The position numbers were made by a program, and so were the translations under genes. Of a stretch of DNA of 64,000 nt, positions 1-64,000 are shown one piece after another. The stretch comes from Roseococcus microcysteis (GTDB lineage: Bacteria; Pseudomonadota; Alphaproteobacteria; Acetobacterales; Acetobacteraceae), in assembly GCF_014764365.1 (NCBI RefSeq), contig NZ_CP061718.1, forward strand, positions 186,001 to 250,000. The letters run 5' to 3'. The notes below the pieces were generated by a model, which made no database searches, was not told the origin of the DNA, and saw nothing but the letters and a program-made list of their open reading frames with translations. The stretch's first letter is position 1. Every line of letters begins with the position of its first letter.

Positions 1-657
1 GATGCCCGCATTCGGCGCCACGGATTCCGCGATGATGGAGCCCACGAAGGCCACCGTGATCGCGATCTTCAGCGAGGCGAAGAAATAGGGCATGGCCCGC
101 GGCAGGCCGACCTTGCGGATGATGTCCACGGGCCGCGCCCCCAGCGCGCGCAGCACGTCGCGCAATTCGGGTTCCACGGTCGCGATGCCCGTCGCCACAT
201 TCACCAATATGGGGAAGAAGCTGATCAGGAAGGCCGTGATGATGGCCGGCCAGACGCCGATGCCGAACCACACGATCAGCACCGGCACCACCGCCACCTT
301 GGGGATGGAGTTGAAGGCGATCAGCAGCGGGTAGAGCCCCTTGTAGATCAGAGTCGAACTGCCGATGGCCACCCCCAGCACCAGCCCCGCCACCACGGCC
401 AGGCCAAAGCCCACCAGCGTGGTGAACAGCGTCTGCAGGCTGTCATCCAGCAGCGGCTTCCACCACTTCACCGCGGCCTCGAAGATGTCCGAGGGCGCGG
501 GCAGGATGAAGGGGACGATGCCGAAGGCGCGGACCACCACCTCCCACAGCCCGAAGGTGCCGAAGATCACGATCCAGGGCAGCCAGGCCTGGAGGCGGCG
601 GTGGCGGCGCGCCGCGGCCGCCATGGCGATGAGGCGGGCATTGGCCTTGGCGGACAT
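1..657 (-). CDS. ABC transporter permease, SsuC/TauC type (partial)
   Basis: Inner-membrane permease of a nitrate/sulfonate/taurine/thiamine-precursor type importer. The open frame starts at 657 with MSAKANARL and runs off the left edge of the window. Several hydrophobic helices are visible (for example around TLVGFGLAVVAGLVLGVAIG), and the EAA-type cytoplasmic loop is present (ELRDVLRALGARPVDIIRKV), which contacts the ATPase. The ATG overlaps the stop of the upstream ATPase gene by one base (TGATG), so the two are translationally coupled. The C-terminus is missing. The transported substrate cannot be read from this sequence. Confidence 0.85.
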   Translation of the reverse strand, partial: MSAKANARLIAMAAAARRHRRLQAWLPWIVIFGTFGLWEVVVRAFGIVPFILPAPSDIFEAAVKWWKPLLDDSLQTLFTTLVGFGLAVVAGLVLGVAIGSSTLIYKGLYPLLIAFNSIPKVAVVPVLIVWFGIGVWPAIITAFLISFFPILVNVATGIATVEPELRDVLRALGARPVDIIRKVGLPRAMPYFFASLKIAITVAFVGSIIAESVAPNAGI

Positions 658-1457
658 CAGACCACCTCCTCGCCGCGACGCGCGGCGGCGATATAGGCGC
701 GGAGATCCGCGACCAGGGCTGTGAACTCGGGCAGGAAGGTCGTCTCCATGGTGCGCGGGCGGGGGAAGGGCACCTTGCGTTCCGCGATGATGCGGCCCGG
801 CCGGCTGCTCATGACCAGCACGCGGTCGGCCAGGTAGGCGGCCTCGCGCAGGTCGTGCGTGACCAGGATCACGGTGGGCTTGCGCGCCATCCAGACCTGC
901 TGGAGCACGTCCCACAGATCCTCGCGCGTGAAGACGTCGAGCGCGCTGAAGGGCTCGTCCAGCATCAGCAGCGGCGGTTCGTGGATGAGCGCGCGGCAGA
1001 GGCTGGTGCGCTGCTGCATGCCGCCCGAGAGCTGGTAGGGATACTTCGCCCCGAACCCCTCCAGCCCGACCAGCTTCAGGAGGTCCAGCGCCTTCTGCTC
1101 ATAGGCCACGCGTTCGCGCCGCAGGCGGGCGCGATGGGCGGGCACGACCTCCAGCGGCAGCATGACGTTGTCCAGGATGCGCCGCCAGGGCAGGAGCGTC
1201 GGGTTCTGGAACGCCATGCCGACCAGGCTCAGCGGTTCGTCCACCTCGCGCCCGGCCACCACCACATTGCCGTCCGTCGCGGGCCAGAGGCCGGAAACGA
1301 GGCGCATCAGCGTGGACTTGCCGCAGCCCGAGGGGCCGACCACGGCCACGAACTCGCCCTCGGCCACGTTCATGGAACAGCCTTCGAGGGCGAGCGTGCC
1401 CTCCACCCCGCCATAGCGCATGGCGACGTTGTCAATCTCGACGAAGGCCCGGCTCAT
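657..1457 (-). CDS. ABC transporter ATP-binding protein, SsuB/TauB type
   Basis: ATPase of 266 aa that powers the adjacent permease. Visible motifs: Walker A GPSGCGKST, Q-loop around FQNPTLLPW, signature LSGGMQQR, Walker B LLMLDEPFSALD and the switch histidine in VILVTHD. The length and the FTREDLWDVLQQVW segment after Walker B are typical of the nitrate/sulfonate/bicarbonate importer group. It lies between the binding-protein gene (182 bases upstream) and the permease (one-base overlap). The three form one minus-strand operon. Substrate unknown. Confidence 0.92.
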   Translation of the reverse strand: MSRAFVEIDNVAMRYGGVEGTLALEGCSMNVAEGEFVAVVGPSGCGKSTLMRLVSGLWPATDGNVVVAGREVDEPLSLVGMAFQNPTLLPWRRILDNVMLPLEVVPAHRARLRRERVAYEQKALDLLKLVGLEGFGAKYPYQLSGGMQQRTSLCRALIHEPPLLMLDEPFSALDVFTREDLWDVLQQVWMARKPTVILVTHDLREAAYLADRVLVMSSRPGRIIAERKVPFPRPRTMETTFLPEFTALVADLRAYIAAARRGEEVV

Positions 1458-1590
1458 GCGGAACCTGCGGGGGTGGGGCGGTGGGTCATGCGGGCGGCCT
1501 TGCAGGATGGGTCCAGCCCATCGCTAGCAAAGCCGGGCGCGCCTGCCCATGGATGGTTGAGGGAGGCGGGCGCGGGCGGGGCGGCGCCTG

Positions 1591-1614
1591 CCCAGGAAAC
1601 GGGCGTTTCCCGGG
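1591..1614 (-). other. Intercistronic stem-loop between binding-protein and ATPase genes
   Basis: GGAAAC (1595-1600) pairs with GTTTCC (1605-1610) around a four-base loop, and CCC/GGG arms flank it at 1591-1593 and 1612-1614. It lies in the 182-base gap after the binding-protein stop. In importer operons such hairpins often stabilise the upstream message and lower expression of the downstream genes. That role is inferred. No T-run follows. Confidence 0.4.
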
Positions 1615-1639
1615 TTCAGCGCCACCCCGTGCGGCAGGA

Positions 1640-2662
1640 TCAGATCCGCCGCTGGTCGGCGGGCGGCAGGAACTCCTCCGTGTAGAAGGCGCTGGCCTGG
1701 ACGCGCTGGGGCAGGTTGAAGGCGCCCTCGACGGCCTGGATGCCGGTCTGCATCCGGCCCATGTCCACGGCCGAGATGCCGTTGGCGCGGACATGGGGCG
1801 TGATCACCACGCGCTCCATGTTCAGCTCGTGCCGGGCCAGTTCGAGGGTGGCGTCGGTCAGCGGCTCCACCTGGCGCAGCACACGGATCATGCCCTGGGG
1901 GTCGCTGATGGTGTCGCGGAAGCCGCGGATCAGCGCCGAGACGGCGCCACGCACCACTTCGGGGTTGCGCTGCGCATAGGCGCGGGTGGTGAGGATGGCC
2001 CCGCCATAGAGGTTCAGCCCGTGGTCGTAATACATCATGGTCCGCTGCGCCGGCAGGTCCATCCCGATGCCGCGCAGGGCCAGCGCCGAGGTGGTGACGA
2101 AGCCCGTGATGCCATCGGCCTCGCGCCGCACCAGCATGGGCTCGCGGAGCGCGGGCGAGACCGAGAGGAAGGTGACCTTCGACGCATCCACGCCCGCCGC
2201 CCGCGCGAAGGCGGGGAAGAGCTGCCGGCCCGCGTCGAAGTCGGGGGCGGCGAGGCGCTTGCCCTCCAGGTCCTTCGGCTCGCGGATCGGCCCGTCGGCG
2301 CGCACGATGGCGCAGAGCGGCGCGCGGTCATGCAGCACCGCCACGCAGATGAGGCCCGCATCGGGGTTCTGCGCCACGAATCGGATGGCGGGGTTGATGT
2401 CGGCATAGCCCATGTCGTGGCTGCCGCTGATCAGCGCCGGCGGCACCCCGCCCGAGCCCTGGCCGCGGTCAATCTGCACATCAATGTTGGCCTCGCGGAA
2501 ATAGCCCTTCTCCCGCGCCACGAGCGCGAAGGCGTTGGGCGACTGGAAGGCCCAGTCCAGCGTCAGGCGCAGCCGCGCCGCCTGGGCGCGGGCGAGGCCG
2601 GGGGCGGCGAGCGGCAGCGCGCCCGCGCCGAGAAGCGCGGCGCGGCGGGGAAGGCGGGTCAT
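1640..2662 (-). CDS. ABC transporter substrate-binding protein, NMT1/SsuA-like
   Basis: Periplasmic binding protein of 340 aa, the first gene of the importer operon. The frame stays open far upstream, but the start at 2662 (MTRLPRRAALLGAGALP) gives a twin-arginine-like signal peptide ending near LARAQA. The mature N-terminus LRLTLDWAFQSPNAFALVA is characteristic of the NMT1/THI5-like family that binds thiamine precursors, sulfonates or nitrate. ALISGSHDMGY and the RADGPIREPKDLEGKRLA segment match the usual lobe motifs. The ligand is not predictable by eye. Confidence 0.88.
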   Translation of the reverse strand: MTRLPRRAALLGAGALPLAAPGLARAQAARLRLTLDWAFQSPNAFALVAREKGYFREANIDVQIDRGQGSGGVPPALISGSHDMGYADINPAIRFVAQNPDAGLICVAVLHDRAPLCAIVRADGPIREPKDLEGKRLAAPDFDAGRQLFPAFARAAGVDASKVTFLSVSPALREPMLVRREADGITGFVTTSALALRGIGMDLPAQRTMMYYDHGLNLYGGAILTTRAYAQRNPEVVRGAVSALIRGFRDTISDPQGMIRVLRQVEPLTDATLELARHELNMERVVITPHVRANGISAVDMGRMQTGIQAVEGAFNLPQRVQASAFYTEEFLPPADQRRI

Positions 2663-2791
2663 GCGGGGCGTCCTTGCGTGCATCGGAAGGCGCGCAAAGT
2701 GGCGCAGCAGGGGGGCGCCGATCAAGCGTCGTGCATTGTCCTGCGCCGCCGCGCGCCCCATCCTCTTGGCAAAGCGAGGCAGGAGAGCCCC

Positions 2792-3208
2792 ATGACCCAT
2801 GTCCCCGACGTTTCCCCCCAGGCCGCCTGGGAGGCGCTCAAGACCGACCCGAACGCCGTGCTGGTGGATGTCCGCACCGATGCCGAGTGGAATTTCGTGG
2901 GCCTGCCCGACCTGTCGGAGCTGGGGAAGAAGGTCGTGCTGATCCCCTGGCAGATGTTCCCCACCATGCAGGTGAACAGCCAGTTCACCGAGCATCTGCG
3001 CAAGGCGGGTGTCACACCCGAAAGCCGCGTCTACTACCTCTGCCGCTCCGGCGCGCGCAGCCTGGCGGCGGGCCAGGCGGCGCAGGCGGCGGGCTTCCCC
3101 CAGGCCTTCAACGTGGCCGATGGCTTCGAAGGGCCGGTGGGGCCGGATGGCCATCGGGGCGGCGTGGCCGGCTGGAAGGCGGAGGGCCTGCCCTGGGTGC
3201 AAAGGTAG
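2792..3208 (+). CDS. Rhodanese-like domain protein
   Basis: Single rhodanese domain of 138 aa, a sulfurtransferase or sulfur-carrier fold in the cytoplasm. The active-site loop is CRSGARS, with the catalytic cysteine preceded by YYL. The N-terminal VLVDVRTDAEW motif is typical of the family. A good ribosome-binding site (aggag, 2781-2785) precedes ATG 2792. An in-frame extension far upstream has no such support and runs antisense to the ABC binding-protein gene. The physiological sulfur donor is unknown. Confidence 0.9.
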   Translation: MTHVPDVSPQAAWEALKTDPNAVLVDVRTDAEWNFVGLPDLSELGKKVVLIPWQMFPTMQVNSQFTEHLRKAGVTPESRVYYLCRSGARSLAAGQAAQAAGFPQAFNVADGFEGPVGPDGHRGGVAGWKAEGLPWVQR

Positions 3209-3226
3209 GGGCGGGCGGGGCCACCC

Positions 3227-6200
3227 TCACTCCGCCGGCTCCAGCACCGCCGGCCGTGGGGCCGGCGCCGCCGGGCTGGCCGGGCGGTTGCGGCCCAGCG
3301 CCAGGGCGTGCATGGCCGGCACCACCACCAGCGTCGCCACCGTGCCCACCAGCAGCCCGCCGATCATCGCGATGGCCATGGGCCCCCAGAAGACCGAGGT
3401 GGTCAGCGGGATGAAGGCCAGGATGGCGGCGAGTGCCGTCAGGATCACCGGCCGCGCGCGGCGGACGGTGCTCTCGATGATGGCCTCGCGCAGCGGCAGG
3501 CCCGCCGCCTGGTCCTGCTGCACCTGGTCCACCAGGATCAGCGTGTTGCGCATCACCATCCCCGCCAGCGCGATCACGCCCAGCAGCGCCACGAAGCCGA
3601 AGGGGGCGTCCATGATGAGCAGCGCGGCCGCGGCGCCCGGAATGCCGAGCGGGGCCGTCGCCATCACCAGCGCCATGCTGCCCAGGCTGCGCAGCTGGAT
3701 CATCAGCAGCGTGACCATCACCGCCACCATCACCGGGAACATGGCCAGCAGCGAGGCATTGGCCTTCGCACTCTCGCCCGCCGCGCCGCTCACCTCCATG
3801 CGGTAGCCGGGGGGCAGGGCGGCGACGAAGGGGGCCAGCACGGGCAGGGCGGCCGCCGTCACGTCGGGCGCCTGGAGCCCCGGGCGGATCTGCGACTGCA
3901 CGGTGATGAAGGGCTCGCGGTTGCGGCGCCAGAGGATGGGCTCCTCCATCACCGGCACCAGGCGCGCCACCTGCGAGAGCGGCACGGCGCCCGCGGGCGT
4001 GGCCAGCGTCAGGTCGCCCAGCCGGTCGAGCCCCGCGCGTTCCTCCGGTGTCGCGCGCAGCCGCACCGCGACCTCGCGCGTGCCTTCGCGCACCGAGGTC
4101 GCGTCCACGCCCGAGAGCAGCGTGGCCAGCGAGGTCGCCACCGCCTGGGGCGAGAGGCCGAGCTGCGCCACGCGCTCGCGGTCCAGTTCGAGGCGCAGCG
4201 CGGGCGCGCGTTCGCTCCAATCGGTCTGGAGGGACACGGTGCCGGGGACGGTGCGCAGCAGCGCGATCATCCGGTCGGCTTGTTCGCGCAGCACGTCGGG
4301 GTCGGGGCCGGTGATGCGGAAAGCGACGGGGAAGGCCACAGGCGGGCCGAAATCGAGGCGCGAGACGCGCACCCGCGCCTCGGGGAAGGCGCCGTCATCC
4401 ACCAGGCCGATCAGCCTTTCGCGCAGGCGTTCGCGCGCCGCCACGTCGCGCGTGACGATGATGAGCTTGGCGAAGTTCTCATTGGGCAGGTCGGGGTTGA
4501 GTGCGAGGAAGAAGCGCGGTGCGCCGGCGCCCAGATAGGTGGTGAAATGGACCGCGTCCGCGTCGCCCTCCACCGCCTGCTCCACGCGCCGCGCCACGGC
4601 TTCCGTGGCGGCGAAGGAGGCGCCCTGGCGCAGGTTGATGTCCACCAGCAATTCGAGGCGCTGCGAGGCCGGGAAGAACTGCTTCTTGGTGGCGGCCATG
4701 CCGGCGAAGCCCGCGCCCATCAGCACCAGCAGCGCCGCCAGCGTCAGCAGCCGGTTGTTCACCGTCCAGGTCACGCCCCGCCGCAGCAGCCGGTACCAGC
4801 GGCCGTCATGCACGTCATGGCCGTGGTGGTTCGGCGTCACGCGCAGCAGCTTGGCGCCCAGCCAGGGGGTGAAGATGATGGCGACCACCCAGCTCGCGAC
4901 CAGCGCCGCCCCCACCACCCAGAAGATGCCGCCCGCATATTCGCCCGAAGTGGACGCCGCGAAGCCCACCGGGATGAAGCCCGCCACCGTGACGAGCGTG
5001 CCCGTCAGCATGGGCCCCGCCGTGCTGGTCCAGGCGAAGCCCGCGGCCCGCACTTTCTCCCACCCCTGTTCGAGCTTCACCGCCATGGCCTCGATCGCGA
5101 TGATCGCGTCATCCACCAGCAGGCCCAGCGCCAGGATGAGCGCGCCGAGGGAGATGCGCTCCAGCTCCGTCCCGCGCCAGGCCATGAAGAGAAAGACGAA
5201 GGAGAGCGTCAGCGGCACGGCCAGCGCCACGATCACCCCCGCGCGGAAGCCGAGCGAGAGGAAGGAGACCAGCAGCACCACGCCCAGCGCCGCCGCCAGT
5301 TTCAGCAGGAACTCGTTCACGCTTTCCGCCACGATATGCGGCTGGTCGGCCACGGCCGAGAGCGTCAGCCCCAGCGGCAATTCGGCGCGGATGGCGGCGA
5401 GTTCCGCGTTCAGCGCCGCCCCCAGCCGCAGCACGTCATGCCCGGGGCGCTTGGTCAGGCCCAGCAGCACGGCCGGTTCGCCCATGTGGCGGATGGATTG
5501 GGAGGGCGGGTCCGCGAGGCCCCGCGTGATGGTGGCGATGTCGCCCAGGCGGATGCTGGTGCCGCCGGCCGCGATCGGGATCTCCGCGATGCTCGCCATG
5601 CCGTCCAGCCCCTCGGGCAGGCGCAGGTTCACGCGCGTCACGCCGGTCTCGACCTCGCCCGCGGGGGTCACGGGGTTGTGGCGGGCCAGCGCCTCGCTGA
5701 TGGCCTGGGGCTGGATGCCCAGCGTGGCGAGGCGCGCATGGCTGATCTCGACATGGATGCGCTGCGTCTCCTCGCCGAAGAGCGAGACCTTCTCCACGCC
5801 CTCCACGCGGCGCAGCCGGTCGCGCAGGCGTTCGCCCTGGCGCACCAGCTCCGCATTGTCGGCGCCGCGCAGCGCCAGCACGGCGGAATAGACGTCCGAA
5901 TACTCGTCGTCGAAGAAGGGGCCGCGCACGCCCGAGGGCAAGGTGTGGCGGATGTCGCCCACCCGCTTGCGCACCTGATACCAGAGTTCGGGCACCAGGC
6001 GCGGCGGCGTGTCGTCGCGCAGCAGCACGGTGGTGGTGGCCACGCCCGGCCGGCTGTAGGTCTGCAACACGTCCAGCCAGGGCAGGCCCACAAGGCGCGC
6101 CTCGATGCGCTCGGCCACCTGGTTCTGCATTTCCTCGGCCGTGGCGCCGGGCCAGGCGGTGCTGACGACCATCACCTTCAGCGTGAAGGCCGGGTCCTCG

Positions 6201-6316
6201 GCGCGGCCCAGCTTGGTCCAGGCCCAGGCGCCGGCCACCAGCAGCAGCACCATGGCGAAGAGGGTGAGCTGCCCCTGCCGGATCGCCGCCTCGCTCGGGT
6301 TGAAGCGGCCCAGCAT
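3227..6316 (-). CDS. RND efflux transporter permease subunit (AcrB/HAE1 family)
   Basis: Proton-driven inner-membrane pump of 1029 aa, the normal length of the family. Twelve TM segments are expected: TM1 is near FAMVLLLVAGAWAW, followed by a large periplasmic loop. TM4 carries the adjacent aspartates of the proton relay (LALGLLVDDAIIAIEAM). I chose ATG 6316 (MLGRFNPSEAAIR) because it overlaps the adaptor stop by one base (TGATG). An upstream extension would lie inside the adaptor gene. It works with the lipoprotein adaptor directly upstream. No outer-membrane TolC-like gene is in the window, so an unlinked channel is probably used. Confidence 0.93.
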   Translation of the reverse strand: MLGRFNPSEAAIRQGQLTLFAMVLLLVAGAWAWTKLGRAEDPAFTLKVMVVSTAWPGATAEEMQNQVAERIEARLVGLPWLDVLQTYSRPGVATTTVLLRDDTPPRLVPELWYQVRKRVGDIRHTLPSGVRGPFFDDEYSDVYSAVLALRGADNAELVRQGERLRDRLRRVEGVEKVSLFGEETQRIHVEISHARLATLGIQPQAISEALARHNPVTPAGEVETGVTRVNLRLPEGLDGMASIAEIPIAAGGTSIRLGDIATITRGLADPPSQSIRHMGEPAVLLGLTKRPGHDVLRLGAALNAELAAIRAELPLGLTLSAVADQPHIVAESVNEFLLKLAAALGVVLLVSFLSLGFRAGVIVALAVPLTLSFVFLFMAWRGTELERISLGALILALGLLVDDAIIAIEAMAVKLEQGWEKVRAAGFAWTSTAGPMLTGTLVTVAGFIPVGFAASTSGEYAGGIFWVVGAALVASWVVAIIFTPWLGAKLLRVTPNHHGHDVHDGRWYRLLRRGVTWTVNNRLLTLAALLVLMGAGFAGMAATKKQFFPASQRLELLVDINLRQGASFAATEAVARRVEQAVEGDADAVHFTTYLGAGAPRFFLALNPDLPNENFAKLIIVTRDVAARERLRERLIGLVDDGAFPEARVRVSRLDFGPPVAFPVAFRITGPDPDVLREQADRMIALLRTVPGTVSLQTDWSERAPALRLELDRERVAQLGLSPQAVATSLATLLSGVDATSVREGTREVAVRLRATPEERAGLDRLGDLTLATPAGAVPLSQVARLVPVMEEPILWRRNREPFITVQSQIRPGLQAPDVTAAALPVLAPFVAALPPGYRMEVSGAAGESAKANASLLAMFPVMVAVMVTLLMIQLRSLGSMALVMATAPLGIPGAAAALLIMDAPFGFVALLGVIALAGMVMRNTLILVDQVQQDQAAGLPLREAIIESTVRRARPVILTALAAILAFIPLTTSVFWGPMAIAMIGGLLVGTVATLVVVPAMHALALGRNRPASPAAPAPRPAVLEPAE

Positions 6317-7401
6317 CAGCGCAGGCTCCCGGCCAGGCGGCTGTCCACGGCGCGCACCCTCGCCTCCGGCATCAGCAGCTGGGCGCCCATGGCGACGATG
6401 GGCGTGCCTTCGGGCAGCGCCGCGCGGATGGTGGCGGCCTGGGCGGTCAGCGCCACCACGGTGACGGGTTCGGACACCACGCGCCCCTCGGGGGTGATGC
6501 GCCACACCATGGGGCCCTGGCCGCGGTCATGCAGCGCGCCCAGCGGCACGCGGGCCAGCGGGGTGGCGGCCGCCTGGGTGCCGAGGGTGACGGTGGCCGT
6601 CATGCCGAGCCGTGCCCATTCGGGCGGCTCGCTCAGCGTGAAGCGGGCGGCATAGGTGCGCAGCGTGGGGTCGGCGCTGGCCGCCACCTCGCGCAGGCGG
6701 GCGGGCAGGGCGACATCGGGCCGCGCCCAGAAGCGGATGCTGGCCTCGGCGGTGCCGGTGCGGTCCTCGGGCAGCTGGACCAGCACCTCGACCTCGCTGG
6801 GGTCGGCCAGGCGCAGCACGGGCGTGCCCTCGGCCACCACCTGGCCCGCCTCGCCCAGGATCGCGGTGACGAGGCCGGCGCCGGGGGCGCGCAGCGTGGC
6901 ATAGTCCAGCCGGTTCACCGCGAGGTCGCGCTGGGCGCGGGCGGCGGCGAGGCGCTGGGCGGCGCTGCGGGCGGTGGCGTCGCGGGCCTCGTGGAAGGCG
7001 CGGGCGACATGGCCGGCGGCGAGCAGCTGGCGGGAGCGCGCGGCCTCGGCGGCGGCCTGGATGGAGTTGGCTTCCGCGGAGAGCACCTCGGCCTCGGCCG
7101 CGGCGAGGGAGAGTTCCAGGTCGCGCGCCTCGAGCCGGAACAGGGGCTGGCCGGCCGTCACCTCGGCGCCCAGATCCACCAGCCGTTCGGCGATGCGGCC
7201 GGAGGCGCGGAAGGCCACATCGGCCTCGCGCCGGGCGCGCAGCGTGCCGGTGAAGGCGGGGCCGGCCTCGGCGGGGAGATGGGCGATGCGGGCGGCCTGG
7301 ACGGCGCGGGGCGCTTCCTCGGGCGGCGGGGCGCTGGATTCCGCCTGGGGCATGCAGGCCGAGAGCAGCAGCACCGCGGGGATGAGGGCAAGGCGTGTCA
7401 T
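6316..7401 (-). CDS. RND efflux periplasmic adaptor (membrane fusion protein), lipoprotein
   Basis: Adaptor of 361 aa linking the RND pump to an outer-membrane channel. The N-terminus has a lipoprotein signal with lipobox LLSAC, so it should be anchored to the inner membrane. It then shows the barrel-sandwich and hairpin order of the family: FTGTLRARREADVAFRASG, an alanine-rich coiled-coil hairpin, and RLDYATLRAPGAGLVTAI. It is the first gene of the pump operon. A TetR gene lies 95 bases upstream on the same strand and is the likely regulator. Confidence 0.92.
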   Translation of the reverse strand: MTRLALIPAVLLLSACMPQAESSAPPPEEAPRAVQAARIAHLPAEAGPAFTGTLRARREADVAFRASGRIAERLVDLGAEVTAGQPLFRLEARDLELSLAAAEAEVLSAEANSIQAAAEAARSRQLLAAGHVARAFHEARDATARSAAQRLAAARAQRDLAVNRLDYATLRAPGAGLVTAILGEAGQVVAEGTPVLRLADPSEVEVLVQLPEDRTGTAEASIRFWARPDVALPARLREVAASADPTLRTYAARFTLSEPPEWARLGMTATVTLGTQAAATPLARVPLGALHDRGQGPMVWRITPEGRVVSEPVTVVALTAQAATIRAALPEGTPIVAMGAQLLMPEARVRAVDSRLAGSLR

Positions 7402-7407
7402 GGAAGG

Positions 7408-7427
7408 AGGCTCCGTCGCTGGAGCCT
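7408..7427 (-). promoter_or_regulatory. Hairpin overlapping the ribosome-binding site of the efflux operon
   Basis: AGGCTCC and GGAGCCT form a perfect 7-bp inverted repeat with a six-base loop. Read on the minus strand, the GGAG about ten bases upstream of the adaptor ATG (7401) lies in the 3' arm. Folding of the leader would therefore hide the ribosome-binding site. It could equally be a protein operator. Confidence 0.45.
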
Positions 7428-7496
7428 GATTATGCTATCCGCTGACGATTTTCAACATTCATCAGTCAACAAATCACCGACGACAGATCGCCAGCA

Positions 7497-8108
7497 TCAA
7501 CGCTCAATCCGCAGCGCGTCCATCAGCAGGTCCATGGCCGCCTCCAGGTCCGCCCCCATCCGGTCGGGCTCGAAGCCGTGGCTCAGGCAATCCGCGATCA
7601 GGACCGGGTGCATCCAGTGCATGGTGCATTGCTTCAGCGTCATCGCGGTCTGCACGGGGTCGCGGCGGCGGAACTCGCCGGTTTCCATCCCTTCGGCCAG
7701 CAGCCGGGCCCAGACATCCACCAGCCCCTCGATGAAGCGTTCGATCACGCCCCAATGCTCGGTCATGGCGGCGGTGACCATGTCGTGCAGCCGCTTCTCG
7801 CTGAAGAACAGGTCTATGTCGCGCTGGAACATCAGCCGCATGGAGGCGCGCAGCCGCGCCTCGGCCGAGCCGCCGCCGGTCGCGATGCTGTCCAGCTCGG
7901 CCACGATGCCCGTCAGCAGGCGCTGGGTGATGGCCTCGTTGATGGCGCTCTTGGAGGCGAAGAAGCGGTACACATTGGCGGGCGACATGCCGCATTCCCG
8001 CGCGATGTCCGCCACCGCCGTCTTCTGGTAGCCCAGGCTGCGGAAAAGCCGCTCGGCGGCGTCCGCGATGCGCGCGCGGGTGATCGCCTGGCTGTCGGGC
8101 ATGTTCAT
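7497..8108 (-). CDS. TetR family transcriptional regulator
   Basis: Repressor of 203 aa. The N-terminal helix-turn-helix is clear (residues about 10-55: AAERLFRSLGYQKTAVADI, then CGMSPANVYRFFASKSAIN). The C-terminal ligand domain is divergent, as usual. It lies just upstream of the RND adaptor and pump on the same strand, the standard arrangement for a local efflux repressor. A perfect 15-bp palindrome at 8136-8150 lies directly upstream and is the probable autoregulatory operator. The inducer is unknown. Confidence 0.92.
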   Translation of the reverse strand: MNMPDSQAITRARIADAAERLFRSLGYQKTAVADIARECGMSPANVYRFFASKSAINEAITQRLLTGIVAELDSIATGGGSAEARLRASMRLMFQRDIDLFFSEKRLHDMVTAAMTEHWGVIERFIEGLVDVWARLLAEGMETGEFRRRDPVQTAMTLKQCTMHWMHPVLIADCLSHGFEPDRMGADLEAAMDLLMDALRIER

Positions 8109-8135
8109 AAGGGCACCACCGGCGAAAGAGAAGAG

Positions 8136-8150
8136 TGACGAAATTCGTCA
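8136..8150. promoter_or_regulatory. Probable TetR operator, perfect 15-bp palindrome
   Basis: TGACGAA-A-TTCGTCA is a perfect odd palindrome 28 bases upstream of the TetR start and 90 bases upstream of the divergent DUF3237 gene. Size and symmetry fit a TetR-family operator. A TGACGA half-site also occurs at 7443-7448 upstream of the adaptor gene, which suggests shared control. Confidence 0.6.
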
Positions 8151-8240
8151 TCCAACATGGGCCTCACTCGCCCTCCGGCGCAAGCCCCACCTTCCCCCTA
8201 TTCGTCGCAGCGGGCAGGATCGCGCAGGAGGAAACACGAA

Positions 8241-8714
8241 ATGACCCAACCGCTTCCGCTCATTGTCGAGCACATCTTCACCATGGACATCACCGTGGGC
8301 GCCCCGCAGATGGCGGGGAAGGGCGCCGACGGGATGGACCTTCGCATCGTCCCCGTGACCGGCGGCGTGGTCTCCGGCCCCGCCTTGCAGGGCGAGGTGC
8401 TGGGCGGCACGGCGGCCGACTGGCTGCGGGTGGAGGCGGACGGCACCGCCCATATCGACGTGCGGCTCACCATCAAGGCGGCCTCGGGCGGGCTGGTCTA
8501 TGTGCAATATGCCGGCATCCGCACCGGCGCGCCCGAGGTGCTGGCGCGCCTGGGCGCCGGTGAGGCCGTGCCCGCCAGCGACTACTACTTCCGCACCCTG
8601 ATGCGCTTCCAGACCGCGGCACCCGATCTGGCCTGGCTGAACCGCACGCTGGGTGTGGGGGTGGGCCAGCGCCCGCCCTCCGGGCCGCGCTATGATGTCT
8701 ACGCGGTGCGCTAA
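8241..8714 (+). CDS. DUF3237 domain protein
   Basis: Protein of 157 aa belonging to the DUF3237 family, a small beta-barrel-like fold of unknown function often found with aromatic or acyl catabolism genes. The body (LRIVPVTGGVVSGPALQGEV, ADWLRVEADGTAHIDVRLTI, and the C-terminal SDYYFRTLMRFQT region) matches the family layout. ATG 8241 follows a strong ribosome-binding site (aggagg, 8226-8231). It is divergent from the TetR gene and shares its operator region. No signal peptide. Confidence 0.82.
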   Translation: MTQPLPLIVEHIFTMDITVGAPQMAGKGADGMDLRIVPVTGGVVSGPALQGEVLGGTAADWLRVEADGTAHIDVRLTIKAASGGLVYVQYAGIRTGAPEVLARLGAGEAVPASDYYFRTLMRFQTAAPDLAWLNRTLGVGVGQRPPSGPRYDVYAVR

Positions 8715-8731
8715 CCCTCAGCCACGCGTGT

Positions 8732-8790
8732 GGAACATGATGGGGTGACGGCCGGGACATGCACGGCCATGAAATCGCCCCATCATGTCC
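8732..8790. repeat. Nested inverted repeat after the DUF3237 gene
   Basis: ACATGATGGGG (8735-8745) is perfectly complementary to CCCCATCATGT (8778-8788). Inside it, GGCCG (8750-8754) pairs with CGGCC (8764-8768). The element follows the DUF3237 stop and precedes a small membrane-protein gene. No T-run follows, so it is not a classical terminator. It may be an mRNA stability structure or a REP-like palindrome. Confidence 0.5.
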
Positions 8791-8837
8791 GTCAAGCCGC
8801 CCCTTCCGGCGGTCAGTTTCGGCGCTGGAGACACAGC

Positions 8838-9044
8838 ATGATTCAGCGCCTTGGCCTTATCCTCGTCCTGTCCGGCCTGGTCCTCATCCTTGGGGTGGTG
8901 GGCCTGATGCTGACCGATGGAATCACTCCCGGCCGCTTCGCCCCCGGCTTCGCCGCCATTGGCGCGGCGCTGGGGGGCGTACTGCTGGTGGTGGGCCTCT
9001 TCTCGCTCGAACGCGGGCGGGACCAGGGGCCGGAGCTGGGCTGA
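8838..9044 (+). CDS. Small two-TM membrane protein
   Basis: Protein of 68 aa with two hydrophobic stretches: LGLILVLSGLVLILGVVGLM and a second near FAAIGAALGGVLLVVGLF. It has a short charged C-terminus (ERGRDQ). The ATG at 8838 follows a ggag site (8827-8830). Length, helix arrangement and spacing suggest a genuine small membrane protein of the bacterial inner membrane. I do not recognise a named family. It converges on mtnA with only seven bases between the stops. Confidence 0.65.
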   Translation: MIQRLGLILVLSGLVLILGVVGLMLTDGITPGRFAPGFAAIGAALGGVLLVVGLFSLERGRDQGPELG

Positions 9045-9051
9045 GCCCGGC

Positions 9052-10131
<1,080 letters not shown>

Positions 10132-10225
10132 CGTGCAACCTTCCGGTACCACATGGGTTGGCAGGGAAACCGGCCCCTAGATGCGCGTCTTCGTGTTCGG
10201 GGCCAAGCCGCCAGAAGGAATTTCC

Positions 10226-10492
10226 ATGAACCGTCGTCTTCTCGCCGCCGCCGCGCTGGGTGCGGGCCTGCTGCTCTCCGGCCCCGTGCTGGCCGACCAG
10301 GACCGCCCGCCCGCGGGCAGCATGGCGGCCTCAGAGGTGCTGCGCCAGATCGAACAGCGGCCGGACTTCGCGTCGCTGCACGAGATGGAGTGGGACGATG
10401 ACGGCTACTGGAAGGTGGAATATGTGACGCGCGATGGCGGCAAGCGCACGGTCCGCCTCGACCCGCGCACCGGCGCGCCGCGCGGCCGCTGA
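10226..10492 (+). CDS. Small exported PepSY-like protein
   Basis: Protein of 88 aa with a signal peptide (MNRRLLAAAALGAGLLLSG, cleavage near VLADQ). The mature part contains an acidic segment (EMEWDDDGYWKVEYVTRDGG) followed by KRTVRLDPRTGAPRG. That order is typical of PepSY-type domains that bind or modulate partners in the periplasm. The start follows agaagga at 10213-10219. It stands alone, divergent from mtnA. Assignment to PepSY is by pattern only. Confidence 0.7.
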   Translation: MNRRLLAAAALGAGLLLSGPVLADQDRPPAGSMAASEVLRQIEQRPDFASLHEMEWDDDGYWKVEYVTRDGGKRTVRLDPRTGAPRGR

Positions 10493-10520
10493 CCCTGAGG
10501 GCGGCGGGTGTGGCGCCGGG

Positions 10521-10991
10521 TCACACCCGCTGGTGCAGCGCCGCGATCAGGGTGAAGAGGCGCCGCGCCGTCTCGAAATCCACCGCGATCCGGCCTTCCA
10601 GCCGCGACATCAGCAATTCGGCCGCCTCGTTGTGCAAACCACGGCGGCCCATATCAATGGCCTGCACCCGCGCCTCCATGGCGCCATGCGTCACCGCCTC
10701 CTCGTGGTTCTCCACCAGCATCAGGTAGTCCTTGATGAGGCGGCGGAAGGGGCCGAGCGAGAGCACGATGGCCCGCAGCGCCACATCATCCGCCCGCCGC
10801 ACATCCAGCACCAGCCGCCCCTCGCGCACCATCAGGTGCAGCGCGAAGGGACCCTCGCCCATGCCGGCCGGGTCGAAGCGGTTGCCGCGGAGAAGGTCCT
10901 CGATGGCCTGGCGGCGATCGGCCTCGGCATAGGCGGAGGGGGGCGGCGGGGCGTCGGGCAGTTCGATCCGCACCAGGTGACGGTCGGGCAC
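10521..10991 (-). CDS. UPF0262 family protein
   Basis: Protein of 156 aa matching UPF0262, a conserved alphaproteobacterial family of unknown function. Diagnostic stretches are GPFALHLMVREGRLVLDVR, LSLGPFRRLIKDYLMLVENH, QAIDMGRRGLHNEAAELL and the C-terminal DFETARRLFTLIAALH. It has no signal peptide or TM segment, so it is cytoplasmic. The start lies two bases after the stop of the DUF983 gene on the same strand, so the two form an operon. Confidence 0.92.
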   Translation of the reverse strand: MPDRHLVRIELPDAPPPPSAYAEADRRQAIEDLLRGNRFDPAGMGEGPFALHLMVREGRLVLDVRRADDVALRAIVLSLGPFRRLIKDYLMLVENHEEAVTHGAMEARVQAIDMGRRGLHNEAAELLMSRLEGRIAVDFETARRLFTLIAALHQRV

Positions 10992-10993
10992 CT

Positions 10994-11488
10994 TCAGGGC
11001 CTGGGGTCTTCGGCCAGGCGGGGCTTGGCCTCGGGCGGCGGGCGTTGGTCATTGCCCGTGATGCCCAACCGCAGCATCAGCCCCACCGTGGCGCCCTTCA
11101 CCGGGCGCAGCATCAGCGTGGTGAAGACCGTGATCAGCGGCAGCCAGACCACCATGTGCAGCCAGATGGGCCAGCCCCAATGCCGCTCCACGAAGAGGAT
11201 GGGCGGCAGCAGGATGTGGCCCACGATGAAGATGGTGAAATAGGGCGGCGCGTCATCGGCGCGAAGCTGGCCCAGCGGCGCGTGGCAATGCCCGCATTCC
11301 TCGGCCACGCGCAGGAAGCCCGCGAAGACCTTGCCCTCGCCGCAGACCGGGCAGCGGTTGTTCGCACCTCGCCACAGCGCGGTGGCGAAGGGCGGCCGCG
11401 GATAGCCGGGCGGCACCGCCGCGCGGGGCGGGGACCAATGGATCGTCTCGGCGGGGGTCTCGGGTGTGGGGGTCATGTTGCAATGCAC
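10994..11488 (-). CDS. DUF983 family membrane protein
   Basis: Protein of 164 aa of the DUF983 family. It carries two CxxC pairs of zinc-ribbon type (NRCPVCGEGKVF and EECGHCHAPLG), followed by two TM helices (TIFIVGHILLPPILFVE and HMVVWLPLITVFTTLML). The start may be 11488 (MHCNMTPTP) or 11476 (MTPTPETP). No ribosome-binding site clearly decides. It heads the pair with UPF0262. Function unknown, probably an inner-membrane metal-binding protein. Confidence 0.85.
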   Translation of the reverse strand: MHCNMTPTPETPAETIHWSPPRAAVPPGYPRPPFATALWRGANNRCPVCGEGKVFAGFLRVAEECGHCHAPLGQLRADDAPPYFTIFIVGHILLPPILFVERHWGWPIWLHMVVWLPLITVFTTLMLRPVKGATVGLMLRLGITGNDQRPPPEAKPRLAEDPRP

Positions 11489-11560
11489 AAAAGGGCGGAC
11501 AGGAATGGACCGGCGAAAAGATCATGGCAAGGAAAACCGCGCGATGCCATGCTCGACCAC

Positions 11561-12235
11561 ATGAGTGAGCGCATCCTTGTCATCAATCCGAACACTTCGC
11601 ATGCCTGCACCGCCGGGATTGCGGAAGCCGTCTCTCCCTTCAACGCGCCCGGCCTGCCGCGGTTGGAGGTGACGCAGCTGGCCGATGACGAGGGCCCGCC
11701 CGCCATCGTCACCTGGCGGGACTGGTTCCAGGTGGCCGAGCCCCTCTGCCGCACCATCGAGCGCGAGGCGGCCGCCGCCTATATCATCGGCTGTGTCAGC
11801 GACCCCGGGCTAGAGGCCGCGCGCACCGTGACCGACAGGCCCGTGCTGGGCATGTTCCGCTGCGCCGTGGCCGCGGCCCTGACGCGGGCCGAGCGCTTCG
11901 GGGTGGTGGGCTTCACCTGGCGCTCGGAGCAGCGGCAGCGCCGCGCCCTGCAATCCATGGGGGTGGAAGGGCGCATGGCGGGCTGGGTCCCGCTCGACCT
12001 GCCCATGGAGGTGCTGACCGACCCCGTGGCCCCGCAGGCGCGCATCGCCGAGGCCTGCCGGCGACTGGCCGGCGAGGGGGCGGAGGCCATCATCCTGGGC
12101 TGCGCCGGCATGGCGCGGCATGTGGCCGTGGCCGCTGAGGCCTCGGGCCTGCCGGTGATCGAACCCTGTCAGGCGGCGGCGGCGGCCGCGCAGCTTGCCG
12201 TGATCGGCGCGCGCCAGCCGGCCCTGACGGCATGA
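11561..12235 (+). CDS. Aspartate/glutamate (hydantoin-type) racemase
   Basis: Enzyme of about 224 aa in the Asp/Glu/hydantoin racemase superfamily, which interconverts D and L forms by two cysteine bases. Both cysteines are visible, in YIIGCVSDPG and IILGCAGMA. The N-terminus RILVINPNTS is typical of hydantoin racemases. ATG 11561 aligns with the family. An ATG four codons upstream (11549) is an alternative. The stop overlaps the next gene by four bases (ATGA), so the two are coupled. Substrate unknown. Confidence 0.85.
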   Translation: MSERILVINPNTSHACTAGIAEAVSPFNAPGLPRLEVTQLADDEGPPAIVTWRDWFQVAEPLCRTIEREAAAAYIIGCVSDPGLEAARTVTDRPVLGMFRCAVAAALTRAERFGVVGFTWRSEQRQRRALQSMGVEGRMAGWVPLDLPMEVLTDPVAPQARIAEACRRLAGEGAEAIILGCAGMARHVAVAAEASGLPVIEPCQAAAAAAQLAVIGARQPALTA

Positions 12236-12630
12236 GCGGGACGGAATTGCTGCGGCGCTACTACGCCGCCTTCAACGCGGGCGATTGGGACGGGATGGCC
12301 GCGCTGCTGACCGAGGATGTGGCCCATGACGTGAACCAGGGCGGGCGTGAGACCGGCCGCGCCGCCTTCCGCGCCTTTCTGGACCGTATGGCCCACCACT
12401 ATGCGGAGCGGGTGGAGGATCTGGTCGTGATGGAAAGTGCGGAGGGCACCCGCGCGGCCGCCGAATTCACCATCCATGGCCGCTATCTTGTGACGGATTC
12501 TGGCCTGCCGGAGGCGCGGGGGCAGTCCTACGCGCTCCCGGTCGGCGCCTTCTTCGAGATCACGGGCGGGAAGATCGCCCGCGTCACGAATTTCTACAAT
12601 CTGCAGGAGTGGATCGCGCAGGTCAGCTAG
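12232..12630 (+). CDS. SnoaL/ketosteroid-isomerase-like NTF2-fold protein
   Basis: Protein of 132 aa with the NTF2-like cone fold. The N-terminus LLRRYYAAFNAGDWDGMAALL is the hallmark of SnoaL-like proteins, and GAFFEITGGKIARVTNFYNL is the usual C-terminal sheet. Members include isomerases, dehydratases and non-catalytic binders. Coupling to the racemase gene by a four-base overlap suggests a role in the same small catabolic step. No signal peptide. Confidence 0.82.
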   Translation: MSGTELLRRYYAAFNAGDWDGMAALLTEDVAHDVNQGGRETGRAAFRAFLDRMAHHYAERVEDLVVMESAEGTRAAAEFTIHGRYLVTDSGLPEARGQSYALPVGAFFEITGGKIARVTNFYNLQEWIAQVS

Positions 12631-12687
12631 CGGATTGTGGGCGGCTGATTCACGCCTTCGGGGATTCCACCGAAGGCGATCAGGCGC

Positions 12688-13140
12688 TCAGACCCACTCC
12701 GGCTCCTCCACCGCGTCCAGCTCGATGTTCACCACCACCTCTTCCGTGCCGCTGCGGACCAGGACGCAGTGCAGTTCCTCGGTGTCGGAGGCGTTCAGCT
12801 CCTGGTGGGGCACATAGGGCGGCACCTGGAAAAAGTCGCCGGGCCCGGCCTTGGTGATGAATTCCAGCCGGTCGCCCCAGCGCATCAGCGCATGGCCGCG
12901 CACGATGTAGATGATGCTCTCCAGCGGCCCGTGATGGTGTGCGCCCGTCTTGGCGCCGGGCCGGATCAGGTTCGTGCCGGCCCAGAGATGCGTGGACCCG
13001 GTCTTGCTGCCGCTGATGGCGGCCATGCGGCCCATGCCCTGCGTCTCGGGCGTGTCGGCGCTGCGCTCGCTGGAGAGGACCCGGCGGATGCCGTGGTGGC
13101 GCCAATAGGCGCCGGACTGCTTGATGGAACCGTCGGGCAT
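12688..13140 (-). CDS. Cupin domain protein
   Basis: Single-domain cupin of 150 aa. Cupin motif 1 is visible as GAHHHGPLESIIYIVRGHA (metal-binding histidines), and motif 2 as GDFFQVPPYVPHQELNA. The protein should bind a divalent metal in a small beta-barrel; enzymes and sugar- or ligand-binding regulators share the fold. ATG 13140 is preferred over GTG 13146, because an AGGA (13149-13152) lies eight bases upstream of the ATG. The gap 13141-13254 contains a 7-bp inverted repeat (tgcattc/gaatgca) of unknown meaning. Confidence 0.82.
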   Translation of the reverse strand: MPDGSIKQSGAYWRHHGIRRVLSSERSADTPETQGMGRMAAISGSKTGSTHLWAGTNLIRPGAKTGAHHHGPLESIIYIVRGHALMRWGDRLEFITKAGPGDFFQVPPYVPHQELNASDTEELHCVLVRSGTEEVVVNIELDAVEEPEWV

Positions 13141-13254
13141 TTTCACATCCTATGATCGTGCATTCCTGGGCGGCATTTTACCCACCCCTCGTGGAATGTC
13201 ACGCCTTGAATGCAAGAATACACTGGACCAAATCACGTTGTTATTTCGGTGAAT

Positions 13255-14064
13255 CTACAGCCCCAGCCGCGCCCAGGCCGCCCGCTCCTCCGCCATCTGC
13301 GCCGCCCCCTCCAGCAGCGCGGCGCCGCCCCCCAGCAGCGAAAAGGGAAAGCGCCGTCGCCGCGGCCCGATGGGCACCAGCCGCGCCGTCTCGCCATAGC
13401 GGCGCCTGGCCTCGCCCAGCGCATCACCCAGCCCGTCGCAGAGCCCCAGCGCCAGCGCCCGCCGCCCGGCCCAGAAACGGCCGGTGAACAACTCCTCCTC
13501 CGGCGCGCGCAGCTTCGCGCCGCGCCGGGCGCGCACCCAGTCCTTGAACTCGGTGTGGAGTTCCTCCAGCAGTGCGTCGAGGCGCGCCGTGTCCTCCGGG
13601 CGCTGGGGCTGGAAGGCGTCGTTCAGCGTCTTCTCGGTGCCGGCGGTGCGCAGCCGGCGCTCCACCCCCAGCCGCGCGATGGCCTCCTGGAAGCCGAAAC
13701 CCGAGGACACCACACCGATCGAGCCCAGGATGGAGGCCGGGTCCGCCACGATCTCATCCGCCGCGCAGGCGATCCAGTAGCCGCCCGAGGCCGCCGCATC
13801 CTCGCAGATGGCGATGACGGGCTTCTTCTTCTCCTCCGCCAATTGCCGGATGCGGTTGGCGATCAGCGCCGACTGCACGGGCGAACCACCCGGCGAGTTG
13901 ATGGCCAGGAACACCGCCGGCGCGCGCTTCATGCCGAAGGCGCGCTCCAGCAGGGGCGCGACGCCCGCCAGGTTCATGCCGCTGATCACCCCGCCGCGGG
14001 CGGCGATCATCCCCTCCAGCCGGACCAGGGGGATGACGGGGGGCGGGCGCGAAAGGGATTCCAC
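13255..14064 (-). CDS. S49 family (SppA/SohB-like) serine peptidase
   Basis: Membrane-associated signal-peptide-peptidase-like enzyme, 269 aa from GTG 14064. Core motifs: [13 protein letters not shown], the nucleophile serine in [14 protein letters not shown], and [10 protein letters not shown]. The start is doubtful. An overlapping ATG (14066) opens another frame that reads [10 protein letters not shown], a typical N-terminus for the family. One extra C in the six-C run (14038-14043 on the plus strand) would join that start to the body as [19 protein letters not shown]. Either a sequencing deletion or a weak GTG start is present. It is divergent from the CoA-binding gene. Confidence 0.85.
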
Positions 14065-14120
14065 ATGCGGCCAAGATGCCCCCCCGGTGCGCTGGCGCAA
14101 GCTGTGCCCATATGGTCGGT

Positions 14121-14540
14121 ATGGAAAACACGCGCGACATCCTGCTGGCCACACGGCGCATCGCCCTGGTCGGCGCTTCCGACAAACCGCACCGCGCCTC
14201 ACACGCGGTGATGGGTTTCCTGCTGGCCCGCGGCTATGACGTGATGCCCGTCAACCCCGCCCTCGCGGGCCGGGAGATCCATGGCCGGCGCGTGGTGGCG
14301 AGCCTGGCCGAGGCCGGTCCCTTGGACATGGTGGACATCTTCCGCCGCAGCGAGGAGGCGGGGGGCGTCATGGACGAGGCCGTGGCGCTGGGCGCCCGCA
14401 CCCTCTGGCTGCAACTGGGCGTGGTGGACGAGGAAGCCGCCGCCCGCGCCCGCGCCAAGGGGCTTTCCGTGGTGATGGACCGATGCCCCGTGATCGAGTG
14501 GGGCGCCCATGCCCTGCCACCCCGTGTGATCCCTGTATGA
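14121..14540 (+). CDS. CoA-binding domain protein (YccU-like)
   Basis: Protein of 139 aa, a lone Rossmann-type CoA-binding domain like E. coli YccU. It shows [18 protein letters not shown] (nucleotide-binding loop), [17 protein letters not shown] and the C-terminal DRCPVIEWG segment. The fold is the N-terminal domain of succinyl-CoA synthetase alpha without the catalytic part. ATG 14121 (MENTRDILL) is likely, with ATG 14112 as an alternative. No catalytic activity can be assigned. Confidence 0.86.
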
Positions 14541-14625
14541 ACTTCTTGAAATCCACTCTCCGTTGTTCCACCTGCTGCCGCGTGGCGAAGGGGCGATGCG
14601 ACCCCCGCCCAGAGAGAGGACACCC

Positions 14626-15363
14626 ATGACCGACGAAGAGCGCCGGATCATCACCGACTACGTTCTGCGCGTGGCCGGCGCGCAGCCCGCTTCCCCCGCC
14701 CAGGCCGCCCCGGGGCGCATGCCCAACACGGGTGCCGCCGCGGCGCAGCCCCTGCCGCCGGTGGAGCCGCAGGCCGATGCGCTGATCGCGGAGCTCTTCG
14801 CCAAGCACCCCGAGGCGCGCTTCCGCATCACCCAGACCGCCTTCGTGCAGGAGCACGCGCTGGTGGCCGCCCAGAACCGCATCAAGGAGCTGGAGTGGGA
14901 GCTGGAGAAGGCGCAGCGCGAGGGCCAGGCGGCGCAGAATCGCGGCTTCTTCGGCTTTGGCGGGCAGAAGCCGGTGGCGATGCCGCCGCGGCCGGAGCCG
15001 CAATTCCCGCCCGGCCACAACCCCCAGGCCCTGCAGGGCCGCCAGGGCCCGGGCTTCCTCGGCACCGCCATGATGACGGCGGCCGGTGTGGCCGGCGGCA
15101 TGGTGCTGGGCAACATGCTGATGGGCATGATGGGCGGCGGCGGCGCGCAGGCGGCCGGCGCCTCCGGCGGCGATTTCGCGCAGGAGGCCGTGCCCGCCTC
15201 CTCGCCCTGGACCGACCCGGGTGCGGCGGCCGAGCAGCAGGGCTGGGGCACGCCCCAGCAGGATGCCGGCGGCGGCTATGACGATGCGGGCGGGCAGGAC
15301 GCCTATGGCGCCTATGACGACGCCGGCTACGATGATGGCGGCGGCTTCGACGACGACCTCTGA
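14626..15363 (+). CDS. DUF2076 family protein
   Basis: Protein of 245 aa. The N-terminal MTDEERRIITDYVLRVAG and the following coiled-coil segment (ALVAAQNRIKELEWELEKAQ) match DUF2076, a family seen in Proteobacteria and of unknown function. A glycine-rich hydrophobic stretch (AAGVAGGMVLGNMLMGMMGG) may insert in a membrane. The tail is strongly acidic, with repeated YDDAG-type units ending FDDDL. The start is supported by agagagga at 14611-14618. Confidence 0.8.
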   Translation: MTDEERRIITDYVLRVAGAQPASPAQAAPGRMPNTGAAAAQPLPPVEPQADALIAELFAKHPEARFRITQTAFVQEHALVAAQNRIKELEWELEKAQREGQAAQNRGFFGFGGQKPVAMPPRPEPQFPPGHNPQALQGRQGPGFLGTAMMTAAGVAGGMVLGNMLMGMMGGGGAQAAGASGGDFAQEAVPASSPWTDPGAAAEQQGWGTPQQDAGGGYDDAGGQDAYGAYDDAGYDDGGGFDDDL

Positions 15364-15413
15364 GCCCTGACGGGGCCTTTGTCTTTGCGCGTGGGGAGGG
15401 GATAACCCTTCCC

Positions 15414-16253
15414 ATGCGCATCCCCGACCTCGACCTCGACCTGCTGCGCGGCTTCGTCACCGTGGCGGAGCGCGGCGGCTTCACGGCGGCCGGCCAGGCG
15501 CTGGGCCTCACGCAATCGGCCATCAGCCTGAAGGTGAAGCGGCTGGAGGACCTGCTGGGCGGCCCCGTCTTCCTGCGCGGCGCCAAGCGGGTGGCGCTGA
15601 CGCCCGAGGGCGAGACGCTTCTCGCCTATGCCCGCCGCATGCTGGCCCTGAACGAGGAGGCGGTGCGCCGCTTCGTCAGCCCGCCCGTCGAGGGGAGGCT
15701 GCGTCTGGGGGTGGCCGACCATTTCGTGCCGCGCCACCTGGCGCCCGCGCTGGCGCGCCTCTCCCGCACCTGGCCCGAATTGCGGATCGAGGTGGAGGTG
15801 GGCCGCAGCCACGAACTCCGCGCGCGCCTGGCGCGGGAGGAGCTGGACCTGGTGCTGGGCAAGCGCCGCGATGGCGAGACGGAAGGCCGCGTCATCTTCA
15901 CCGAGGCCGTGGTCTGGGTGGCGGCACCCGATTTCACGGCGCCCCCCGGCCGGCCCCTGCCGCTGGCCATGCTGCCCCAGGGCTGCATGTTCCGCGACCG
16001 GGCGCTGACGGCGCTGGCGCGGGCGGGCGTGGCGTCGGAGGTGGTCTACACCTCGCCCAGCCTCATGGGCGTCGCGGCGGCGGCCGAGGCGGGCTTCGCC
16101 GCCAGCGTCATGGGCCGCACCGGCCTGCCCGAGGGGCTGGTGGAACTGGACCACCTGCCCCCGCTGGGGACCGCCGAGATGTGCCTTTTCGGCGATGCCG
16201 CCGGGCAATCGCCGGTGGTGGAGCCGCTGCTGGAGTGGCTCAGAGGGGTTTAG
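15414..16253 (+). CDS. LysR family transcriptional regulator
   Basis: Regulator of 279 aa. The N-terminal winged helix-turn-helix is clear: LLRGFVTVAERGGFTAAGQA, LTQSAISLKVKRLEDLLG and FLRGAKRVALTPEGE. The C-terminal effector domain begins near RLRLGVADHF. Its stop overlaps the stop of the convergent VOC gene by four bases. It may control the acyl-CoA operon downstream (16.2-19.6 kb), though LysR targets are usually divergent and no divergent partner is present. Confidence 0.9.
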   Translation: MRIPDLDLDLLRGFVTVAERGGFTAAGQALGLTQSAISLKVKRLEDLLGGPVFLRGAKRVALTPEGETLLAYARRMLALNEEAVRRFVSPPVEGRLRLGVADHFVPRHLAPALARLSRTWPELRIEVEVGRSHELRARLAREELDLVLGKRRDGETEGRVIFTEAVVWVAAPDFTAPPGRPLPLAMLPQGCMFRDRALTALARAGVASEVVYTSPSLMGVAAAAEAGFAASVMGRTGLPEGLVELDHLPPLGTAEMCLFGDAAGQSPVVEPLLEWLRGV

Positions 16254-16624
16254 GACCGCTCCAGCAGCTCGATCGAGATGTTCTCCGGCCCCTTGATGAA
16301 GCAGATGCGGATGCCGGGGCGGGCCTCGTTCGGCTCCATGGTGAAGACCACGCCCTTCGACTTCAGCTCCGCCACCACGCCATCCAGCCCCTTCACCGCG
16401 AAGCCGAAATGGTCGATGCCCTTGTTCAGCCCATCGGGCGCCGTGAGGTCGCTGGCCTCCGCCTGGGTGATGAGGATGGTGGCGCCGCCAAGCTTCACAT
16501 CCACCCGCGGCTTGCCCGTGGTGATGCGGCCGGTGATGGCGCCGCCCAGCATGTCCACGAACCATTGCGCGGCGGCCTCATGGTCGGCCGTGCGGAGGTG
16601 GATGTGGTCATAGGTGATGTTCAT
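16250..16624 (-). CDS. VOC family (glyoxalase-like) protein
   Basis: Protein of 124 aa with one vicinal-oxygen-chelate module. YDHIHLRTADHEAAAQWFVDM supplies the first metal-ligand histidine, and the second half has GIDHFGFAVKGLDGV. Members act as lyases, epimerases (for example methylmalonyl-CoA epimerase) or binding proteins. It is the last gene of the minus-strand operon with the MaoC and acyl-CoA synthetase genes, 11 bases after MaoC. A role in acyl-CoA metabolism is therefore likely. Confidence 0.85.
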   Translation of the reverse strand: MNITYDHIHLRTADHEAAAQWFVDMLGGAITGRITTGKPRVDVKLGGATILITQAEASDLTAPDGLNKGIDHFGFAVKGLDGVVAELKSKGVVFTMEPNEARPGIRICFIKGPENISIELLERS

Positions 16625-16635
16625 GTCTCGTCCTT

Positions 16636-17490
16636 TCAGGCGAAGCGGAAACGGCCATTGCTGACCACGACGATGTCGCGCTCGACGACGCGGGCGCGGA
16701 AGGCCGCACCCCCTTCCTCGTGCCAGATCTCGGTGCGGATGGTCTCACCCGGATAGACGGGCGAGGAGAAGCGCAGATCCATCCGCCCGAAGCGCGTGGC
16801 GTCATAGCCGCACATCTCGCGCAGCAGCGCGTGGCAGACCACGCCGAAGGTGCAGAGACCGTGCAGGATGGGGCGGGGGAAGCCGGCCTTCGTCGCCACG
16901 TCGGGGTCTATGTGCAGCGGGTTGAAGTCGCCGTTCAGGCGGTAATAGGCGGCCTGCTCGGGGCGGGTGGCGAGGTCGCAGGTGATCTCGGGCGCGCCTG
17001 CGGGCTCGGGGTGGGGGGGCTTCACGGGGCCCGACTTGCCGCCGAAGCCGCCATCGCCGCGCGCGAAGGTGGTGCTTTCGAGTGTGGCGATCTTCTCGCC
17101 GGTGGCGGCGTCCAGCACCACGCGGTCCGAGTAGATCAGCGCCCCCTTGCCGGGGCCGCGGTCCACGATGCCGGTGACGCTGGACCGCCCGATGATCTCG
17201 CCCGAGACGGGCACAGGCCGGTGCAGGATGAGCGACTGCTCGCCATGCACCACCTTCACCCAATCCACCCCCGTGTCCGGCGCCTTCAGCCAGAAGCCCG
17301 GATAGCCCAGCACGACGGGCATGGAGGGCAGGGCGGTCATTTGCGGTTCGTAGGTGTAGGGAAGCTGGGCCTTGTCCATCGGGTCCTGGCCCAGGCCCAC
17401 GCTGAGGTTATACAGCGCCACATCCTGCCAGCGCAGGGTCTGGCGGATTTCCGGGATGGGATAGTTCAGCAGATGCTGTTCGTTGATCAC
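16636..17490 (-). CDS. MaoC-like (R)-specific enoyl-CoA hydratase, double hot-dog
   Basis: Protein of 284 aa with tandem hot-dog folds, the eukaryotic hydratase-2 arrangement, which hydrates 2-enoyl-CoA to 3-hydroxyacyl-CoA. The catalytic Asp/His motif is in the C-terminal half: YYRLNGDFNPLHIDPDVATK, then RPILHGLCTFG. The N-terminal half has the PYTYEPQMTALPSMPVVLG entry typical of the family. Its start overlaps the stop of the acyl-CoA synthetase gene by four bases, so the two are co-translated. Confidence 0.9.
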   Translation of the reverse strand: MINEQHLLNYPIPEIRQTLRWQDVALYNLSVGLGQDPMDKAQLPYTYEPQMTALPSMPVVLGYPGFWLKAPDTGVDWVKVVHGEQSLILHRPVPVSGEIIGRSSVTGIVDRGPGKGALIYSDRVVLDAATGEKIATLESTTFARGDGGFGGKSGPVKPPHPEPAGAPEITCDLATRPEQAAYYRLNGDFNPLHIDPDVATKAGFPRPILHGLCTFGVVCHALLREMCGYDATRFGRMDLRFSSPVYPGETIRTEIWHEEGGAAFRARVVERDIVVVSNGRFRFA

Positions 17491-19577
17491 GGCGTGATCT
17501 CCAGCACGGCATCGGCGGCATAGGCGCCTTCACCCTCGGGCAGCACCAGCAGCGGGTTGATGTCCACGCCGGCCAGGCGCGGTCCGGCGGCGGCGGCGAA
17601 GGCCGAGAGGTTGGCGAGCGCCTTGGCGAGCGCCGCCACATCCGCCTTGGGCCGCCCGCGCGCGCCGTCCAGCAGCGGGAAGCCTTTCAGCGAGCGGATC
17701 ATCTGTTCCGCCTCCGCCTCGCCGAAGGGGCAGCGGCGGAAGGCGACGTCCTTCAGCACCTCGATGAAGATGCCGCCCAGCCCGACCATGGCCACCGGCC
17801 CGAAGACGGGGTCGCGCAGGATGCCGAGCGCCATCTCGGTGGCACCCTTGATCTGCTTGGCCACCAGCACGCCCTCGATATGCGCCGTCGGCGCCTTTTC
17901 GCCGGCGCGGCGCAGGAGCGTGGAGAAGCCCTCGCGCACCGCGTCCACGCTGTTCACGTCCAGCAGCACGCCGCCGATCTCGCTCTTGTGGAGGATGTCG
18001 GGCGAGAGGATCTTCATCACCACCGGGAAGCCGAATGCGCGGGCGGCGGCGATGGCCTGGTCCACATCGGCGCAGGCGCGCTCCGGCACGGCGGGGATGC
18101 CGGCTTCGGTCAGGATGCGCTTGCCCTCCGCCTCGGTGGGGGTCTTGGCGGGCAGGGTCACGGAAGGCGCGGCGGGGGGTGCTGAGGCCACGCGCGCGAA
18201 GGCCTCGCCGAAGCGGCCCATGGCGTGCAGCGCGGCGACGGCCCGCGTCGGGTCCTCATAGATCAGGAAGCCGTCCTGTTCGTATTCGCGCACCATCTCG
18301 TCCGAGGCGATGATGCACAGCGCCCAGAGCCGGTCCGGATGGTCCTGCATCACGGCCTTCATCTGCGCCCGCACCTTGGGCGCATTGGTCTTGGACCCGC
18401 CCACCTGGGTGAAGAAGCCGAGGCAGGAGGTGTAGCCGCCTTCCTCCACCATGGAGCGCGTGAATTCGCCGATCAGCTCGATCTGGTTGAAGGCCTGGGC
18501 GGTGCAGTCCACCGGGTTGCGCGGGGCGCAGAACGGCACGAAGCCGCGCAGCTTCGCCTGCGCCGCCTCGGGCATGGCGGGCATGGGAAATTCCAGGCTT
18601 TCCGCCACGTCCGAGATCAGCACGCCCGCGCCGCCGGAGACGGTCATGACGCCCAGCGTGTTGCCCACCGGATAGATGCGCTTCGTCGCCGTATAGGCGA
18701 TGTCCAGCAGCTCCTCCGTGTTGCGGGCGCGGACCACGCCATATTCGCTCAGCACCGCATCCGTCACCGCGTCATCGCCCGCGATGGAGGCGGTGTGCGA
18801 CTGCGCGGCGGCACCGCCCAGCTCGCTCTTGCCCACCTTCATCATCACGATGGGCTTGCGGTTGCGGCGGGCGAGGTCCAGCGCCGCCAGGAATTTGTCG
18901 CTCTCGCGGATGCCCTCGGCATAGGCGCAGATCACGTCCACGTCCGGGCTGTGCGCCATCCAGCCCAGCACATCGCCCAGCGCCACCTCGGCCTCATTGC
19001 CGGTGGTGACGACCACACCCGTGCCGATGCCGCGCTTGCGCGCCAGCGAATAGACATGGGTGCCATAGGCGCCCGATTGGGAGGCGATGCCGATGCGCCC
19101 CGCGATGGGCCAGCCCTGCTCGAAGCTCGACGAGAAGATCGGGTAGAAACCGATCGCGTCGTTGAACAGCCCGAGGCAATTGGGCCCCAGCATGCGGATG
19201 CCGTGGCGCTTCGCCGCCGCCACCATGCGCGCCTGGGCGGCCGCGCCCTTTTCATCCACCTCCGCGAAGCCCGCGGTGAAGACGATGGCGGCCTTGGTGC
19301 CCTTCTGGCCCAGCGCCTCGATGGCCTCGATGGCGGCCTCGCCGGGCACGGCGATCAGGCCCACATCCGGCGTCTCGGGCAGGCTCGCCACATCGGCGAA
19401 GGCCTTGATGTCCTGCACGCTGGGGCGCTTCGGGTTCACGGGGAAGATGGTCCCCTGGAAGCCGCGCTGCTTCATATAGGCGATGGGCCGGCCGCCGATG
19501 CGCGTCGCATCATCCGAGGCGCCGATGATGGCGATGGAGCGCGGCCGGATCATCGGATCGAGGGTGGAGAAATCCAT
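17487..19577 (-). CDS. Acetate--CoA ligase family protein (NDP-forming acyl-CoA synthetase)
   Basis: Fused alpha-beta acyl-CoA synthetase of 696 aa. Order: CoA-binding domain (RSIAIIGASDDATRIGGRP), succinyl-CoA-ligase-like domains with the phosphohistidine region SKTNAPKV and ASQSGAYGTHVY, then a C-terminal ATP-grasp domain (EAEGKRILTEAGIPAVPER, ILSPDILHKSEIGGVLLDV). It converts a carboxylate, ATP and CoA to acyl-CoA, ADP and phosphate, or the reverse. It is the first gene of an operon with MaoC and VOC genes, so activation then hydration of an unsaturated acid is a reasonable inference. Confidence 0.92.
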   Translation of the reverse strand: MDFSTLDPMIRPRSIAIIGASDDATRIGGRPIAYMKQRGFQGTIFPVNPKRPSVQDIKAFADVASLPETPDVGLIAVPGEAAIEAIEALGQKGTKAAIVFTAGFAEVDEKGAAAQARMVAAAKRHGIRMLGPNCLGLFNDAIGFYPIFSSSFEQGWPIAGRIGIASQSGAYGTHVYSLARKRGIGTGVVVTTGNEAEVALGDVLGWMAHSPDVDVICAYAEGIRESDKFLAALDLARRNRKPIVMMKVGKSELGGAAAQSHTASIAGDDAVTDAVLSEYGVVRARNTEELLDIAYTATKRIYPVGNTLGVMTVSGGAGVLISDVAESLEFPMPAMPEAAQAKLRGFVPFCAPRNPVDCTAQAFNQIELIGEFTRSMVEEGGYTSCLGFFTQVGGSKTNAPKVRAQMKAVMQDHPDRLWALCIIASDEMVREYEQDGFLIYEDPTRAVAALHAMGRFGEAFARVASAPPAAPSVTLPAKTPTEAEGKRILTEAGIPAVPERACADVDQAIAAARAFGFPVVMKILSPDILHKSEIGGVLLDVNSVDAVREGFSTLLRRAGEKAPTAHIEGVLVAKQIKGATEMALGILRDPVFGPVAMVGLGGIFIEVLKDVAFRRCPFGEAEAEQMIRSLKGFPLLDGARGRPKADVAALAKALANLSAFAAAAGPRLAGVDINPLLVLPEGEGAYAADAVLEITP

Positions 19578-19604
19578 GTGACAGTTTCCGTGTGTTCTTG
19601 TTCG

Positions 19605-20684
19605 TCAAGCGTCGAGCAGGCGGCGCAGCACCGGCACCGCCCTGTTGAGATCATCCAGCGGCACATGCTCATGCGGCGTGTGGGCGGTGGCCATCACCGA
19701 GGGCCCCAGCACCACGCAGGGCGCAAGCGCCTGCAACTCCGAGGCATCGGTGCCATAGGGCGCGGTGCGGGGGGCGGCGTTGGTGGCGCGCTGGGCCGCG
19801 CGGATCAGCGGGTGGTCCTCGGGCAGTTCGGGCGGGCGGCCCTCATAGGCCTCTTCCAGCGTGATGCCCTGGGCGCGGGCGGCGCGGCGCATGGCCTCCA
19901 CCACGGGCGCGGGGTCCACGCGCGCGGAATAGCGGAACTTGATGCGGGCCGTGGCGCGCGGCACCGTCACGTTCACCGCCGTGCCGTGATTGTCCAGCAC
20001 CAGGTTGAAGTCGCTGAAGGGCGGGTCATAGGCGGGGTCTTGCAGCGTTTCGTCCGCGCGCAGGCGCTCGAACATGGCGCGCGCCTCGACGAGGAAGGGA
20101 ATCAGCGCCCAATTGGCGTTCACCCCCTGGCCGGTGGAGGAATGCTTCTGCACGCCCTCAGCCGTCGCGGTGAAGAGCACATGGGCGCGGTGGCCGCGAA
20201 CGGGGATCAGCGCGGTGGGCTCGGCCACCACGATTCCGCGCAGCTCGGCGCGGCGGGCGAGGGCGGATTGCTCGGCGATCAGCCGCGCGCCCTGCTTCGT
20301 GGTTTCCTCATCCGTGGTCAGCAGCAGGGTGGCGCGGGGGGCGGCGCGGGCGGCCATGACGCAGGCCGCGACCGGGCCCTTCATGTCCACGCTGCCCAAG
20401 CCATGCAGCACGCCGTCACGGATGTCGCCGGACCAGGGATCGGTGGTCCAGCCCGTATCGGGCACCGTGTCCATGTGGCCGGAGAGGGCGATGCCGCCCG
20501 GGCCCCCCTTGTGCGCCACGATCACGCATTTCGGCACGCCGGCCGGGTCGGTGAAATCGAGGCGCTCCACCTCGAACCCCTCCAGTTCCGCGACCAGCCG
20601 TTCGGCCACGGCCAGGTTGGACACGAAGCTGCGGCTGTCCATCCGCACAAGTTCGGCGGCCAGCCGCGCGAGGTCGTTTTCCAT
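19605..20684 (-). CDS. M20 family metallopeptidase (ArgE/DapE-like)
   Basis: Zinc amidohydrolase or peptidase of 359 aa. Metal-site motifs are visible: ALSGHMDTVPDTGW, GLGSVDMKGPVAA, and the catalytic glutamates in LLTTDEETTKQGA. A lid-domain segment follows. GTDASELQALAPCVVLGP near the C-terminus carries the last ligand region. Start 20684 (MENDLARLAAEL) gives the usual N-terminus. A 12-residue extension is open but unsupported. It is divergent from the PLP-lyase operon with a 50-base gap. Confidence 0.9.
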   Translation of the reverse strand: MENDLARLAAELVRMDSRSFVSNLAVAERLVAELEGFEVERLDFTDPAGVPKCVIVAHKGGPGGIALSGHMDTVPDTGWTTDPWSGDIRDGVLHGLGSVDMKGPVAACVMAARAAPRATLLLTTDEETTKQGARLIAEQSALARRAELRGIVVAEPTALIPVRGHRAHVLFTATAEGVQKHSSTGQGVNANWALIPFLVEARAMFERLRADETLQDPAYDPPFSDFNLVLDNHGTAVNVTVPRATARIKFRYSARVDPAPVVEAMRRAARAQGITLEEAYEGRPPELPEDHPLIRAAQRATNAAPRTAPYGTDASELQALAPCVVLGPSVMATAHTPHEHVPLDDLNRAVPVLRRLLDA

Positions 20685-20734
20685 GGGCGCGAGGCTTGCC
20701 CGAAGTGCCTCGCCGCGCAACCCTCCCGCCCCGC

Positions 20735-21853
20735 ATGACCCAGTATCTCGACCCCCGCACCGGCACGGCCTGGCCCCTCGAAACCCCCCGCTGGTGCGGC
20801 GAGGGCAGGGCGCCCCTGCTGCTCACCGACCTGCCCGGCATCGGGCGCGACGACATCGCGACCGGCGTGCGCAGCATCTGGCGCTACGCCGCCGCCTTCC
20901 CCTTCCTGCCGAGGGCACCCATCACCCTGGGCGAGGGCTGCACGCCGCTGATCGAGATGGCGCTGCCGGCCGGCACGGCGCTGCTGAAATGCGAATGGTT
21001 CATGCCGACGGGCAGCTTCAAGGACCGCGGCGCCTCGGTCATGCTCTCGCTCCTGCGCGAACAGGGCATCACCGCCGTGCTGGAGGACAGTTCGGGCAAT
21101 GGTGGCGCGGCCGTCTCCGCCTATGCGGCCGCGGGCGGCATGGCAGCCACCATCTTCGTGCCCGCCAGCACCTCGCCCGCCAAGACGGTGCAGAGCCGGG
21201 CGGCGGGCGCTTCCATCACCCTCGTCCCCGGCACCCGGCAGGATTGCGCGGAGGCGGCCGAGCGCGAGGCGGAGCGCATCTTCTACGCCAGCCACAACTG
21301 GCACCCCTTCTTCCTGCAAGGCACCAAGACGCTGGCCTATGAGCTGTGGGAAGACCTGGGCTTCACAGCCCCCGACAACGTGATCATTCCCTGCGGCGCG
21401 GGGTCGAACGTGCTGGGGCTCTACATCGGGTTCTCCGAGCTGCTGCGGGCGGGACAGATCGAACGCCTGCCGCGCCTCTTCGCCGCCCAGCCCGCGCATT
21501 GCGGGCCCATCGCGCGTGCGGCCCTGGGCCTGCCCGCCGAGGACGCGAAGCCCACCATCGCGGAGGGCACCGCCATCGCCCAGCCGCTGCGCCTGCCCGA
21601 ATGCGTAGCGGCATTGCACCAGTCGGGCGGCGGTGCGGTGCTGCTGGAGGAGGGCGAGATCGCCGAGGCCTCCTTGATGCTGGCCCGCCGCGGCATCTAT
21701 GTGGAACCCACCTGCGCGCAGGCCGCCGCGGGGTTCGCGCGGCTGCTGGCGTCAGGCCAGGTCGCGCCGGGCGAAAGCACGGTGGTGGTCCTGACCGGCA
21801 CGGGGCTGAAGGCCACGCCGCGCTATGCCGAGATGCTGGGGGTCGAGATCTGA
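20735..21853 (+). CDS. Threonine synthase-like PLP-dependent lyase
   Basis: Fold-type II PLP enzyme of 372 aa. The PLP lysine is in PTGSFKDRGASVML, the substrate or phosphate loop is EDSSGNGGAAVSAY, and a glycine-rich loop for PLP phosphate is IIPCGAGSNVLGLY. Threonine synthase and related diaminopropionate- or serine-type lyases share these motifs. The operon context, with a D-serine-dehydratase-like enzyme and an M81 peptidase, suggests catabolism of an unusual amino acid rather than threonine biosynthesis. It is the first gene of the operon. Its stop overlaps the next ATG (TGATG). Confidence 0.88.
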   Translation: MTQYLDPRTGTAWPLETPRWCGEGRAPLLLTDLPGIGRDDIATGVRSIWRYAAAFPFLPRAPITLGEGCTPLIEMALPAGTALLKCEWFMPTGSFKDRGASVMLSLLREQGITAVLEDSSGNGGAAVSAYAAAGGMAATIFVPASTSPAKTVQSRAAGASITLVPGTRQDCAEAAEREAERIFYASHNWHPFFLQGTKTLAYELWEDLGFTAPDNVIIPCGAGSNVLGLYIGFSELLRAGQIERLPRLFAAQPAHCGPIARAALGLPAEDAKPTIAEGTAIAQPLRLPECVAALHQSGGGAVLLEEGEIAEASLMLARRGIYVEPTCAQAAAGFARLLASGQVAPGESTVVVLTGTGLKATPRYAEMLGVEI

Positions 21854-23349
21854 TGAAACGCGTCGCCCTCCTGGGCTTTTCCATCGAGTGCAACCGCTTC
21901 GCCCCCGTGGCGACCGAGGCCGACTTCGCCGCGCGCTGTCTGCTGCGCGGCCAGGCCATCCTGGAGGATTCTCGCAGCCCCGCCCCCCGCGCCCTGGGCG
22001 AGATGCCGGGCTTCGTGGCGGACATGGACGCCGCCGGTCCCTGGCAGCCCCACCCCCTGCTGCTGGCCATGACGGAGCCCAACGGCCCGGTGGACCACGC
22101 CTTCTTCCAGCGCCTGATGGATGAATGGCGCGAGGGGCTGCGCCTGCTGCGCGGCCGCGTGGATGGCGTCTATTGCGTGATGCATGGCGCGGGGCTGACC
22201 ACCGTGCTGGATGACCCGGAGGGCGCCATCCAGGCGCTGATCCGCGCCGAACTCGGCGAAGTGCCGCTGGTGTGCAGCTATGACCTGCATGTGAATGTCA
22301 GCGATGCCAATGTGGCACTGAACGACGCCTTCGTGGGCTACCTGACGAACCCGCATCTCGACATGCGCGAGCGCGGCGCCGAATCCGCGCAACTGCTGCG
22401 CCGGCTGATGGGCGGCGAGCGTTTCGTGCGCGCCCATCGCCGCCTGCCCATCGTGCCGCCCACCGTCTCGCTGCTGACGGCGGCCGGGCCCTACGCGGAG
22501 GTGATCAATCTCGGCCAGGAACGACGTGCCGCTGATCCGCGCATCGTGAACGTCTCGGTGATGGCGGGCTTCGCCTATAGCGACACGCCCTTCAACGGCA
22601 TGTGCGCCATCGTCACCGCCACGCATCAGGGGGCGGCCGATGCGCTGGCCGATGAGCTGGCGGATGCTTTGTGGGAACGCCGCGCGCGCTTCGTGGCCGC
22701 GCTGACGCCCATCGAGGAGGCGACGCGGCGCGCATTGACCAGTGATGTTCCGCTCGCCTTCGCCGATGTCGCCGACAACCCGGGCGGTGGCGGGCGCGGC
22801 AACACCATGTGGCTGCTGGAGGCCTTCCACCGCGCGGGCGTGCAGGGTGCCGTCTTCGGCGTGATCCATGACCCCGAATTGGCGCGCGAGGCCCATGCCA
22901 AGGGGCTCGGCGCCCGCTTCGAGGCCCGCTTCAACCGCGATTCCGGCCAGGACCCCTTCTCCCGCCCCTTTTCCGCCGAAGCCGAGGTGGTGGCGCTCTC
23001 CGACGGCAAGGTCACGGGGCGGCGCGGCATCTTCAAGGGCACGGCCATGCGCCTCGGCGCCACCGCGCGGCTGCGGCTGGGGGGCATCGAGGTGGTGGTG
23101 ATCGAGGGCCGCACCCAATGCGCGGACCCGGCCTTCCTGGAGCATCTGGGCATTGATGTGGGCGCCGCGCGCTGCGTCGTCGTGAAGTCGCGCGGGCATT
23201 TTCGCGGCGGCTTCGACGAGTTCTTCGACCACGAACGCATCGTGGAGGTGGATGCGCCGGGCCTCACCTCGCCCATCCTGTCGCGCTTCGACTGGACGAA
23301 GCTGCCCCGCCCCGTCCTGCCGCTGGACGAGGAGAGCGCGTGGCGCTGA
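21853..23349 (+). CDS. M81 family metallopeptidase (MlrC-like)
   Basis: Zinc metalloenzyme of 498 aa resembling MlrC, the protease that finishes linearised microcystin. N-terminal FSIECNRFAPV, then VDGVYCVMHGAGLTT and VCSYDLHVNVSD (metal-ligand His and Asp region), NPHLDMRERG and the C-terminal VVVKSRGHFRGGF are family hallmarks. Members outside cyanotoxin degraders are common in soil Proteobacteria and probably cleave modified peptides or amides. ATG 21853 overlaps the stop of the lyase gene. The substrate is unknown. Confidence 0.9.
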   Translation: MKRVALLGFSIECNRFAPVATEADFAARCLLRGQAILEDSRSPAPRALGEMPGFVADMDAAGPWQPHPLLLAMTEPNGPVDHAFFQRLMDEWREGLRLLRGRVDGVYCVMHGAGLTTVLDDPEGAIQALIRAELGEVPLVCSYDLHVNVSDANVALNDAFVGYLTNPHLDMRERGAESAQLLRRLMGGERFVRAHRRLPIVPPTVSLLTAAGPYAEVINLGQERRAADPRIVNVSVMAGFAYSDTPFNGMCAIVTATHQGAADALADELADALWERRARFVAALTPIEEATRRALTSDVPLAFADVADNPGGGGRGNTMWLLEAFHRAGVQGAVFGVIHDPELAREAHAKGLGARFEARFNRDSGQDPFSRPFSAEAEVVALSDGKVTGRRGIFKGTAMRLGATARLRLGGIEVVVIEGRTQCADPAFLEHLGIDVGAARCVVVKSRGHFRGGFDEFFDHERIVEVDAPGLTSPILSRFDWTKLPRPVLPLDEESAWR

Positions 23350-23786
23350 GGGTCCTTTTCACAGCCTTGCTGCTGGCCGCCGCCCCGGCCTGGGCGGAGG
23401 ATGCCTTCTGCGAGGCCCTGCGCCGCGTCGTGGCCGCGGCGCCCGGTGATTTCCGGGACATCCCCGAGGGCGACGTGGTCTTCCCCGGCGCCCTGCGCAG
23501 CCTGCGCCAGACCGACCACGCGCCCGGGCGGGAACATGCCGCGAGCTTCCACGCGACGCTTGCCGAGCATGAGGAAACCCGCGCCCAGGCGCCGCGCCTC
23601 TACCGCCAGCTGCGCCGCGCCATTCCCGATTGCCTGCCCGAGGCCACCCTGTTGCGCGAAACCCGCGTGCCCGCGCAGCACGGCATCATCTGGACCTTGC
23701 CGGGGGCGGAGGTGGAAATGCTGCTGGACCGCCCGCCCGGGGCAGGGAACTACGCCCTCGAAATCGCCGTGCTGAGGTTGCGCTGA
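23340..23786 (+). CDS. Exported protein of unknown function
   Basis: Protein of 148 aa starting with GTG at 23340, overlapping the end of the M81 gene by ten bases. It has a signal peptide (MALRVLFTALLLAAAPAWA, cleavage before EDAFC). The mature protein has two cysteines, C24 and the one in IPDCLPE, that could form a disulfide. No family recognised. It lies two bases before the D-serine-dehydratase-like gene, so it is transcribed within the operon. Confidence 0.75.
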   Translation: MALRVLFTALLLAAAPAWAEDAFCEALRRVVAAAPGDFRDIPEGDVVFPGALRSLRQTDHAPGREHAASFHATLAEHEETRAQAPRLYRQLRRAIPDCLPEATLLRETRVPAQHGIIWTLPGAEVEMLLDRPPGAGNYALEIAVLRLR

Positions 23787-23787
23787 C

Positions 23788-24873
23788 ATGACCCTCGATG
23801 ACCTGCCCACCCCCTGCCTGGTGCTCGACCTGGGCGTGCTGAAGCGCAACCTGGCGCTGATGGAGCGCGCCATGGCGCGCCACCCGGGCGTGGTGCTGCG
23901 CCCGCACCTGAAAACCGCGAAGTCGCGCGAGGTGGCGGCGCTGGCCGCGCCCAACCACGGCCCCATCACCGTCAGCACGCTGGCCGAGGCGCGGTATTTC
24001 GCGGAAGCCGGCTGGCGCGACCAGATCTATGCCGTCGGCATCACGCCGCAGAAGCTGGATGCGGTGGCGGCGTTGAACGCCGCCGGCGCCGATGTGAAAA
24101 TCATCACCGATGATGCCGAGGCCGCCGCCGCCATCGCCGCGCATCCGGGCAAGCTCCGCGCCCTGGTCGAGGTGGATGTGGGCGAGGGCCGCGGCGGCGT
24201 GCCGCCGGCCGAGGCGCTGCCCGTGGCCCGCGCGCTGGGCCAGCGGCTCGCGGGCATCTTCACCCATGCGGGCCATTCCTATGGCGGGCGGAGCGCGGCC
24301 GAGATGGAGGCCATCGCCGAGCAGGAACGCGCGGGCGTGGCCGGCGCCGCGCAGGCGCTGCGCGAGGCGGGGCTGACGGTCGAGATCGTGAGCCTCGGTT
24401 CCTCGCCCACCGCGCTGCACGCGAAGTCGCTCGCCGGCATCACGGAGGTGCGCGCCGGGGTCTATATGTTCGGCGACCTGTTCCAGGCGCAGCTCGGCAC
24501 CCATCCCGAGCAGGACATCGCGGTGACGGTGCTGACCAGCGTGATCGGCCGCAAGCCCGCGCGCGGAGCCTTGTTGCTTGATGCAGGCGCGCTGGCGCTG
24601 TCCAAGGACCGCAGCACGGAGAAGGCCCCGCGCGACTACGGTTTCGGCTTGGTGCTGGACCTGGACGGGCAGCGCACGCATGGCGAGGCCATCATCACCC
24701 GCGTCCACCAGGAGCATGGCGAGGCGACGCCCATGCCCGACTTGCCCGTGGGCACGAAGCTGCGCGTCGCCCCCAACCATTCCTGCCTGACGGCGGCGGC
24801 CTATGAGCGCTATCATGTGGTGGACGGATCACGCCAGGTGATCGCCACATGGGACCGCGTCAACGGATGGTAG
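23788..24873 (+). CDS. DSD1 family PLP-dependent enzyme (D-serine dehydratase / D-threonine aldolase-like)
   Basis: Enzyme of 361 aa with an alanine-racemase-type N-terminal barrel. The PLP lysine is in LRPHLKTAKSREVA. The C-terminal zinc site of eukaryotic-type D-serine dehydratase is present as the His-x-Cys in PNHSCLTAAAYERY. It should act on D-3-hydroxy amino acids by dehydration or retro-aldol cleavage. Start LDDLPTPCLVLDLGVL is typical. The stop lies inside the start region of the next Fe-S gene. Confidence 0.9.
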   Translation: MTLDDLPTPCLVLDLGVLKRNLALMERAMARHPGVVLRPHLKTAKSREVAALAAPNHGPITVSTLAEARYFAEAGWRDQIYAVGITPQKLDAVAALNAAGADVKIITDDAEAAAAIAAHPGKLRALVEVDVGEGRGGVPPAEALPVARALGQRLAGIFTHAGHSYGGRSAAEMEAIAEQERAGVAGAAQALREAGLTVEIVSLGSSPTALHAKSLAGITEVRAGVYMFGDLFQAQLGTHPEQDIAVTVLTSVIGRKPARGALLLDAGALALSKDRSTEKAPRDYGFGLVLDLDGQRTHGEAIITRVHQEHGEATPMPDLPVGTKLRVAPNHSCLTAAAYERYHVVDGSRQVIATWDRVNGW

Positions 24874-25277
24874 CACGCCACGAGGACTGGTCGGCGCTCC
24901 GCGCCAGCGAGACGGCGCGGATGCTGGACGCCTGCACGCACTGCGGCGCCTGCGCGGAGGCCTGTCCCATGCTGCCCTACGCGCCGGCCGCGCAGGGCGC
25001 CGCGGCACCGGACCTTGTGCGCGGCGTGCTGGACGCGCTGGCGGGCGGGCCCTCCGACCCTGCCGCGCTGGCCTGGATCGCCGCCTGCACCCGCACGGGC
25101 AGCTGCAACGCCGCCTGCCCGCATGAGGTGAACCCCATGCTGATGCTGCGCCTCGCCAAGTGGCGCGCGAACGAGACGGGCGCGCTGCCCAAGCGCGATG
25201 CCTCCGAGACCATGTCGCGCGTGAAGGTCTTCGCCCGGCTGGGCTTCACCGAGGAGGAGCAGAGGCAATGGCTGTGA
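24867..25277 (+). CDS. 4Fe-4S protein, HdrC/GlpC-like
   Basis: Small iron-sulfur protein of 136 aa from ATG 24867. The first cluster motif is complete (CTHCGACAEACP). The second is CTRTGSCNAACP, which lacks one cysteine of the usual CxxCxxC pattern. This resembles the ferredoxin subunit of heterodisulfide-reductase-like or lactate/glycerol dehydrogenase complexes. An ATG at 24849 is an alternative start. It overlaps the preceding stop and the following start, so it is translationally coupled to the CCG-domain partner. Confidence 0.85.
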   Translation: MVARHEDWSALRASETARMLDACTHCGACAEACPMLPYAPAAQGAAAPDLVRGVLDALAGGPSDPAALAWIAACTRTGSCNAACPHEVNPMLMLRLAKWRANETGALPKRDASETMSRVKVFARLGFTEEEQRQWL

Positions 25278-26104
25278 CCGAGAACCTCTTCTGGTATGGC
25301 TGCAACATGACGCGCCATGGCGAGATCATTCGCCTGAGCCAGCGTCTGCTCGAAGCGGTGGGCGTGGGCGCCGCGCCGGTCGGCGGGCCGGGCGCCTGCT
25401 GCGGCAGCCCCAAGGAGAGCACGCCGCGCATCGCGGAAGGCATGGCCGACCGCACCATGGACAAGTTCGCGGCCAGCGGTGCCAACCGCGTCATCACCTG
25501 GTGCCCCTCCTGCCACATGAACCTCGACGACTTCATGGGGCAGTCGAAGGAACAGGAGTTCGACAGCCGTCACCTGTGCGAGGCGCTGTGGGAGCGGCGC
25601 GAGGCCCTGGCCCCGCTGCTGACCCACCAAGTGAAGGCGCGCTTCCTGGTGGACCGGCATGTGGGCTTCCACAAGCAGGTGCCGGTGAACGACATCATCC
25701 CCGGGCTGCTTTCGATGATCCCGGGGGCGGAGCATGTGGATCACCCCCTGCGCGGCGCCTCCTACATGTGCTTCGGCCTGGCGAATGTGCCTGGCGCCCT
25801 GCCGGACCATCTGCGCGCCACGCTGGACGCGGTGCGGGAATCGGGCGCGGACACGCTGGTCACCATCTTCCACTCCTGCCACCGCGAGATGGTGGGGCTG
25901 GAGCGCGACCACGGCGTGCGCGTGCTGAACTGGGTGCATCTGCTGGCCGAGGGCATGGGCTGGGACTACCGCGACGACTACAAGACCTGGCGCAACGCCG
26001 ACGACAAGCTGGCCGCCATCGGCCCTGAGCGCGTGGCCGAGGCGGGCGAGGTGGCCGTGCGCAAACTGGTCCTGCCCGAACTGGAACGCCCCCGCCCGGT
26101 GTGA
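25268..26104 (+). CDS. Heterodisulfide reductase-related Fe-S protein (CCG domain)
   Basis: Protein of 278 aa with a cysteine-rich CCG module: YGCNMTRHGE, then GGPGACCGSPKES and ITWCPSCHMNLDD. A second module is degenerate (YMCFGLANVPG and FHSCHREMVG lack the paired cysteines). Such subunits hold a noncubane cluster and pass electrons in HdrB- or GlpC-like complexes. With its small ferredoxin partner and no flavoprotein nearby, it probably accepts electrons from an enzyme of this operon or an unlinked dehydrogenase. Confidence 0.85.
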   Translation: MAVTENLFWYGCNMTRHGEIIRLSQRLLEAVGVGAAPVGGPGACCGSPKESTPRIAEGMADRTMDKFAASGANRVITWCPSCHMNLDDFMGQSKEQEFDSRHLCEALWERREALAPLLTHQVKARFLVDRHVGFHKQVPVNDIIPGLLSMIPGAEHVDHPLRGASYMCFGLANVPGALPDHLRATLDAVRESGADTLVTIFHSCHREMVGLERDHGVRVLNWVHLLAEGMGWDYRDDYKTWRNADDKLAAIGPERVAEAGEVAVRKLVLPELERPRPV

Positions 26105-26111
26105 CCTGAAC

Positions 26112-26135
26112 CGGGGGCCGAGGGCCGTGCCCCCG
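26112..26135 (+). terminator. Stem-loop after the Fe-S operon
   Basis: CGGGGGC (26112-26118) and GCCCCCG (26129-26135) form a 7-bp GC stem with a ten-base loop, starting eight bases after the operon stop. There is no T-run, so it may act as a transcript-end stabiliser or a rho-dependent end rather than a classical terminator. Confidence 0.45.
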
Positions 26136-26158
26136 ATCCCCGGAAAGCCCCGATCGGC

Positions 26159-26177
26159 GGCGCGGCTTCGCCGCGCC
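26159..26177. repeat. Palindromic unit 1 of an intergenic block
   Basis: GGCGCGGC and GCCGCGCC are perfect 8-bp arms around TTC. It is the first of three palindromes in the 220 bases between convergent genes ending at 26104 and 26325. Confidence 0.6.
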
Positions 26178-26216
26178 AACGGAGAATCCCCGGCAGGATC
26201 AACACCAAACCGGGGC

Positions 26217-26247
26217 CCCCACGAAAGCGCGAAGCGATTTCGTGGGG
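26217..26247. repeat. Palindromic unit 2, 10-bp arms
   Basis: CCCCACGAAA (26217-26226) pairs perfectly with TTTCGTGGGG (26238-26247). The loop holds a small CGC/GCG stem. The outer sequence (cggggccccc acgaa and ttcgtgggga) is shared with unit 3, so the two are members of one repeat family. Confidence 0.7.
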
Positions 26248-26260
26248 AATAATTCGGGGC

Positions 26261-26323
26261 CCCCGCGAAGGTTTCGGCGGCGCTCACGCCGCAGGCGTGA
26301 CGTCCGCCGAAAACTTCGTGGGG
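26261..26323. repeat. Palindromic unit 3, nested hairpin with 20-bp arms
   Basis: Outer arms 26261-26280 and 26304-26323 match at 18 of 20 positions. An inner 7-bp stem (TCACGCC 26284-26290, GGCGTGA 26294-26300) has a three-base loop. The right arm ends two bases before the stop codon of the convergent receptor gene. The structure is REP-like and would serve as a bidirectional transcript end. Confidence 0.75.
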
Positions 26324-26324
26324 A

Positions 26325-27320
26325 TTATCCCATCTGCAAATCCATCCCCGAGGTGATCTCGATCCAGCGCGACCGCACCCGCTCGATCGCCGCGCCGAAC
26401 TCCTGGGGCCCGAGCCAGATCGGGTCCGTGTCCATCTGTCGTAGCCGCGCCTGCAGGGCCGGGCGCGCCATGGTCTCACGGAAGGCCTCGGCCAGGCGGG
26501 TATGGACGCGTTCCGGCAGGCGGGCCGGGGCCAGCATGCCCACGAAGCCGCTCCAGCCGCGGCCGATGTCATGCCCCTGCTCCACGAAGGTGGGCACATT
26601 GGGCAGCCCGCCCGCACGGGCATCACCCAGCGCCGCCAGCGGGACCATGGTGCCGCTCTCGATATGCGGGCGCATGGTGGTGAGGGAATTGATGCCGCAA
26701 TCCACCTCCTGCCCCAGATAGGCGGAGAGCATGGGCGCCTCGCCGCGATAGGCCACATGCGTCATGCCGAGGTTGAGCTGGTTGTTCAGCGCCAGCGCGA
26801 AGACATGCGCGCTGGACCCGGCGGCCCAGGAGCCGAGGTTGAGCCCCTGCCGACGCTGCGATCGCTCGCGCGCGAAGGTGATGAACTCCGCGAGGTTGCG
26901 GGGGCCAAGGGCCGCGCGGCTCATGAAGATCAGCGTGGTGGTGCCCATCTGGCCGATGGGCGTGAAGTCGCGCACCGCGTCATAGGGATGCTGCCGCAGC
27001 ACGACCGGGGACTGCACGAGCGAGGTGATGGTGAAGAGCAGCGTGTGCCCATCGGCCGGCGCGCGGGCCACCGCCTCGGCGCCGATCATGCCCGCCGCAC
27101 CCGAGCGGCTTTCCACCACGAAGGTGGCGCGCATGATCTCGCCCATCGTCTCGGTGACGAGGCGTGCCCAGACATCGGTGGCGCCGCCGGGCGGGAAGGG
27201 GACGATGACGCGGATGGGACGGTCGGGCTGCCAGGCGCCCTGGGCGAGGGCGGGTGCCGCGAGGGTTCCGGCACCAAGGGCCGAAGCCCCCGCAAGCGTG
27301 AGCACGCTGCGACGATTCAT
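26325..27320 (-). CDS. Bug-family tripartite tricarboxylate transporter substrate-binding protein
   Basis: Periplasmic receptor of 331 aa. It has a signal peptide (MNRRSVLTLAGASALGAG, cleavage after APALAQ), then the Bug hallmark RPIRVIVPFPPGGATDVWAR and the ligand-loop region VVESRSGAAGMIGAEAVA. Such receptors bind carboxylates and are far more numerous than TctA/TctB membrane genes. No TctAB partner is nearby. Proximity to the amino-acid operon, in a convergent orientation, does not show shared regulation. Confidence 0.92.
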   Translation of the reverse strand: MNRRSVLTLAGASALGAGTLAAPALAQGAWQPDRPIRVIVPFPPGGATDVWARLVTETMGEIMRATFVVESRSGAAGMIGAEAVARAPADGHTLLFTITSLVQSPVVLRQHPYDAVRDFTPIGQMGTTTLIFMSRAALGPRNLAEFITFARERSQRRQGLNLGSWAAGSSAHVFALALNNQLNLGMTHVAYRGEAPMLSAYLGQEVDCGINSLTTMRPHIESGTMVPLAALGDARAGGLPNVPTFVEQGHDIGRGWSGFVGMLAPARLPERVHTRLAEAFRETMARPALQARLRQMDTDPIWLGPQEFGAAIERVRSRWIEITSGMDLQMG

Positions 27321-27421
27321 GAGTGTTTTCCTCCCTTTGATGGAAGGAAGGTTAGGCAGCCAAAGCCAGGCTTGGGAAGAACCTAATGCGCGTGGAATGC
27401 ACTTCGGGCGGGAAGGCGGTG

Positions 27422-28084
27422 TTACCGCCGCGCCTCGGCGAGCTGCTGCGCCGTCAGGGGCGCATGCGCACGCTGGGCCGGGGCGGCGGGTGCCGCGGCC
27501 TGCGCGACCATGCTGCCGGCCGGGCGGTTGTGGATGAAGCCATGGGTCGGATAGACGCGGCCGAAGGCCTCCGCGCTGTGGCCGACCTGCACGCGCACGC
27601 GGGTCCAGTCATTGGCGTCCGAGACATCCATCACGCGCACGCCGCGCATGACGCTGCCGCTGCGGATGCCGGGGCCGCCCCAATTCGCGTGGTCGATCTC
27701 GATGACCCGGCTATCCACCACGCGCGAGACGACGGCCACATGGCCCATCCGCATGCCGCCCGAGGCGGGGAAGGAGAGGATGGAGCCACGCTCCGGCCGC
27801 TGGCCGCGGGCATAGCGCCCGGCGGCATTGTGCCACCAGTCGCGGCCATTGCCGCTGATGTCCATGCCGGTGACCTGGCGCGCATAGGGCACGCAGGAAA
27901 TGCCACGGGAGGTTGCGGCCCGCTGGCCCGAGGTGGTGCGGGCGGGGGCGGGGCGGGTTGCCGCGGGGCGGCTGGTGGCGGTCGGGTTGCGGGTTTCGGT
28001 GCGGGCGTCGCCGCGGGCGGCATAGGCATCAGGTGCCCAGCTCAGAGCCAGGCTCATCGCGAATATGGCGGCCACGTGGCGCAT
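27422..28084 (-). CDS. CHAP domain peptidoglycan amidase-like protein
   Basis: Secreted protein of 220 aa. ATG 28084 follows GGAGGG, and the signal peptide is MRHVAAIFAMSLALSWAP, with cleavage near AYAARG. A Thr/Ala/Pro-rich linker leads to a CHAP domain with the catalytic cysteine in ISCVPYARQVTGMDI and the histidine in RMGHVAVVSRVVD. CHAP enzymes hydrolyse peptidoglycan cross-links. A C-terminal alanine/proline-rich tail ends in LTAQQLAEARR. An 8-bp inverted repeat at 28125-28156 lies just upstream. Confidence 0.88.
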   Translation of the reverse strand: MRHVAAIFAMSLALSWAPDAYAARGDARTETRNPTATSRPAATRPAPARTTSGQRAATSRGISCVPYARQVTGMDISGNGRDWWHNAAGRYARGQRPERGSILSFPASGGMRMGHVAVVSRVVDSRVIEIDHANWGGPGIRSGSVMRGVRVMDVSDANDWTRVRVQVGHSAEAFGRVYPTHGFIHNRPAGSMVAQAAAPAAPAQRAHAPLTAQQLAEARR

Positions 28085-28124
28085 TCCGATCCCTCCTGGA
28101 CCGCGGCCGACGGATATCGTCGGT

Positions 28125-28156
28125 GCGTGCAAACCGGGTATGCGGTGGTTGCACGC
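28125..28156 (-). promoter_or_regulatory. 8-bp inverted repeat upstream of the CHAP gene
   Basis: GCGTGCAA (28125-28132) and TTGCACGC (28149-28156) are perfect arms 16 bases apart, 41 bases upstream of the CHAP start codon. The two half-sites lie about two helical turns apart, which fits a dimeric regulator. The binding protein is unknown. Confidence 0.45.
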
Positions 28157-28400
28157 GGGGCAACCCGATTGACCGATACATGGCGCAATGTGCCGTGATT
28201 CGTCGGATAGGGGGGTGGATAGGCCGCGAAATAAGGACGGATGTCCTAAGGGAGCCGGTGTTGGAGAATCATGCAACAGTGTTGCGGCCAAAAAGTCACA
28301 GTATAGAAAGTGTATAATCGCCGCGCCTTGGTGAGGAAGCCCTGCCCCAATCGTGCCTTATTTTAGCCCAAATTCATCAAGCTGAAATTAATCGCCGTCA

Positions 28401-28443
28401 GGGCGGGCCCACCCGCCCCGGTTGTAGTGACCAGCCGGGGCGG
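28401..28443 (-). terminator. Competing hairpins after the RidA gene
   Basis: CCGCCCCGG (28413-28421) pairs with CCGGGGCGG (28435-28443), 13 bases past the RidA stop. The left arm can instead pair with GGGCGGG (28401-28407) through CCCGCCC (28412-28418). No T-run follows on either strand. A transcript end is likely, but the mechanism is uncertain. Confidence 0.5.
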
Positions 28444-28455
28444 ATGAAGGCTTCG

Positions 28456-28806
28456 TTACTTGCAGGCCGTGACCATGATCTCGACCAGATGGCGCGGGCT
28501 CGCCATGTTCGCTTCCACGCAGGCGCGCGCGGGGCGGCCGGCACTGCCCAGCCACTCCACCCACACCTTGTTCATGGCGTCGCGGTCGCGGATGTCCTTC
28601 AGCCAGATCTGCGCCTGCAGAAGGCGGGTGTTGTCGGTGCCGTTCGCCTCCAGCATGGCGTCGATCTTGGCGACCACCTGGCGGGTCTGGCCCGTGATGT
28701 CCTGCGTCAGGTCATCGGCGGTCATGCCCGCGCAGAAAACGAAGTTGTGATACTCGACGGCGCTCGAGAGAATCTCGTTGCTGCCGGTGCGGTTGATCTT
28801 GCTCAT
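28456..28806 (-). CDS. RidA family protein
   Basis: Protein of 116 aa of the RidA/YjgF/UK114 superfamily, trimeric enzymes that deaminate reactive enamine or imine intermediates from PLP enzymes. AGMTADDLTQDITGQTRQV and the conserved arginine in RPARACVEANMASP match the family active site, although the segment VNNxxG-like is divergent. Single-gene transcript on the minus strand, divergent from the gene at 28939. Confidence 0.88.
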   Translation of the reverse strand: MSKINRTGSNEILSSAVEYHNFVFCAGMTADDLTQDITGQTRQVVAKIDAMLEANGTDNTRLLQAQIWLKDIRDRDAMNKVWVEWLGSAGRPARACVEANMASPRHLVEIMVTACK

Positions 28807-28938
28807 CGGGCGGGGGTCCTCCTGCCTGTGGTGACCCCCCGCGTGTAACCCGCCCGGCCGGGCGGCGGAAGGCAGGCCGCGCTTCCATCGTCCGTGCGAA
28901 GCCGTCTAGCGTCATGCAACCTGGGCGGGAGAAACCCC

Positions 28939-29592
28939 ATGACCGATCGTTCGGACTTCGTGCGCGACCCGGTGGAGTTCATGGGGCGACACATCGTGCG
29001 GTGCCAGTTCTTCGACTGGAACAACACGGTGGACATCAGCCAGAGCCGCGCCCACGTCATCACCATCAAGGAGATGCAGGGCCCGCCGATGGTGCTGAAC
29101 CGCCCGGGTGCCAAGGTGTTCTATCTGTCCAACGACGTGGCGGGATGCGCGCGCAACGAGATGCTGCCGATCTTCTGGCTGGGCTACCGGCAGAACAAGG
29201 TCACGCAGGGCACGCTCAACAACCAGTCGCGGGTGATGTTCACGGCGAACATGGATGGCTGCTCGCTGGGCGTCGGCTCCCAGGCGGGCGATGGGGGATG
29301 CCTCGTCATGCACGCGAACAAGGCGAGGGGCATGCCGAGCGGCGAAGCGCAGGCCTTGGCCCAGCATGGGCAGTTGCAACGGAAGTTCGACGGGCAGGAA
29401 TTCCACGTCGTGGAGCCGTCCACCTATCTCACGAACGAGGCCGACCCCGGCCGGTTCCTCGCCACCAATTTCGGCATCAACCGGGATGGCTGGTGGTTCT
29501 TCTACACCCACAGCTGGCGGCTGAAATCAGGCGGGATGGATGGCTTCTACCTGCATGGCGGCACGCGCGAGGCCATCTTCACCCTGGGATAG
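28939..29592 (+). CDS. Uncharacterised cytoplasmic protein with Cys-His motif; possible BLF1/CNF1-like deamidase fold
   Basis: Protein of 217 aa without signal peptide or TM segment, transcribed alone. I do not recognise a curated family. From memory, its centre resembles Burkholderia lethal factor 1: a hydrophobic strand and loop (FWLGYRQNKVTQGTL), then MFTANMDGCSLGVGS with C108, then CLVMHANKARG with H125. BLF1 and CNF1 toxins use an LSGC/GC-type cysteine followed by a histidine 12-20 residues later to deamidate glutamine. The spacing and strand pattern fit. The identity is a hypothesis. The C-terminal half is rich in aromatic residues (GWWFFYTHSWRLK). Confidence 0.6.
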   Translation: MTDRSDFVRDPVEFMGRHIVRCQFFDWNNTVDISQSRAHVITIKEMQGPPMVLNRPGAKVFYLSNDVAGCARNEMLPIFWLGYRQNKVTQGTLNNQSRVMFTANMDGCSLGVGSQAGDGGCLVMHANKARGMPSGEAQALAQHGQLQRKFDGQEFHVVEPSTYLTNEADPGRFLATNFGINRDGWWFFYTHSWRLKSGGMDGFYLHGGTREAIFTLG

Positions 29593-29622
29593 CGGGGCCG
29601 GGGCGCGCCCGGCCCCACGCCG

Positions 29623-30600
29623 TCACGCCACGGCGTAGGCGCTGCCCGAGGCCGCGGCGCCCATCATCGCCTCGAAGACGGCCACGCCATGGATGGCATC
29701 CGCCACCGGCAGCGGATAGGCCGGGCCGCCCGCCACGGCGGCGGCGAAGGCTTCCAGCTCCGCGGCCTCGATGTCGGTCACGGGGAAGTCGCGCACCCAT
29801 TCCTCATTCCCCTCGCGGGCGCGGAAGAAGAGTTGCTCATGCCCGCGCAACTCCACCAGCCCCTCGGTGCCGAACAGGGCCACGCGCCAGAAGCGCGGGC
29901 TCGCGGCGAGGGTCGCAAAGGTGAGGGTGGCGCCGCTCTCCAGCGTGGCCAGCATGGCGGTGGTGTCGTCAATGGTGGGCAGGACGCGGGCATGGCTCAG
30001 CACCCGCACGTCGCGGAAGCGGCCGGCCAGGTTGATGATCATGTCCACCATGTGGATGCCCATGCCGCCCATGCCGCCCAGCGGGCTCTCGGCGCGGTCC
30101 GCGCGCCAGGCGCCGGGCTTGTAGGCGAAGCCGCCCGGGCCGCTGAACTGCCCCTCCACATGCAGCAGCGTGCCGAGCTTGCCGCCCTCCAGCATGGACT
30201 TCATCTCGCCCACCGCGGGCAGGAAGCGGCGGTTGTGGCCCAGCGCCAGCACCACGCCGGCCTTGGCGCAGGCCTCCACGGCGGCCTCGGCGCTGGCCTT
30301 GGTGAGCGTGAAGGGCTTCTCCACGAAGACATGCTTGCCGGCGCGGGCGGCGGCGATGACCTGGTCGGCGTGCTGCGCGTGGGGGGTGGCCAGCACCACG
30401 GCCTTCACCTCCGGGTGGGCCAGCACCTGGTCGTATGTGTCGAGCAGCGTGATGCCCTTCTGCGCCGCATAGGCCTCCGCCTTGCTGCGCGTGCCCGTGC
30501 TGCCGGCCACGAAGCGGATGCCGGCGTCGTTGCGGCCCTGGACGCTGTCCACCAGCGTCTGGCCCCAGCGGCCCATTCCCACGATCGCGGCGTTCAGCAT
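29623..30600 (-). CDS. Gfo/Idh/MocA family oxidoreductase
   Basis: NAD(P)-dependent dehydrogenase of 325 aa, usually acting on sugars, inositols or their acids. N-terminal Rossmann fold: AAIVGMGRWGQTLVDSV. The catalytic-lysine motif is VFVEKPFTLTKASAEA, and the C-terminal sheet starts at PGGFAYKPGAWRAD. GGMGIHMVDMIINLAG carries the conserved histidine region. The gene is followed upstream on the same strand by an MFS transporter gene, 13 bases away, so the two may be co-transcribed. Confidence 0.92.
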   Translation of the reverse strand: MLNAAIVGMGRWGQTLVDSVQGRNDAGIRFVAGSTGTRSKAEAYAAQKGITLLDTYDQVLAHPEVKAVVLATPHAQHADQVIAAARAGKHVFVEKPFTLTKASAEAAVEACAKAGVVLALGHNRRFLPAVGEMKSMLEGGKLGTLLHVEGQFSGPGGFAYKPGAWRADRAESPLGGMGGMGIHMVDMIINLAGRFRDVRVLSHARVLPTIDDTTAMLATLESGATLTFATLAASPRFWRVALFGTEGLVELRGHEQLFFRAREGNEEWVRDFPVTDIEAAELEAFAAAVAGGPAYPLPVADAIHGVAVFEAMMGAAASGSAYAVA

Positions 30601-30613
30601 GGCGTGTCACTCC

Positions 30614-31918
30614 TCATTGCGGATTCTCGAGTTCTTTCGCCCAGGCGCGCATCCGTGTCACCGCCCAGATGCAGACCAGGAAAGCGAGCGCGGCCGCGAC
30701 CACCGTGGGCACGCGCATGCCGAACAATTCGCCGGCCGTGCCCAGGATCAGCGCGCCCAGCGCGGGACAGGCGCGGGTGATGAGGCCCCACAGCGCCAGC
30801 GTCCGCCCCCGCATGCGGGTCAGCGCGGCCGATTGGCACAGCGTCTGCACGGAAATCCCGTGCATGGTGGCGCAGGCGCCATAGAGTGCCCCGCACAGCA
30901 CCGCGAAGGCGAAGTTGCCGGTCGCCACAAAGGCCGCCGCCACGCCGGCCTGCAAGGTGACGCCCACCACGGCGAGCCGCGTCGTCCCCTCCAGCCGCCC
31001 GCGCGAGGCGACCCACAGCCCGCCCACCAGCGCGCCCACGCCGATGGAGGCCGTCAGCAGCGCGAGCCCCGGCGCCCCCTGGCCGAAGAGCCGGTCCACA
31101 TAGGGGGGCAGCACCTCCTGCACCCCGCGCAGCAGGATGGCGGTGATGCCGGCGAAGATCAGGATGGGGCCGATGCCCGGGTGGCTCGCGGCATAGCGCA
31201 TGCCCTCCACCGTCTCGGCCAGCAGGGAGGCCTCGGGCTTGTGGCCCTGGCGGTGGGCGGGGTCCACCCGCATGGTCAGCAGGCTGGCGGAGGCGATCGC
31301 ATAGGCCGCCATGTTGCACAGCAGGGCCGGCACCACGCCGCCAAACGCGATCATGGGCCCCGCCATGGCCGGCCCCAGGAAGCGCGCCACGTTGAAGGCC
31401 AGCGAATTGGCGGCGACCGCGGCCGGCAGGTCGGCGCGCGGCACCAGGCCTGGCATCAGCGCCTGGCGGGCGGGCTGGGCGAAGCTTGCCGCGATGCCGC
31501 CGATCACCTCGAAGACCAGCAGGATCTCGATGCCGATCTGCCCCGTGGCCACCAGCAGGGCGATGCAGCCGGCCTGCGCGCCGATGACGCCCTGGGCGAT
31601 CATGGTCAGGCGCACGCGGTCCATGCGGTCGGCCACGGCGCCCGCGATGGGGCTGAAGACGACCGCGGGTGCCAGGTCGCAGAAGGCCACCATGCCGACC
31701 CAGAAGGCGGAGCCCGTCAGCTCCCAGGCCAGCCACATGACGGCGATGCGGTGCATCCAGAGCCCGGTCCAGGCGGTGAGGCTGGCCGAGAAGAAGATGC
31801 GCGCGTCACGATGAGAGAGGGCGCGCCCGAGCGCGCCGAAGGCAGGCAGGGTCAGCGGCCCACCGGTGCGGGGGGTGGCGCGGCCGGCGCGGTGTCGCGC
31901 GTGTTGGCCCGCACGCAT
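30614..31918 (-). CDS. MFS transporter (EntS/MFS_3 type)
   Basis: Major-facilitator exporter of about 413-434 aa. Signature elements: WTGLWMHRIAVMWLAWELTG in TM1 and AGAVADRMDRVRLTM (loop 2-3 motif). Repeated hydrophobic helices run to the charged C-terminus AKELENPQ. The start is uncertain. ATG 31918 would overlap the upstream lipoprotein gene by 67 bases. A CTG at 31855 that overlaps that gene's TGA stop (CTGA) fits a coupled start better and gives LTLPAFGALGRAL. Substrate unknown. Confidence 0.85.
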   Translation of the reverse strand: MRAGQHARHRAGRATPRTGGPLTLPAFGALGRALSHRDARIFFSASLTAWTGLWMHRIAVMWLAWELTGSAFWVGMVAFCDLAPAVVFSPIAGAVADRMDRVRLTMIAQGVIGAQAGCIALLVATGQIGIEILLVFEVIGGIAASFAQPARQALMPGLVPRADLPAAVAANSLAFNVARFLGPAMAGPMIAFGGVVPALLCNMAAYAIASASLLTMRVDPAHRQGHKPEASLLAETVEGMRYAASHPGIGPILIFAGITAILLRGVQEVLPPYVDRLFGQGAPGLALLTASIGVGALVGGLWVASRGRLEGTTRLAVVGVTLQAGVAAAFVATGNFAFAVLCGALYGACATMHGISVQTLCQSAALTRMRGRTLALWGLITRACPALGALILGTAGELFGMRVPTVVAAALAFLVCIWAVTRMRAWAKELENPQ

Positions 31919-32205
31919 TCATCCACCATCTGCTCGAAGCGGTATTCGCGGCTGAGGCGGTCGATCGGCGCGCGGAAGGCCAGCGAGCCCGTGGTCTCGG
32001 AACCCAGGCGGCTGTTGCGCTCATCCTCGCGGATGAGCTGCCCGCGGTCCTGGCGGGTGATGACCGAGGCGGCCTGGCTGCGGCAGGCGGCCACCACCTC
32101 GGGGTTGCTGCTGCGCGCGCCGGGCGGGGGCGGCGGCGGCGCGAAGCCCTGGGCGCAGCCCGCGAGCAGCAATACGGGCAGGAGCAGGGCGGCGGCGCGG
32201 GGCAT
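31852..32205 (-). CDS. Small lipoprotein of unknown function
   Basis: Protein of 117 aa with a lipoprotein signal (ALLLPVLLLAGC) and a proline run (FAPPPPPPGA) after the lipidated cysteine. The mature part has two more cysteines (VVAACRSQ and MVDECVRAN) about 56 residues apart that could pair, then a proline/alanine-rich tail. No family recognised. It lies 14 bases after the gene ending at 32220 and precedes the MFS gene, all on the minus strand. Confidence 0.75.
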   Translation of the reverse strand: MPRAAALLLPVLLLAGCAQGFAPPPPPPGARSSNPEVVAACRSQAASVITRQDRGQLIREDERNSRLGSETTGSLAFRAPIDRLSREYRFEQMVDECVRANTRDTAPAAPPPAPVGR

Positions 32206-32219
32206 GTGCGGGGCTTTCG

Positions 32220-32711
32220 TCAGGCGGGCACGCGGGATGCGTCGGGTGGAAGGGTCCGCGACAGCATGGCACGCATCGCGCGATCCTCGAAACGGCCCGT
32301 GGCATCAATCGGCGCGCGGGCGGCGGCGGCGAGCAGAAGCGGGTGGAATTCCACGCCGCGCCGGCCGATGGCGAAGAAGCCGCGCAGCCATTCGGCCCGC
32401 CCCATGGCCTCCACCAGCGCCAGCAGGCGCAGGCAGAGCGCCACGCCCGCCAGCGAATCGAGCCCGGCATGGCGGTCCATGGCCTCGGCCCAGGCGGCGG
32501 CGTCGGGGTCGGTCAGGGCCATCTCGCGCCCATCGGCGAAGGCGAGCAGGCGGGGCGGCCCCCAATGCCCGGCCGAGGCGCCCTCGCGCGCCACCTCCCA
32601 GGCGATTTCCAGCGCGGCGGGCGGCACGGCGGGCAGTGCCGAGGCGGCCACCCCCAGCTCATGCCGGAGGGCGCCGGAGGGAAGGGCGGTGGTGCGGACC
32701 ATCTCTTCCAT
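32220..32711 (-). CDS. Conserved-looking protein of unknown function
   Basis: Protein of 163 aa, start MEEMVRTTALPSG at 32711. The frame is open far upstream, but that part is antisense to the amidase gene. The sequence is alanine- and leucine-rich with likely helices (LDSLAGVALCLRLLALVEAM and AEWLRGFFAIGRRG). It lacks a signal peptide and obvious catalytic motifs. It is divergent from the amidase gene with a 57-base gap. Function unknown. Confidence 0.6.
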   Translation of the reverse strand: MEEMVRTTALPSGALRHELGVAASALPAVPPAALEIAWEVAREGASAGHWGPPRLLAFADGREMALTDPDAAAWAEAMDRHAGLDSLAGVALCLRLLALVEAMGRAEWLRGFFAIGRRGVEFHPLLLAAAARAPIDATGRFEDRAMRAMLSRTLPPDASRVPA

Positions 32712-32768
32712 ATAGGGCTGCTCGGGGGATGGTTCACAGCCGGGGCCACACGCGATTACGCTGGGTTC

Positions 32769-34040
32769 ATGACCCACCCCGCCGAACTCTCCGCCACCGA
32801 CGCCGCTTCCCGCATCGCCGCCGGCACCCTCAAGGCCCGGGAGCTGGCGGAGGCCATGCTCGACGTCATCGCGCGGCGCGAGCCGGTGGTGCGGGCCTTC
32901 GCCCATCTGGATCCTGCCATGGTGCGGCGCCAGGCGGCGGCGGTGGATGCGGCGCCCAGCAAGGGGAAGCTGGCCGGCCTGTTCTTCGGGGTGAAGGACG
33001 TGCTCGACACCGCCGACCAGCCCTCGCAATACGGCTCGCCCATCTGGGCGGGGCACCGGCCGCGCACGGATGCGGCCTGCGTGGCGCTGGCGCGGCGGGC
33101 GGGGGCGGTCATCGCGGGCAAGACGGTGACGACGGAATTCGCCACGCGCTTCCCCGGCGCCACCACCAACCCGCACAATCCGAAGCACACGCCGGGCGGG
33201 TCCTCCCAGGGTTCGGCGGCGGGGGTGGGGGCGGGGATGCTGCATCTCGCTTTCGGCACGCAGACTGCGGGCTCCATCATCCGCCCGGCGGCCTTCTGCG
33301 GCGCGGTGGGCGTCAAGCCGAGCTACGGCACGCTGCACCGGGCGGGGATGAAGGTGATGAGCGAGAGCCTGGACACCATCGGCGTCATGGCGCGCAGCGT
33401 GGCCGATGCCGCGCTGGCCATGTCGGCGCTGACGGGGCTGGACCACGGCCCGGCCGAGGCGCCCCGCGCGCCGAAGCTCGCCCTCGTCATGGGCGCGACG
33501 GAGGAGGCCGGGCCCGAGACCGCGCCCCATATGGAACGCGTGGCCGAGGCCGCCCGCCGCGCGGGCGCGACCGTGACGCCCGTCACCCTGCCCGCCCTCT
33601 TCGACGCCGCCTTCGCCGCCCATGCCCATGTCATGCACATGGAAAGCGCCCAGGCCCTGGCCTGGGAAATTGACCACGCCCGCGCCCAGCTCAGCCCCGC
33701 CATGCGGACCAACATGGATTGGGCCATGGCCGAGCCGCCCGAAAAACTGCTGGAGGCCCGCGCCGCCTTCGCCGCCGCGCAGGCCGGTTTCGCGGACGCC
33801 ATCGCGGGGTATGACGCGGTGCTGACGCCCTCCGCTCCCGGCGAGGCGCCGGAGGGCATTGATTTCACCGGCACGCCCGTCTTCAACTCGCTCTGGACGC
33901 TGCTGCACACGCCCTGCGTCACCATTCCCGCCGGCACCGGGCCGCGCGGCCTGCCGCTGGGCGCGCAGATCGTCACCCCGCGCGGGCAGGACGCGGCGGC
34001 GCTGATGTGGGCCGAATGGCTCCGCCGGGCGCTGGGCTGA
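32769..34040 (+). CDS. Amidase signature family enzyme
   Basis: Amide hydrolase of 423 aa. The Ser-cisSer-Lys triad is visible: the lysine in FFGVKDVLDTAD, the cis-serine in TPGGSSQGSAAGVGAG and the nucleophile serine in GTQTAGSIIRPAAFCG. The C-terminal part (FNSLWTLLHTPCVTIP) shapes the substrate pocket. It heads a plus-strand set with a FAD monooxygenase (five bases downstream) and an NAD dehydrogenase. A catabolic cassette for an amide-bearing ring compound is plausible but unproven. Confidence 0.92.
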   Translation: MTHPAELSATDAASRIAAGTLKARELAEAMLDVIARREPVVRAFAHLDPAMVRRQAAAVDAAPSKGKLAGLFFGVKDVLDTADQPSQYGSPIWAGHRPRTDAACVALARRAGAVIAGKTVTTEFATRFPGATTNPHNPKHTPGGSSQGSAAGVGAGMLHLAFGTQTAGSIIRPAAFCGAVGVKPSYGTLHRAGMKVMSESLDTIGVMARSVADAALAMSALTGLDHGPAEAPRAPKLALVMGATEEAGPETAPHMERVAEAARRAGATVTPVTLPALFDAAFAAHAHVMHMESAQALAWEIDHARAQLSPAMRTNMDWAMAEPPEKLLEARAAFAAAQAGFADAIAGYDAVLTPSAPGEAPEGIDFTGTPVFNSLWTLLHTPCVTIPAGTGPRGLPLGAQIVTPRGQDAAALMWAEWLRRALG

Positions 34041-34045
34041 ACGCC

Positions 34046-35272
34046 ATGGCGACCCCCATCCTCATCGCCGGCGGCGGCATTGGCGGGCTGACGGCGGCCC
34101 TCTCCCTCCAGGCCGCGGGCTTCGCGCCGCGCGTGCTGGAATCCGCGCGCGAGGTGCGCCCGCTGGGTGTCGGCATCAACCTGCTGCCCCATGCGGTGCG
34201 GGAGCTGACGGAGCTCGGCCTCGGTGAGAAGCTGGCCGCGACGGGCGTGGCCACCAAGGAGCTGCGCTACGTCTCCGCCCATGGGCAGGAGATCTGGCGG
34301 GAGGATCGGGGCCTGGCCGCCGGCTATCGCTGGCCGCAATACTCCATCCATCGCGGCGAGTTGCAGATGCTGCTGCTGGCCGAGGTCCGTGCGCGCGGCA
34401 TCGCGGTCGAGACCGGGCAGCGCGTGACCGGCTTCGCGCAGGATGCCGAGGGTGTGACGGCGCAACTGGCCGGCGGCGGCACGGCACGGGGCGCGGCGCT
34501 GATCGGCGCGGACGGGATCCATTCCGCCATTCGCGGGTATTTCGCGCCCGATGAGGGCCTGCCGCGCTGGTCGGGCGCCATGCTGTGGCGCGCCACCACC
34601 ATCGCACCCGCCTATCTGACCGGCGCCACCATGGTGCAGGCCGGGCATCATGCGCAAAAATTCGTCTGCTACCCCATCCGGCAACTGCCGGACGGCATGG
34701 CGGTCATCAACTGGATCGCGGAGATGCGAACCGAGGAGGCACCCGGCCGCGAGGACTGGAATCGCGAGATAGATCGCAACCTCTTCCTCCCGCATTTCGA
34801 GGGCTGGAACTGGGGCTGGCTGGACGTGCCAGGCCTGATCCGTGGCGCCGAGCGCGTCTATGAATTCCCCATGGTGGACCGCGACCCGCTGTCGCGCTGG
34901 ACCGAGGGGCGCGTCACGCTGCTCGGCGATGCGGCGCACCCGATGTACCCGATCGGCTCCAATGGCGCCTCGCAGGCGGTGCTCGATGCGCGGCAGCTCG
35001 CGCTGCACCTGGCGCGCGCGGGGCGGATCGAGGAGGGGCTTGCCGCCTATGAGGAAGCCCGCCGCCCGCCCACCGCGAAGCTGACGCTGGCCAACCGCGA
35101 CCTCGGCCCCGATCTGGTGCTGGAGGAGGTGCATCGCCGCGCGCCCGACGGGTTCAAGGCGCTGCACGACGTGATCTCGCACGAGGAACTGGCCGGCACC
35201 GCCGCGCGCTACAAGAAGCTGGCGGGCTTCGACCCCGAATTGCTGAATGCCCGCGAAAGCTGGAGCCCGTGA
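34046..35272 (+). CDS. FAD-dependent aromatic-ring monooxygenase (PHBH/salicylate hydroxylase type)
   Basis: Class A flavoprotein hydroxylase of 408 aa. FAD motifs: ILIAGGGIGGLTAALSLQAAG at the N-terminus (dinucleotide fold), ALIGADGIHSAIR (DG motif) and RVTLLGDAAHPMYPIGSNGA (GD motif). PLGVGINLLPHAVREL is typical of the salicylate-hydroxylase-like subgroup. It hydroxylates an aromatic or enolic substrate with NAD(P)H and oxygen. It lies in an apparent operon between the amidase and the NAD-binding dehydrogenase. Confidence 0.9.
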   Translation: MATPILIAGGGIGGLTAALSLQAAGFAPRVLESAREVRPLGVGINLLPHAVRELTELGLGEKLAATGVATKELRYVSAHGQEIWREDRGLAAGYRWPQYSIHRGELQMLLLAEVRARGIAVETGQRVTGFAQDAEGVTAQLAGGGTARGAALIGADGIHSAIRGYFAPDEGLPRWSGAMLWRATTIAPAYLTGATMVQAGHHAQKFVCYPIRQLPDGMAVINWIAEMRTEEAPGREDWNREIDRNLFLPHFEGWNWGWLDVPGLIRGAERVYEFPMVDRDPLSRWTEGRVTLLGDAAHPMYPIGSNGASQAVLDARQLALHLARAGRIEEGLAAYEEARRPPTAKLTLANRDLGPDLVLEEVHRRAPDGFKALHDVISHEELAGTAARYKKLAGFDPELLNARESWSP

Positions 35273-35285
35273 CAGGATCAATGGC

Positions 35286-36203
35286 ATGAAAACAGCCTTC
35301 ATCGGCCTCGGCAGCATGGGCGGGGGTGCGGCGCTGAGCGCGCTGCGCGCCGGGCTCGACGTCACGGGCGTGGACCCCTCGGAGCGCGCGCGCCAGGCCT
35401 TCGGCAACCGCGCCGTGGCGCGCGGCGCCGATCTCGACCCGGGGCAGGCGGCCGTGGTGGTGCTGACGGTCAACGCCGCCCAGGCCGAGGCGGCGCTCTA
35501 TGGCCCCGAGGGCGCGGCGCAGCGCCTCGCCCCGGGCGGCGTCGTGATCTGCTCGGCCACCATGGCGCCCGCCGATGCGAAGCGCCTGGCCGCCGAGGCT
35601 TCGTCACGCGGCCTGCTCTATCTCGACGCGCCCGTCTCCGGCGGCGCCGCGGCCGCGCGCGAGGGCCGCATGACCGTGATGGCCAGCGGCAGCGACGCCG
35701 CCTTCGCCGCCGCGAAGCCGGTGCTGGACGCCATCGCGGGCAAGGTCTGGTCCTTGGGCACTGAGCCGGGCCAGGGCGCGGCCATGAAGGTGGTGCACCA
35801 GTTGCTGGCCGGCGTGCACATCGCGGCCGCCGCCGAGGCCATGGCGCTGGCGCTGCGCTCCGGCCTCGACCCGCACACCGTCTATGGCGTGGTGACGAGT
35901 GCGGCCGGCAATTCCTGGATGTTCGAGAACCGCATGGCCCATGTGCTGGCGGGCGACGACACGCCGCTTTCGGCGGGCGACATCTTCGTGAAGGATCTCG
36001 GCCTCGTGGAGGGCATGGCGCGGGAGGCCGCGCTTCCCGTGCCGCTCGCCGCCCAGGCGCTGCAATTGTTCGTGGCGCAGCGGGCGCTCGGTCATGGCGG
36101 GCGGGACGATGCCTTCGTGCTGCGCGTCTGGCAGGCGCTGGCGGGCTTTGCGCTGCCGGGCGAACCCGGCGGGGCGGAACCGGTCAAGCCCGGTCCGAAG
36201 TGA
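35286..36203 (+). CDS. NAD(P)-dependent beta-hydroxyacid dehydrogenase (3-hydroxyisobutyrate/L-threonate dehydrogenase-like)
   Basis: Dehydrogenase of 305 aa. Rossmann motif FIGLGSMGGGAALSALRAG, substrate-binding DAPVSGGAAAAREGRMTVM and the catalytic lysine region QGAAMKVVHQLLAGVHIA are characteristic. Members oxidise 3-hydroxy acids such as 3-hydroxyisobutyrate, tartronate semialdehyde or threonate. It starts 13 bases after the FAD monooxygenase. Its 3' end overlaps the convergent truA stop by 20 bases. The exact substrate is unknown. Confidence 0.9.
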   Translation: MKTAFIGLGSMGGGAALSALRAGLDVTGVDPSERARQAFGNRAVARGADLDPGQAAVVVLTVNAAQAEAALYGPEGAAQRLAPGGVVICSATMAPADAKRLAAEASSRGLLYLDAPVSGGAAAAREGRMTVMASGSDAAFAAAKPVLDAIAGKVWSLGTEPGQGAAMKVVHQLLAGVHIAAAAEAMALALRSGLDPHTVYGVVTSAAGNSWMFENRMAHVLAGDDTPLSAGDIFVKDLGLVEGMAREAALPVPLAAQALQLFVAQRALGHGGRDDAFVLRVWQALAGFALPGEPGGAEPVKPGPK

Positions 36204-36960
36204 CCCAGGGCAAGGGCGGGTCGTAGTCCACGCCCAGGAAGACCAGCCCCTCCGGCGGCGCGGTCTGGCCGGCGCGGCGGCGGTCGCGCCCGTCCAGCAA
36301 TTCGCGCGGCCAGGAGACGGGTCGGCGGCCCAGCCCCACCATGTGCAGCGTGCCCGCCAGGTTGCGGATCTGGTGGTGCAGGAAGCTGCGGGCGGAGGCA
36401 TGGATCACCACCTCCTCGCCCCAGCGCGTGACATCCAGCCGGTCCAGCGTGCGGATGGCGTGCTCGGCCTGGCAGGAGGCGGCGCGGAAGGCCGAGAAAT
36501 CATGCTTGCCGAGCAAGGCCTGCGCGGCCTCATGCATGGCGGCGGCGTCGAGGGGCAGCGGCACGTGCCAGACGCGCCCTTCCTCCAGCGCGGGCTTGGC
36601 CGGGCGGTTCAGGATGCGGAAGCGGTAGTGCCGCCGCACGGCCGAGAAGCGCGGCGACCAGCCCTCGGGCGCCAGGCAGGCGGCGCGGATGGCGATGCGC
36701 TGGGGCCGCAGGTGGAAATCCAGCGCCGCGCGCAGCCGGGCAGGGGGGAGGTCGGCGGCGAGGTCCAGATGCACCACCTGCCCCTCGGCATGCACCCCCG
36801 CATCGGTGCGGCCGGCGGCGGTGGCGAGTGGCGTCGCGCCGCCATTCAGCGGCGTGGCGGCGGTCTCGATCGCCTCCTGCACGGACATCCCGTTGGGCTG
36901 GCGCTGCCAGCCCACCAGCCCCGCGCCATCATACTCCACCAGCAGGGCGTAGGCGGTCAT
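36184..36960 (-). CDS. truA: tRNA pseudouridine(38-40) synthase
   Basis: Modifies U38-U40 in tRNA anticodon arms. Length 258 aa. Catalytic aspartate in [20 protein letters not shown]-terminal [20 protein letters not shown] and C-terminal [20 protein letters not shown] are diagnostic. It is the last gene of the def-fmt-truA block on the minus strand. Its start overlaps the fmt stop by four bases (ATGA). Confidence 0.96.
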
Positions 36961-37862
36961 CCGCCCAGGACCGTGCCGGGCGGCAGGTTGTAGCCGCGCA
37001 GGAAGGAATCGGCGTCGAGCGGCGCGCGGCCGGGGCGTTGCAGGCGGGTGAGGCGCAGGGCGCCGGTGCCGCAGGCCACGGTGAAGCCGTGCAGGATGGT
37101 GCCGGGCGGGCCATGCCCCTCGGCGGGTTCGGCGGCGAGCACGCGCAGCGCCTCGCCGCCATGGGTGAAGAAGGCGCCGGGCCAGGGGTTCATGGCGCGG
37201 ATGCGGGCGTCGAGCGCCGTGGCGGGCTGCGTGAAATCCAGCGCGCCATCGGCCTTGGTCAGCTTGGGCGCGTAGGTGACGCCCGCCTCGGGCTGCGGCG
37301 TGGCGGGCGGGTTCTCGTCCAGGGCGCGCAGGATCAGGCGCGCGCCCATCTCGGCCAGCGCGTCATGCACCTCGGGCGTGGTGGAGCGCGGCGTGAGTGG
37401 CAGGCTCTCGCGCAGCAGCATGGGGCCGGTGTCCAGCCCCTCCTCCATGCGCATGATGGTGATGCCCGTCTCGGCATCGCCATGCAGGATGGCGGCATGG
37501 ATGGGCGCCGCCCCGCGCCAGCGCGGCAGAAGCGAGGCATGGATGTTGAGGCAGCCGCGCCGGGGCGCCTCCAGCATGGCGGGCGGCAGGATCAGCCCAT
37601 AGGCCGCCACCACCGCCACATCGAGGTCGAGCGCCGCGAAGGCCGCGTGTTCCGCCGCATCCCGCTTCACCCGCGCCGGCGTGCGGACGGAAAGGCCCAG
37701 TTCCAGCGCCGCGCGATGGACGGGGCAGGGGGTCTCGCGCTGGCCGCGCCCGGCGGGCTTGGGCGGCTGGCAATAGACCGCCGCCACCTCATGCCCCGCC
37801 GCGTGCAGCGCCCTGAGCGCCGGCACCGCGAAATCCGGGCTGCCCATGAAGGCGAGGCGCAG
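36957..37862 (-). CDS. fmt: Methionyl-tRNA formyltransferase
   Basis: Formylates initiator Met-tRNA using 10-formyl-THF. Catalytic motif [20 protein letters not shown]. The C-terminal OB-like domain begins near [10 protein letters not shown]. The first in-frame ATG (37847) gives [11 protein letters not shown], which lacks the first beta strand. A CTG at 37862, seven bases past the def stop, gives the canonical N-terminus (M)[15 protein letters not shown], so I chose it. Length is then 301 aa. It is coupled to def upstream and truA downstream. Confidence 0.93.
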
Positions 37863-37869
37863 CTTCGGG

Positions 37870-38397
37870 CTAATCGCGGCTCTCCCGCGCCTTGAGTTCC
37901 TTGGCGAGCTTGCGCAGCAGCATGTTGCGCTTCAACGCCGAGAGGTGATCCACGAAGAGCACGCCGTTCAAATGGTCAATCTCGTGCTGCAGGCACACGC
38001 CCAGCAGCCCGTCCGCCTCCGCCTCGCGCTTCGTGCCGTCCAGCTCCAGCCAGCGCAGCTGGATGCGCGCGGGCCGCTCCACATCCGCGTATTGGCCGGG
38101 GAGCGAGAGGCAGCCTTCCTCGCGCACCTCCATCTCGCGGCTGGCGGCGATGATCTCGGGGTTCACCAGCACCATGGGCGCCGGTGCCTCCTTCCCCCCC
38201 ACATCCACGACGATGAGGCGCAGGTCTGACCCCACCTGGGGGGCCGCCAGCCCGATGCCGGGTGCCGCATACATGGTGGCGAGCATGCGCGGGGCGAGGG
38301 CGCGCACGGCATCCCCATCGCCTTGCGCCACGGGGCGCGCCTTCTTCCGCAGCCGCGGATCGGGCACGTAGAGAATGGGGAGGGTTTCGTCCGTCAT
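37870..38397 (-). CDS. def: Peptide deformylase
   Basis: Removes the N-formyl group from nascent proteins using Fe2+ or Zn2+. All three motifs are present: [19 protein letters not shown] and [11 protein letters not shown]. Start 38397 ([13 protein letters not shown]) gives 175 aa. A 14-residue extension upstream lacks support. It is the first gene of the def-fmt-truA block, a classic housekeeping order. Confidence 0.96.
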
Positions 38398-38467
38398 GGC
38401 CGGCGCGGAGGTAGCCCCCCACGCGCCGCCTTGCAACAAGGCCCGGGGCGCGCCAATTCTCAGGCAA

Positions 38468-38516
38468 GGCGCGCTGCCTGTTCCGGGGCGCGCCGCGGCT
38501 CGCTGCGGTCAGGAGG
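38468..38516 (+). promoter_or_regulatory. Structured 5' leader of the Hsp20 gene, possible ROSE-like RNA thermometer
   Basis: A 7-bp stem (GGCGCGC 38468-38474 with GCGCGCC 38488-38494) precedes a hairpin containing TCGCT (38500-38504), six bases before the ribosome-binding site AGGAGG (38511-38516). The ROSE consensus UYGCU opposite the Shine-Dalgarno is common in alphaproteobacterial small heat-shock leaders. The match is short and needs folding to confirm. Confidence 0.4.
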
Positions 38517-38520
38517 CCCC

Positions 38521-38985
38521 ATGTCCCGTTCCTCGGTGTTCGGCTCGCCCTTGTTCCTGGGCTTCGACCACCTCGAGCAGATGCTCGACCGCGTGCAGAA
38601 GAGCGCGGATGGCTACCCGCCCTACAATATCGAGCAGACGGGGCCGGCCAGGCTGCGCATCACCCTGGCCGTCGCGGGCTTCGCCATGGAGGATTTGGCG
38701 ATCACGCAGGAGGACAACCAGCTCGTCATCCGCGGGCGGCAGCGCGACGACACGGAAGGGCGGGTCTTCCTCCATCGCGGCATCGCGGCGCGGCAGTTCC
38801 AGCGCGCCTTCGTCCTGGCCGAGGGCATCGAGATCGAGGGCGCCTACCTCGACAACGGCCTGCTGCACATAGACCTCCAGCGGCCCATGCCGGAGGTGAA
38901 GGTGCGCTCCATCCCCATCGGGCGGCAGGGGGCGGGCCCCTCGCGGCCCGTGGTGCAGCAGCGGGTGCGGCGCGAGGAGGAGTAG
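38521..38985 (+). CDS. Small heat shock protein, Hsp20/IbpA family
   Basis: ATP-independent holdase of 154 aa. The N-terminus SPLFLGFDHLEQMLDRVQK is the IbpA-type start. The alpha-crystallin domain runs from YPPYNIEQ to about residue 125, with RITLAVAGFAMEDL, NQLVIRGRQ and a GLLHIDLQRPMPE final strand. The C-terminal I-x-I anchor appears as RSIPIG. It is preceded by a strong ribosome-binding site and a structured leader. Confidence 0.92.
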   Translation: MSRSSVFGSPLFLGFDHLEQMLDRVQKSADGYPPYNIEQTGPARLRITLAVAGFAMEDLAITQEDNQLVIRGRQRDDTEGRVFLHRGIAARQFQRAFVLAEGIEIEGAYLDNGLLHIDLQRPMPEVKVRSIPIGRQGAGPSRPVVQQRVRREEE

Positions 38986-39071
38986 CGCGCCTCCGCCGCG
39001 CGGCAGGTGCCGCCGCGCCCTTGCCGTGAGGCGGGTCGCGCCCTAATCGGAAACGAAGAGGGAGACCCGCC

Positions 39072-40235
39072 ATGGACCAGCCGCTGATCGCCGCCGACCC
39101 CCACGCCGAAATCCGCGAGGAGGTCCGCAAGCTCTGCGCGCGGTTCCCCGGCGAATATTGGCGTGAGCTGGACGCCCGCCGCGGCTATCCGACCGAATTC
39201 GTGAAGGCGCTGACCGAGGCGGGCTATCTCGGCGCGCTGATCCCCGAGGAATTCGGCGGCGCGGGCCTGCCCCTTTCCGCCGCCGCGGCCATCCTGGAGA
39301 CCATCCACCAGGAGGGCTGCAACGGCGCCGCCTGCCACGCCCAGATGTACATCATGGGCACCATCCTCAAGCATGGCAGCCCTGAGCAGAAGCAGCGCTA
39401 TCTGCCCGGCATCGCCAGCGGCGAGCTGCGCCTGCAGGCCTTCGGCGTGACCGAACCCACCAGCGGCACCGACACCACCAACCTGCGCACCTTCGCCCGG
39501 CGTGAGGGCGACAAGTACATCGTCAACGGCCAGAAGATCTGGACCAGCCGCGCGGAACACTCCGACCTGATGCTGCTGCTGGCCCGCACCACCCCCAAGG
39601 ACCAGGTGGCGAAGAAGACCGAGGGCCTCTCCACCTTCATCGTGGACATGCGGACCGCCAAGGGGCTCACCATCCGCCCCATCCGCACCATGATGAACCA
39701 CAATTCCTGCGAAGTGTTCTTCGACAACATGGAGGTTCCGGCCGAGAACCTGGTGGGCGTCGAGGGCCGCGGCTTCCGCTACATCCTGGACGGCATGAAC
39801 GCGGAGCGCCTGCTGATCGCCTCGGAATCCATCGGCGACGCCAAGTGGTTCACCCAGAAATCGGTGGCCTATTCCAAGGAGCGCGTGCTCTTCGGCCGTC
39901 CCATCGGCCAGAACCAGGGCGTGCAATTCCCCATCGCCAAGGCCTATGCCCAGATGCGCGCGGCCGAGGCCATCGTGAAGCAGGGCCTGGAGAAGTTCGA
40001 GGCCGGCATCCCCTGCGGCGAGGAGGCGAACATGGGCAAGATGCTCGCCGCCGACGCCGCCTGGGCCGCGGCCGAGGCCTGCGTGCAGACCCATGGCGGC
40101 TTCGGCTTCGCCGAGGAATACGATGTGGAGCGCAAGTTCCGCGAGGCGCGGCTCTATCAGGTGGCGCCCATCAGCACGAACCTCGTGCTCTCCTTCATCG
40201 GTGAGCATGTGCTGGGCATGCCGCGCAGCTACTGA
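39072..40235 (+). CDS. Acyl-CoA dehydrogenase
   Basis: FAD enzyme of 387 aa that introduces the alpha-beta double bond in acyl-CoA. Signature regions: AFGVTEPTSGTDTTNLRTFA (FAD and substrate contact), VNGQKIWTSRAEHSDLMLL, YSKERVLFGRPIGQNQGVQF and AAEACVQTHGGFGFAEEYDV. ATG 39072 follows gaagagggag. The stop overlaps the next gene (TGATG), linking it to the permease-like protein. Confidence 0.94.
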   Translation: MDQPLIAADPHAEIREEVRKLCARFPGEYWRELDARRGYPTEFVKALTEAGYLGALIPEEFGGAGLPLSAAAAILETIHQEGCNGAACHAQMYIMGTILKHGSPEQKQRYLPGIASGELRLQAFGVTEPTSGTDTTNLRTFARREGDKYIVNGQKIWTSRAEHSDLMLLLARTTPKDQVAKKTEGLSTFIVDMRTAKGLTIRPIRTMMNHNSCEVFFDNMEVPAENLVGVEGRGFRYILDGMNAERLLIASESIGDAKWFTQKSVAYSKERVLFGRPIGQNQGVQFPIAKAYAQMRAAEAIVKQGLEKFEAGIPCGEEANMGKMLAADAAWAAAEACVQTHGGFGFAEEYDVERKFREARLYQVAPISTNLVLSFIGEHVLGMPRSY

Positions 40236-41908
40236 TGCCCCCGGCAGGCGCGCCCAGGGCCTGGCGCCTGCACGAGACACCGCCGGCGCCGCTGCTGGTC
40301 GCCTCCGCGCTGCAGCAGGCGGGCCTGGCCGCCGTCACGCTCGGCTTCCCCCTGCTGGTGGCCGAGGCGGCGGGGGCCGATGCGGCGCTGAAGGCCGCGG
40401 TGCTGCAATGGTCCATGCTGGCCATGGGCATCGCCACCCTGCTGCAATGCTGGGGGCGCTGGGGCATCGGCTCCGGCTATCTCATCTGCGGCATCTTCAC
40501 CGCCATCTATCTGCCCCTCTCCGTGGTGGTCGCGCAGCGCGAGGGGCTGGCCGCGGTCGCGGGCATGACGATCGTGGCGGGGCTGACGCAGATGGCGCTC
40601 TCGCCCTTCGTGCGGCGGCTGCGCAACCAGGTGCCCAATGAGATCATCGGGCTGATCGTGCTGCTGGTGGGCCTGGCCCTCGGCATCCTGGCCGTGCGGC
40701 TCATGGTCGTGGGCTCCCCGGCCGAGCCCGCGCTGGGCGCGGACCGCGGCGTGGCCGTCACGACCTTCTGCCTGATCGTGGCGCTGGCCATCTGGGGGCC
40801 GCCGCGCATCCGGCCGCTCGCGGTGCTGGCGGGCATGGTGGGGGGCACGGCGCTGGCCCTGCTGCTGGGCAGCGCGCCCGAGACGCCCGCCGTGGAGGGC
40901 GTGAGCCTGCTGGACGGCCCGCCCGTGACGCCCAGCTTCAACTGGGCCCTGCTGCCCGGCTTCCTGCTGGGCGCGCTGGCGAGCCTGGTGCGCTGCATGG
41001 GCGATATCATCGCTGCCCAGCGCGCCGAGGACCCGCACTGGACCCGCCCCGACCAGCGCAGCATCCGCGGCGGCGTGCTGGCCGATGGCATGGGCACCAC
41101 GCTGGCCGGGCTGATGGGGCTGCCGGGCATGAACAGCTACACGGGCAGCGTGGGTCTGGCCGTGGCCTCCGGCGTGCGCTCGCGCGTGGTCGGGCTGGCG
41201 GCGGGGGCGTTCTGGGTGGGGCTGGCGCTGCTGCCCTCGGCCGCGGTCTGGATGCTGCTGATCCCGCAGGGGGTGTTGGGGGCGGCGCTGCTCTACGTCT
41301 CGGCCTTCATCATCGCCTCGGGCTTCATCACCATCACGCAACGCCTGCTGGACCAGCGGCGGACAGTGCTGCTGGGCGTCAGCCTGGTGGTGGGGCTCTC
41401 CGGCGCGCTGATCCCCGGCCTCTATGAGGGCCTGCCCTTCGCGGTGCAGGCGCTGACCTTTTCCTCGTTGGCCCTGGCGCTGGCGGTCGCGCTGGTGCTG
41501 GGGCCGCTGCTGCGGATCGGCCTCGCGCGGGAAGTCGGGCTGGAATGGCGCCCGGCGGAGGGCGTGCCGGCGCTGCTGGAGGCCGCCCGTGTTCCCTTGC
41601 AGCAATGGGGCGTGCGCCGCGCGGTGGCCGACCGGGTGGGCGGCGCGCTGGAGGAATTCGCCCTGCTGGCCGAGGAGGACATCGCCTCGGGCGGCGCGGT
41701 GCATCTGCGCATGGAGAACACCGACCCGGTGCTGCGCCTGACGCTGTCCTGGCAGGGCGTGCCCATCACGCCCCTGGACCCCGCCACCCCGCCCGAGGAG
41801 CCCGATCTGCGCCGCGTGGCCCTGCTGCTGCTGCGCCACAAGACGGATGCCATGCGCCTGCGCGCCGTGGCCGATGGCCGGCCTCAAGAATCCCCTCATT
41901 TCCGGTGA
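40235..41908 (+). CDS. NCS2/SLC23-type permease with C-terminal HATPase-like domain; 3' end altered by IS insertion
   Basis: Membrane protein of 557 aa. About twelve hydrophobic helices occupy residues 20-430; the xanthine/uracil permease hallmark region is near MGLPGMNSYTGSVGLAVASG. A cytoplasmic C-terminal region (about 440-557) resembles a degenerate histidine-kinase-type ATPase fold, with RVGGALEEFALLAEE, then VLRLTLSWQGVPI, then LRRVALLLLRHKTDAM. The IS10-like element interrupts codons near the end. The native tail would read GRQEAVLEFDLE-stop using 43163-43194. The present tail PQESPHFR is encoded by the IS end. Confidence 0.82.
   Translation: MPPAGAPRAWRLHETPPAPLLVASALQQAGLAAVTLGFPLLVAEAAGADAALKAAVLQWSMLAMGIATLLQCWGRWGIGSGYLICGIFTAIYLPLSVVVAQREGLAAVAGMTIVAGLTQMALSPFVRRLRNQVPNEIIGLIVLLVGLALGILAVRLMVVGSPAEPALGADRGVAVTTFCLIVALAIWGPPRIRPLAVLAGMVGGTALALLLGSAPETPAVEGVSLLDGPPVTPSFNWALLPGFLLGALASLVRCMGDIIAAQRAEDPHWTRPDQRSIRGGVLADGMGTTLAGLMGLPGMNSYTGSVGLAVASGVRSRVVGLAAGAFWVGLALLPSAAVWMLLIPQGVLGAALLYVSAFIIASGFITITQRLLDQRRTVLLGVSLVVGLSGALIPGLYEGLPFAVQALTFSSLALALAVALVLGPLLRIGLAREVGLEWRPAEGVPALLEAARVPLQQWGVRRAVADRVGGALEEFALLAEEDIASGGAVHLRMENTDPVLRLTLSWQGVPITPLDPATPPEEPDLRRVALLLLRHKTDAMRLRAVADGRPQESPHFR
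41874..41882. repeat. Left 9-bp target-site duplication of the IS10-like element
   Basis: ATGGCCGGC directly abuts the left inverted repeat. The identical nine bases follow the right end at 43154-43162. Nine bases is the duplication length of IS10-type IS4-family elements. Confidence 0.95.
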
Positions 41909-43153
41909 CGCGGTTCTGGCGCCGATTCGGCGGGGTTCTGTAGCTGTTCCAAGCTTGGTCGGTTTGGAGCATGGACATGGTGGAGCGGGGTCGGACAGGT
42001 GGGCGGCTTGAGGATGTCCGTGCCTTCATTGGCGGCGTCTACGGGCCTGATCTGCACGCCAAGCGGGTTGATGCCCTGGCCGGCGCGACGCTGGGCGTGA
42101 TGGCCGGCGCATCGCTCGCGGTGTCGCTGATCGGCCAGGCGCTGGCGCAGGCCCGAGGCCTTTCGACCAAGCACGCGGTCAAGCAGGTCGACCGGCTGAT
42201 GAGCAACGCCGGCATCGACGTGTGGGACAGCTTCGCCCGTTGGGTGCCGCAGCAGGTGGGCCCCCGTCCCGACATCCTGGTGGCAATGGACTGGACCGAG
42301 TTTGCCCATGACGGCCAGTCGACCCTGGTGCTGAGCTTGGTCACCGGCCATGGCCGGGCGGCCCCGCTGATCTGGCTTTCCGTCTGGAAGGAGGAACTGG
42401 CCGACCGGCGCAACGACTATGAGGACGCCTGCCTGCGTCGCCTGGCCGAGACGCTGCCGCCGGACTGCCGGGCGACGATCCTGGCCGACCGCGGCTTCGG
42501 CGACCAAAAGCTGTTCGCGTTCCTGGCCGAGTTGGGCTTCGGCTACGTCATCCGCTTCCGCGGCAACATCCACGTCACCGATGCCGCCGGCGAGACCCGG
42601 CCCGCGGCCGAGTGGGTGGGCAAGGGCGGCCGCGCCCGCAAGCTGCGCGATGCGCGGGTGACCGCGCAGGGCCAGCCGGTGGGTGCGGTGGTGTGCGTGC
42701 ATGCCAGGGGCATGAAGGAGCCTTGGTGCCTGGCGGCCAGCGACCCCGAGGCGACGGCGGCCATGCTGGTCAACCACTATGCCCGGCGCTGGACCATCGA
42801 GCCGCAGTTCCGCGACACCAAGGACCTGCGCTTCGGCATGGGGCTGTCGGCGACGCGTGTCGGTGAGCCCATGCGACGGGACCGGTTGCTGCTGGTCAGC
42901 GCCTTCGCCATGGCGCTGCTGACGCTGCTCGGCACCGTCGGAGAGAGCCTGGGGATGGACCGCCAACTCAAGTCAAACACATCGAAGACCCGAAGCCATT
43001 CGCTGTTCCGCCAGGGCTGCATGCTCTACGAACTGATCCCGAACATGCCCGAGCACAGGCTCGCGCCGCTGATCCAGGCCTTTGCCAAAGCCCTCTCAAA
43101 CGCAGCCGAATTCAACGGCATGTTCGCTCAGCAGAAATGAGGGGATCGCTGAG
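41883..43153 (+). mobile_element. IS10-like insertion sequence of the IS4 family, 1271 bp
   Basis: Bounded by imperfect inverted repeats: left CTCAAGAATCCCCTCATTTC, right (reverse complement) CTCAGCGATCCCCTCATTTC. From memory these resemble the IS10 end CTGAGAGATCCCCTCAT. A perfect 9-bp target duplication flanks the element. One intact transposase gene fills it. The perfect duplication and intact gene indicate a recent, possibly active insertion. Confidence 0.93.
41971..43140 (+). CDS. IS4 family (IS10 group) DDE transposase
   Basis: Transposase of 389 aa. DDE residues: D in LVAMDWTEFAHD, D in TILADRGFGDQKLF and E in YARRWTIEPQFRDTK, where the IS4-family Y-2-R-3-E-6-K signature fits exactly. 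ATG 41971 has GGAG only one base upstream; ATG 41977, seven bases from GGAG, may be the real start. The stop TGA lies inside the right inverted repeat. The gene is complete without visible frameshifts. Confidence 0.94.
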   Translation: MDMVERGRTGGRLEDVRAFIGGVYGPDLHAKRVDALAGATLGVMAGASLAVSLIGQALAQARGLSTKHAVKQVDRLMSNAGIDVWDSFARWVPQQVGPRPDILVAMDWTEFAHDGQSTLVLSLVTGHGRAAPLIWLSVWKEELADRRNDYEDACLRRLAETLPPDCRATILADRGFGDQKLFAFLAELGFGYVIRFRGNIHVTDAAGETRPAAEWVGKGGRARKLRDARVTAQGQPVGAVVCVHARGMKEPWCLAASDPEATAAMLVNHYARRWTIEPQFRDTKDLRFGMGLSATRVGEPMRRDRLLLVSAFAMALLTLLGTVGESLGMDRQLKSNTSKTRSHSLFRQGCMLYELIPNMPEHRLAPLIQAFAKALSNAAEFNGMFAQQK

Positions 43154-43162
43154 ATGGCCGGC
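43154..43162. repeat. Right 9-bp target-site duplication
   Basis: ATGGCCGGC, identical to 41874-41882, starts directly after the right end of the IS. Confidence 0.95.
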
Positions 43163-43194
43163 AGGAGGCGGTGCTGGAATTCGACCTGGAGTAA
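43163..43194 (+). pseudogene. Severed 3' end of the permease gene
   Basis: Removing the IS and one target copy restores the frame GAT-GGC-CGG-CAG-GAG, followed by codons for AVLEFDLE and a TAA at 43192-43194. These 32 bases are therefore the displaced end of the gene that starts at 40235. They encode the probable last beta strand of its C-terminal domain. Confidence 0.9.
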
Positions 43195-43299
43195 TACGAC
43201 CGAGCTTCCGATCGGAGCACACCCACTTAGATATATGCACGACTTTTCTTGATAAACGAGTAAATACGCCTCAGAATTCCATTCGCGGCAAATCTGAAT

Positions 43300-43716
43300 T
43301 TAATCTGCCAAATCACGCAGCAATTTTACCGCCTCATTCTGAATTTCCGAAAGTGCAACAGCTAGATTTGTACTGCACCTAACAACCGCTGTTTCAATTT
43401 CCCGCGTCTGATTTGAATCGGGTGCATGACTTCGTGCAGCATTCAAGCTGCTCAAAATCTCGTGCCTCAGAACACTATCAATTTGCTGAATTTGAGGTAT
43501 TATTTTTGCTATCATATTTTTTCGTCTTAGCAATTTAAAGTACGTCATCCAAGATAGAATTTCGTATACAATTATAGACGAAATAATTCCAATAGTTACA
43601 GCAAAAAGAGATTTAAGATTTGCATTCGGAATTAATTCATCGCTAAGTGCTATCGCGATCGAAGTTATGCTGCCAGTAAGTACTGACATGGTTGCCGTCG
43701 CGGAACGATTTGACAT
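43300..43716 (-). CDS. Two-TM plus coiled-coil protein, AT-rich island gene 2
   Basis: Protein of 138 aa with two hydrophobic helices (about residues 10-27, MSVLTGSITSIAIALS, and 36-57, LFAVTIGIISSIIVYEI). A cytoplasmic helical tail rich in Ile/Gln/Glu (IAKIIPQIQQIDSVLRHEIL) follows and continues to the end. The ATG overlaps the upstream stop by one base (TAATG), so the pair is translated together. No catalytic motif is seen. The layout recalls SLATT-type 2TM effectors, but I cannot confirm the family. Confidence 0.75.
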   Translation of the reverse strand: MSNRSATATMSVLTGSITSIAIALSDELIPNANLKSLFAVTIGIISSIIVYEILSWMTYFKLLRRKNMIAKIIPQIQQIDSVLRHEILSSLNAARSHAPDSNQTREIETAVVRCSTNLAVALSEIQNEAVKLLRDLAD

Positions 43717-44249
43717 TATGCTTCGTTCCCGAATTTATATTTTTGCTTTAATTCACTTATTTCATTTTCGAGTTCATGGTTTCTCCGAAGCAATTCAACA
43801 TTCCGCTGGGCAAGCACTTTGCTTTCTTGGATAATACTTTCGATAATGAGTGTACTAGAACGAACATCGTTTAAGTTGGATTTCATGCTAGTAAGAGTGT
43901 GGCGAAGCACTTGGCTATATTCTAGATTGTGAAATGCAAATTGTGCTGAAAAGTACGAAACAATGCTAAAAAGAAGCGCGCTTATCATGATTGTGTACCA
44001 AATTAGGGCAGAAAGTAGATTATATTCTTTATTGAGTACTGTAATAGTAAGGCTTGCTAGATCATTTTCGAGATAGGTGATGTATAAAACGCTGATAGAC
44101 ATGATTGCAGCGTATAGTGCGGTAAAAAGTAAAGTAATCTTAAGGATGCGTCGGCGCCTGTTAAGCAAAAGACGCGACTTCTCTATTGGAGATAGGTCGA
44201 ATTCTACTATTTTGTTGATCTCATCTATTTTGTGTTCGCCTGATGCCAT
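43716..44249 (-). CDS. Two-TM plus coiled-coil protein, AT-rich island gene 1
   Basis: Protein of 177 aa from ATG 44249 (MASGEHKIDE), chosen because AGGA lies six bases upstream; ATGs at 44255 and 44276 lack this. A basic patch (LLLNRRRRILK) precedes TM1 (ITLLFTALYAAIMSISVLYI). TM2 is SALIWYTIMISALLFSIVSY, followed by a long coiled coil ending RRNHELENEISELKQKY. It has the same architecture as its downstream partner. Two helices with a basic entry and a helical cytoplasmic tail are typical of SLATT pore-like effectors. Defence or exclusion is speculative. Confidence 0.78.
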   Translation of the reverse strand: MASGEHKIDEINKIVEFDLSPIEKSRLLLNRRRRILKITLLFTALYAAIMSISVLYITYLENDLASLTITVLNKEYNLLSALIWYTIMISALLFSIVSYFSAQFAFHNLEYSQVLRHTLTSMKSNLNDVRSSTLIIESIIQESKVLAQRNVELLRRNHELENEISELKQKYKFGNEA

Positions 44250-44325
44250 GATCATTCCTAACGTTAGCCTCTGCATCGAGGCATCAGTTTATTTTGGAGG
44301 GCGCACTCATCTGACATGCTAACAC

Positions 44326-44348
44326 AACATATTCCTCTATGTTAACAT
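44326..44348 (-). promoter_or_regulatory. Palindromes upstream of the AT-rich gene pair
   Basis: ATGTTAACAT (44339-44348) is a perfect 10-bp palindrome, and AACAT (44326-44330) is an inverted partner of ATGTT. A second 10-bp palindrome, CTAACGTTAG, lies at 44258-44267 over the leader of the first gene. They are candidate operators. No clear sigma-70 promoter was identified. Confidence 0.4.
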
Positions 44349-44471
44349 GAGTACAGAAGGTGCGCAATACTCGACTAATCCTCGGTAAATGTGCAGCATG
44401 CAGTAGCGTGGCGCTTAACGCCCGCCGCCACGGGTGGCATCCTCCGCGCCGAACTGGAGGATTTCAACAAG

Positions 44472-45602
44472 ATGATCGCGGGCAAACCCCTCACCGGCCT
44501 ACTCGTCGTGTCCATGGAACAGGCGGTGGCCGCCCCCACCTGCTCGGCCAAGCTGTGCGACGCCGGCGCGCGCGTCATCAAGATCGAACGCGCCGAGGGG
44601 GATTTCGCGCGCGGCTATGACGCGGCCTGCAACGGGCTTTCCACCTATTTCGTCTGGCTGAACCGCGGCAAGGAGAGCATCTGCCTCGACATCAAGCAGG
44701 CGGACGACAAGGCGCTGCTGGCGCGGCTGCTGGAGAAGGCCGACGTCTTCATCCAGAACCTGGCGCCGGGTGCGATGGCCCGCGCGGGCTTCGGTTCCGC
44801 GGAACTGCGGGCGAAGCATCCGCGCCTCATCACCGTGGACATCTCGGGCTATGGCGAGGAGGGCGAATACGCCTCCATGAAGGCCTATGACCTGCTGGTC
44901 CAGGCCGAGAGCGGCCTGTGCAGCGTGACCGGCCGCGCCGAGGGGCCGGGGCGCGTGGGTGTCTCCGCCTGCGACATCGCCTGCGGCATGAACGCCCATG
45001 CCGCCGTGCTGGAGGCGTTGATCGAGCGCGGCATCACCGGCCGCGGCAAGGGCATCGCCGTCTCCCTCTTCGACGGCATGGCGGATTGGATGAACGTGCC
45101 GCTGCTCTACTTTGAGGGCACGGGCAAGGCGCCGCAGCGCATCGGCCTCGCCCACCCATCGCTCTGCCCCTATGGCGCCTTCGAGACGAAGGATGGCGCG
45201 CTGATCCTGATCTCCATCCAGAATGAGCGCGAATGGGCGCTCTTCGCCGCGAACTTCCTGGACGACGCGACCCTGCCGCAGCGCGAGGGCTTCCGCACCA
45301 ATGTGGAACGCGTGGCGCACCGCCCCATGGTGGACGCGCACATCGCCGCCATCTTCGCCGCGCGCACCCGTGAGGAATGTGTGGCGAAGCTGGAAGCCGC
45401 CAACACCGCCTATGGCTTCGTGAACGGCGTGGACGGGCTCGCGAAACACCCCGCGCTGCGCCGCGTGACGGTGGAGACGGAAAAGGGCCCCATCGCCATC
45501 GCCGCCCCCGCCGCGCGCTTCAGCGACGGGCCGCGCGCGCTCGGCCCCGTGCCGGCGCTGGGCGCGCACACCGACAAGGTGCGCGCGGAATTCGCGGCCT
45601 GA
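44472..45602 (+). CDS. CaiB/BaiF family CoA transferase (class III)
   Basis: CoA transferase of 376 aa that moves CoA between acyl-CoA and a free acid. Start 44472 follows GGAGG (44456-44460); an upstream extension enters the AT-rich border. N-terminal LTGLLVVSMEQAVAAPTCSAKL and DAGARVIKIERAEGDFARGY are hallmarks. Note KGIAVSLFDGMADWMNVPL and the catalytic-aspartate region DISGYGEEGEYASMKAYDLL. It lies directly beside the AT-rich island and ends eight bases before the convergent GGDEF gene. Confidence 0.92.
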   Translation: MIAGKPLTGLLVVSMEQAVAAPTCSAKLCDAGARVIKIERAEGDFARGYDAACNGLSTYFVWLNRGKESICLDIKQADDKALLARLLEKADVFIQNLAPGAMARAGFGSAELRAKHPRLITVDISGYGEEGEYASMKAYDLLVQAESGLCSVTGRAEGPGRVGVSACDIACGMNAHAAVLEALIERGITGRGKGIAVSLFDGMADWMNVPLLYFEGTGKAPQRIGLAHPSLCPYGAFETKDGALILISIQNEREWALFAANFLDDATLPQREGFRTNVERVAHRPMVDAHIAAIFAARTREECVAKLEAANTAYGFVNGVDGLAKHPALRRVTVETEKGPIAIAAPAARFSDGPRALGPVPALGAHTDKVRAEFAA

Positions 45603-45609
45603 GCCTGGG

Positions 45610-46440
45610 TCACGTCGCCGGCAGGGCGCGGTTGCGCCCCGCCGCCTTGGCCGCATAGAGCGCGCCATCCGCCGCCCGAAGCGCCGCCTCCAGCGCCTCG
45701 GTGCGCGGCGCGGCGAGGGTGGCGACGCCGGCCGAGAGCGTCACCCGCTCCTCACCCCCGCCCGGATGGGGCACGGCCTGCTCCACCGCGGCCCGCACCC
45801 GCTCAAGCACGGGCAGGGCGGATTGCGCATCCAGGCCCGGCAGCAGCAACGCGAATTCCTCGCCCCCCATCCGGCCCAGGATGTCGCCCGGGCGCATGGC
45901 CTGGCGCATGGCGTCCGCCGCACCCCGCAGCACCGCATCGCCCGCCGCATGGCCCCAGCCATCATTCACGCGCTTGAAGCGGTCGAGGTCGAGCATCGCG
46001 GCGGCCACCGGAACCCTCTCGCGCGTCGCTCGCGCGAGGGCCTGCGCCACTTCCTCGGCGAAGCCCGCGCGGTTGGGCAGGCCGGTCAGCGGGTCATGCC
46101 GGGCGGCCGCGGCGAGTTGCCCCGCCAGCGCGTTGCGCTCGCGCAGGATGCGCAGCAGCAGCAGCACGGCCAGCGGGATGACCAGATCCGTGGCCAGCCA
46201 GAACCAGCCCAGCAATGGCGTGCTCAATCCCGCCCAGGTCGTGATCTGCCCATAGCCCTCGGCCATGGTCAGCCCGGCCAGCAGAAGCAGATAGAGGATG
46301 GCCCCGGCGCGATACCCCCAGCCCGTGCCGCGCCGCCCGCGCCCATGCCGCGCCACGGCCACGGCCGCCACGACGCAGGCGATGGTGGTGGCGGCCCGGA
46401 GCAGCAGGAAGCTCCAGTTCCAGGCGGTCATCGAATCCAT
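45610..46440 (-). CDS. GGDEF diguanylate cyclase with membrane anchor
   Basis: Protein of 276 aa. Three or four N-terminal TM helices (for example LLLRAATTIACVVAAVAVA and LATDLVIPLAVLLLLRI) precede a GGDEF domain with DPLTGLPNRAGF and the active-site variant GGEEF, which is catalytically competent in known enzymes. An inhibitory I-site RxxD (RPGD) lies five residues before GGEEF, so product feedback by c-di-GMP is expected. The start is two bases after the stop of the Bug receptor gene, so the two may share a transcript. Confidence 0.9.
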   Translation of the reverse strand: MDSMTAWNWSFLLLRAATTIACVVAAVAVARHGRGRRGTGWGYRAGAILYLLLLAGLTMAEGYGQITTWAGLSTPLLGWFWLATDLVIPLAVLLLLRILRERNALAGQLAAAARHDPLTGLPNRAGFAEEVAQALARATRERVPVAAAMLDLDRFKRVNDGWGHAAGDAVLRGAADAMRQAMRPGDILGRMGGEEFALLLPGLDAQSALPVLERVRAAVEQAVPHPGGGEERVTLSAGVATLAAPRTEALEAALRAADGALYAAKAAGRNRALPAT

Positions 46441-46442
46441 GT

Positions 46443-47399
46443 TCAGTCCCGGGCGAGGTCCATTCCGCGCAGGATGGCGTTCCACCCCGCGATCTCGTGC
46501 CGGAGATAGCTGCGGATTTGCGAGGGCGCGAGGTCCAGCGGCTGCCCGCCTTCGGCCAGGATGCGCGCGCGTTCCTCTGGCCGGGCCAGGAAGCGGCGCC
46601 CGATGTCGTTCAGTTGCGACACGATGAGGCGATGCGTCCCGCCCGGCGCCACCAGCACCGAGAAGGTGGAAAGCCGCACGCCCTCCAGCGCCGGCACGCC
46701 CGGCCAGGCCGTCTGCGGCGCATCGGTGGTGATGGCCACCGCCCGCACCCGCCCCGCCCGCGCATGCCGCCCGGCCGAGGCCGCGTTGTCGAACAGCATG
46801 TCGCAGCGCGCGGCCATCACATCGGTCATGGCGGCGTAGGAACCGCGATAGGGCACATGCACGAAATCGAGGTCCAGGCTGCGGGCGAAGAGCACGGCGG
46901 CGATGTGCGAAGGGGTCGCGATGCCGGTGGAGCACGCCGCGAGCCCGCGCCGTTGGCCCCGCGCGCGCAGCACCAGGTCCCGCACCTGGGCATAGGCGGG
47001 GCCTTCGGGGGCCAGCAGCAGCAGGGGCATGGCGGCGGGCAGCAGCACCGGCTCGAAGCTCACCAGCGGGTCATAGCCCGCGCCCAGGATCTGCGGCACC
47101 AGCGTCAGCGGCCCGCTGGCGGTCATGATGAGGGTGTAGCCATCGGAGGCGAGCCGCGCGCTCAGCTCCGTGCCCATGCGGCCCGACACGCCCGGCCGGT
47201 TGTCCACCACGAAGTTGACGCCGAACACCTCGGCGTAATGGGTGGCCAGCCGCCGCGCCTCGCTGTCCGCCGCATCGCCGGGCGGGAAGGGGACGATGAT
47301 GCGGATGTCGCGGCTGGGCCAGGCCTCGGCGGGCTCCGCGCGCGCGGCCGCACCCCCGAGCCAGGGCAGCAGCAGCATCACCAGCAGGAGCCATCGCAT
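46443..47399 (-). CDS. Bug-family tripartite tricarboxylate transporter substrate-binding protein
   Basis: Receptor of 318 aa. Signal peptide MRWLLLVMLLLPWLGGAAARA, then DIRIIVPFPPGDAADSEAR, a variant of the Bug motif in which GGA/TD is replaced by GDAAD. VVDNRPGVSGRMGTELSA forms the ligand loop. Start 47399 is chosen because of the signal peptide; a 35-residue upstream extension is unsupported. It precedes a diguanylate cyclase gene, an unusual neighbour that may link solute sensing to c-di-GMP. Confidence 0.9.
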   Translation of the reverse strand: MRWLLLVMLLLPWLGGAAARAEPAEAWPSRDIRIIVPFPPGDAADSEARRLATHYAEVFGVNFVVDNRPGVSGRMGTELSARLASDGYTLIMTASGPLTLVPQILGAGYDPLVSFEPVLLPAAMPLLLLAPEGPAYAQVRDLVLRARGQRRGLAACSTGIATPSHIAAVLFARSLDLDFVHVPYRGSYAAMTDVMAARCDMLFDNAASAGRHARAGRVRAVAITTDAPQTAWPGVPALEGVRLSTFSVLVAPGGTHRLIVSQLNDIGRRFLARPEERARILAEGGQPLDLAPSQIRSYLRHEIAGWNAILRGMDLARD

Positions 47400-47487
47400 G
47401 GCGCCGAGCCTCGCATCCCTTGGTTGCGCGGGGCAAGGCCGGGGCGGGTGGGCAAGCCCGCGCGGCGGGAGTAACCCTCGCTTCGCG

Positions 47488-48330
47488 ATGAACATCCTCT
47501 CCATCCAGTCCTGGGTGGCCTACGGCCATGTGGGCAATGCCTCCGCGATGTTTCCCCTCCAGCGGCTCGGCGCCGAGGTCTGGGGCATCCACACCGTCCA
47601 GTTCAGCAACCACACGGGCTATGGCGCCTGGCGCGGCCAGGTGTTCGAGGCCGGGCTGGTGCGCGACTGCGTGCAGGGCATCGAGGAACGCGGCGCCATG
47701 GCGCGCTGCGACGCGGTGCTGTCGGGCTACATGGGCGGTGCCGAGATCGGCGAGGCCATCCTGGACGCGGTGGCCCGCGCCAAGGCCGCCAACCCCGGCG
47801 CTCTCTATTGCTGCGACCCCGTCATCGGCGATGTGGGCCGCGGCGTCTTCGTCCGCCCCGGCATTCCGGAATTCCTGCGCGACGCGGCCATTCCGCGCGC
47901 CGACATCGCCACCCCCAACCGCTTCGAGCTGGAATGGCTGACGGGGCGCCAGGTGACCGACCTCGCCTCCGCCAAGGCCGCCATCGCGGAATTGCAGGCC
48001 ATGGGCCCGCGCTGCGTGCTGCTGACCAGCTTCGACGCGGATGATGCGGAGGGCATCGCCATGCTGGCCGCCGAGGGCGGGCGCTTCTGGCGCGTCACCA
48101 CGCCGCTGCTGCCGCTGAACGTGAACGGGGCGGGGGATGCCATCGCGGCCCTCTTCCTGTTCCACCGGCTGCGGAGCGGTGCGGCGGAGGTGGCGCTGTC
48201 GGCCGCCGCCTCCAGCATCTTCGGCCTGCTGCGGCGGACGGCCGAGGCGGGCTCGCGCGAAATCCTGACCGTGGCGGCGCAGGAGGAGTTCGTGGCGCCC
48301 AGCCGGGTCTTCGCGGTGGAAGAGGTTTAA
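47488..48330 (+). CDS. pdxY: Pyridoxal kinase
   Basis: Phosphorylates pyridoxal in B6 salvage. Length 280 aa. N-terminal ILSIQSWVAYGHVGNASAMF, HTVQFSNHTGYGAWRGQVF, the CDPVIGDVGRGVFV loop and the ATP/catalytic NVNGAGDAIAALF match PdxY. The gene stands alone on the plus strand, divergent from the Bug receptor. It ends 86 bases before the SYLF-domain gene. Confidence 0.93.
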   Translation: MNILSIQSWVAYGHVGNASAMFPLQRLGAEVWGIHTVQFSNHTGYGAWRGQVFEAGLVRDCVQGIEERGAMARCDAVLSGYMGGAEIGEAILDAVARAKAANPGALYCCDPVIGDVGRGVFVRPGIPEFLRDAAIPRADIATPNRFELEWLTGRQVTDLASAKAAIAELQAMGPRCVLLTSFDADDAEGIAMLAAEGGRFWRVTTPLLPLNVNGAGDAIAALFLFHRLRSGAAEVALSAAASSIFGLLRRTAEAGSREILTVAAQEEFVAPSRVFAVEEV

Positions 48331-48416
48331 CCCCGGCCGCTGCATCCGCCTTCAGGTTCATGCGTTGGGCCAGCAGACGCGCGCCATCTCGGCGCCGCTC
48401 GAAGGAAGACCGATCC

Positions 48417-48980
48417 ATGAACCTTTCCCGACGCCAATTCCCCCTTCTCGCCGCGGGTGCCGGGCTGCTGGCCAGCGCGCCGCTGGCCCGTGACGCCGCC
48501 GCCGCCACCGGCCCCGAGATCAGCCGCGACGTGGCCGAGGCGGAGCGCCGCCTGCGCGCCATGGACAACACCGGCCCGCTCTTCTCGCAGGCGCAGGCCG
48601 TGCTGATCTTCCCGCGCATCATCCAGGGCGGCTTCATCGTGGGCGGCCAGTATGGCGAGGGCGCGCTGCGCCGCGGCGCCACGCACCAGGGCTACTACCG
48701 CATCGTCGGCGCCTCCTTCGGCCTGCAGGCCGGCGCGCAGACCTCGGGCCTCGCCATGTTCTTCATGACCGAGGCCGCGCTGCGCGCGCTGGACAATGCC
48801 GATGGCTGGGAAATCGGCACGGGCCCCTCGGTGGTGGCGCTGGACCGTGGCCTGCAGGCCAACGTGACCTCGACCACGCTGGCCGAGCCCGTCTATGCCA
48901 TCACCTTCGGCCAGCAGGGCCTGATGGCGGCGCTGGCGCTGAACGGCACCAAGATCACGCGCTTCACGCCGGAGCGGTGA
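48417..48980 (+). CDS. SYLF/Ysc84 lipid-binding domain protein
   Basis: Protein of 187 aa with a twin-arginine signal (LSRRQFPLLAAGAGLLAS). The mature part is a SYLF domain: QAQAVLIFPRIIQGGFIVGG, YYRIVGASFGLQAGAQTSGL and GTGPSVVALDRGLQANV. SYLF proteins bind phosphoinositides in eukaryotes; bacterial roles are unclear and probably concern the envelope. Start 48417 follows gaaggaag. A strong terminator (49009-49038) follows. Confidence 0.9.
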   Translation: MNLSRRQFPLLAAGAGLLASAPLARDAAAATGPEISRDVAEAERRLRAMDNTGPLFSQAQAVLIFPRIIQGGFIVGGQYGEGALRRGATHQGYYRIVGASFGLQAGAQTSGLAMFFMTEAALRALDNADGWEIGTGPSVVALDRGLQANVTSTTLAEPVYAITFGQQGLMAALALNGTKITRFTPER

Positions 48981-49008
48981 TCCGCCCGGCCGCGAGGCCG
49001 ACACACGC

Positions 49009-49038
49009 CCCGCGTGGCCCCGCGCCACGCGGGTTTTT
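49009..49038 (+). terminator. Rho-independent terminator after the SYLF gene
   Basis: CCCGCGTGG (49009-49017) and CCACGCGGG (49025-49033) form a perfect 9-bp stem with a seven-base loop, followed by TTTTT at 49034-49038. Confidence 0.92.
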
Positions 49039-49071
49039 CCTTGCCCTGAGGGCAGGGTGCCGCCGGACACG

Positions 49072-49113
49072 AAAAAACCCGCCGCCCACCCCCGTCAGGG
49101 GCAGGTTGCGGGT
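49072..49113 (-). terminator. Rho-independent terminator after nepR
   Basis: On the minus strand ACCCGC (113-108 of 49,xxx, i.e. 49113-49108) pairs with GCGGGT (49082-49077), with an inner CCCC/GGGG hairpin around GTCA/TGAC (49090-49101). Six T residues follow (49077-49072). It ends the ecfG-nepR transcript. Confidence 0.85.
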
Positions 49114-49155
49114 CTCAAGGTGTGGGCCGCCTGGACATGGTGGCCATACCGGAAC

Positions 49156-49364
49156 CTATTTGTTGTTCCGGTCCTGCTCGATCAGACGCAGCAGCTCTTC
49201 CGGAATCGGCTCCTTCGCCACCTCGTCGAACATGGCGTGCAACCCCTGGTCGAGCCAGAGATCGAACGCCTTGTCCGAGGGTGCCTTGCGGGCACGCTTC
49301 GGGGGGAGCCAGGCTTGCTCATCCGTGGTCCAGGCCTGTCCGGTTCTTCCGTATCGCCGCTCAC
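49156..49364 (-). CDS. nepR: NepR-type anti-sigma factor, apparently frameshifted
   Basis: The C-terminal 35 residues (LWLDQGLHAMFDEVAKEPIP, then EELLRLIEQD) are a clear NepR domain, the anti-sigma factor that PhyR removes from EcfG. The best start is GTG 49364, overlapping the ecfG stop (GTGA), with GGAG five bases upstream. It reads MSGDTEEPDRPGPRMSKPGSP in the wrong frame for the domain. One extra C in the six-C run at 49301-49306 would join them into a 69-aa protein. A start in the domain frame at about 49395 has no ribosome-binding site. Either a sequencing deletion or real slippage is present. Confidence 0.75.
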
Positions 49365-50035
49365 CGCCGCTCCAGCTGTGCCCCAGCCTTATCACGGCCA
49401 AGCTTAGCCATGACAGGGGCCGCGGGCAAAGCGGAGAGCGCATGAGAAGGCACGGAAGCGCGCGTGCGGGTCTTGGGTGCGGCGACGCGGGGCTTGGGGG
49501 CCTCGTCATCGCCCAGCAGCCAGCGGCGCAGCATGGCGCGCGCGCGGGACACGCGGCACTTCAGCGTGCCCACGGGCACGTCGAGCTGCTCCGAGGCTTC
49601 CTCGTAGGAAAGGCCCTGGACCGAGATCATGATGAGGACGAGGCGATGATCCGCCGGCAGCTTGCCGATCAGGTGGCGAAGCTGCTGGATGGCCAGCCCT
49701 TCCTCCTGGCCGCCGCTGCGGGCGAGCAGGGAGGCGGGCGCGTCCTCGATGTCCACGATCTCGCGCCGGCGGCGCATGTTGGACAGGAAGCGGTTGCGCA
49801 GGATGCGCGCCATCCAGGCGCCGAAATTCGTGCCGGGCTGGAAGGAGGTCTGCGCGGCCAGCGCGCTGCTGACGCTGGTCTGCACCAGGTCATCGGCATC
49901 GGCGCGGTTGCGCGTCAGCGCCAGAGCCTGCTGCCGCAGGGCGGGCAGGGCGGCGACAAGAAGGTCATGGAAGCTGACCTCGGGTGCGGAAGCGACCATG
50001 TTGGCCTCGGCCTGGTCGTCCTGAGGGAGGGGCAT
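49361..50035 (-). CDS. ecfG: EcfG-type RNA polymerase sigma factor (general stress response)
   Basis: ECF sigma factor of about 224 aa. Region 2: LALTRNRADADDLVQTSVSS and FGAWMARILRNRFLSNMRRR. Region 4: HRLVLIMISVQGLSYEEASE and PVGTLKCRVSRARAMLRRWL. Both match EcfG, and nepR and phyR neighbours confirm the role. A basic/alanine-rich tail of about 45 residues after region 4 is unusual. The start is uncertain (50035, 50059 or 50089). A GCAAC/TGAAC-type promoter candidate lies at 50129-50155. Confidence 0.9.
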   Translation of the reverse strand: MPLPQDDQAEANMVASAPEVSFHDLLVAALPALRQQALALTRNRADADDLVQTSVSSALAAQTSFQPGTNFGAWMARILRNRFLSNMRRRREIVDIEDAPASLLARSGGQEEGLAIQQLRHLIGKLPADHRLVLIMISVQGLSYEEASEQLDVPVGTLKCRVSRARAMLRRWLLGDDEAPKPRVAAPKTRTRASVPSHALSALPAAPVMAKLGRDKAGAQLERR

Positions 50036-50128
50036 CGTGTTTGTGTCCGGTGCTCGCATGCCCCCCCAACGCTGAGGCCCGGACTTCATTGCATTAAAAA
50101 ATTGTAATGTGAAGCGGGGGGTGTCCAG

Positions 50129-50155
50129 GCAACCCGGAGAGCCCTGCCACGTTCA
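50129..50155. promoter_or_regulatory. EcfG-type promoter motif in the ecfG/sigma gap
   Basis: On the plus strand GCAAC-N16-CGTT (50129-50153). On the minus strand, toward ecfG, the same site reads TGAAC-N16-GGTT (50155-50131). The minus reading would autoregulate ecfG, with a leader of about 36-90 bases. The plus reading is the closer motif match but would run antisense into the second sigma gene. Confidence 0.55.
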
Positions 50156-50171
50156 TTCCCATAAGATGCCG

Positions 50172-50720
50172 TCAAACACCTGGAGGGGTCCGCAACCGAG
50201 GCTCGAGCGCGCGCCGCAAGGCGCTCCGCGCACGGCTGAGGCGTGCGCGCATGGTGCCCTCCGGCACGCCGCAGATCTGCGCGGCCTCGGTGGCGGACAT
50301 GCCTTGGGCCCCCATCAGCACCACCGCCTCGCGCTGCGGGGCGGGCAGGGTGCGCATGGCGCGCGCCAGGTCATCCAGGGCCAGGCTGTCCGTCGGCCCG
50401 GCCACACCCTCCATCCCTTCTTCCAATGGTGTCAGCCGCCGTCCCGCCCGCAGGCCGGACAGCCAGGCGTGGCGCAATATGGTGAAGACCCAGGCGCGCA
50501 GCTCCCCCACCTCCGTCATGCGGCGTTCGCTGGACAGGGCGCGCAGCAGCGTCTCCTGCACCAGCTCATCCGCGGCGGCGACGGAGCCGCTCAGCGCCCG
50601 CCCATAGCCGCGCAACGCGGGCATCAGCGCCACCAGCGCCGCGCGGAAAGTGGCCTCGTCGGGGGCGGCGACCGTTTCCTCCCCCATCAAACCATTCCCG
50701 CCCGGCCCGAGTTTGGGCAT
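50172..50720 (-). CDS. Second ECF sigma factor
   Basis: Sigma factor of up to 182 aa. Region 2: GYGRALSGSVAAADELVQET and ELRAWVFTILRHAWLSGLRA. Region 4: PAPQREAVVLMGAQGMSATE and VPEGTMRARLSRARSALRRA. It is similar in design to the adjacent ecfG product, so a paralogous EcfG-like factor is likely. Possible starts are 50720 (MPKLGPGGNG) and 50687 (MGEETVAAPD). It is divergent from phyR and lies upstream of ecfG on the same strand. Confidence 0.88.
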   Translation of the reverse strand: MPKLGPGGNGLMGEETVAAPDEATFRAALVALMPALRGYGRALSGSVAAADELVQETLLRALSSERRMTEVGELRAWVFTILRHAWLSGLRAGRRLTPLEEGMEGVAGPTDSLALDDLARAMRTLPAPQREAVVLMGAQGMSATEAAQICGVPEGTMRARLSRARSALRRALEPRLRTPPGV

Positions 50721-50764
50721 CCTGCCCCACGCCCCCTCATCCCTGTCGTCGAGGAGACTGTTCC

Positions 50765-51487
50765 ATGAGCGCCACCCAGCAGGAGCTGATCGCGGCCTTG
50801 CCCTATGCCCGCCGTTTCGCCCGCGCGCTCACCGGCAGCCAGGGGGAGGGCGATGGGCTGGTGGGCCGCGCCATCCCGCGCATGCCCCAGGACATGCCGC
50901 CGCGGCTGGGCTTCTACGCCGCCATCACCCAGCTCATGCGCGACCACCCGCAGCGCGATGCGCCGGGGCTGACGCTGGTGCAGCGCCAGCTCCTGCTGCT
51001 GACGGCGCTGGAGGAGGTCACGCTGGCCGACGCCGCCCGCGTGCTGGACATGACGCCCGAGCAGGCCGCCGACGAGGTGCGCCAGGCCCGGCACGATCTG
51101 CGCCAGGTGGCCGCCACCGACATCCTCATCATCGAGGATGAGCCGGTGATCGCCATGGACCTGCAGATGCTGGTGCAGGGCTGCGGCCACCGCGTGGCCG
51201 GTGTGGCCATGACCGAGCGCGAGGCGGTGCGCCTGGCCGGCGAACGCCCCGTGGGGTTGATCCTGGCCGATGTGAACCTCGGCCGGGGCGGTAGCGGCAT
51301 CTCGGCCGTGCGGACCATCATGGAGAGCACGACCACGCCCGTGATCTTCGTGACCGCCTATCCTGAGTTGCTGCTGACGGCCGAGGGCATCGAGCCCGCC
51401 TTCATCGTCCGCAAGCCCTTCGACCCGCTGAGCCTCGCCATCGCGACCTACCAGGCGGTCCATGCCGGGCGCGTGCCCATTCCGTGA
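50765..51487 (+). CDS. phyR: PhyR anti-anti-sigma response regulator
   Basis: Protein of 240 aa combining a sigma-like domain (about 1-115: LIAALPYARRFARALTGSQG, LLTALEEVTLADAARVLDMT) with a C-terminal receiver. Receiver residues: acidic pair in ILIIEDEP, phosphoacceptor aspartate in GLILADVNLGRGGSG, threonine in IFVTAYPE and lysine in FIVRKPFDP. When phosphorylated, it binds NepR and frees EcfG. GAGGAG lies upstream of ATG 50765. Its kinase is probably an HWE-type enzyme such as the one at 56711-59521. Confidence 0.94.
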   Translation: MSATQQELIAALPYARRFARALTGSQGEGDGLVGRAIPRMPQDMPPRLGFYAAITQLMRDHPQRDAPGLTLVQRQLLLLTALEEVTLADAARVLDMTPEQAADEVRQARHDLRQVAATDILIIEDEPVIAMDLQMLVQGCGHRVAGVAMTEREAVRLAGERPVGLILADVNLGRGGSGISAVRTIMESTTTPVIFVTAYPELLLTAEGIEPAFIVRKPFDPLSLAIATYQAVHAGRVPIP

Positions 51488-51522
51488 TGCGTTTCGTGAT
51501 GCATTCCGTGAAGGGGCATGCT

Positions 51523-51547
51523 GCAACCTCAGGGCGCCTTGCCCGTT
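51523..51547 (+). promoter_or_regulatory. EcfG-type promoter upstream of csbD
   Basis: Exact GCAAC-N16-CGTT, 45 bases upstream of the csbD-like start codon. CsbD proteins are standard general-stress targets, which supports a functional promoter. Confidence 0.65.
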
Positions 51548-51592
51548 CTCCTGGCCGAGGCGGCGCCGACGCCGCCAGCAAGGAGAAAGACC

Positions 51593-51790
51593 ATGAACAG
51601 CGACACCATCAAGGGCAACTGGAAGCAGCTGACCGGCAAGGCCAAGGAGCAGTGGGGCAAGCTGACCGATGACGACCTGACGGTCATCGAGGGCAAGCGC
51701 GACCAGCTGATCGGGCGCATCCAGGAGCGCTATGGCGTGGCCCGCGACGAGGCCGAGGCCCAGGTGAAGAGCTGGGAAAGCAAGTTCTGA
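51593..51790 (+). CDS. CsbD family stress protein
   Basis: Small hydrophilic protein of 65 aa: MNSDTIKGNWKQLTGKAKEQ and GKLTDDDLTVIEGKRDQLIG are the CsbD signature. The family is strongly induced in general stress in many bacteria, function unclear. aaggagaaag precedes ATG 51593; an upstream open extension would cover the promoter motif and is rejected. It lies directly downstream of phyR. Confidence 0.94.
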   Translation: MNSDTIKGNWKQLTGKAKEQWGKLTDDDLTVIEGKRDQLIGRIQERYGVARDEAEAQVKSWESKF

Positions 51791-51989
51791 TCCGGGCTTG
51801 ATGCCATCCCGGGACGCGCGCGGGCCCAATGTGCCGCCGCGCGCGACCCGTCGGGACAGGACGCGCGCGGCGTATCGCGGGCGGATGGTCCCGGCGCCCG
51901 GCCCCCCCCTCCAGGAACCGGACGGAGCCACCGCCTGACGCGGCGGGACAGGCGCCGGCCGGTCCTGCCGTTTCCCGGAGTGCAGAACC

Positions 51990-52154
51990 ATGCTGGCTTG
52001 GAGCATCACTTTTCTCGTCGTGGCCCTCATCGCCGGGGTCCTCGGCTTCGGCGGCATCGCATCCACGGCGACCGGCATCGCGCGCATCCTGTTCTTCGTG
52101 TTCCTGGTGTTGTTCGCGGTGTCCCTGCTGACCGGCCGCGGCGTCACGCTCTGA
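51990..52154 (+). CDS. DUF1328 family small membrane protein (YtjA-like)
   Basis: Protein of 54 aa: [20 protein letters not shown], a [18 protein letters not shown] segment and a second hydrophobic helix ending GRGVTL. This matches the short two-helix DUF1328/YtjA family, often stress-induced. GGAG at 51977-51980 precedes the ATG. The 199-base gap before it (51791-51989) is GC-rich with several short palindromes, but I find no exact EcfG motif there. Confidence 0.88.
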
Positions 52155-52202
52155 CGCCCCGGCCCGTCGCGGAATTCACCCTTGGCGGGGTCGGGGTGCC
52201 GC

Positions 52203-52976
52203 TCACGCGGCCTCCACCACCCGTTCCCGCCAACCCCGGTTCGTCACCTCGCGCGTGGTGACACGCAGCCTGCCTTCCTCCCACTCGATCAAATTCCACC
52301 CATTCACCGCGGAGACGCCGCGCGGGGAGAAGGCGCTCGGCGCCATCACCTGACAGGGCGCGCCCGGCTCGGCCCCCAGGGGCGTGACCTCGGCGCGGTG
52401 CAGATGGCCGCAGAGCAGCCCCGCGACATTCTCTCGCCGCAGCACCCGGATGGTGGCCTCGGCCCCGCGGGGCGTGCGCCGCCGGCGCGCCCAGGCGCCA
52501 TGCACCAGCGGGTGATGGCAGACCACGAGGGTCGGCTTGCCGCGCCCCACCGTCAGCGCCGCTTCCAACCTTTCGAGCCTGTGCTGCGGCACCGCGCCGG
52601 CCGACCAGTCCACATGCCATTGCGCGCGGCTGACCGTGTCGAGGCCGATGAGGCGCGCATGGTCGAGATCCAGCCGCTCGGCCGGCGCCGTCAGCCGCGC
52701 CGCGCGCCAGCGCCGCTTGGGCGCCATGAAGCGTTCCCACAGCGCGGAATGCGGGATGTCGTGATTGCCGGGCACCACCAGCAGCGGCGCGTCGAGCCCG
52801 GCCAGGAAGGTGAAGGCCGCTTCGAACTCCTGCGGCTGGGCGCGGCGCGTGAGGTCGCCGCTGATGACCACCGCGTCGGGGGAGGCGGCCCGCACATCGG
52901 CCGCCATCTCGGCCACGCGCGCGGGATCGGCCTCGCCGAAATGCAGGTCGGAGAGATGGGCGAGGCGATGGGTCAT
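52203..52976 (-). CDS. Metallophosphoesterase (calcineurin-like)
   Basis: Protein of 257 aa with all metal motifs: AHLSDLHFGEADP, VVISGDLTRRA, LVVPGNHDIPHSA, VVCHHPLVHG and GLLCGHLHRAEV. The order and spacing resemble cyclic-nucleotide phosphodiesterases and lipid-A-like pyrophosphatases. Start 52976 overlaps the stop of the lipid-kinase gene by four bases (ATGA), so a phospholipid or membrane-linked substrate is plausible. Confidence 0.92.
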   Translation of the reverse strand: MTHRLAHLSDLHFGEADPARVAEMAADVRAASPDAVVISGDLTRRAQPQEFEAAFTFLAGLDAPLLVVPGNHDIPHSALWERFMAPKRRWRAARLTAPAERLDLDHARLIGLDTVSRAQWHVDWSAGAVPQHRLERLEAALTVGRGKPTLVVCHHPLVHGAWARRRRTPRGAEATIRVLRRENVAGLLCGHLHRAEVTPLGAEPGAPCQVMAPSAFSPRGVSAVNGWNLIEWEEGRLRVTTREVTNRGWRERVVEAA

Positions 52977-53908
52977 GCCGGAACTCCCGGTGGGGGCGCC
53001 GCCCTCTCGCCATCCTGCGGCCGCTGCGGCGGCACCACCAGGACGGACAACGCCCGCTTGTGAAGGTTGACGCGGACGGGGGTGCGCGCGAGGCGCATCT
53101 CGCCATCCAGACTCATCCGCACGCCGTCCTGGCGGCCATGCACGGCCACACGGGCGACTTCGCGTTCGGACACCTCGGCATCCTCGCCGAGCTTGCCGCG
53201 GAACCAGCGCCAGGCCTGGCGCAGCCGTGCCACGGCCCCGGCGGGACGCGCCACATGCAGCAGCAGCCCGGTGGGACGGTTGGGCTCGGGCAGGGTGACG
53301 ATCACGGCCTGGCCCGTCTGCCGCGCGGCGGGGCCAAGCCGCACCCAGAGCTCGCGCGGGAAGGGGCGGGTCAGCGCGCGCAGCAGCGCCTGCACCAGCG
53401 GCCACCAGCCGCCCGCGCCGCCGCCGCGCTGCATCTCGCGGAAACGCATCAGCCGCGTCGCGCGGCCGATGATGAGCTGGTAGAGAAACACCTCGCCATT
53501 GGCGGTGGCCGTGTCGATCAGACCCGGCGCGGCGGCGGCGTAGAGCGCCGCGGCGGCCACAGGGTCATTGGGCAGATCGAGCCGCGTGCAGAGCCGGTTC
53601 AGCGTGCCGCCGGGCAGGGGGGCGAGGTAGCGCCCCGTGCCGCGCAGCCGCGCCGCCGCATCGCGCAACGTGCCGTCGCCACCGGCCACGAAGACGATGC
53701 GCGCGCCCTCCGCCCGCGCCCATTGCGTGTCGAGGTCGGCGCCCGCGTCCGGATCCTCCACGGCGAAGCCCGCCGCGCGCAGCGTGGCCGCGAGCTGTGG
53801 CCCCGGATCATCCATGGCCGAGAGGTTGCCGGCACGCGGATTCACGATGAGGCAGGCGGGCCAGGACGTGACGGGGCCGGGCGGTGCCTCGGGGGGCGGG
53901 GCGGTCAT
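52973..53908 (-). CDS. Diacylglycerol kinase-like lipid kinase family protein
   Basis: Protein of 311 aa of the DAGK catalytic family. ACLIVNPRAGNLSAMDD is the first motif, VFVAGGDGTLRDAAARL is the nucleotide-binding GGDGT and LAPLPGGTLNRLCTRLDLP is the usual GTxN variant. It phosphorylates a lipid such as diacylglycerol or a sphingoid base. Start 53908 has GGAA at nine bases; ATG 53929 is an alternative. It is divergent from a small stress-type membrane peptide. Confidence 0.88.
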   Translation of the reverse strand: MTAPPPEAPPGPVTSWPACLIVNPRAGNLSAMDDPGPQLAATLRAAGFAVEDPDAGADLDTQWARAEGARIVFVAGGDGTLRDAAARLRGTGRYLAPLPGGTLNRLCTRLDLPNDPVAAAALYAAAAPGLIDTATANGEVFLYQLIIGRATRLMRFREMQRGGGAGGWWPLVQALLRALTRPFPRELWVRLGPAARQTGQAVIVTLPEPNRPTGLLLHVARPAGAVARLRQAWRWFRGKLGEDAEVSEREVARVAVHGRQDGVRMSLDGEMRLARTPVRVNLHKRALSVLVVPPQRPQDGERAAPPPGVPA

Positions 53909-53935
53909 GGGCGATGTTCCAGCATGCAAGGCGCC

Positions 53936-53960
53936 GCAACCGCGGGCGTCACATTGCGTT
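53936..53960 (+). promoter_or_regulatory. EcfG-type promoter upstream of a 25-aa membrane peptide
   Basis: Exact GCAAC-N16-CGTT. The start codon of the small peptide gene lies 29 bases after the motif, a normal leader length. Confidence 0.65.
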
Positions 53961-53989
53961 CCTTAGACATCGCCAACAGGGAGATGAAC

Positions 53990-54067
53990 ATGCGCACCAT
54001 TCTGCTTTGGTTCCTGGGAATTCCCATTCCCATCCTCATTCTGCTCCTGCTCTTCGGAGTGTTGTGA
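53990..54067 (+). CDS. 25-aa hydrophobic membrane peptide
   Basis: Tiny gene encoding MRTILLWFLGIPIPILILLL, then LFGVL. AGGGAG at 53978-53983 is six bases upstream of ATG 53990; the ATG at 53984 is too close. It has an EcfG-type promoter motif upstream and a perfect terminator four bases after the stop, so it is a complete single-gene unit. A single TM helix with prolines is predicted. Function unknown, probably an envelope-stress peptide. Confidence 0.75.
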   Translation: MRTILLWFLGIPIPILILLLLFGVL

Positions 54068-54071
54068 ACGT

Positions 54072-54101
54072 AAAGGCCCCGCGGCGACGCGGGGCCTTTT
54101 T
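54072..54101 (+). terminator. Rho-independent terminator
   Basis: GGCCCCGC (54075-54082) and GCGGGGCC (54089-54096), six-base loop, then TTTTT. It ends the small peptide gene. Confidence 0.95.
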
Positions 54102-54167
54102 CATGTCCTCCGAGTGAGGGCAGCGTAGATGGGAAACCGGTCCGCGAAACATAAAAAGCCGGGCATG

Positions 54168-54200
54168 AAAAAGGGGCCGCTCCCCGAAGGAAGCGGCCCC
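54168..54200 (-). terminator. Rho-independent terminator after the PRC-barrel gene
   Basis: On the minus strand GGGGCCGCT (54200-54192) pairs with AGCGGCCCC (54181-54173), followed by five T (54172-54168). Confidence 0.93.
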
Positions 54201-54208
54201 CCGTTCAC

Positions 54209-54859
54209 TCAGCGGCTGCCGGTGCGCACGCTGTCGTAGTTGAACTCCGGACGCTCGCGCAGGCCGTCGCGGGTCGCACCCGGCAGCATGACGCGCTCAC
54301 GCTCGGCGTTCCACTGCAGGTCCGTCAGCGGCACGGCGACCAGGCGGCCACCCAGGCCCAGGAAGCCACCCACCTGGATCACGGCCAGCGGACCACGGCC
54401 CGCACCCGCGGCGGCACCAGCGGCCGCGGCACCCGCGGGCGGCACCAGGATGATGTCATCCACCGAACCGATGCTGTTGTTCTCGTCATTGTAGACGTTC
54501 GCGCCGATGATCTGGCTCATCCGCGGACGCGCCATGACGGCCGAACCGGCCGGGAAGGCGGCGCCGGCGCCGGCGGTCGTGCCGGGGGCCGTCATGCCCG
54601 CCGTGGGGGCGGTCGTGCCGGGGGAGGTGCCGGGCGTGGTGCCGCCGGGCGTCTGGCCGATGGCGCCACCCGGCGTCATGCCAGGCGAGGTGCCGGCCGT
54701 CGGCGGGGCGGGCTGGCCGGGGGTCGCGGCCTGCGGGGCGGTCGGGGTCGTGGTCGGGCCGCCACCGGGAGGCGTCGTCTGCGTCTGGCCATGGGCCAGC
54801 ATCGGCGCCACGAGCAGGGCGGAGGCCAGAACGGCCGGCGTCAGGATGTTGCGTCGCAT
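54209..54859 (-). CDS. Exported PRC-barrel domain protein with Thr/Pro/Gly-rich linker
   Basis: Protein of 216 aa. Signal peptide MRRNILTPAVLASALLVAP, cleavage near LAHGQ. Residues about 25-110 form a low-complexity linker of TPG/TTP repeats. A PRC-barrel follows: RMSQIIGANVYNDENNSIGS, VDDIILVPPAG, then AVIQVGGFLGLGGRLVAVPL. Such proteins are common in the stress regulons of alphaproteobacteria. AAGGAG precedes ATG 54859. A GAAAC-N16-CGTT motif lies 50 bases upstream. Confidence 0.88.
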   Translation of the reverse strand: MRRNILTPAVLASALLVAPMLAHGQTQTTPPGGGPTTTPTAPQAATPGQPAPPTAGTSPGMTPGGAIGQTPGGTTPGTSPGTTAPTAGMTAPGTTAGAGAAFPAGSAVMARPRMSQIIGANVYNDENNSIGSVDDIILVPPAGAAAAGAAAGAGRGPLAVIQVGGFLGLGGRLVAVPLTDLQWNAERERVMLPGATRDGLRERPEFNYDSVRTGSR

Positions 54860-54908
54860 GATGGTGTTCTCCTTGTCTGGCAGGCCTCGAAGGGACCCAC
54901 GCAAAAGA

Positions 54909-54933
54909 AACGCTCGGGCTTGAGCTTGGTTTC
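54909..54933 (-). promoter_or_regulatory. EcfG-type promoter variant upstream of the PRC-barrel gene
   Basis: GAAAC-N16-CGTT on the minus strand, one base from the GCAAC form seen four times nearby. It gives a leader of about 40 bases. Confidence 0.5.
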
Positions 54934-55026
54934 CAAGGTTTTTCAATGTTTTGAATGCGCCTTGAGCGCATGTGGCCGCGACCGGGGGCACCGGCCGCGG
55001 CACGGTTAGGGAAGGAGCGTTGCCGC

Positions 55027-55098
55027 TCCTGGTGGCACCTGCGCCGCAGCCCTCAGCGGCGCCTGCGCCGGATCCCTCAGCGGCGCCTACGCCGACGC
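55027..55098. repeat. Three tandem 24-bp units at the end of the YqjE-like gene
   Basis: Units 55051-55074 and 55075-55098 share CCCTCAGCGGCGCCT-x-CGCCG; 55027-55050 is a degraded first copy. The last unit encodes the arginine-rich tail and the stop of the minus-strand gene. The others repeat the same RRRR-stop context downstream. Confidence 0.7.
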
Positions 55099-55544
55099 CC
55101 GAAGATCAGCGCGAAGACGGCGAAGAGAAGTTTCCGCCCGATCCCCACGCCGACCCGGCCGGCGAGGCCCACGGCCAGACCACGCCAGGGAACCAGGTTC
55201 GTCACCTCGTTCACGGGCGAGGAATGCCGCACCATCCGCAGGCTGTCGCGCCGGATCTCCAGCGCCTCATCGGCCACGCGCCGATACTTGTTGCGCCGCG
55301 CCACGAGGAGGAAGAGCCCCGCGATCACCGCATCGGCGGCGGCGACATAGAGTACCGCCCGCAACTCCCCGTGATCCTCGGCGAGCCACACCACCGCCGC
55401 GAGATGGAGCAGGGCGAGCATGAACAGGCCGAACACCCCCGCGACCGCCGCAAAAGCGGCGGACCGGGCCATGCCGGCCGCCTGGCAGCGCAGGCGGAGT
55501 GCTTCCGCCTGCGCTGCGACCTCGAGGAGTCGCAGGCTACGCAT
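55077..55544 (-). CDS. YqjE/phage-holin-like membrane protein
   Basis: Protein of 155 aa. Two TM helices (FAAVAGVFGLFMLALLHLAA and YVAAADAVIAGLFLLVA) follow a helical N-terminus, as in YqjE-type proteins. A third hydrophobic stretch (IGRKLLFAVFALIFG) ends in six arginines. It starts two bases after the stop of the DUF883 gene, matching the yqjD-yqjE order of enterobacteria. The arginine tail is part of a 24-bp tandem repeat. Confidence 0.7.
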   Translation of the reverse strand: MRSLRLLEVAAQAEALRLRCQAAGMARSAAFAAVAGVFGLFMLALLHLAAVVWLAEDHGELRAVLYVAAADAVIAGLFLLVARRNKYRRVADEALEIRRDSLRMVRHSSPVNEVTNLVPWRGLAVGLAGRVGVGIGRKLLFAVFALIFGRRRRRR

Positions 55545-55546
55545 TC

Positions 55547-55852
55547 TCAGCGCCGCACGAGCAGCGCGAAGACGAAGCCGGCCAGCGCGGCCGAGGCCAT
55601 GGCCGTCAGCGGCTTCTCATGCACGAACTCGCTCAGGTTCTCGGCCTGGTGGCGCACCGCGTCGGTGGCGCGATGGGCGGCGGCCTCGGCGGAGCCCACG
55701 GCATTGCCGATGGCGGGCGAGACGCGCTCGCTCATCAGCGACTCGACCTTCTCGCGCAGCGCCGTGATCTCGGCATGCGGGTCGAAGTTCGTGGAGCCCG
55801 TGGTGGTGCCGGTGGTGCCCATGCGGGGCGGGTCATTGCGGAAATCGCTCAT
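55547..55852 (-). CDS. DUF883/ElaB/YqjD-like membrane-anchored protein
   Basis: Protein of 101 aa. A helical amphipathic body (ITALREKVESLMSERVSPAI) leads to FVHEKPLTAMASAALAGFVF, the typical C-terminal anchor with the HEKPL motif. In E. coli, related YqjD binds ribosomes at the membrane in stationary phase. It is the third gene after the glycine-zipper and Dps genes, with aaggag before ATG 55852. Confidence 0.88.
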   Translation of the reverse strand: MSDFRNDPPRMGTTGTTTGSTNFDPHAEITALREKVESLMSERVSPAIGNAVGSAEAAAHRATDAVRHQAENLSEFVHEKPLTAMASAALAGFVFALLVRR

Positions 55853-55899
55853 GGAAATTCTCCTTGGCCAGATATCGTCTTGGGCGTTGTCGTCTGTGG

Positions 55900-56373
55900 T
55901 CAGGCGACGTGGCTGCGCAGCAGCCAGGCCGCCTTCTCGTGCACCTCGATGCGGTGGACGAGCATGTCGTGGGTCGCGATGTCCTCCGCCTCCTCGGCGG
56001 CTTCGGCCAGTTCGCGCGCGCGGACGGCGATCTTGGTGTTGTCGTCGGCCAGGGTGCGGTAGGCACCGGCCACGTCCACCTTGTCCTCCAGCTCATCGAG
56101 CGTGGCGAGGTCCAGCATCGCGTTCAGGCTGCGCGGGGCGGGCTCGCCCAGCGCGCGCAGGCGCTCGGCCAACTCGTCCACGGCGAGGAACAGCTCCTTG
56201 TACTGCGCCTCGGTCAGCTGGTGCATGCCGATGAAGCCCGGGCCCGTCGCGTTCCAATGGCAGGCCTGGGTCTTGGCCATCAGCACATAGGTGTCGGCGA
56301 CATAGCCGGTGAGGGCGGCGGCGATGCCCCCCGCCGCGTCATTGGCGGCGGGGCTCTTCTTCGTCGTGCTCAT
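55900..56373 (-). CDS. dps: Dps family DNA-protection/ferritin-like protein
   Basis: Protein of 157 aa. Ferroxidase and core residues appear in KTQACHWNATGPGFIGMHQL, TEAQYKELFLAVDELAERLR and the C-terminal HEKAAWLLRSHVA. It oxidises iron with peroxide and may coat DNA. The lysine-rich N-terminus (MSTTKKSPAAND) suits DNA binding. It lies eight bases after the glycine-zipper gene and should be driven by the EcfG-type promoter at 56674-56698. Confidence 0.93.
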   Translation of the reverse strand: MSTTKKSPAANDAAGGIAAALTGYVADTYVLMAKTQACHWNATGPGFIGMHQLTEAQYKELFLAVDELAERLRALGEPAPRSLNAMLDLATLDELEDKVDVAGAYRTLADDNTKIAVRARELAEAAEEAEDIATHDMLVHRIEVHEKAAWLLRSHVA

Positions 56374-56381
56374 GTCGAAGC

Positions 56382-56639
56382 TCAGCGCCAGGCCGGGCGG
56401 CCGACATTCACGTCACGGGGGCTGGTCAGCACGCCGGTCGCGCCACCGGCCACGCCACCGATCGCCGCGCCGGCCAGCGGGCTGCCACCCGTGGCGGCAC
56501 CGATCGCCGCGCCGCCGGCCGCGCCGAGGCCCGCGCCGGAAAGAAGGCGGTCGCCCTGCGTCTGGCCGCAGGCGGCGAGGCCGCCGGCGAGAATGAGGCC
56601 CAGGGCCAGCTTCGGGCCAATGTTGGAAAGCTTGCGCAT
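56382..56639 (-). CDS. Glycine-zipper lipoprotein (YMGG/OsmB-like)
   Basis: Protein of 85 aa. Lipoprotein signal with lipobox LAAC (LGLILAGGLAACGQTQ). The mature part has glycine-zipper repeats (LLSGAGLGAAGGAAIGAATG, then GAAIGGVAGGATGVLT) that pack in membranes, as in OsmB, a stress-induced lipoprotein. It is the first gene of a four-gene operon with dps, DUF883 and the YqjE-like gene. Confidence 0.88.
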   Translation of the reverse strand: MRKLSNIGPKLALGLILAGGLAACGQTQGDRLLSGAGLGAAGGAAIGAATGGSPLAGAAIGGVAGGATGVLTSPRDVNVGRPAWR

Positions 56640-56673
56640 GTCGGCTTCTCCTTCTGCGTCTGTCTGGAGAAGC

Positions 56674-56698
56674 AACGTGCCCAACCCCGTCCGGTTGC
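56674..56698 (-). promoter_or_regulatory. EcfG-type promoter of the glycine-zipper/dps operon
   Basis: Exact GCAAC-N16-CGTT on the minus strand, with the CGTT element 34 bases upstream of the first start codon. The next bases make the site nearly palindromic (GTTGC), so a weaker plus-strand reading also exists. Confidence 0.65.
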
Positions 56699-56710
56699 AG
56701 CGGGACCCGC

Positions 56711-59521
56711 TCAGCTGCCGTTTCGGGACGCCTCCAGCGCCTCCACCAGCGCGCGGCGGATGCCTTCCGCGGTATGCGGCGGGTGCAGCATGCGCGGCGG
56801 CGCCTCGTCGCTCTCGCTTTCGAGGCCAAGCGTGTTGAGAAACAGCAGCGCCGAGGCCCGCCGCCGCAGCAATTGCGCCAGCGGCTGGGCCGAACGGCCT
56901 TGCAGCGTGCCCGACAGCACGGCCGCGTCCACGCGCTTCTCGGCCTCGATGAGTTCCACCGCCTCCTCGATGCTGGCGGCTGGGCCCAGCACCGCGCAGC
57001 CCGAGGCGCGCAGCAGCCCCGCCAGGCTGCGTGCCTCGGCCGCGTTCTCCACCGCCACGATCACGCGCCTTCCGGCCAGCGGCGAGGTCTCGCGCAGCCC
57101 CGTGACGAAGCGGCTGCCGGCCAGCGCCTCCGGGCCCAGCACCAGGGTGCAGCGCAGGCCGGTCTCGGCCCAGTCGCGCTCGATGTCGCCGGCCAGCAGG
57201 CCGCGGATGTTGGCGTCGATCAGCCGGGTGCCGAAGCCGCGGCGCAGCGGCGCCTGCACCATGGGCGGCCCGCCCTCCTCGCACCACTGCATGTGCAGCT
57301 TGTCCTGCTGACGCTCCCAGCGCAGCGTGACCTTCCCCTCGGGCACCGAGAGCGCGCCGTATTTCAGCGCATTGGTCACGAGTTCGTGCAGCACGAGAGT
57401 GAGCGGCTGCGCGGCCTCGGCCGTCAGGCGCACGGGCGGGCCCTGGGCCAGGATGCGGCCCGATTGCGGGGCGAACTCCTCGCGCACGATCTCGCTCAGT
57501 TCGGCCCCCACCCATTTCTCGCGCGAGAGCAGGGTGTGCGCGCGGCTCATCGCGGCGATGCGGCCCTCCAGCACCTCCACCAGCGCGGGCACGTCATCGG
57601 GCGCATCCGCCGCGGACAGGCGGATCAGACCGCGCACCACGGCCAGGGCGTTCTGCGCGCGGTGGTCCACCTCGCGCGAGAGCAGGCGCTCGCTCTCCTC
57701 CACGCGCTTGCGCGCCGTGATGTCCACCTTGGAGCCGCTGACGCAGGTGATGCTGCCATCGGCGCCGCGGATGGGCCGGTAGCTCGCCAGCCAATAGCGG
57801 GTCTGGCCGTCCACCTCGCAGGTGACCTCCAGCTCCTCCACCGCCTCGCCGGTGGCGACCACGCGGCGCATGGCCTCCTCGATGACGGGCGGCATGTCGG
57901 GGGCCACCTCGGACAGCGTCCGCCCGATATGGTCGGCCACCGGCACGCCATGGATGGCGGCGAGCATGTCGTTGATGGCGATGAAGCGCAGGTCGCAATC
58001 CAGCAGGCAAAGGCCCACCGGCGCGTTCTCATAGGTGGCACGCAGCTGCGCCGCCGTGTCCTCGGCCTGGGCCTGGATGACGCGCAGTTCGTGGAAATCG
58101 ATGCCGACCATGGCCCAGGCCGCGATCTCCGACGGATCATGCCGGATGGCCGCGCCCTTCATCAGGTGCCAGCGCCATTGCTTGTCCTCCGCGCGGCAGA
58201 GCCGCACCTCATGGCTGAACCCCTGCGCGCCATCGCCCAGGCCGCTCGCCACCATGGCGTCCCAGGCCGCCCACAGCCCGGGCCGGTCCTCGGGGTGGGT
58301 GGCGTCCATCCAGCCCAGCCCCAGGCTGCGGGCGTTGTCGAAGCCCGTCAGTTCCTGCCAGTAGGGGTTGGTCCAGTCCACATGGCCGGCGCGGTCGGCG
58401 GTCATCACGATCTGGGGGGCCACGCCCACCACCGCCTCCATGCGGGTCAGCGCGCGGCGCCGTGCCGCCTCGCGCGTCAGCACCGCATCCGCCATGCTGT
58501 CGAGGGCCGCGGCCAGGCGCTGGAATTCCCGCCCGCCGCGGATATGGCCCACGCGCGTGCTCCAGTCCTGCCGCGCCCAGTGGTTGGCGGCGCGCAGCAT
58601 GCGCTGCACCGGCCTGTCCACCGCCGCGTTGAAGAAGACGAGGCCCACCACGAAGGTCAGCAGCAGCGAGCCCACCACCATCACCGCCGCCTGGACATTG
58701 GCGTCCTCCTGCGCGGCGATGGCGCTGGCGGTGTCGAGCCCCACCGCGACGAAGAGGCCCTCGGGCTCGATCTCCACCGGCAGGTAGGCCACGGTGCGGA
58801 CCACGCCGTCGAGCGAGAGGGCCTCCATCACGCCCGGGGCGCGGGCATGGAGCATGGTCATCCCCTGGGCGCCGAGCGGGCGGCCCATGAAACGCTCCCG
58901 CGCGGCGGAGCGCGCGACGACGGTGCCCGCGCGATCGGCGATGACGGCCACGCCGCCCTCGGGCAGCAGCAGGGCCTGCAGTTCATCGTTCAGCCACCCG
59001 ACGGAGATGGCCAGGACGAGCACGCCGGCCACCTCGCCATCCGCCCCCATCAGCGGCTGGCTCATGTGCAGCGAGGCCTGGCCGCTGGCCCGCCCCGTGG
59101 CGAATTCACCGAGCTCCATGCGGCCCGAGCGAAGGGTGCGCTGGAAATAGGGCCGGTCGGCCACATTGGTGGACAGCACCGCCGGGTTGGAGGCGCAGAG
59201 CGCATTCCCTTCGCGGTCGAAGACATTGGCCGTGGCATAGCGGGGGGCCACGGCCACCACGCGCTGGAGGAACAGGTCGCAGGCGGCGCTGGCCTCCAGG
59301 CGGCGCACATCCTCATGCGCGGCCATGGTGCGCAGCGTGTGGCGCGCGCTCTCCAGGGTGCTGGCCACCTGGCGGCCCACCAGGCTCGCCAGCTGCATGG
59401 CCTGGGCCTCGAGGTCCCGCGTGCGCGTGTCCCGCGCCTCGCGTTCCAGCTGCACCTGGACGATGCCGGCGGGAATCAGCGCGAAGAGCAGTCCAAGGAA
59501 CGCAATGAGCGCGAGAGGCAC
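56711..59521 (-). CDS. HWE-family sensor histidine kinase: dCache, HAMP, two PAS, degenerate receiver
   Basis: Protein of 936 aa, GTG start at 59521. TM1 (LALIAFLGLLFALIPAG), a periplasmic dCache region (FDREGNALCASNPAVLSTNV, ADRPYFQRTL), TM2 near residue 275, HAMP, and two PAS domains (about 360-610). The HWE kinase core has the phosphorylatable histidine in REVDHRAQNALAVVRGL and an ATPase domain (LVLHELVTNALKYGAL). A C-terminal receiver-like domain (from about 815) has VDAAVLSGTLQG where the phosphoacceptor aspartate should be, so it cannot be phosphorylated normally. HWE kinases are known PhyR activators. Confidence 0.92.
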   Translation of the reverse strand: MPLALIAFLGLLFALIPAGIVQVQLEREARDTRTRDLEAQAMQLASLVGRQVASTLESARHTLRTMAAHEDVRRLEASAACDLFLQRVVAVAPRYATANVFDREGNALCASNPAVLSTNVADRPYFQRTLRSGRMELGEFATGRASGQASLHMSQPLMGADGEVAGVLVLAISVGWLNDELQALLLPEGGVAVIADRAGTVVARSAARERFMGRPLGAQGMTMLHARAPGVMEALSLDGVVRTVAYLPVEIEPEGLFVAVGLDTASAIAAQEDANVQAAVMVVGSLLLTFVVGLVFFNAAVDRPVQRMLRAANHWARQDWSTRVGHIRGGREFQRLAAALDSMADAVLTREAARRRALTRMEAVVGVAPQIVMTADRAGHVDWTNPYWQELTGFDNARSLGLGWMDATHPEDRPGLWAAWDAMVASGLGDGAQGFSHEVRLCRAEDKQWRWHLMKGAAIRHDPSEIAAWAMVGIDFHELRVIQAQAEDTAAQLRATYENAPVGLCLLDCDLRFIAINDMLAAIHGVPVADHIGRTLSEVAPDMPPVIEEAMRRVVATGEAVEELEVTCEVDGQTRYWLASYRPIRGADGSITCVSGSKVDITARKRVEESERLLSREVDHRAQNALAVVRGLIRLSAADAPDDVPALVEVLEGRIAAMSRAHTLLSREKWVGAELSEIVREEFAPQSGRILAQGPPVRLTAEAAQPLTLVLHELVTNALKYGALSVPEGKVTLRWERQQDKLHMQWCEEGGPPMVQAPLRRGFGTRLIDANIRGLLAGDIERDWAETGLRCTLVLGPEALAGSRFVTGLRETSPLAGRRVIVAVENAAEARSLAGLLRASGCAVLGPAASIEEAVELIEAEKRVDAAVLSGTLQGRSAQPLAQLLRRRASALLFLNTLGLESESDEAPPRMLHPPHTAEGIRRALVEALEASRNGS

Positions 59522-59591
59522 TGGTGGTCATCTCCCGAATGCGGGCGCCGAGGGATGCCGGCGCCGCCTTTCGTGCGGCGGTATTCCGCCG

Positions 59592-60506
59592 TCAGTTGCT
59601 CTGGCCGCCCGGCGTGCCGTGCGGTGGCGGCACCGCCCTTGCCTGGACTTCCACGGTCAGAGGCAGCGGGTCCGTGGGGTCGCCCACGAAGCCGCCGGCC
59701 ACAGGCATGGCCTGTGCGGGGGTGCGTGTCACCCCCACCCGGATGAGGTTTTGCCCGGCGATGATGCCATTCGTCGGGTCATATTCCACCCAACCGGCCC
59801 CCGGCAGATAGACCCCGCACCAGGCGTGGGTGGCGCCGGCGCCCTGGTTGGGGGCGTCCGGCTCCTCGTAGAGGTAACCTGTGATGAAGCGCGCGGCGAA
59901 GCCCAGGCTGCGCGCGGCCTCCATCATCAGCACGGCGAAGTCCCGGCAGGTGCCGCTGCCCATGGAGAGCGTCTCGGCCGGGGCCTGGGTGCCCTCCGCC
60001 TCGCGCCCCACATAGGTGAATTCCGCCTTGATGGCGCGCGTCATCTCCTCCAGCAGCTCCAGCGTGTGCACCCCGCCCTCGCGCGCGGCGAAGCGACGCG
60101 CCCAGGCATCCACCTGGCGCTCGGGGTCCGGCAGCTGGCGTTCGGTCAGGCGGGCCAGGTCCGGGATTTCATCGGCCGCGTAGGAGAAGGGGTAGAGCTC
60201 GGCCAGGGGATCCAGCGCCTCCCGCCGCAGCGAGGTTCCCGCGGGGTAATGGGTCAGCGACAGCTCCGAGACGATGCGCAGATGCGGCGTGCGAAGGTTC
60301 TCGTCCCATTCCAGGTGGCAGATGGAATTGCCGAAGACGTCATGCGCCCAGCGCGTGCGGGCGGCGGGCGGGTCCACCGTCAGCGTGGCCTCGTGCAGTC
60401 GCAGGTCGTGGCTGTCCTGGGGACGCAGCATGAGCCGGTGCGGCATGAGCCCTACCGGACGTTGATAGGCATATTCCGTTCGATGGCTGATCTGCACGTC
60501 GGGCAT
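59592..60506 (-). CDS. Transglutaminase-like family protein
   Basis: Protein of 304 aa. An N-terminal beta region (ISHRTEYAYQRPVGLMPHRL) is typical of bacterial transglutaminase-like proteins. The catalytic triad is in MGSGTCRDFAVLMMEAARS (Cys), ATHAWCGVYLPGAGW (His) and EYDPTNG (Asp). Probably a peptidase or amidase in the cytoplasm. Start 60506 (MPDVQISHRTEY). A TCAAC-N16-CGTT motif lies 67 bases upstream. Confidence 0.9.
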   Translation of the reverse strand: MPDVQISHRTEYAYQRPVGLMPHRLMLRPQDSHDLRLHEATLTVDPPAARTRWAHDVFGNSICHLEWDENLRTPHLRIVSELSLTHYPAGTSLRREALDPLAELYPFSYAADEIPDLARLTERQLPDPERQVDAWARRFAAREGGVHTLELLEEMTRAIKAEFTYVGREAEGTQAPAETLSMGSGTCRDFAVLMMEAARSLGFAARFITGYLYEEPDAPNQGAGATHAWCGVYLPGAGWVEYDPTNGIIAGQNLIRVGVTRTPAQAMPVAGGFVGDPTDPLPLTVEVQARAVPPPHGTPGGQSN

Positions 60507-60570
60507 GGGAGGTCCTTGGCCGGGGTCGCGGGCGGCTGTTGTGGCGGGAGAGAAAGTGGTGTCGGCTGAT

Positions 60571-60597
60571 GCAACGCGGCAGCCGGCGCGTCGTTGA
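60571..60597. promoter_or_regulatory. Bidirectional EcfG-type promoter
   Basis: Plus strand: exact GCAAC-N16-CGTT (60571-60595), reading toward an orphan terminator at 60813-60846. Minus strand: TCAAC-N16-CGTT (60597-60573), reading into the transglutaminase gene. A perfect 13-bp palindrome TGATAC-G-GTATCA (60595-60607) overlaps the edge and may be an operator. Confidence 0.6.
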
Positions 60598-60602
60598 TAC
60601 GG

Positions 60603-60846
60603 TATCATTCCGGTGGTGCGGTGGATGTCTCCGCCAGATCCCCCCCCACTCCCTCGTCCGGTTCGCCGGGCAAGGGAGGGTGGAGCCCCGCCCCGCCAGG
60701 TCCTCGCGGCTTTCCCGCGGGCCCGGTGCCGCCGGATGGTGCCATGTCGCCCCTCGTGGGCGGGCTTGGCGCAGGGTGCCGGTTTCCCCCCCTCCGGCAC
60801 TCTCTCTCCTTTGGCCGGAACCCCCACGGGTTCCGGCCATTTTTTT
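60603..60846 (+). ncRNA. Predicted stress-regulated small RNA (about 245 nt)
   Basis: The 352-base gap between the transglutaminase and decarboxylase genes has no convincing coding region. It does have an exact plus-strand EcfG-type promoter motif and a perfect terminator. The interval is GC-rich, with potential stems (for example GCCGGA near 60731 with TCCGGC near 60793). I do not recognise 6S, SRP, tmRNA or RNase P motifs. The 5' end is estimated from the promoter. Confidence 0.5.
60813..60846 (+). terminator. Perfect rho-independent terminator, plus strand
   Basis: GGCCGGAACCC (60813-60823) and GGGTTCCGGCC (60828-60838), 11-bp stem, four-base loop, then A and seven T. No plus-strand gene precedes it. 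The flanking genes are both on the minus strand, and the U-run is on the wrong side for the decarboxylase gene. Confidence 0.92.
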
Positions 60847-60858
60847 CATCCGAAGTTT

Positions 60859-61458
60859 TCAGCCCACGGGCAGCGCCATGGCGCGGGTAAAAGCCTGGGC
60901 GAAGCGCACCGGATCGCGGTCGGTCTGGTTGCGGCCGGGCTCGTCGTCGATTCGCGCGGCGATCAGGTGCGGGCCATCGGTGGTCAGCGCCGTCTCGATC
61001 AGCGCGTCGAACTCCGCCTCATCCGCGGCCCAATGGCTCTTCGCGATGCCGCTGGCGCGGGCGATGGCCACCCAGTCCGTGCCCGACTGCGCGGCCGGCG
61101 TGGGTTGCCCGCCCGTGATCTGGTAGATGGCGTTGTCCCACACCACGATGATGAGGTTGCACGGCGCCCGTGCCGCGATGGTGGACAGGCAGCCCAGCTG
61201 CATCAGCAGGGAGCCATCGCCCTCCAGCGCCAGCACGCGCCGCTCGGGCTGGGCCAGCGCCACGCCCAGCGCGATGGGCGCGGCGAGGCCCATGCTGCCC
61301 AGCATGTAGAAATTCTCGGGCCGCGTGGGGTCGGCCGCCCAGAGGTCCCAGTTGGAATTGCCGATGCCGCCCACCACGGCCTCGCGCTTGTTCAGCTTGC
61401 CCACGATGCGCCTTGTCAGGGCGGCGCGGTTCATGACTTGCGTGTTCGGGCGGGTCAT
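60859..61458 (-). CDS. TPP-dependent decarboxylase, beta subunit (sulfopyruvate/phosphonopyruvate decarboxylase-like)
   Basis: TPP-binding half of a split 2-oxoacid decarboxylase, 199 aa. The TPP/Mg motif is LALEGDGSLLMQLGCLSTIA, ending VVWDNAIYQITGG. GSMGLAAPIALGVALAQPER is the usual lead-in. Its start overlaps the stop of the alpha-subunit gene (ATGA). Split enzymes of this size include sulfopyruvate decarboxylase ComDE. The phosphonopyruvate or another oxoacid substrate cannot be told apart by eye. Confidence 0.87.
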   Translation of the reverse strand: MTRPNTQVMNRAALTRRIVGKLNKREAVVGGIGNSNWDLWAADPTRPENFYMLGSMGLAAPIALGVALAQPERRVLALEGDGSLLMQLGCLSTIAARAPCNLIIVVWDNAIYQITGGQPTPAAQSGTDWVAIARASGIAKSHWAADEAEFDALIETALTTDGPHLIAARIDDEPGRNQTDRDPVRFAQAFTRAMALPVG

Positions 61459-61976
61459 TGCGGCCTCGCGGTCAGCAGCGGGGACAGGATCAGGCAGGCG
61501 GGCCAGCGCGTCGCGAAGGCCTGGCGCAGCGCGCGGTCGGCCTGGAAGCCGCATTCGTCGAGCCGCGTCAGCGTGTGGTGCTCGATGCCCATGCTGTCCA
61601 GGATGGGGCGCATGGTGCGGCAGACGATGGCCTGGCCCGGGTTGAACTCACCCAGCGTGCCGCGTTCGCTCACCACCATCACCACCGGAAGCTGGAAGGC
61701 GCAGACCAGCGAGGCCAGGGCGTTGGGCAGGGTGGCGAAGCCCGAGGTCTGCATCAGGCAGGCGGCGCGCATCCCCGACATGACGGCGCCGGCCGCGATG
61801 CCGATCGCCTCCTCCTCGCGCGCGCAGGGGAAGGCGGTGAAATGCGGGTCGGCCTCGATGGCCGCGATCAGCGGGCGCAGGACGTTGTCGGGGACATAGG
61901 GCACCAGGCGCACATCCTGGGCCTTGAAGGCCGCGAGGATCTCGCCCGGCCAATGGGATGGCGCGGCGGTGTTCAT
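61455..61976 (-). CDS. TPP-dependent decarboxylase, alpha subunit
   Basis: Pyrimidine-domain half of the enzyme, 173 aa from ATG 61976 (MNTAAPSHWPGEIL), after GAGGAGG. The catalytic glutamate is in the PCAREEEAIGIAAGAVMSGM motif. LMQTSGFATLPNALASLVCA is the typical following strand. A long open extension upstream runs antisense to exoD and is rejected. It forms a heteromer with the downstream beta subunit. Confidence 0.86.
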   Translation of the reverse strand: MNTAAPSHWPGEILAAFKAQDVRLVPYVPDNVLRPLIAAIEADPHFTAFPCAREEEAIGIAAGAVMSGMRAACLMQTSGFATLPNALASLVCAFQLPVVMVVSERGTLGEFNPGQAIVCRTMRPILDSMGIEHHTLTRLDECGFQADRALRQAFATRWPACLILSPLLTARPQ

Positions 61977-62127
61977 GGGTGTTCCTCCTCTCCGGAGCGG
62001 CACGGGGCCGCCCGGCCCCCGAGGGGGCAAATGGGGGGGTGGCACGGATCGCCACGGATCGCCAGATGAGGGGAAAGTCGGGGCTTGAACGGGCCCTTGG
62101 GTCAATGCAAGGTTTTGCTGGCAGGAC

Positions 62128-62910
62128 ATGGCAGCGTTGCAGTATGAGCGCGCGGCTGTCCCGGGGAGTGCAAGCGTCATCACCACGTCATCAGAGCCGG
62201 GCGCGCAGGGCGCGCCCAGGGAATTCGGCCCGCATGCGGGGCCGGCGGCAGGGGTCCATGCCGGGCCCGAGAGCGCCGAGGCGGCGCTGCAGGCGGAACA
62301 CCCGGTTCCCATTTCCGAGCTGATCGGCATCATCGCGCGCGACTGGCCGACCGAGCGCGTGACGCTGGGCGAGCTGATCGAATCGCTGGGCCCGCGCGGC
62401 TACGGCATCCTGATCGTGCTCTTCGCGCTGCCGAACCTGCTGCCGATCTACATCCCGGGCCTCAGCCCCATCTTCGGCTTCCCGCTGATGATCATCTGCG
62501 CGCAGCTGGCCTATGGGCTGCCCACGCCGCGCCTGCCCGCCTTCCTGACGCGGCGCTCCATGAAGCGGTCGGATTTGCGGATGATCACGAGCCGGGCGCT
62601 GCCCTGGCTGAAGCGGGTGGAACGCTGGGTGAAGCCGCGCCCCTCCATCGTCACCTCGCGCCTGGGCGACCGGATGATCGGCGCCTATGGCGTGCTGCTC
62701 TCCTGCATCGTGATCATCCCGCTGCCCTTCACCAATGGGCCGCCCTCGCTGGCCTGCCTCATCATGGCGATGGGGATGATGGAGGAGGACACCTTCACCA
62801 TCCTGGGCGGAGCGATGTTCGGCATCGCGGGCATCGCGCTGGCCCTGTCCATCATCGGCAGCGTGGGCTGGATGCTGATGGCGGGGTTCAGCTGGATGTT
62901 CGGGATGTGA
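62128..62910 (+). CDS. exoD: ExoD family exopolysaccharide synthesis protein
   Basis: Membrane protein of 260 aa. After an alanine/proline-rich N-terminus of about 60 residues comes VTLGELIESLGPRGYGILIV, FALPNLLPIYIPGLSPIFGF and several TM helices ending WMLMAGFSWMFG, all typical of ExoD. ExoD influences exopolysaccharide production and alkali tolerance in rhizobia; its molecular role is unknown. The start may be further downstream, since the first 60 residues are weakly conserved in type. Confidence 0.88.
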   Translation: MAALQYERAAVPGSASVITTSSEPGAQGAPREFGPHAGPAAGVHAGPESAEAALQAEHPVPISELIGIIARDWPTERVTLGELIESLGPRGYGILIVLFALPNLLPIYIPGLSPIFGFPLMIICAQLAYGLPTPRLPAFLTRRSMKRSDLRMITSRALPWLKRVERWVKPRPSIVTSRLGDRMIGAYGVLLSCIVIIPLPFTNGPPSLACLIMAMGMMEEDTFTILGGAMFGIAGIALALSIIGSVGWMLMAGFSWMFGM

Positions 62911-62921
62911 GGGGAGGGCGC

Positions 62922-62996
<75 letters not shown>

Positions 62997-63057
62997 GCGC
63001 GGTGGGTCTCTAGCGGCGAGGCGACATTCCCGCAAGCCCGCCCTTCACGGATAAGCT

Positions 63058-64000
63058 TCAGCCCTTCCGCATCGGCACCCGCGAAAAGGCGATCTTCTCC
63101 CCCGCATAGGATTCCCAGTCGCGCGGGGCCGCGCCGATGGTCAGGCTGCCGCGGCCGAAGCGCTGGTGCACCCGGTCGAGCGCCGCGCCCAGCCCGGCAT
63201 TCGGTGGCGCCTCGCCTCCGGCCGGCGGGCCGGCGGCGAAGAGGTCGGGTGCCGCCGCATGCGCCCGCGCGGAGACGATCTCCGCCAGCGTCACGCTCAC
63301 ATGCCGCAGCCGCCGCGGCGCGCCGGGCCGGGTGAGCCAGCCGCGCCACATCGCCTCCACCGCCTCCAGCACCGCGCGCTCGTCATCGGTCGGGCGCAGC
63401 TTCAGGGCGGCGTGCAGCGTCTCGGTCACGGGTTCGGAACGCCCGGGCCGTGCCTCCAGCACCACGAGCCCGGCCAGGCACCCCGCCGCCCGCAGCCGGG
63501 CGGTGGCCTTCTGCGCCAGCAGCCGCGCCACATGCCGCGCCCCCTCGGGGTCGCGCAGTTCGGGTGGCAGGACGCGGGCATGGCCGAGCGAGCCGGGTTG
63601 GGCGGGCAGGGGCGGCTCGGGAATGTCCGCGCCGCGCAGCCCATACCAGAAGCGCTCGCCCTCCACGCTGTTCCACACGGCGCGGGCGCGCTTGGGGCCC
63701 ATCTCCCACAAGCCGCGGACATCGGTGACGCCGCGGCGCGCCAGCCGGGCGGCCAGCCGCTCGCCGATGCCGGGGAATTCACGCAGGCCGATGGGCAGCA
63801 GGCGGGCGGGCAGGTCCTCGGGCCGCAGCGCCACCAGCCCGTCGGGCTTCTCCAGCTCGGTCGCGAGCTTGGCCAGCCGCCAGCTGGGCGCGAGGCCGAT
63901 GGAGCAGCGCAGGCATTCCCCGACATGTTCCGCGATTCCCGCCCGGATGGCCCTTGCCAGCGCCATCGCTCCCGCCGGCCCGCGCTGCGCGCCCGAGAGC
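63058..64000 (-). CDS. Y-family DNA polymerase (partial)
   Basis: C-terminal 313 residues of a translesion polymerase; the catalytic palm start lies beyond the right edge. Visible: LARAIRAGIAEHVGECLRCS, IGLAPSWRLAKLATELEKPD (the finger-palm motif with SxGLAPSxxLAK), the helix-hairpin-helix IGLREFPGIGERLAARLARR and the little-finger domain (SVTLAEIVSARA). It is closer to the DinB/Pol IV group than to ImuB. The stop is at 63058, 62 bases from the tRNA gene. Confidence 0.88.
   Translation of the reverse strand, partial: LSGAQRGPAGAMALARAIRAGIAEHVGECLRCSIGLAPSWRLAKLATELEKPDGLVALRPEDLPARLLPIGLREFPGIGERLAARLARRGVTDVRGLWEMGPKRARAVWNSVEGERFWYGLRGADIPEPPLPAQPGSLGHARVLPPELRDPEGARHVARLLAQKATARLRAAGCLAGLVVLEARPGRSEPVTETLHAALKLRPTDDERAVLEAVEAMWRGWLTRPGAPRRLRHVSVTLAEIVSARAHAAAPDLFAAGPPAGGEAPPNAGLGAALDRVHQRFGRGSLTIGAAPRDWESYAGEKIAFSRVPMRKG

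What the first reader, a model, noticed from the sequence alone, without database searches (positions are those of the whole stretch)
50129..60597. Five exact copies of GCAAC-N16-CGTT in the stress-gene region: a probable local EcfG promoter class
Exact copies lie at 50129-50153(+), 51523-51547(+), 53936-53960(+), 56698-56674(-) and 60571-60595(+). One-base variants lie at 54933-54909(-) (GAAAC) and 60597-60573(-) (TCAAC). Six of the seven are placed 29-67 bases upstream of genes of typical general-stress type (csbD, 25-aa peptide, glycine zipper/dps, PRC-barrel, transglutaminase) or of a predicted sRNA. The known EcfG consensus is GGAAC-N16/17-CGTT. Here the -35 is mainly GCAAC, which makes many sites nearly palindromic and possibly bidirectional.
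Basis: partly seen in the sequence, partly recalled or inferred. Interest (0 to 1): 0.75.

Follow-up and report, generated by a model that had tools for sequence, protein, structure and literature searches.

The report
Stress promoters with one shifted base
In this Roseococcus bacterium the promoters of the general stress response begin with GCAAC where those of other alphaproteobacteria usually begin with GGAAC, and the stress sigma factor encoded beside them carries an unusual residue at the position expected to touch that base.

Summary
In detail: five exact GCAAC-N16-CGTT sites (shuffles 0.29) plus both variants. They lie in the master locus of the general stress response (GSR): nepR, two EcfG-like sigma genes, phyR, an HWE kinase. 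The class is genome-wide, not local: 43 sites against 10 for the reversed pattern; 26 of 43 lie 10-160 bp before a called gene start (random 4.2%), but canonical GGAAC-N16 at only 1 of 18. Downstream genes include Ku, Mn catalase, DUF892, CsbD, PRC-barrel. In three Roseococcus species six sites keep all 54 core positions while 22 of 96 spacer positions vary. The sigma operon's own promoter is probably GCAAT-N16-CGTT at 50068-50092(-). The NepR-linked sigma has Cys160 where sigma-E Ser172 contacts the second -35 base; a relative in which I found only this sigma has 50 GCAAC sites against 12. GCAAC is a known second-choice EcfG -35 in Sphingopyxis, so this is a new variant of a known kind. The Cys link rests on one clade and is a hypothesis. 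There are no expression data.

The parts
49156..49509 (-). nepR-like anti-sigma gene (start codon uncertain; NepR motif at 49174-49254)
   Evidence: Pfam NepR PF18557 29.1 bits over cut-off 25.7; NCBIfam NepR model only 21.2 bits, cut-off 100
49361..50035 (-). sigA, NepR-linked EcfG-like sigma factor, 225 aa, recognition helix GTLKCRVSRAR with Cys160
   Evidence: sigma-70 regions 2 and 4; best solved-structure match 5uxx; start and helix
50068..50092 (-). probable sigA-nepR promoter GCAAT-N16-CGTT, 32 bases before the called ATG
   Evidence: conserved in three Roseococcus genomes; G175 has GCAAC-N16-CGTT 33 bp before sigA
50129..50153 (+). GCAAC-N16-CGTT pointing through sigB (antisense) towards phyR, 612 bp on
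   Evidence: core invariant while 10 of 16 spacer positions vary in three species
50172..50720 (-). sigB, second EcfG-like sigma factor, helix GTMRARLSRAR
   Evidence: PhyR_sigma2, sigma-70 r2 and r4
50765..51487 (+). phyR, sigma-like domain plus receiver
   Evidence: NCBIfam NF006623 246.6 bits over cut-off 240; Pfam
51523..51547 (+). GCAAC-N16-CGTT, csbD promoter
51593..51790 (+). csbD
   Evidence: PF05532 80.3 bits over 40
53936..53960 (+). GCAAC-N16-CGTT, promoter of the 25-aa peptide
53990..54067 (+). 25-aa hydrophobic peptide with relatives in other genomes
   Evidence: gene; NCBIfam
54909..54933 (-). GAAAC-N16-CGTT, 50 bp before that gene
55900..56373 (-). dps-like gene
   Evidence: Ferritin PF00210 78.2 bits over 24.5
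56382..56639 (-). glycine-zipper lipoprotein-like gene, just before dps
   Evidence: gene; sequence; no family search run
56674..56698 (-). GCAAC-N16-CGTT, promoter of glycine-zipper-dps
56711..59521 (-). HWE histidine kinase with Cache and PAS domains
   Evidence: HWE_HK PF07536 65.3 bits over 22.8
59592..60506 (-). transglutaminase-like gene
   Evidence: PF08379, PF01841
60571..60595 (+). GCAAC-N16-CGTT; on the other strand TCAAC-N16-CGTT at 60573-60597 faces the transglutaminase gene
   Evidence: core kept in two relatives
60812..60846 (+). terminator-like hairpin with T run, possible 3' end of an RNA from 60571(+)

Best explanation
The sites are promoters of the PhyR-NepR-EcfG general stress response, read chiefly by the NepR-linked sigma factor sigA. 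Inferred chain: stress activates a kinase, phospho-PhyR takes NepR away from sigA, and sigA-polymerase binds GCAAC (-35) and CGTT (-10), 16 bp apart, at some 25-40 promoters, among them its own (GCAAT-N16-CGTT), csbD, dps, Ku and Mn catalase. The site at 50129(+) most likely makes a long-leader phyR transcript that runs antisense through sigB. In this genome the second -35 base has moved from G to C (A and T also occur) and GGAAC is almost unused. Shown by sequence: the locus, the sites, their position before genes, their conservation, and the G/C difference from sister lineages at orthologous genes. Inferred: sigma dependence, activity, what 50129 and 60571 transcribe, and that Cys160 of sigA permits the shift.
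For: GSR genes at the locus. 43 sites against 10 reversed, GGAAC 18 against 24. Promoter position 26 of 43 against 4.2% of random positions, binomial 4e-25; GGAAC16 1 of 18, Fisher 6e-5; outside the window 23 of 38. GSR-type downstream genes. Core 0 of 54 variable, spacer 22 of 96, Fisher 2e-5. Orthologous swaps: csbD GGAAC in G197, 25-aa peptide and glycine-zipper GGAAC in G097, all GCAAC in Roseococcus. G175 gave only one EcfG-like sigma, sigA, yet has 50 GCAAC against 12. EcfG proteins transcribe a GCAAC promoter in vitro in Sphingopyxis.
Against: No expression data. Gene starts come from a home-made caller. 9 of 43 sites are inside called genes and 8 more are not 10-160 bp before a start. 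SigA does not reach any sigma-family cut-off of NCBIfam beyond the ECF superfamily, so EcfG membership rests on synteny with nepR and phyR and on similarity. Sites next to TolB-like and PqqA genes are not typical GSR targets. In G175 the GCAAC/GGAAC position contrast was not significant (10 of 22 against 1 of 8, p 0.2).
Confidence: 0.85

Rival explanations
1. The GCAAC class is read mainly by the paralogue sigB (Ala at the helix position) or by the third EcfG-like sigma, not by sigA.
For: SigB lies in the same locus and all sigB-type helices listed have Ala at that position; a third EcfG-like sigma exists at 1015686-1016165.
Against: G175 gave a single EcfG-like match at E 1e-8 or better, sigA, and still shows the GCAAC excess. 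G097 and G197 have sigB with Ala but a GGAAC excess. The third sigma has the Ser helix GTVKSRVFRAR.
Confidence: 0.1
2. The sites belong to an unrelated ECF sigma factor or other regulator with a GCAAC-CGTT site, not to the GSR.
For: GGAAC/CGTT-like boxes are common among ECF sigma factors (general knowledge); no dependence was measured.
Against: Sites cluster at the GSR locus, precede typical GSR genes, and orthologous genes have GGAAC-N16-CGTT in sister genomes.
Confidence: 0.04
3. Chance or compositional artefact.
For: Background is not small: the reversed pattern gives 10 and GGAAC 18 matches in this genome, and in many relatives observed and control counts are equal.
Against: Position 26 of 43 against 4.2% expected and core conservation. 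Single sites inside genes may still be chance.
Confidence: 0.01

Closest known systems
EcfG (ECF15) promoters of alphaproteobacteria, GGAAC-N16/17-CGTT
   Same: -10 CGTT, 16-bp spacer, position before genes, kind of target genes, PhyR/NepR locus
   Different: second -35 base is C (also A, T), and GGAAC is almost unused in this genome
GSR promoters of Sphingopyxis granuli TFA (PMC7083833; passages, sections 10 and 11)
   Same: GCAAC is the second most frequent -35 there, and the GCAAC gsp promoter is transcribed in vitro by both EcfG1 and EcfG2
   Different: there GGAAC is the commonest -35; here GCAAC has replaced it
E. coli sigma-E and B. subtilis SigW bound to -35 DNA (PMC6713349, passages only)
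   Same: same helix frame; sigma-E Ser172 and SigW Thr171 contact the second -35 base (G and A)
   Different: sigA has Cys there and its presumed second base is C; no structure exists

Membership tests
EcfG (ECF15) promoter class | -35 box GGAAC | tested here: not met
   GCAAC instead; GGAAC-N16/17 in promoter position at 1 of 29 sites. GCAAC is a documented variant in Sphingopyxis
EcfG (ECF15) promoter class | -10 box CGTT with 16-17 bp spacer | tested here: met
   N16 at 26 of 43 and N17 at 6 of 12 GCAAC sites in promoter position; other -10 boxes were not scanned
EcfG (ECF15) promoter class | sites lie upstream of genes of GSR type | tested here: met
   6 of 28 downstream proteins outside the window had no Pfam family
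EcfG (ECF15) promoter class | transcription depends on EcfG and PhyR | not testable with these tools
   needs mutants or in vitro transcription
PhyR-NepR-EcfG partner-switch module | PhyR with sigma-like domain and receiver | tested here: met
   NF006623 246.6 bits over 240; PF22029, PF22233, PF00072
PhyR-NepR-EcfG partner-switch module | NepR anti-sigma factor next to the sigma gene | tested here: met
   PF18557 29.1 bits over 25.7; the stricter NCBIfam NepR model was not reached, 21.2 against 100
PhyR-NepR-EcfG partner-switch module | EcfG-type (ECF15) sigma factor | tested here: inconclusive
   ECF sigma of the right synteny; best solved match 5uxx, E 3.8e-26 (that this is a NepR-bound EcfG is recalled); NCBIfam equivalog and subfamily cut-offs not reached; no ECF15 model in the libraries used
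PhyR-NepR-EcfG partner-switch module | HWE/HisKA2 sensor kinase | tested here: met
   PF07536 65.3 bits over 22.8; PhyK model not reached, 79.6 against 750; signalling to this PhyR not tested

The most novel reading that the evidence does not exclude
In the clade around Roseococcus a Ser-to-Cys change at the recognition-helix residue that contacts the second -35 base let the general-stress regulon move from GGAAC to GCAAC, ending in genomes such as this one where GGAAC is gone: a rewired promoter language that ancestral EcfG would read poorly. Support: promoters near the GSR locus are 26 GCAAC and 0 GGAAC in 16 Cys genomes (the 26 come from 12 of them), 14 and 9 in 62 Ser genomes, 0 and 5 in 11 canonical-helix genomes. 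Against: the 16 Cys genomes are one clade, so one event; 11 of 17 DUF1328 upstream regions in Ser genomes also have GCAAC; genome-wide, Cys genomes G141 and G159 show no GCAAC excess and G125, G162 and G003 keep a GGAAC excess; a third sigma of this genome keeps Ser.
Probability: 0.3. Interest if true: 0.7.

Novelty: new variant of a known kind. Interest (0 to 1): 0.5.

Why it matters
Looking for the general-stress regulon with the textbook GGAAC motif would miss it almost entirely here: 1 of 29 GGAAC sites examined is in promoter position. If the Cys link holds, this is a natural, testable case of a global regulator and dozens of its promoters changing specificity together, with sister lineages on either side of the change.

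Tried and rejected
Local class: rejected, 38 of 43 exact sites are outside the window. Compositional artefact: rejected by position and conservation. Bidirectional promoter class: 8 of 34 intergenic site-strands have a full reverse partner; not shown to exceed chance. 50129 as the minus-strand promoter of sigA: set aside for GCAAT-N16-CGTT at 50068-50092. A strict rule (Ser gives GGAAC; Cys or Ala gives GCAAC): weakened by DUF1328 promoters of Ser genomes, the single origin of Cys, the Ser-type third sigma and the Cys genomes that keep a GGAAC excess.

Limits of the counts. The reversed-pattern control is crude: over 200 genomes of the family, pooled counts are 6031 against 5942 for GCAAC and 5312 against 6781 for GGAAC, so only strong single-genome excesses mean something. 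This genome ranks 3rd of 200 for GCAAC and 108th for GGAAC. The helix table uses 90 genomes: 101 of 200 had a NepR match; one of them (G149) was not fetched; 10 of the 100 fetched gave no usable sigma hit and were dropped. The PhyR tree has 87 of those 90. One search used a wrong helix expression and was redone. Group tests (Mann-Whitney 1e-4 and 0.01, Fisher 4e-4) are not corrected for ancestry. Within-genome contrasts were not significant: G097 GGAAC 4 of 21 and GCAAC 3 of 9 in promoter position; G175 GCAAC 10 of 22 and GGAAC 1 of 8 (loci for 30 of 52 and 30 of 76 sites). In 115 class-level genomes I saw by eye no other genome with 20 or more GCAAC matches and a higher ratio to control; no statistic was run. 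Rfam gave only hits below the gathering score. In one search the 25-aa peptide was submitted one base out of frame, so its lack of a family means nothing. Papers: searches; EcfG with GCAAC gave 2 papers, of which I saw passages, and two sections of one. The library holds open-licence papers only, and I did not search under the family name Roseomonadaceae.
Full report
What was checked. The five exact sites and both one-base variants are where the finding says. Expected by chance in the window: 0.29.

Where it is. The genome is one contig of 4.208 Mb; the window is C1:186001-250000. SigA is 98% and 96% identical to proteins of Roseococcus thiosulfatophilus RB-3 and R. suduntuyensis DSM 19979, so this is a Roseococcus or a near relative (Alphaproteobacteria, Acetobacterales, Roseomonadaceae in NCBI's taxonomy). 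The finding's region is the GSR master locus: NepR, ECF sigma sigA beside it, a second ECF sigma sigB, PhyR over its curated cut-off and an HWE kinase.

Genome-wide class. GCAAC-N16-CGTT has 43 matches against 10 for the reversed pattern; GGAAC-N16-CGTT has 18 against 24. One near-palindromic place (1839200/1839202) is counted on both strands. I held 105 of the 111 GNAAC-N16/17-CGTT sites counted and called genes with a codon-usage script trained on this genome. Sites outside genes and 10-160 bp before a start: GCAAC16 26 of 43, GCAAC17 6 of 12, GAAAC16 4 of 11, GAAAC17 0 of 4, GTAAC16 3 of 4, GTAAC17 1 of 2, GGAAC16 1 of 18, GGAAC17 0 of 11; random positions 1186 of 28000. The one GGAAC site (1461219) is the reverse partner of a GCAAC site (1461221). 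So the usual EcfG base G is the one base hardly used at this position. An earlier, slightly stricter classification gave 33 of 43 GCAAC and 6 of 18 GGAAC sites as intergenic.

Regulon. Pfam on 28 genes next downstream of sites outside the window (the other two proteins in those calls were the window's transglutaminase and a flanking gene): Ku, Mn catalase, DUF892, PRC-barrel, pyridoxamine-oxidase-like, FGE-sulfatase with DinB_2 (EgtB-like by recall), fasciclin, DUF3309, DUF2934, DUF3775, an isoamylase-type protein, glucose/sorbosone and PQQ dehydrogenases, AI-2E transporter, outer-membrane efflux protein, P450, TolB-like, PqqA, an epimerase and others; 6 of 28 had no family. Four of the 28 follow sites that overlap the end of the previous gene, and one lies 220 bp away. 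A second cluster near 1.00-1.02 Mb has DUF892, Ku, a gene that looks like ligD (recalled from its sequence), a 24-aa peptide and a third EcfG-like sigma.

Conservation. In this strain, G044 and G124 all six window sites are present; 0 of 54 core positions and 22 of 96 spacer positions vary. The 50129 site is the most telling: 10 of 16 spacer positions differ, none in the core. The sigA leader holds GCAAT-N16-CGTT in all three, and the more distant G175 has GCAAC-N16-CGTT 33 bp before sigA, so the sigma operon is probably self-activating.

50129(+). No gene starts within 160 bp. It reads antisense through sigB to phyR, 612 bp on, with no terminator-like site on the plus strand between them. In G175, where the search found no sigB, a site lies 323 bp before phyR; in G176 one lies 661 bp before phyR. 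A long-leader phyR transcript is the simplest reading; an antisense effect on sigB is possible. Both are inference.

Which sigma. This genome has three EcfG-like matches at E 1e-8 or better; G175 has one, sigA, and shows 50 GCAAC sites against 12. So sigA alone can account for the class.

Why C. In the sigma-E/-35 complex, Ser172 and Thr169 contact the second base of GGAAC (PMC6713349, passages). The residues named there (Thr169, Arg171, Ser172, Arg173, Arg176, Arg178) have the same spacing as GTLKCRVSRAR in sigA, which puts Cys160 at Ser172; the mapping is by that motif, not by a printed alignment. The 5uxx sigma has GTIKSRVSRAR. Over 90 genomes of the same family with a usable sigma, promoters in the fetched GSR loci were: Cys type (16 genomes) 26 C and 0 G, from 12 genomes; Ala type (1) 4 C and 0 G; Ser type (62) 14 C and 9 G; canonical helix (11) 0 C and 5 G. 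A PhyR tree of 87 rows puts all 16 Cys genomes in one clade, support 99/94, so this is one event. Ten of the 14 Ser genomes with a C site have it at the DUF1328 gene, and in all 11 of 17 DUF1328 upstream regions of Ser genomes have GCAAC, 3 GAAAC, 3 none, so GCAAC at that promoter predates or is independent of Cys. G097 and G197, just outside the Cys clade in the tree, have Ser and a GGAAC excess (34 against 5; 61 against 22), with GGAAC at csbD (G197) and at the 25-aa peptide and glycine-zipper genes (G097), where Roseococcus has GCAAC. But Cys genomes differ among themselves: G141 (14 against 20) and G159 (16 against 16) have no GCAAC excess, and G125 (44 against 17), G162 (41 against 16) and G003 (36 against 20) also have a GGAAC excess; the loss of GGAAC is clear in this genome, G044, G124, G011 and G016. 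The Ala-type G176 has both in excess (50 against 24, 57 against 16).

Against what is known. GCAAC is the second commonest -35 among GSR promoters of Sphingopyxis granuli and works in vitro with both its EcfG proteins (PMC7083833, passages and sections 10 and 11); some EcfG-dependent genes of Sphingomonas melonis are listed with GCAAC sites (PMC6599016, passages). So GCAAC as such is not new. What I did not find in print is a genome where it is the rule and GGAAC is almost unused (searches; open-licence papers only).

Verdict. Sigma dependence and the role of Cys160 remain for the bench.

Noticed in passing
window 53990-54067 (+); also L105, L106, L111, L112, L121, L123, L251: A 25-aa hydrophobic peptide (MRTILLWFLGIPIPILILLLLFGVL) recurs in other genomes of the family, with GCAAC promoters in six listed rows, GGAAC in G097, and no matching site in G052.
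   Followed up: partly
window 60603-60846 (+): Possible GSR-controlled RNA of about 240 nt between the 60571(+) site and a strong terminator-like hairpin; no called gene on that strand. Rfam shows only a sub-threshold suhB-like hit at 60778-60853, and another at 54042-54111.
   Followed up: partly
own genome C1:1006950-1016606 (L243, L218): A second GSR-like cluster with several G-N-AAC-N16/17-CGTT sites, Ku, DUF892, a 24-aa peptide and a third EcfG-like sigma with the Ser helix.
   Followed up: partly
window 43702-43729: A near-perfect inverted repeat reads GGAAC-N17-CGTT on both strands in a gap of about 1.3 kb between called genes; purpose unknown.
   Followed up: no
L118 (G197) and L119 (G097): The gap between sigA and sigB holds a small membrane-protein-like gene with its own GGAAC promoter, while sigA has a GCAAC-N17 promoter.
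   Followed up: no
family scan: Only 101 of 200 genomes of the family have a NepR match at E 0.001, so many relatives seem to lack the GSR or have a diverged NepR.
   Followed up: no
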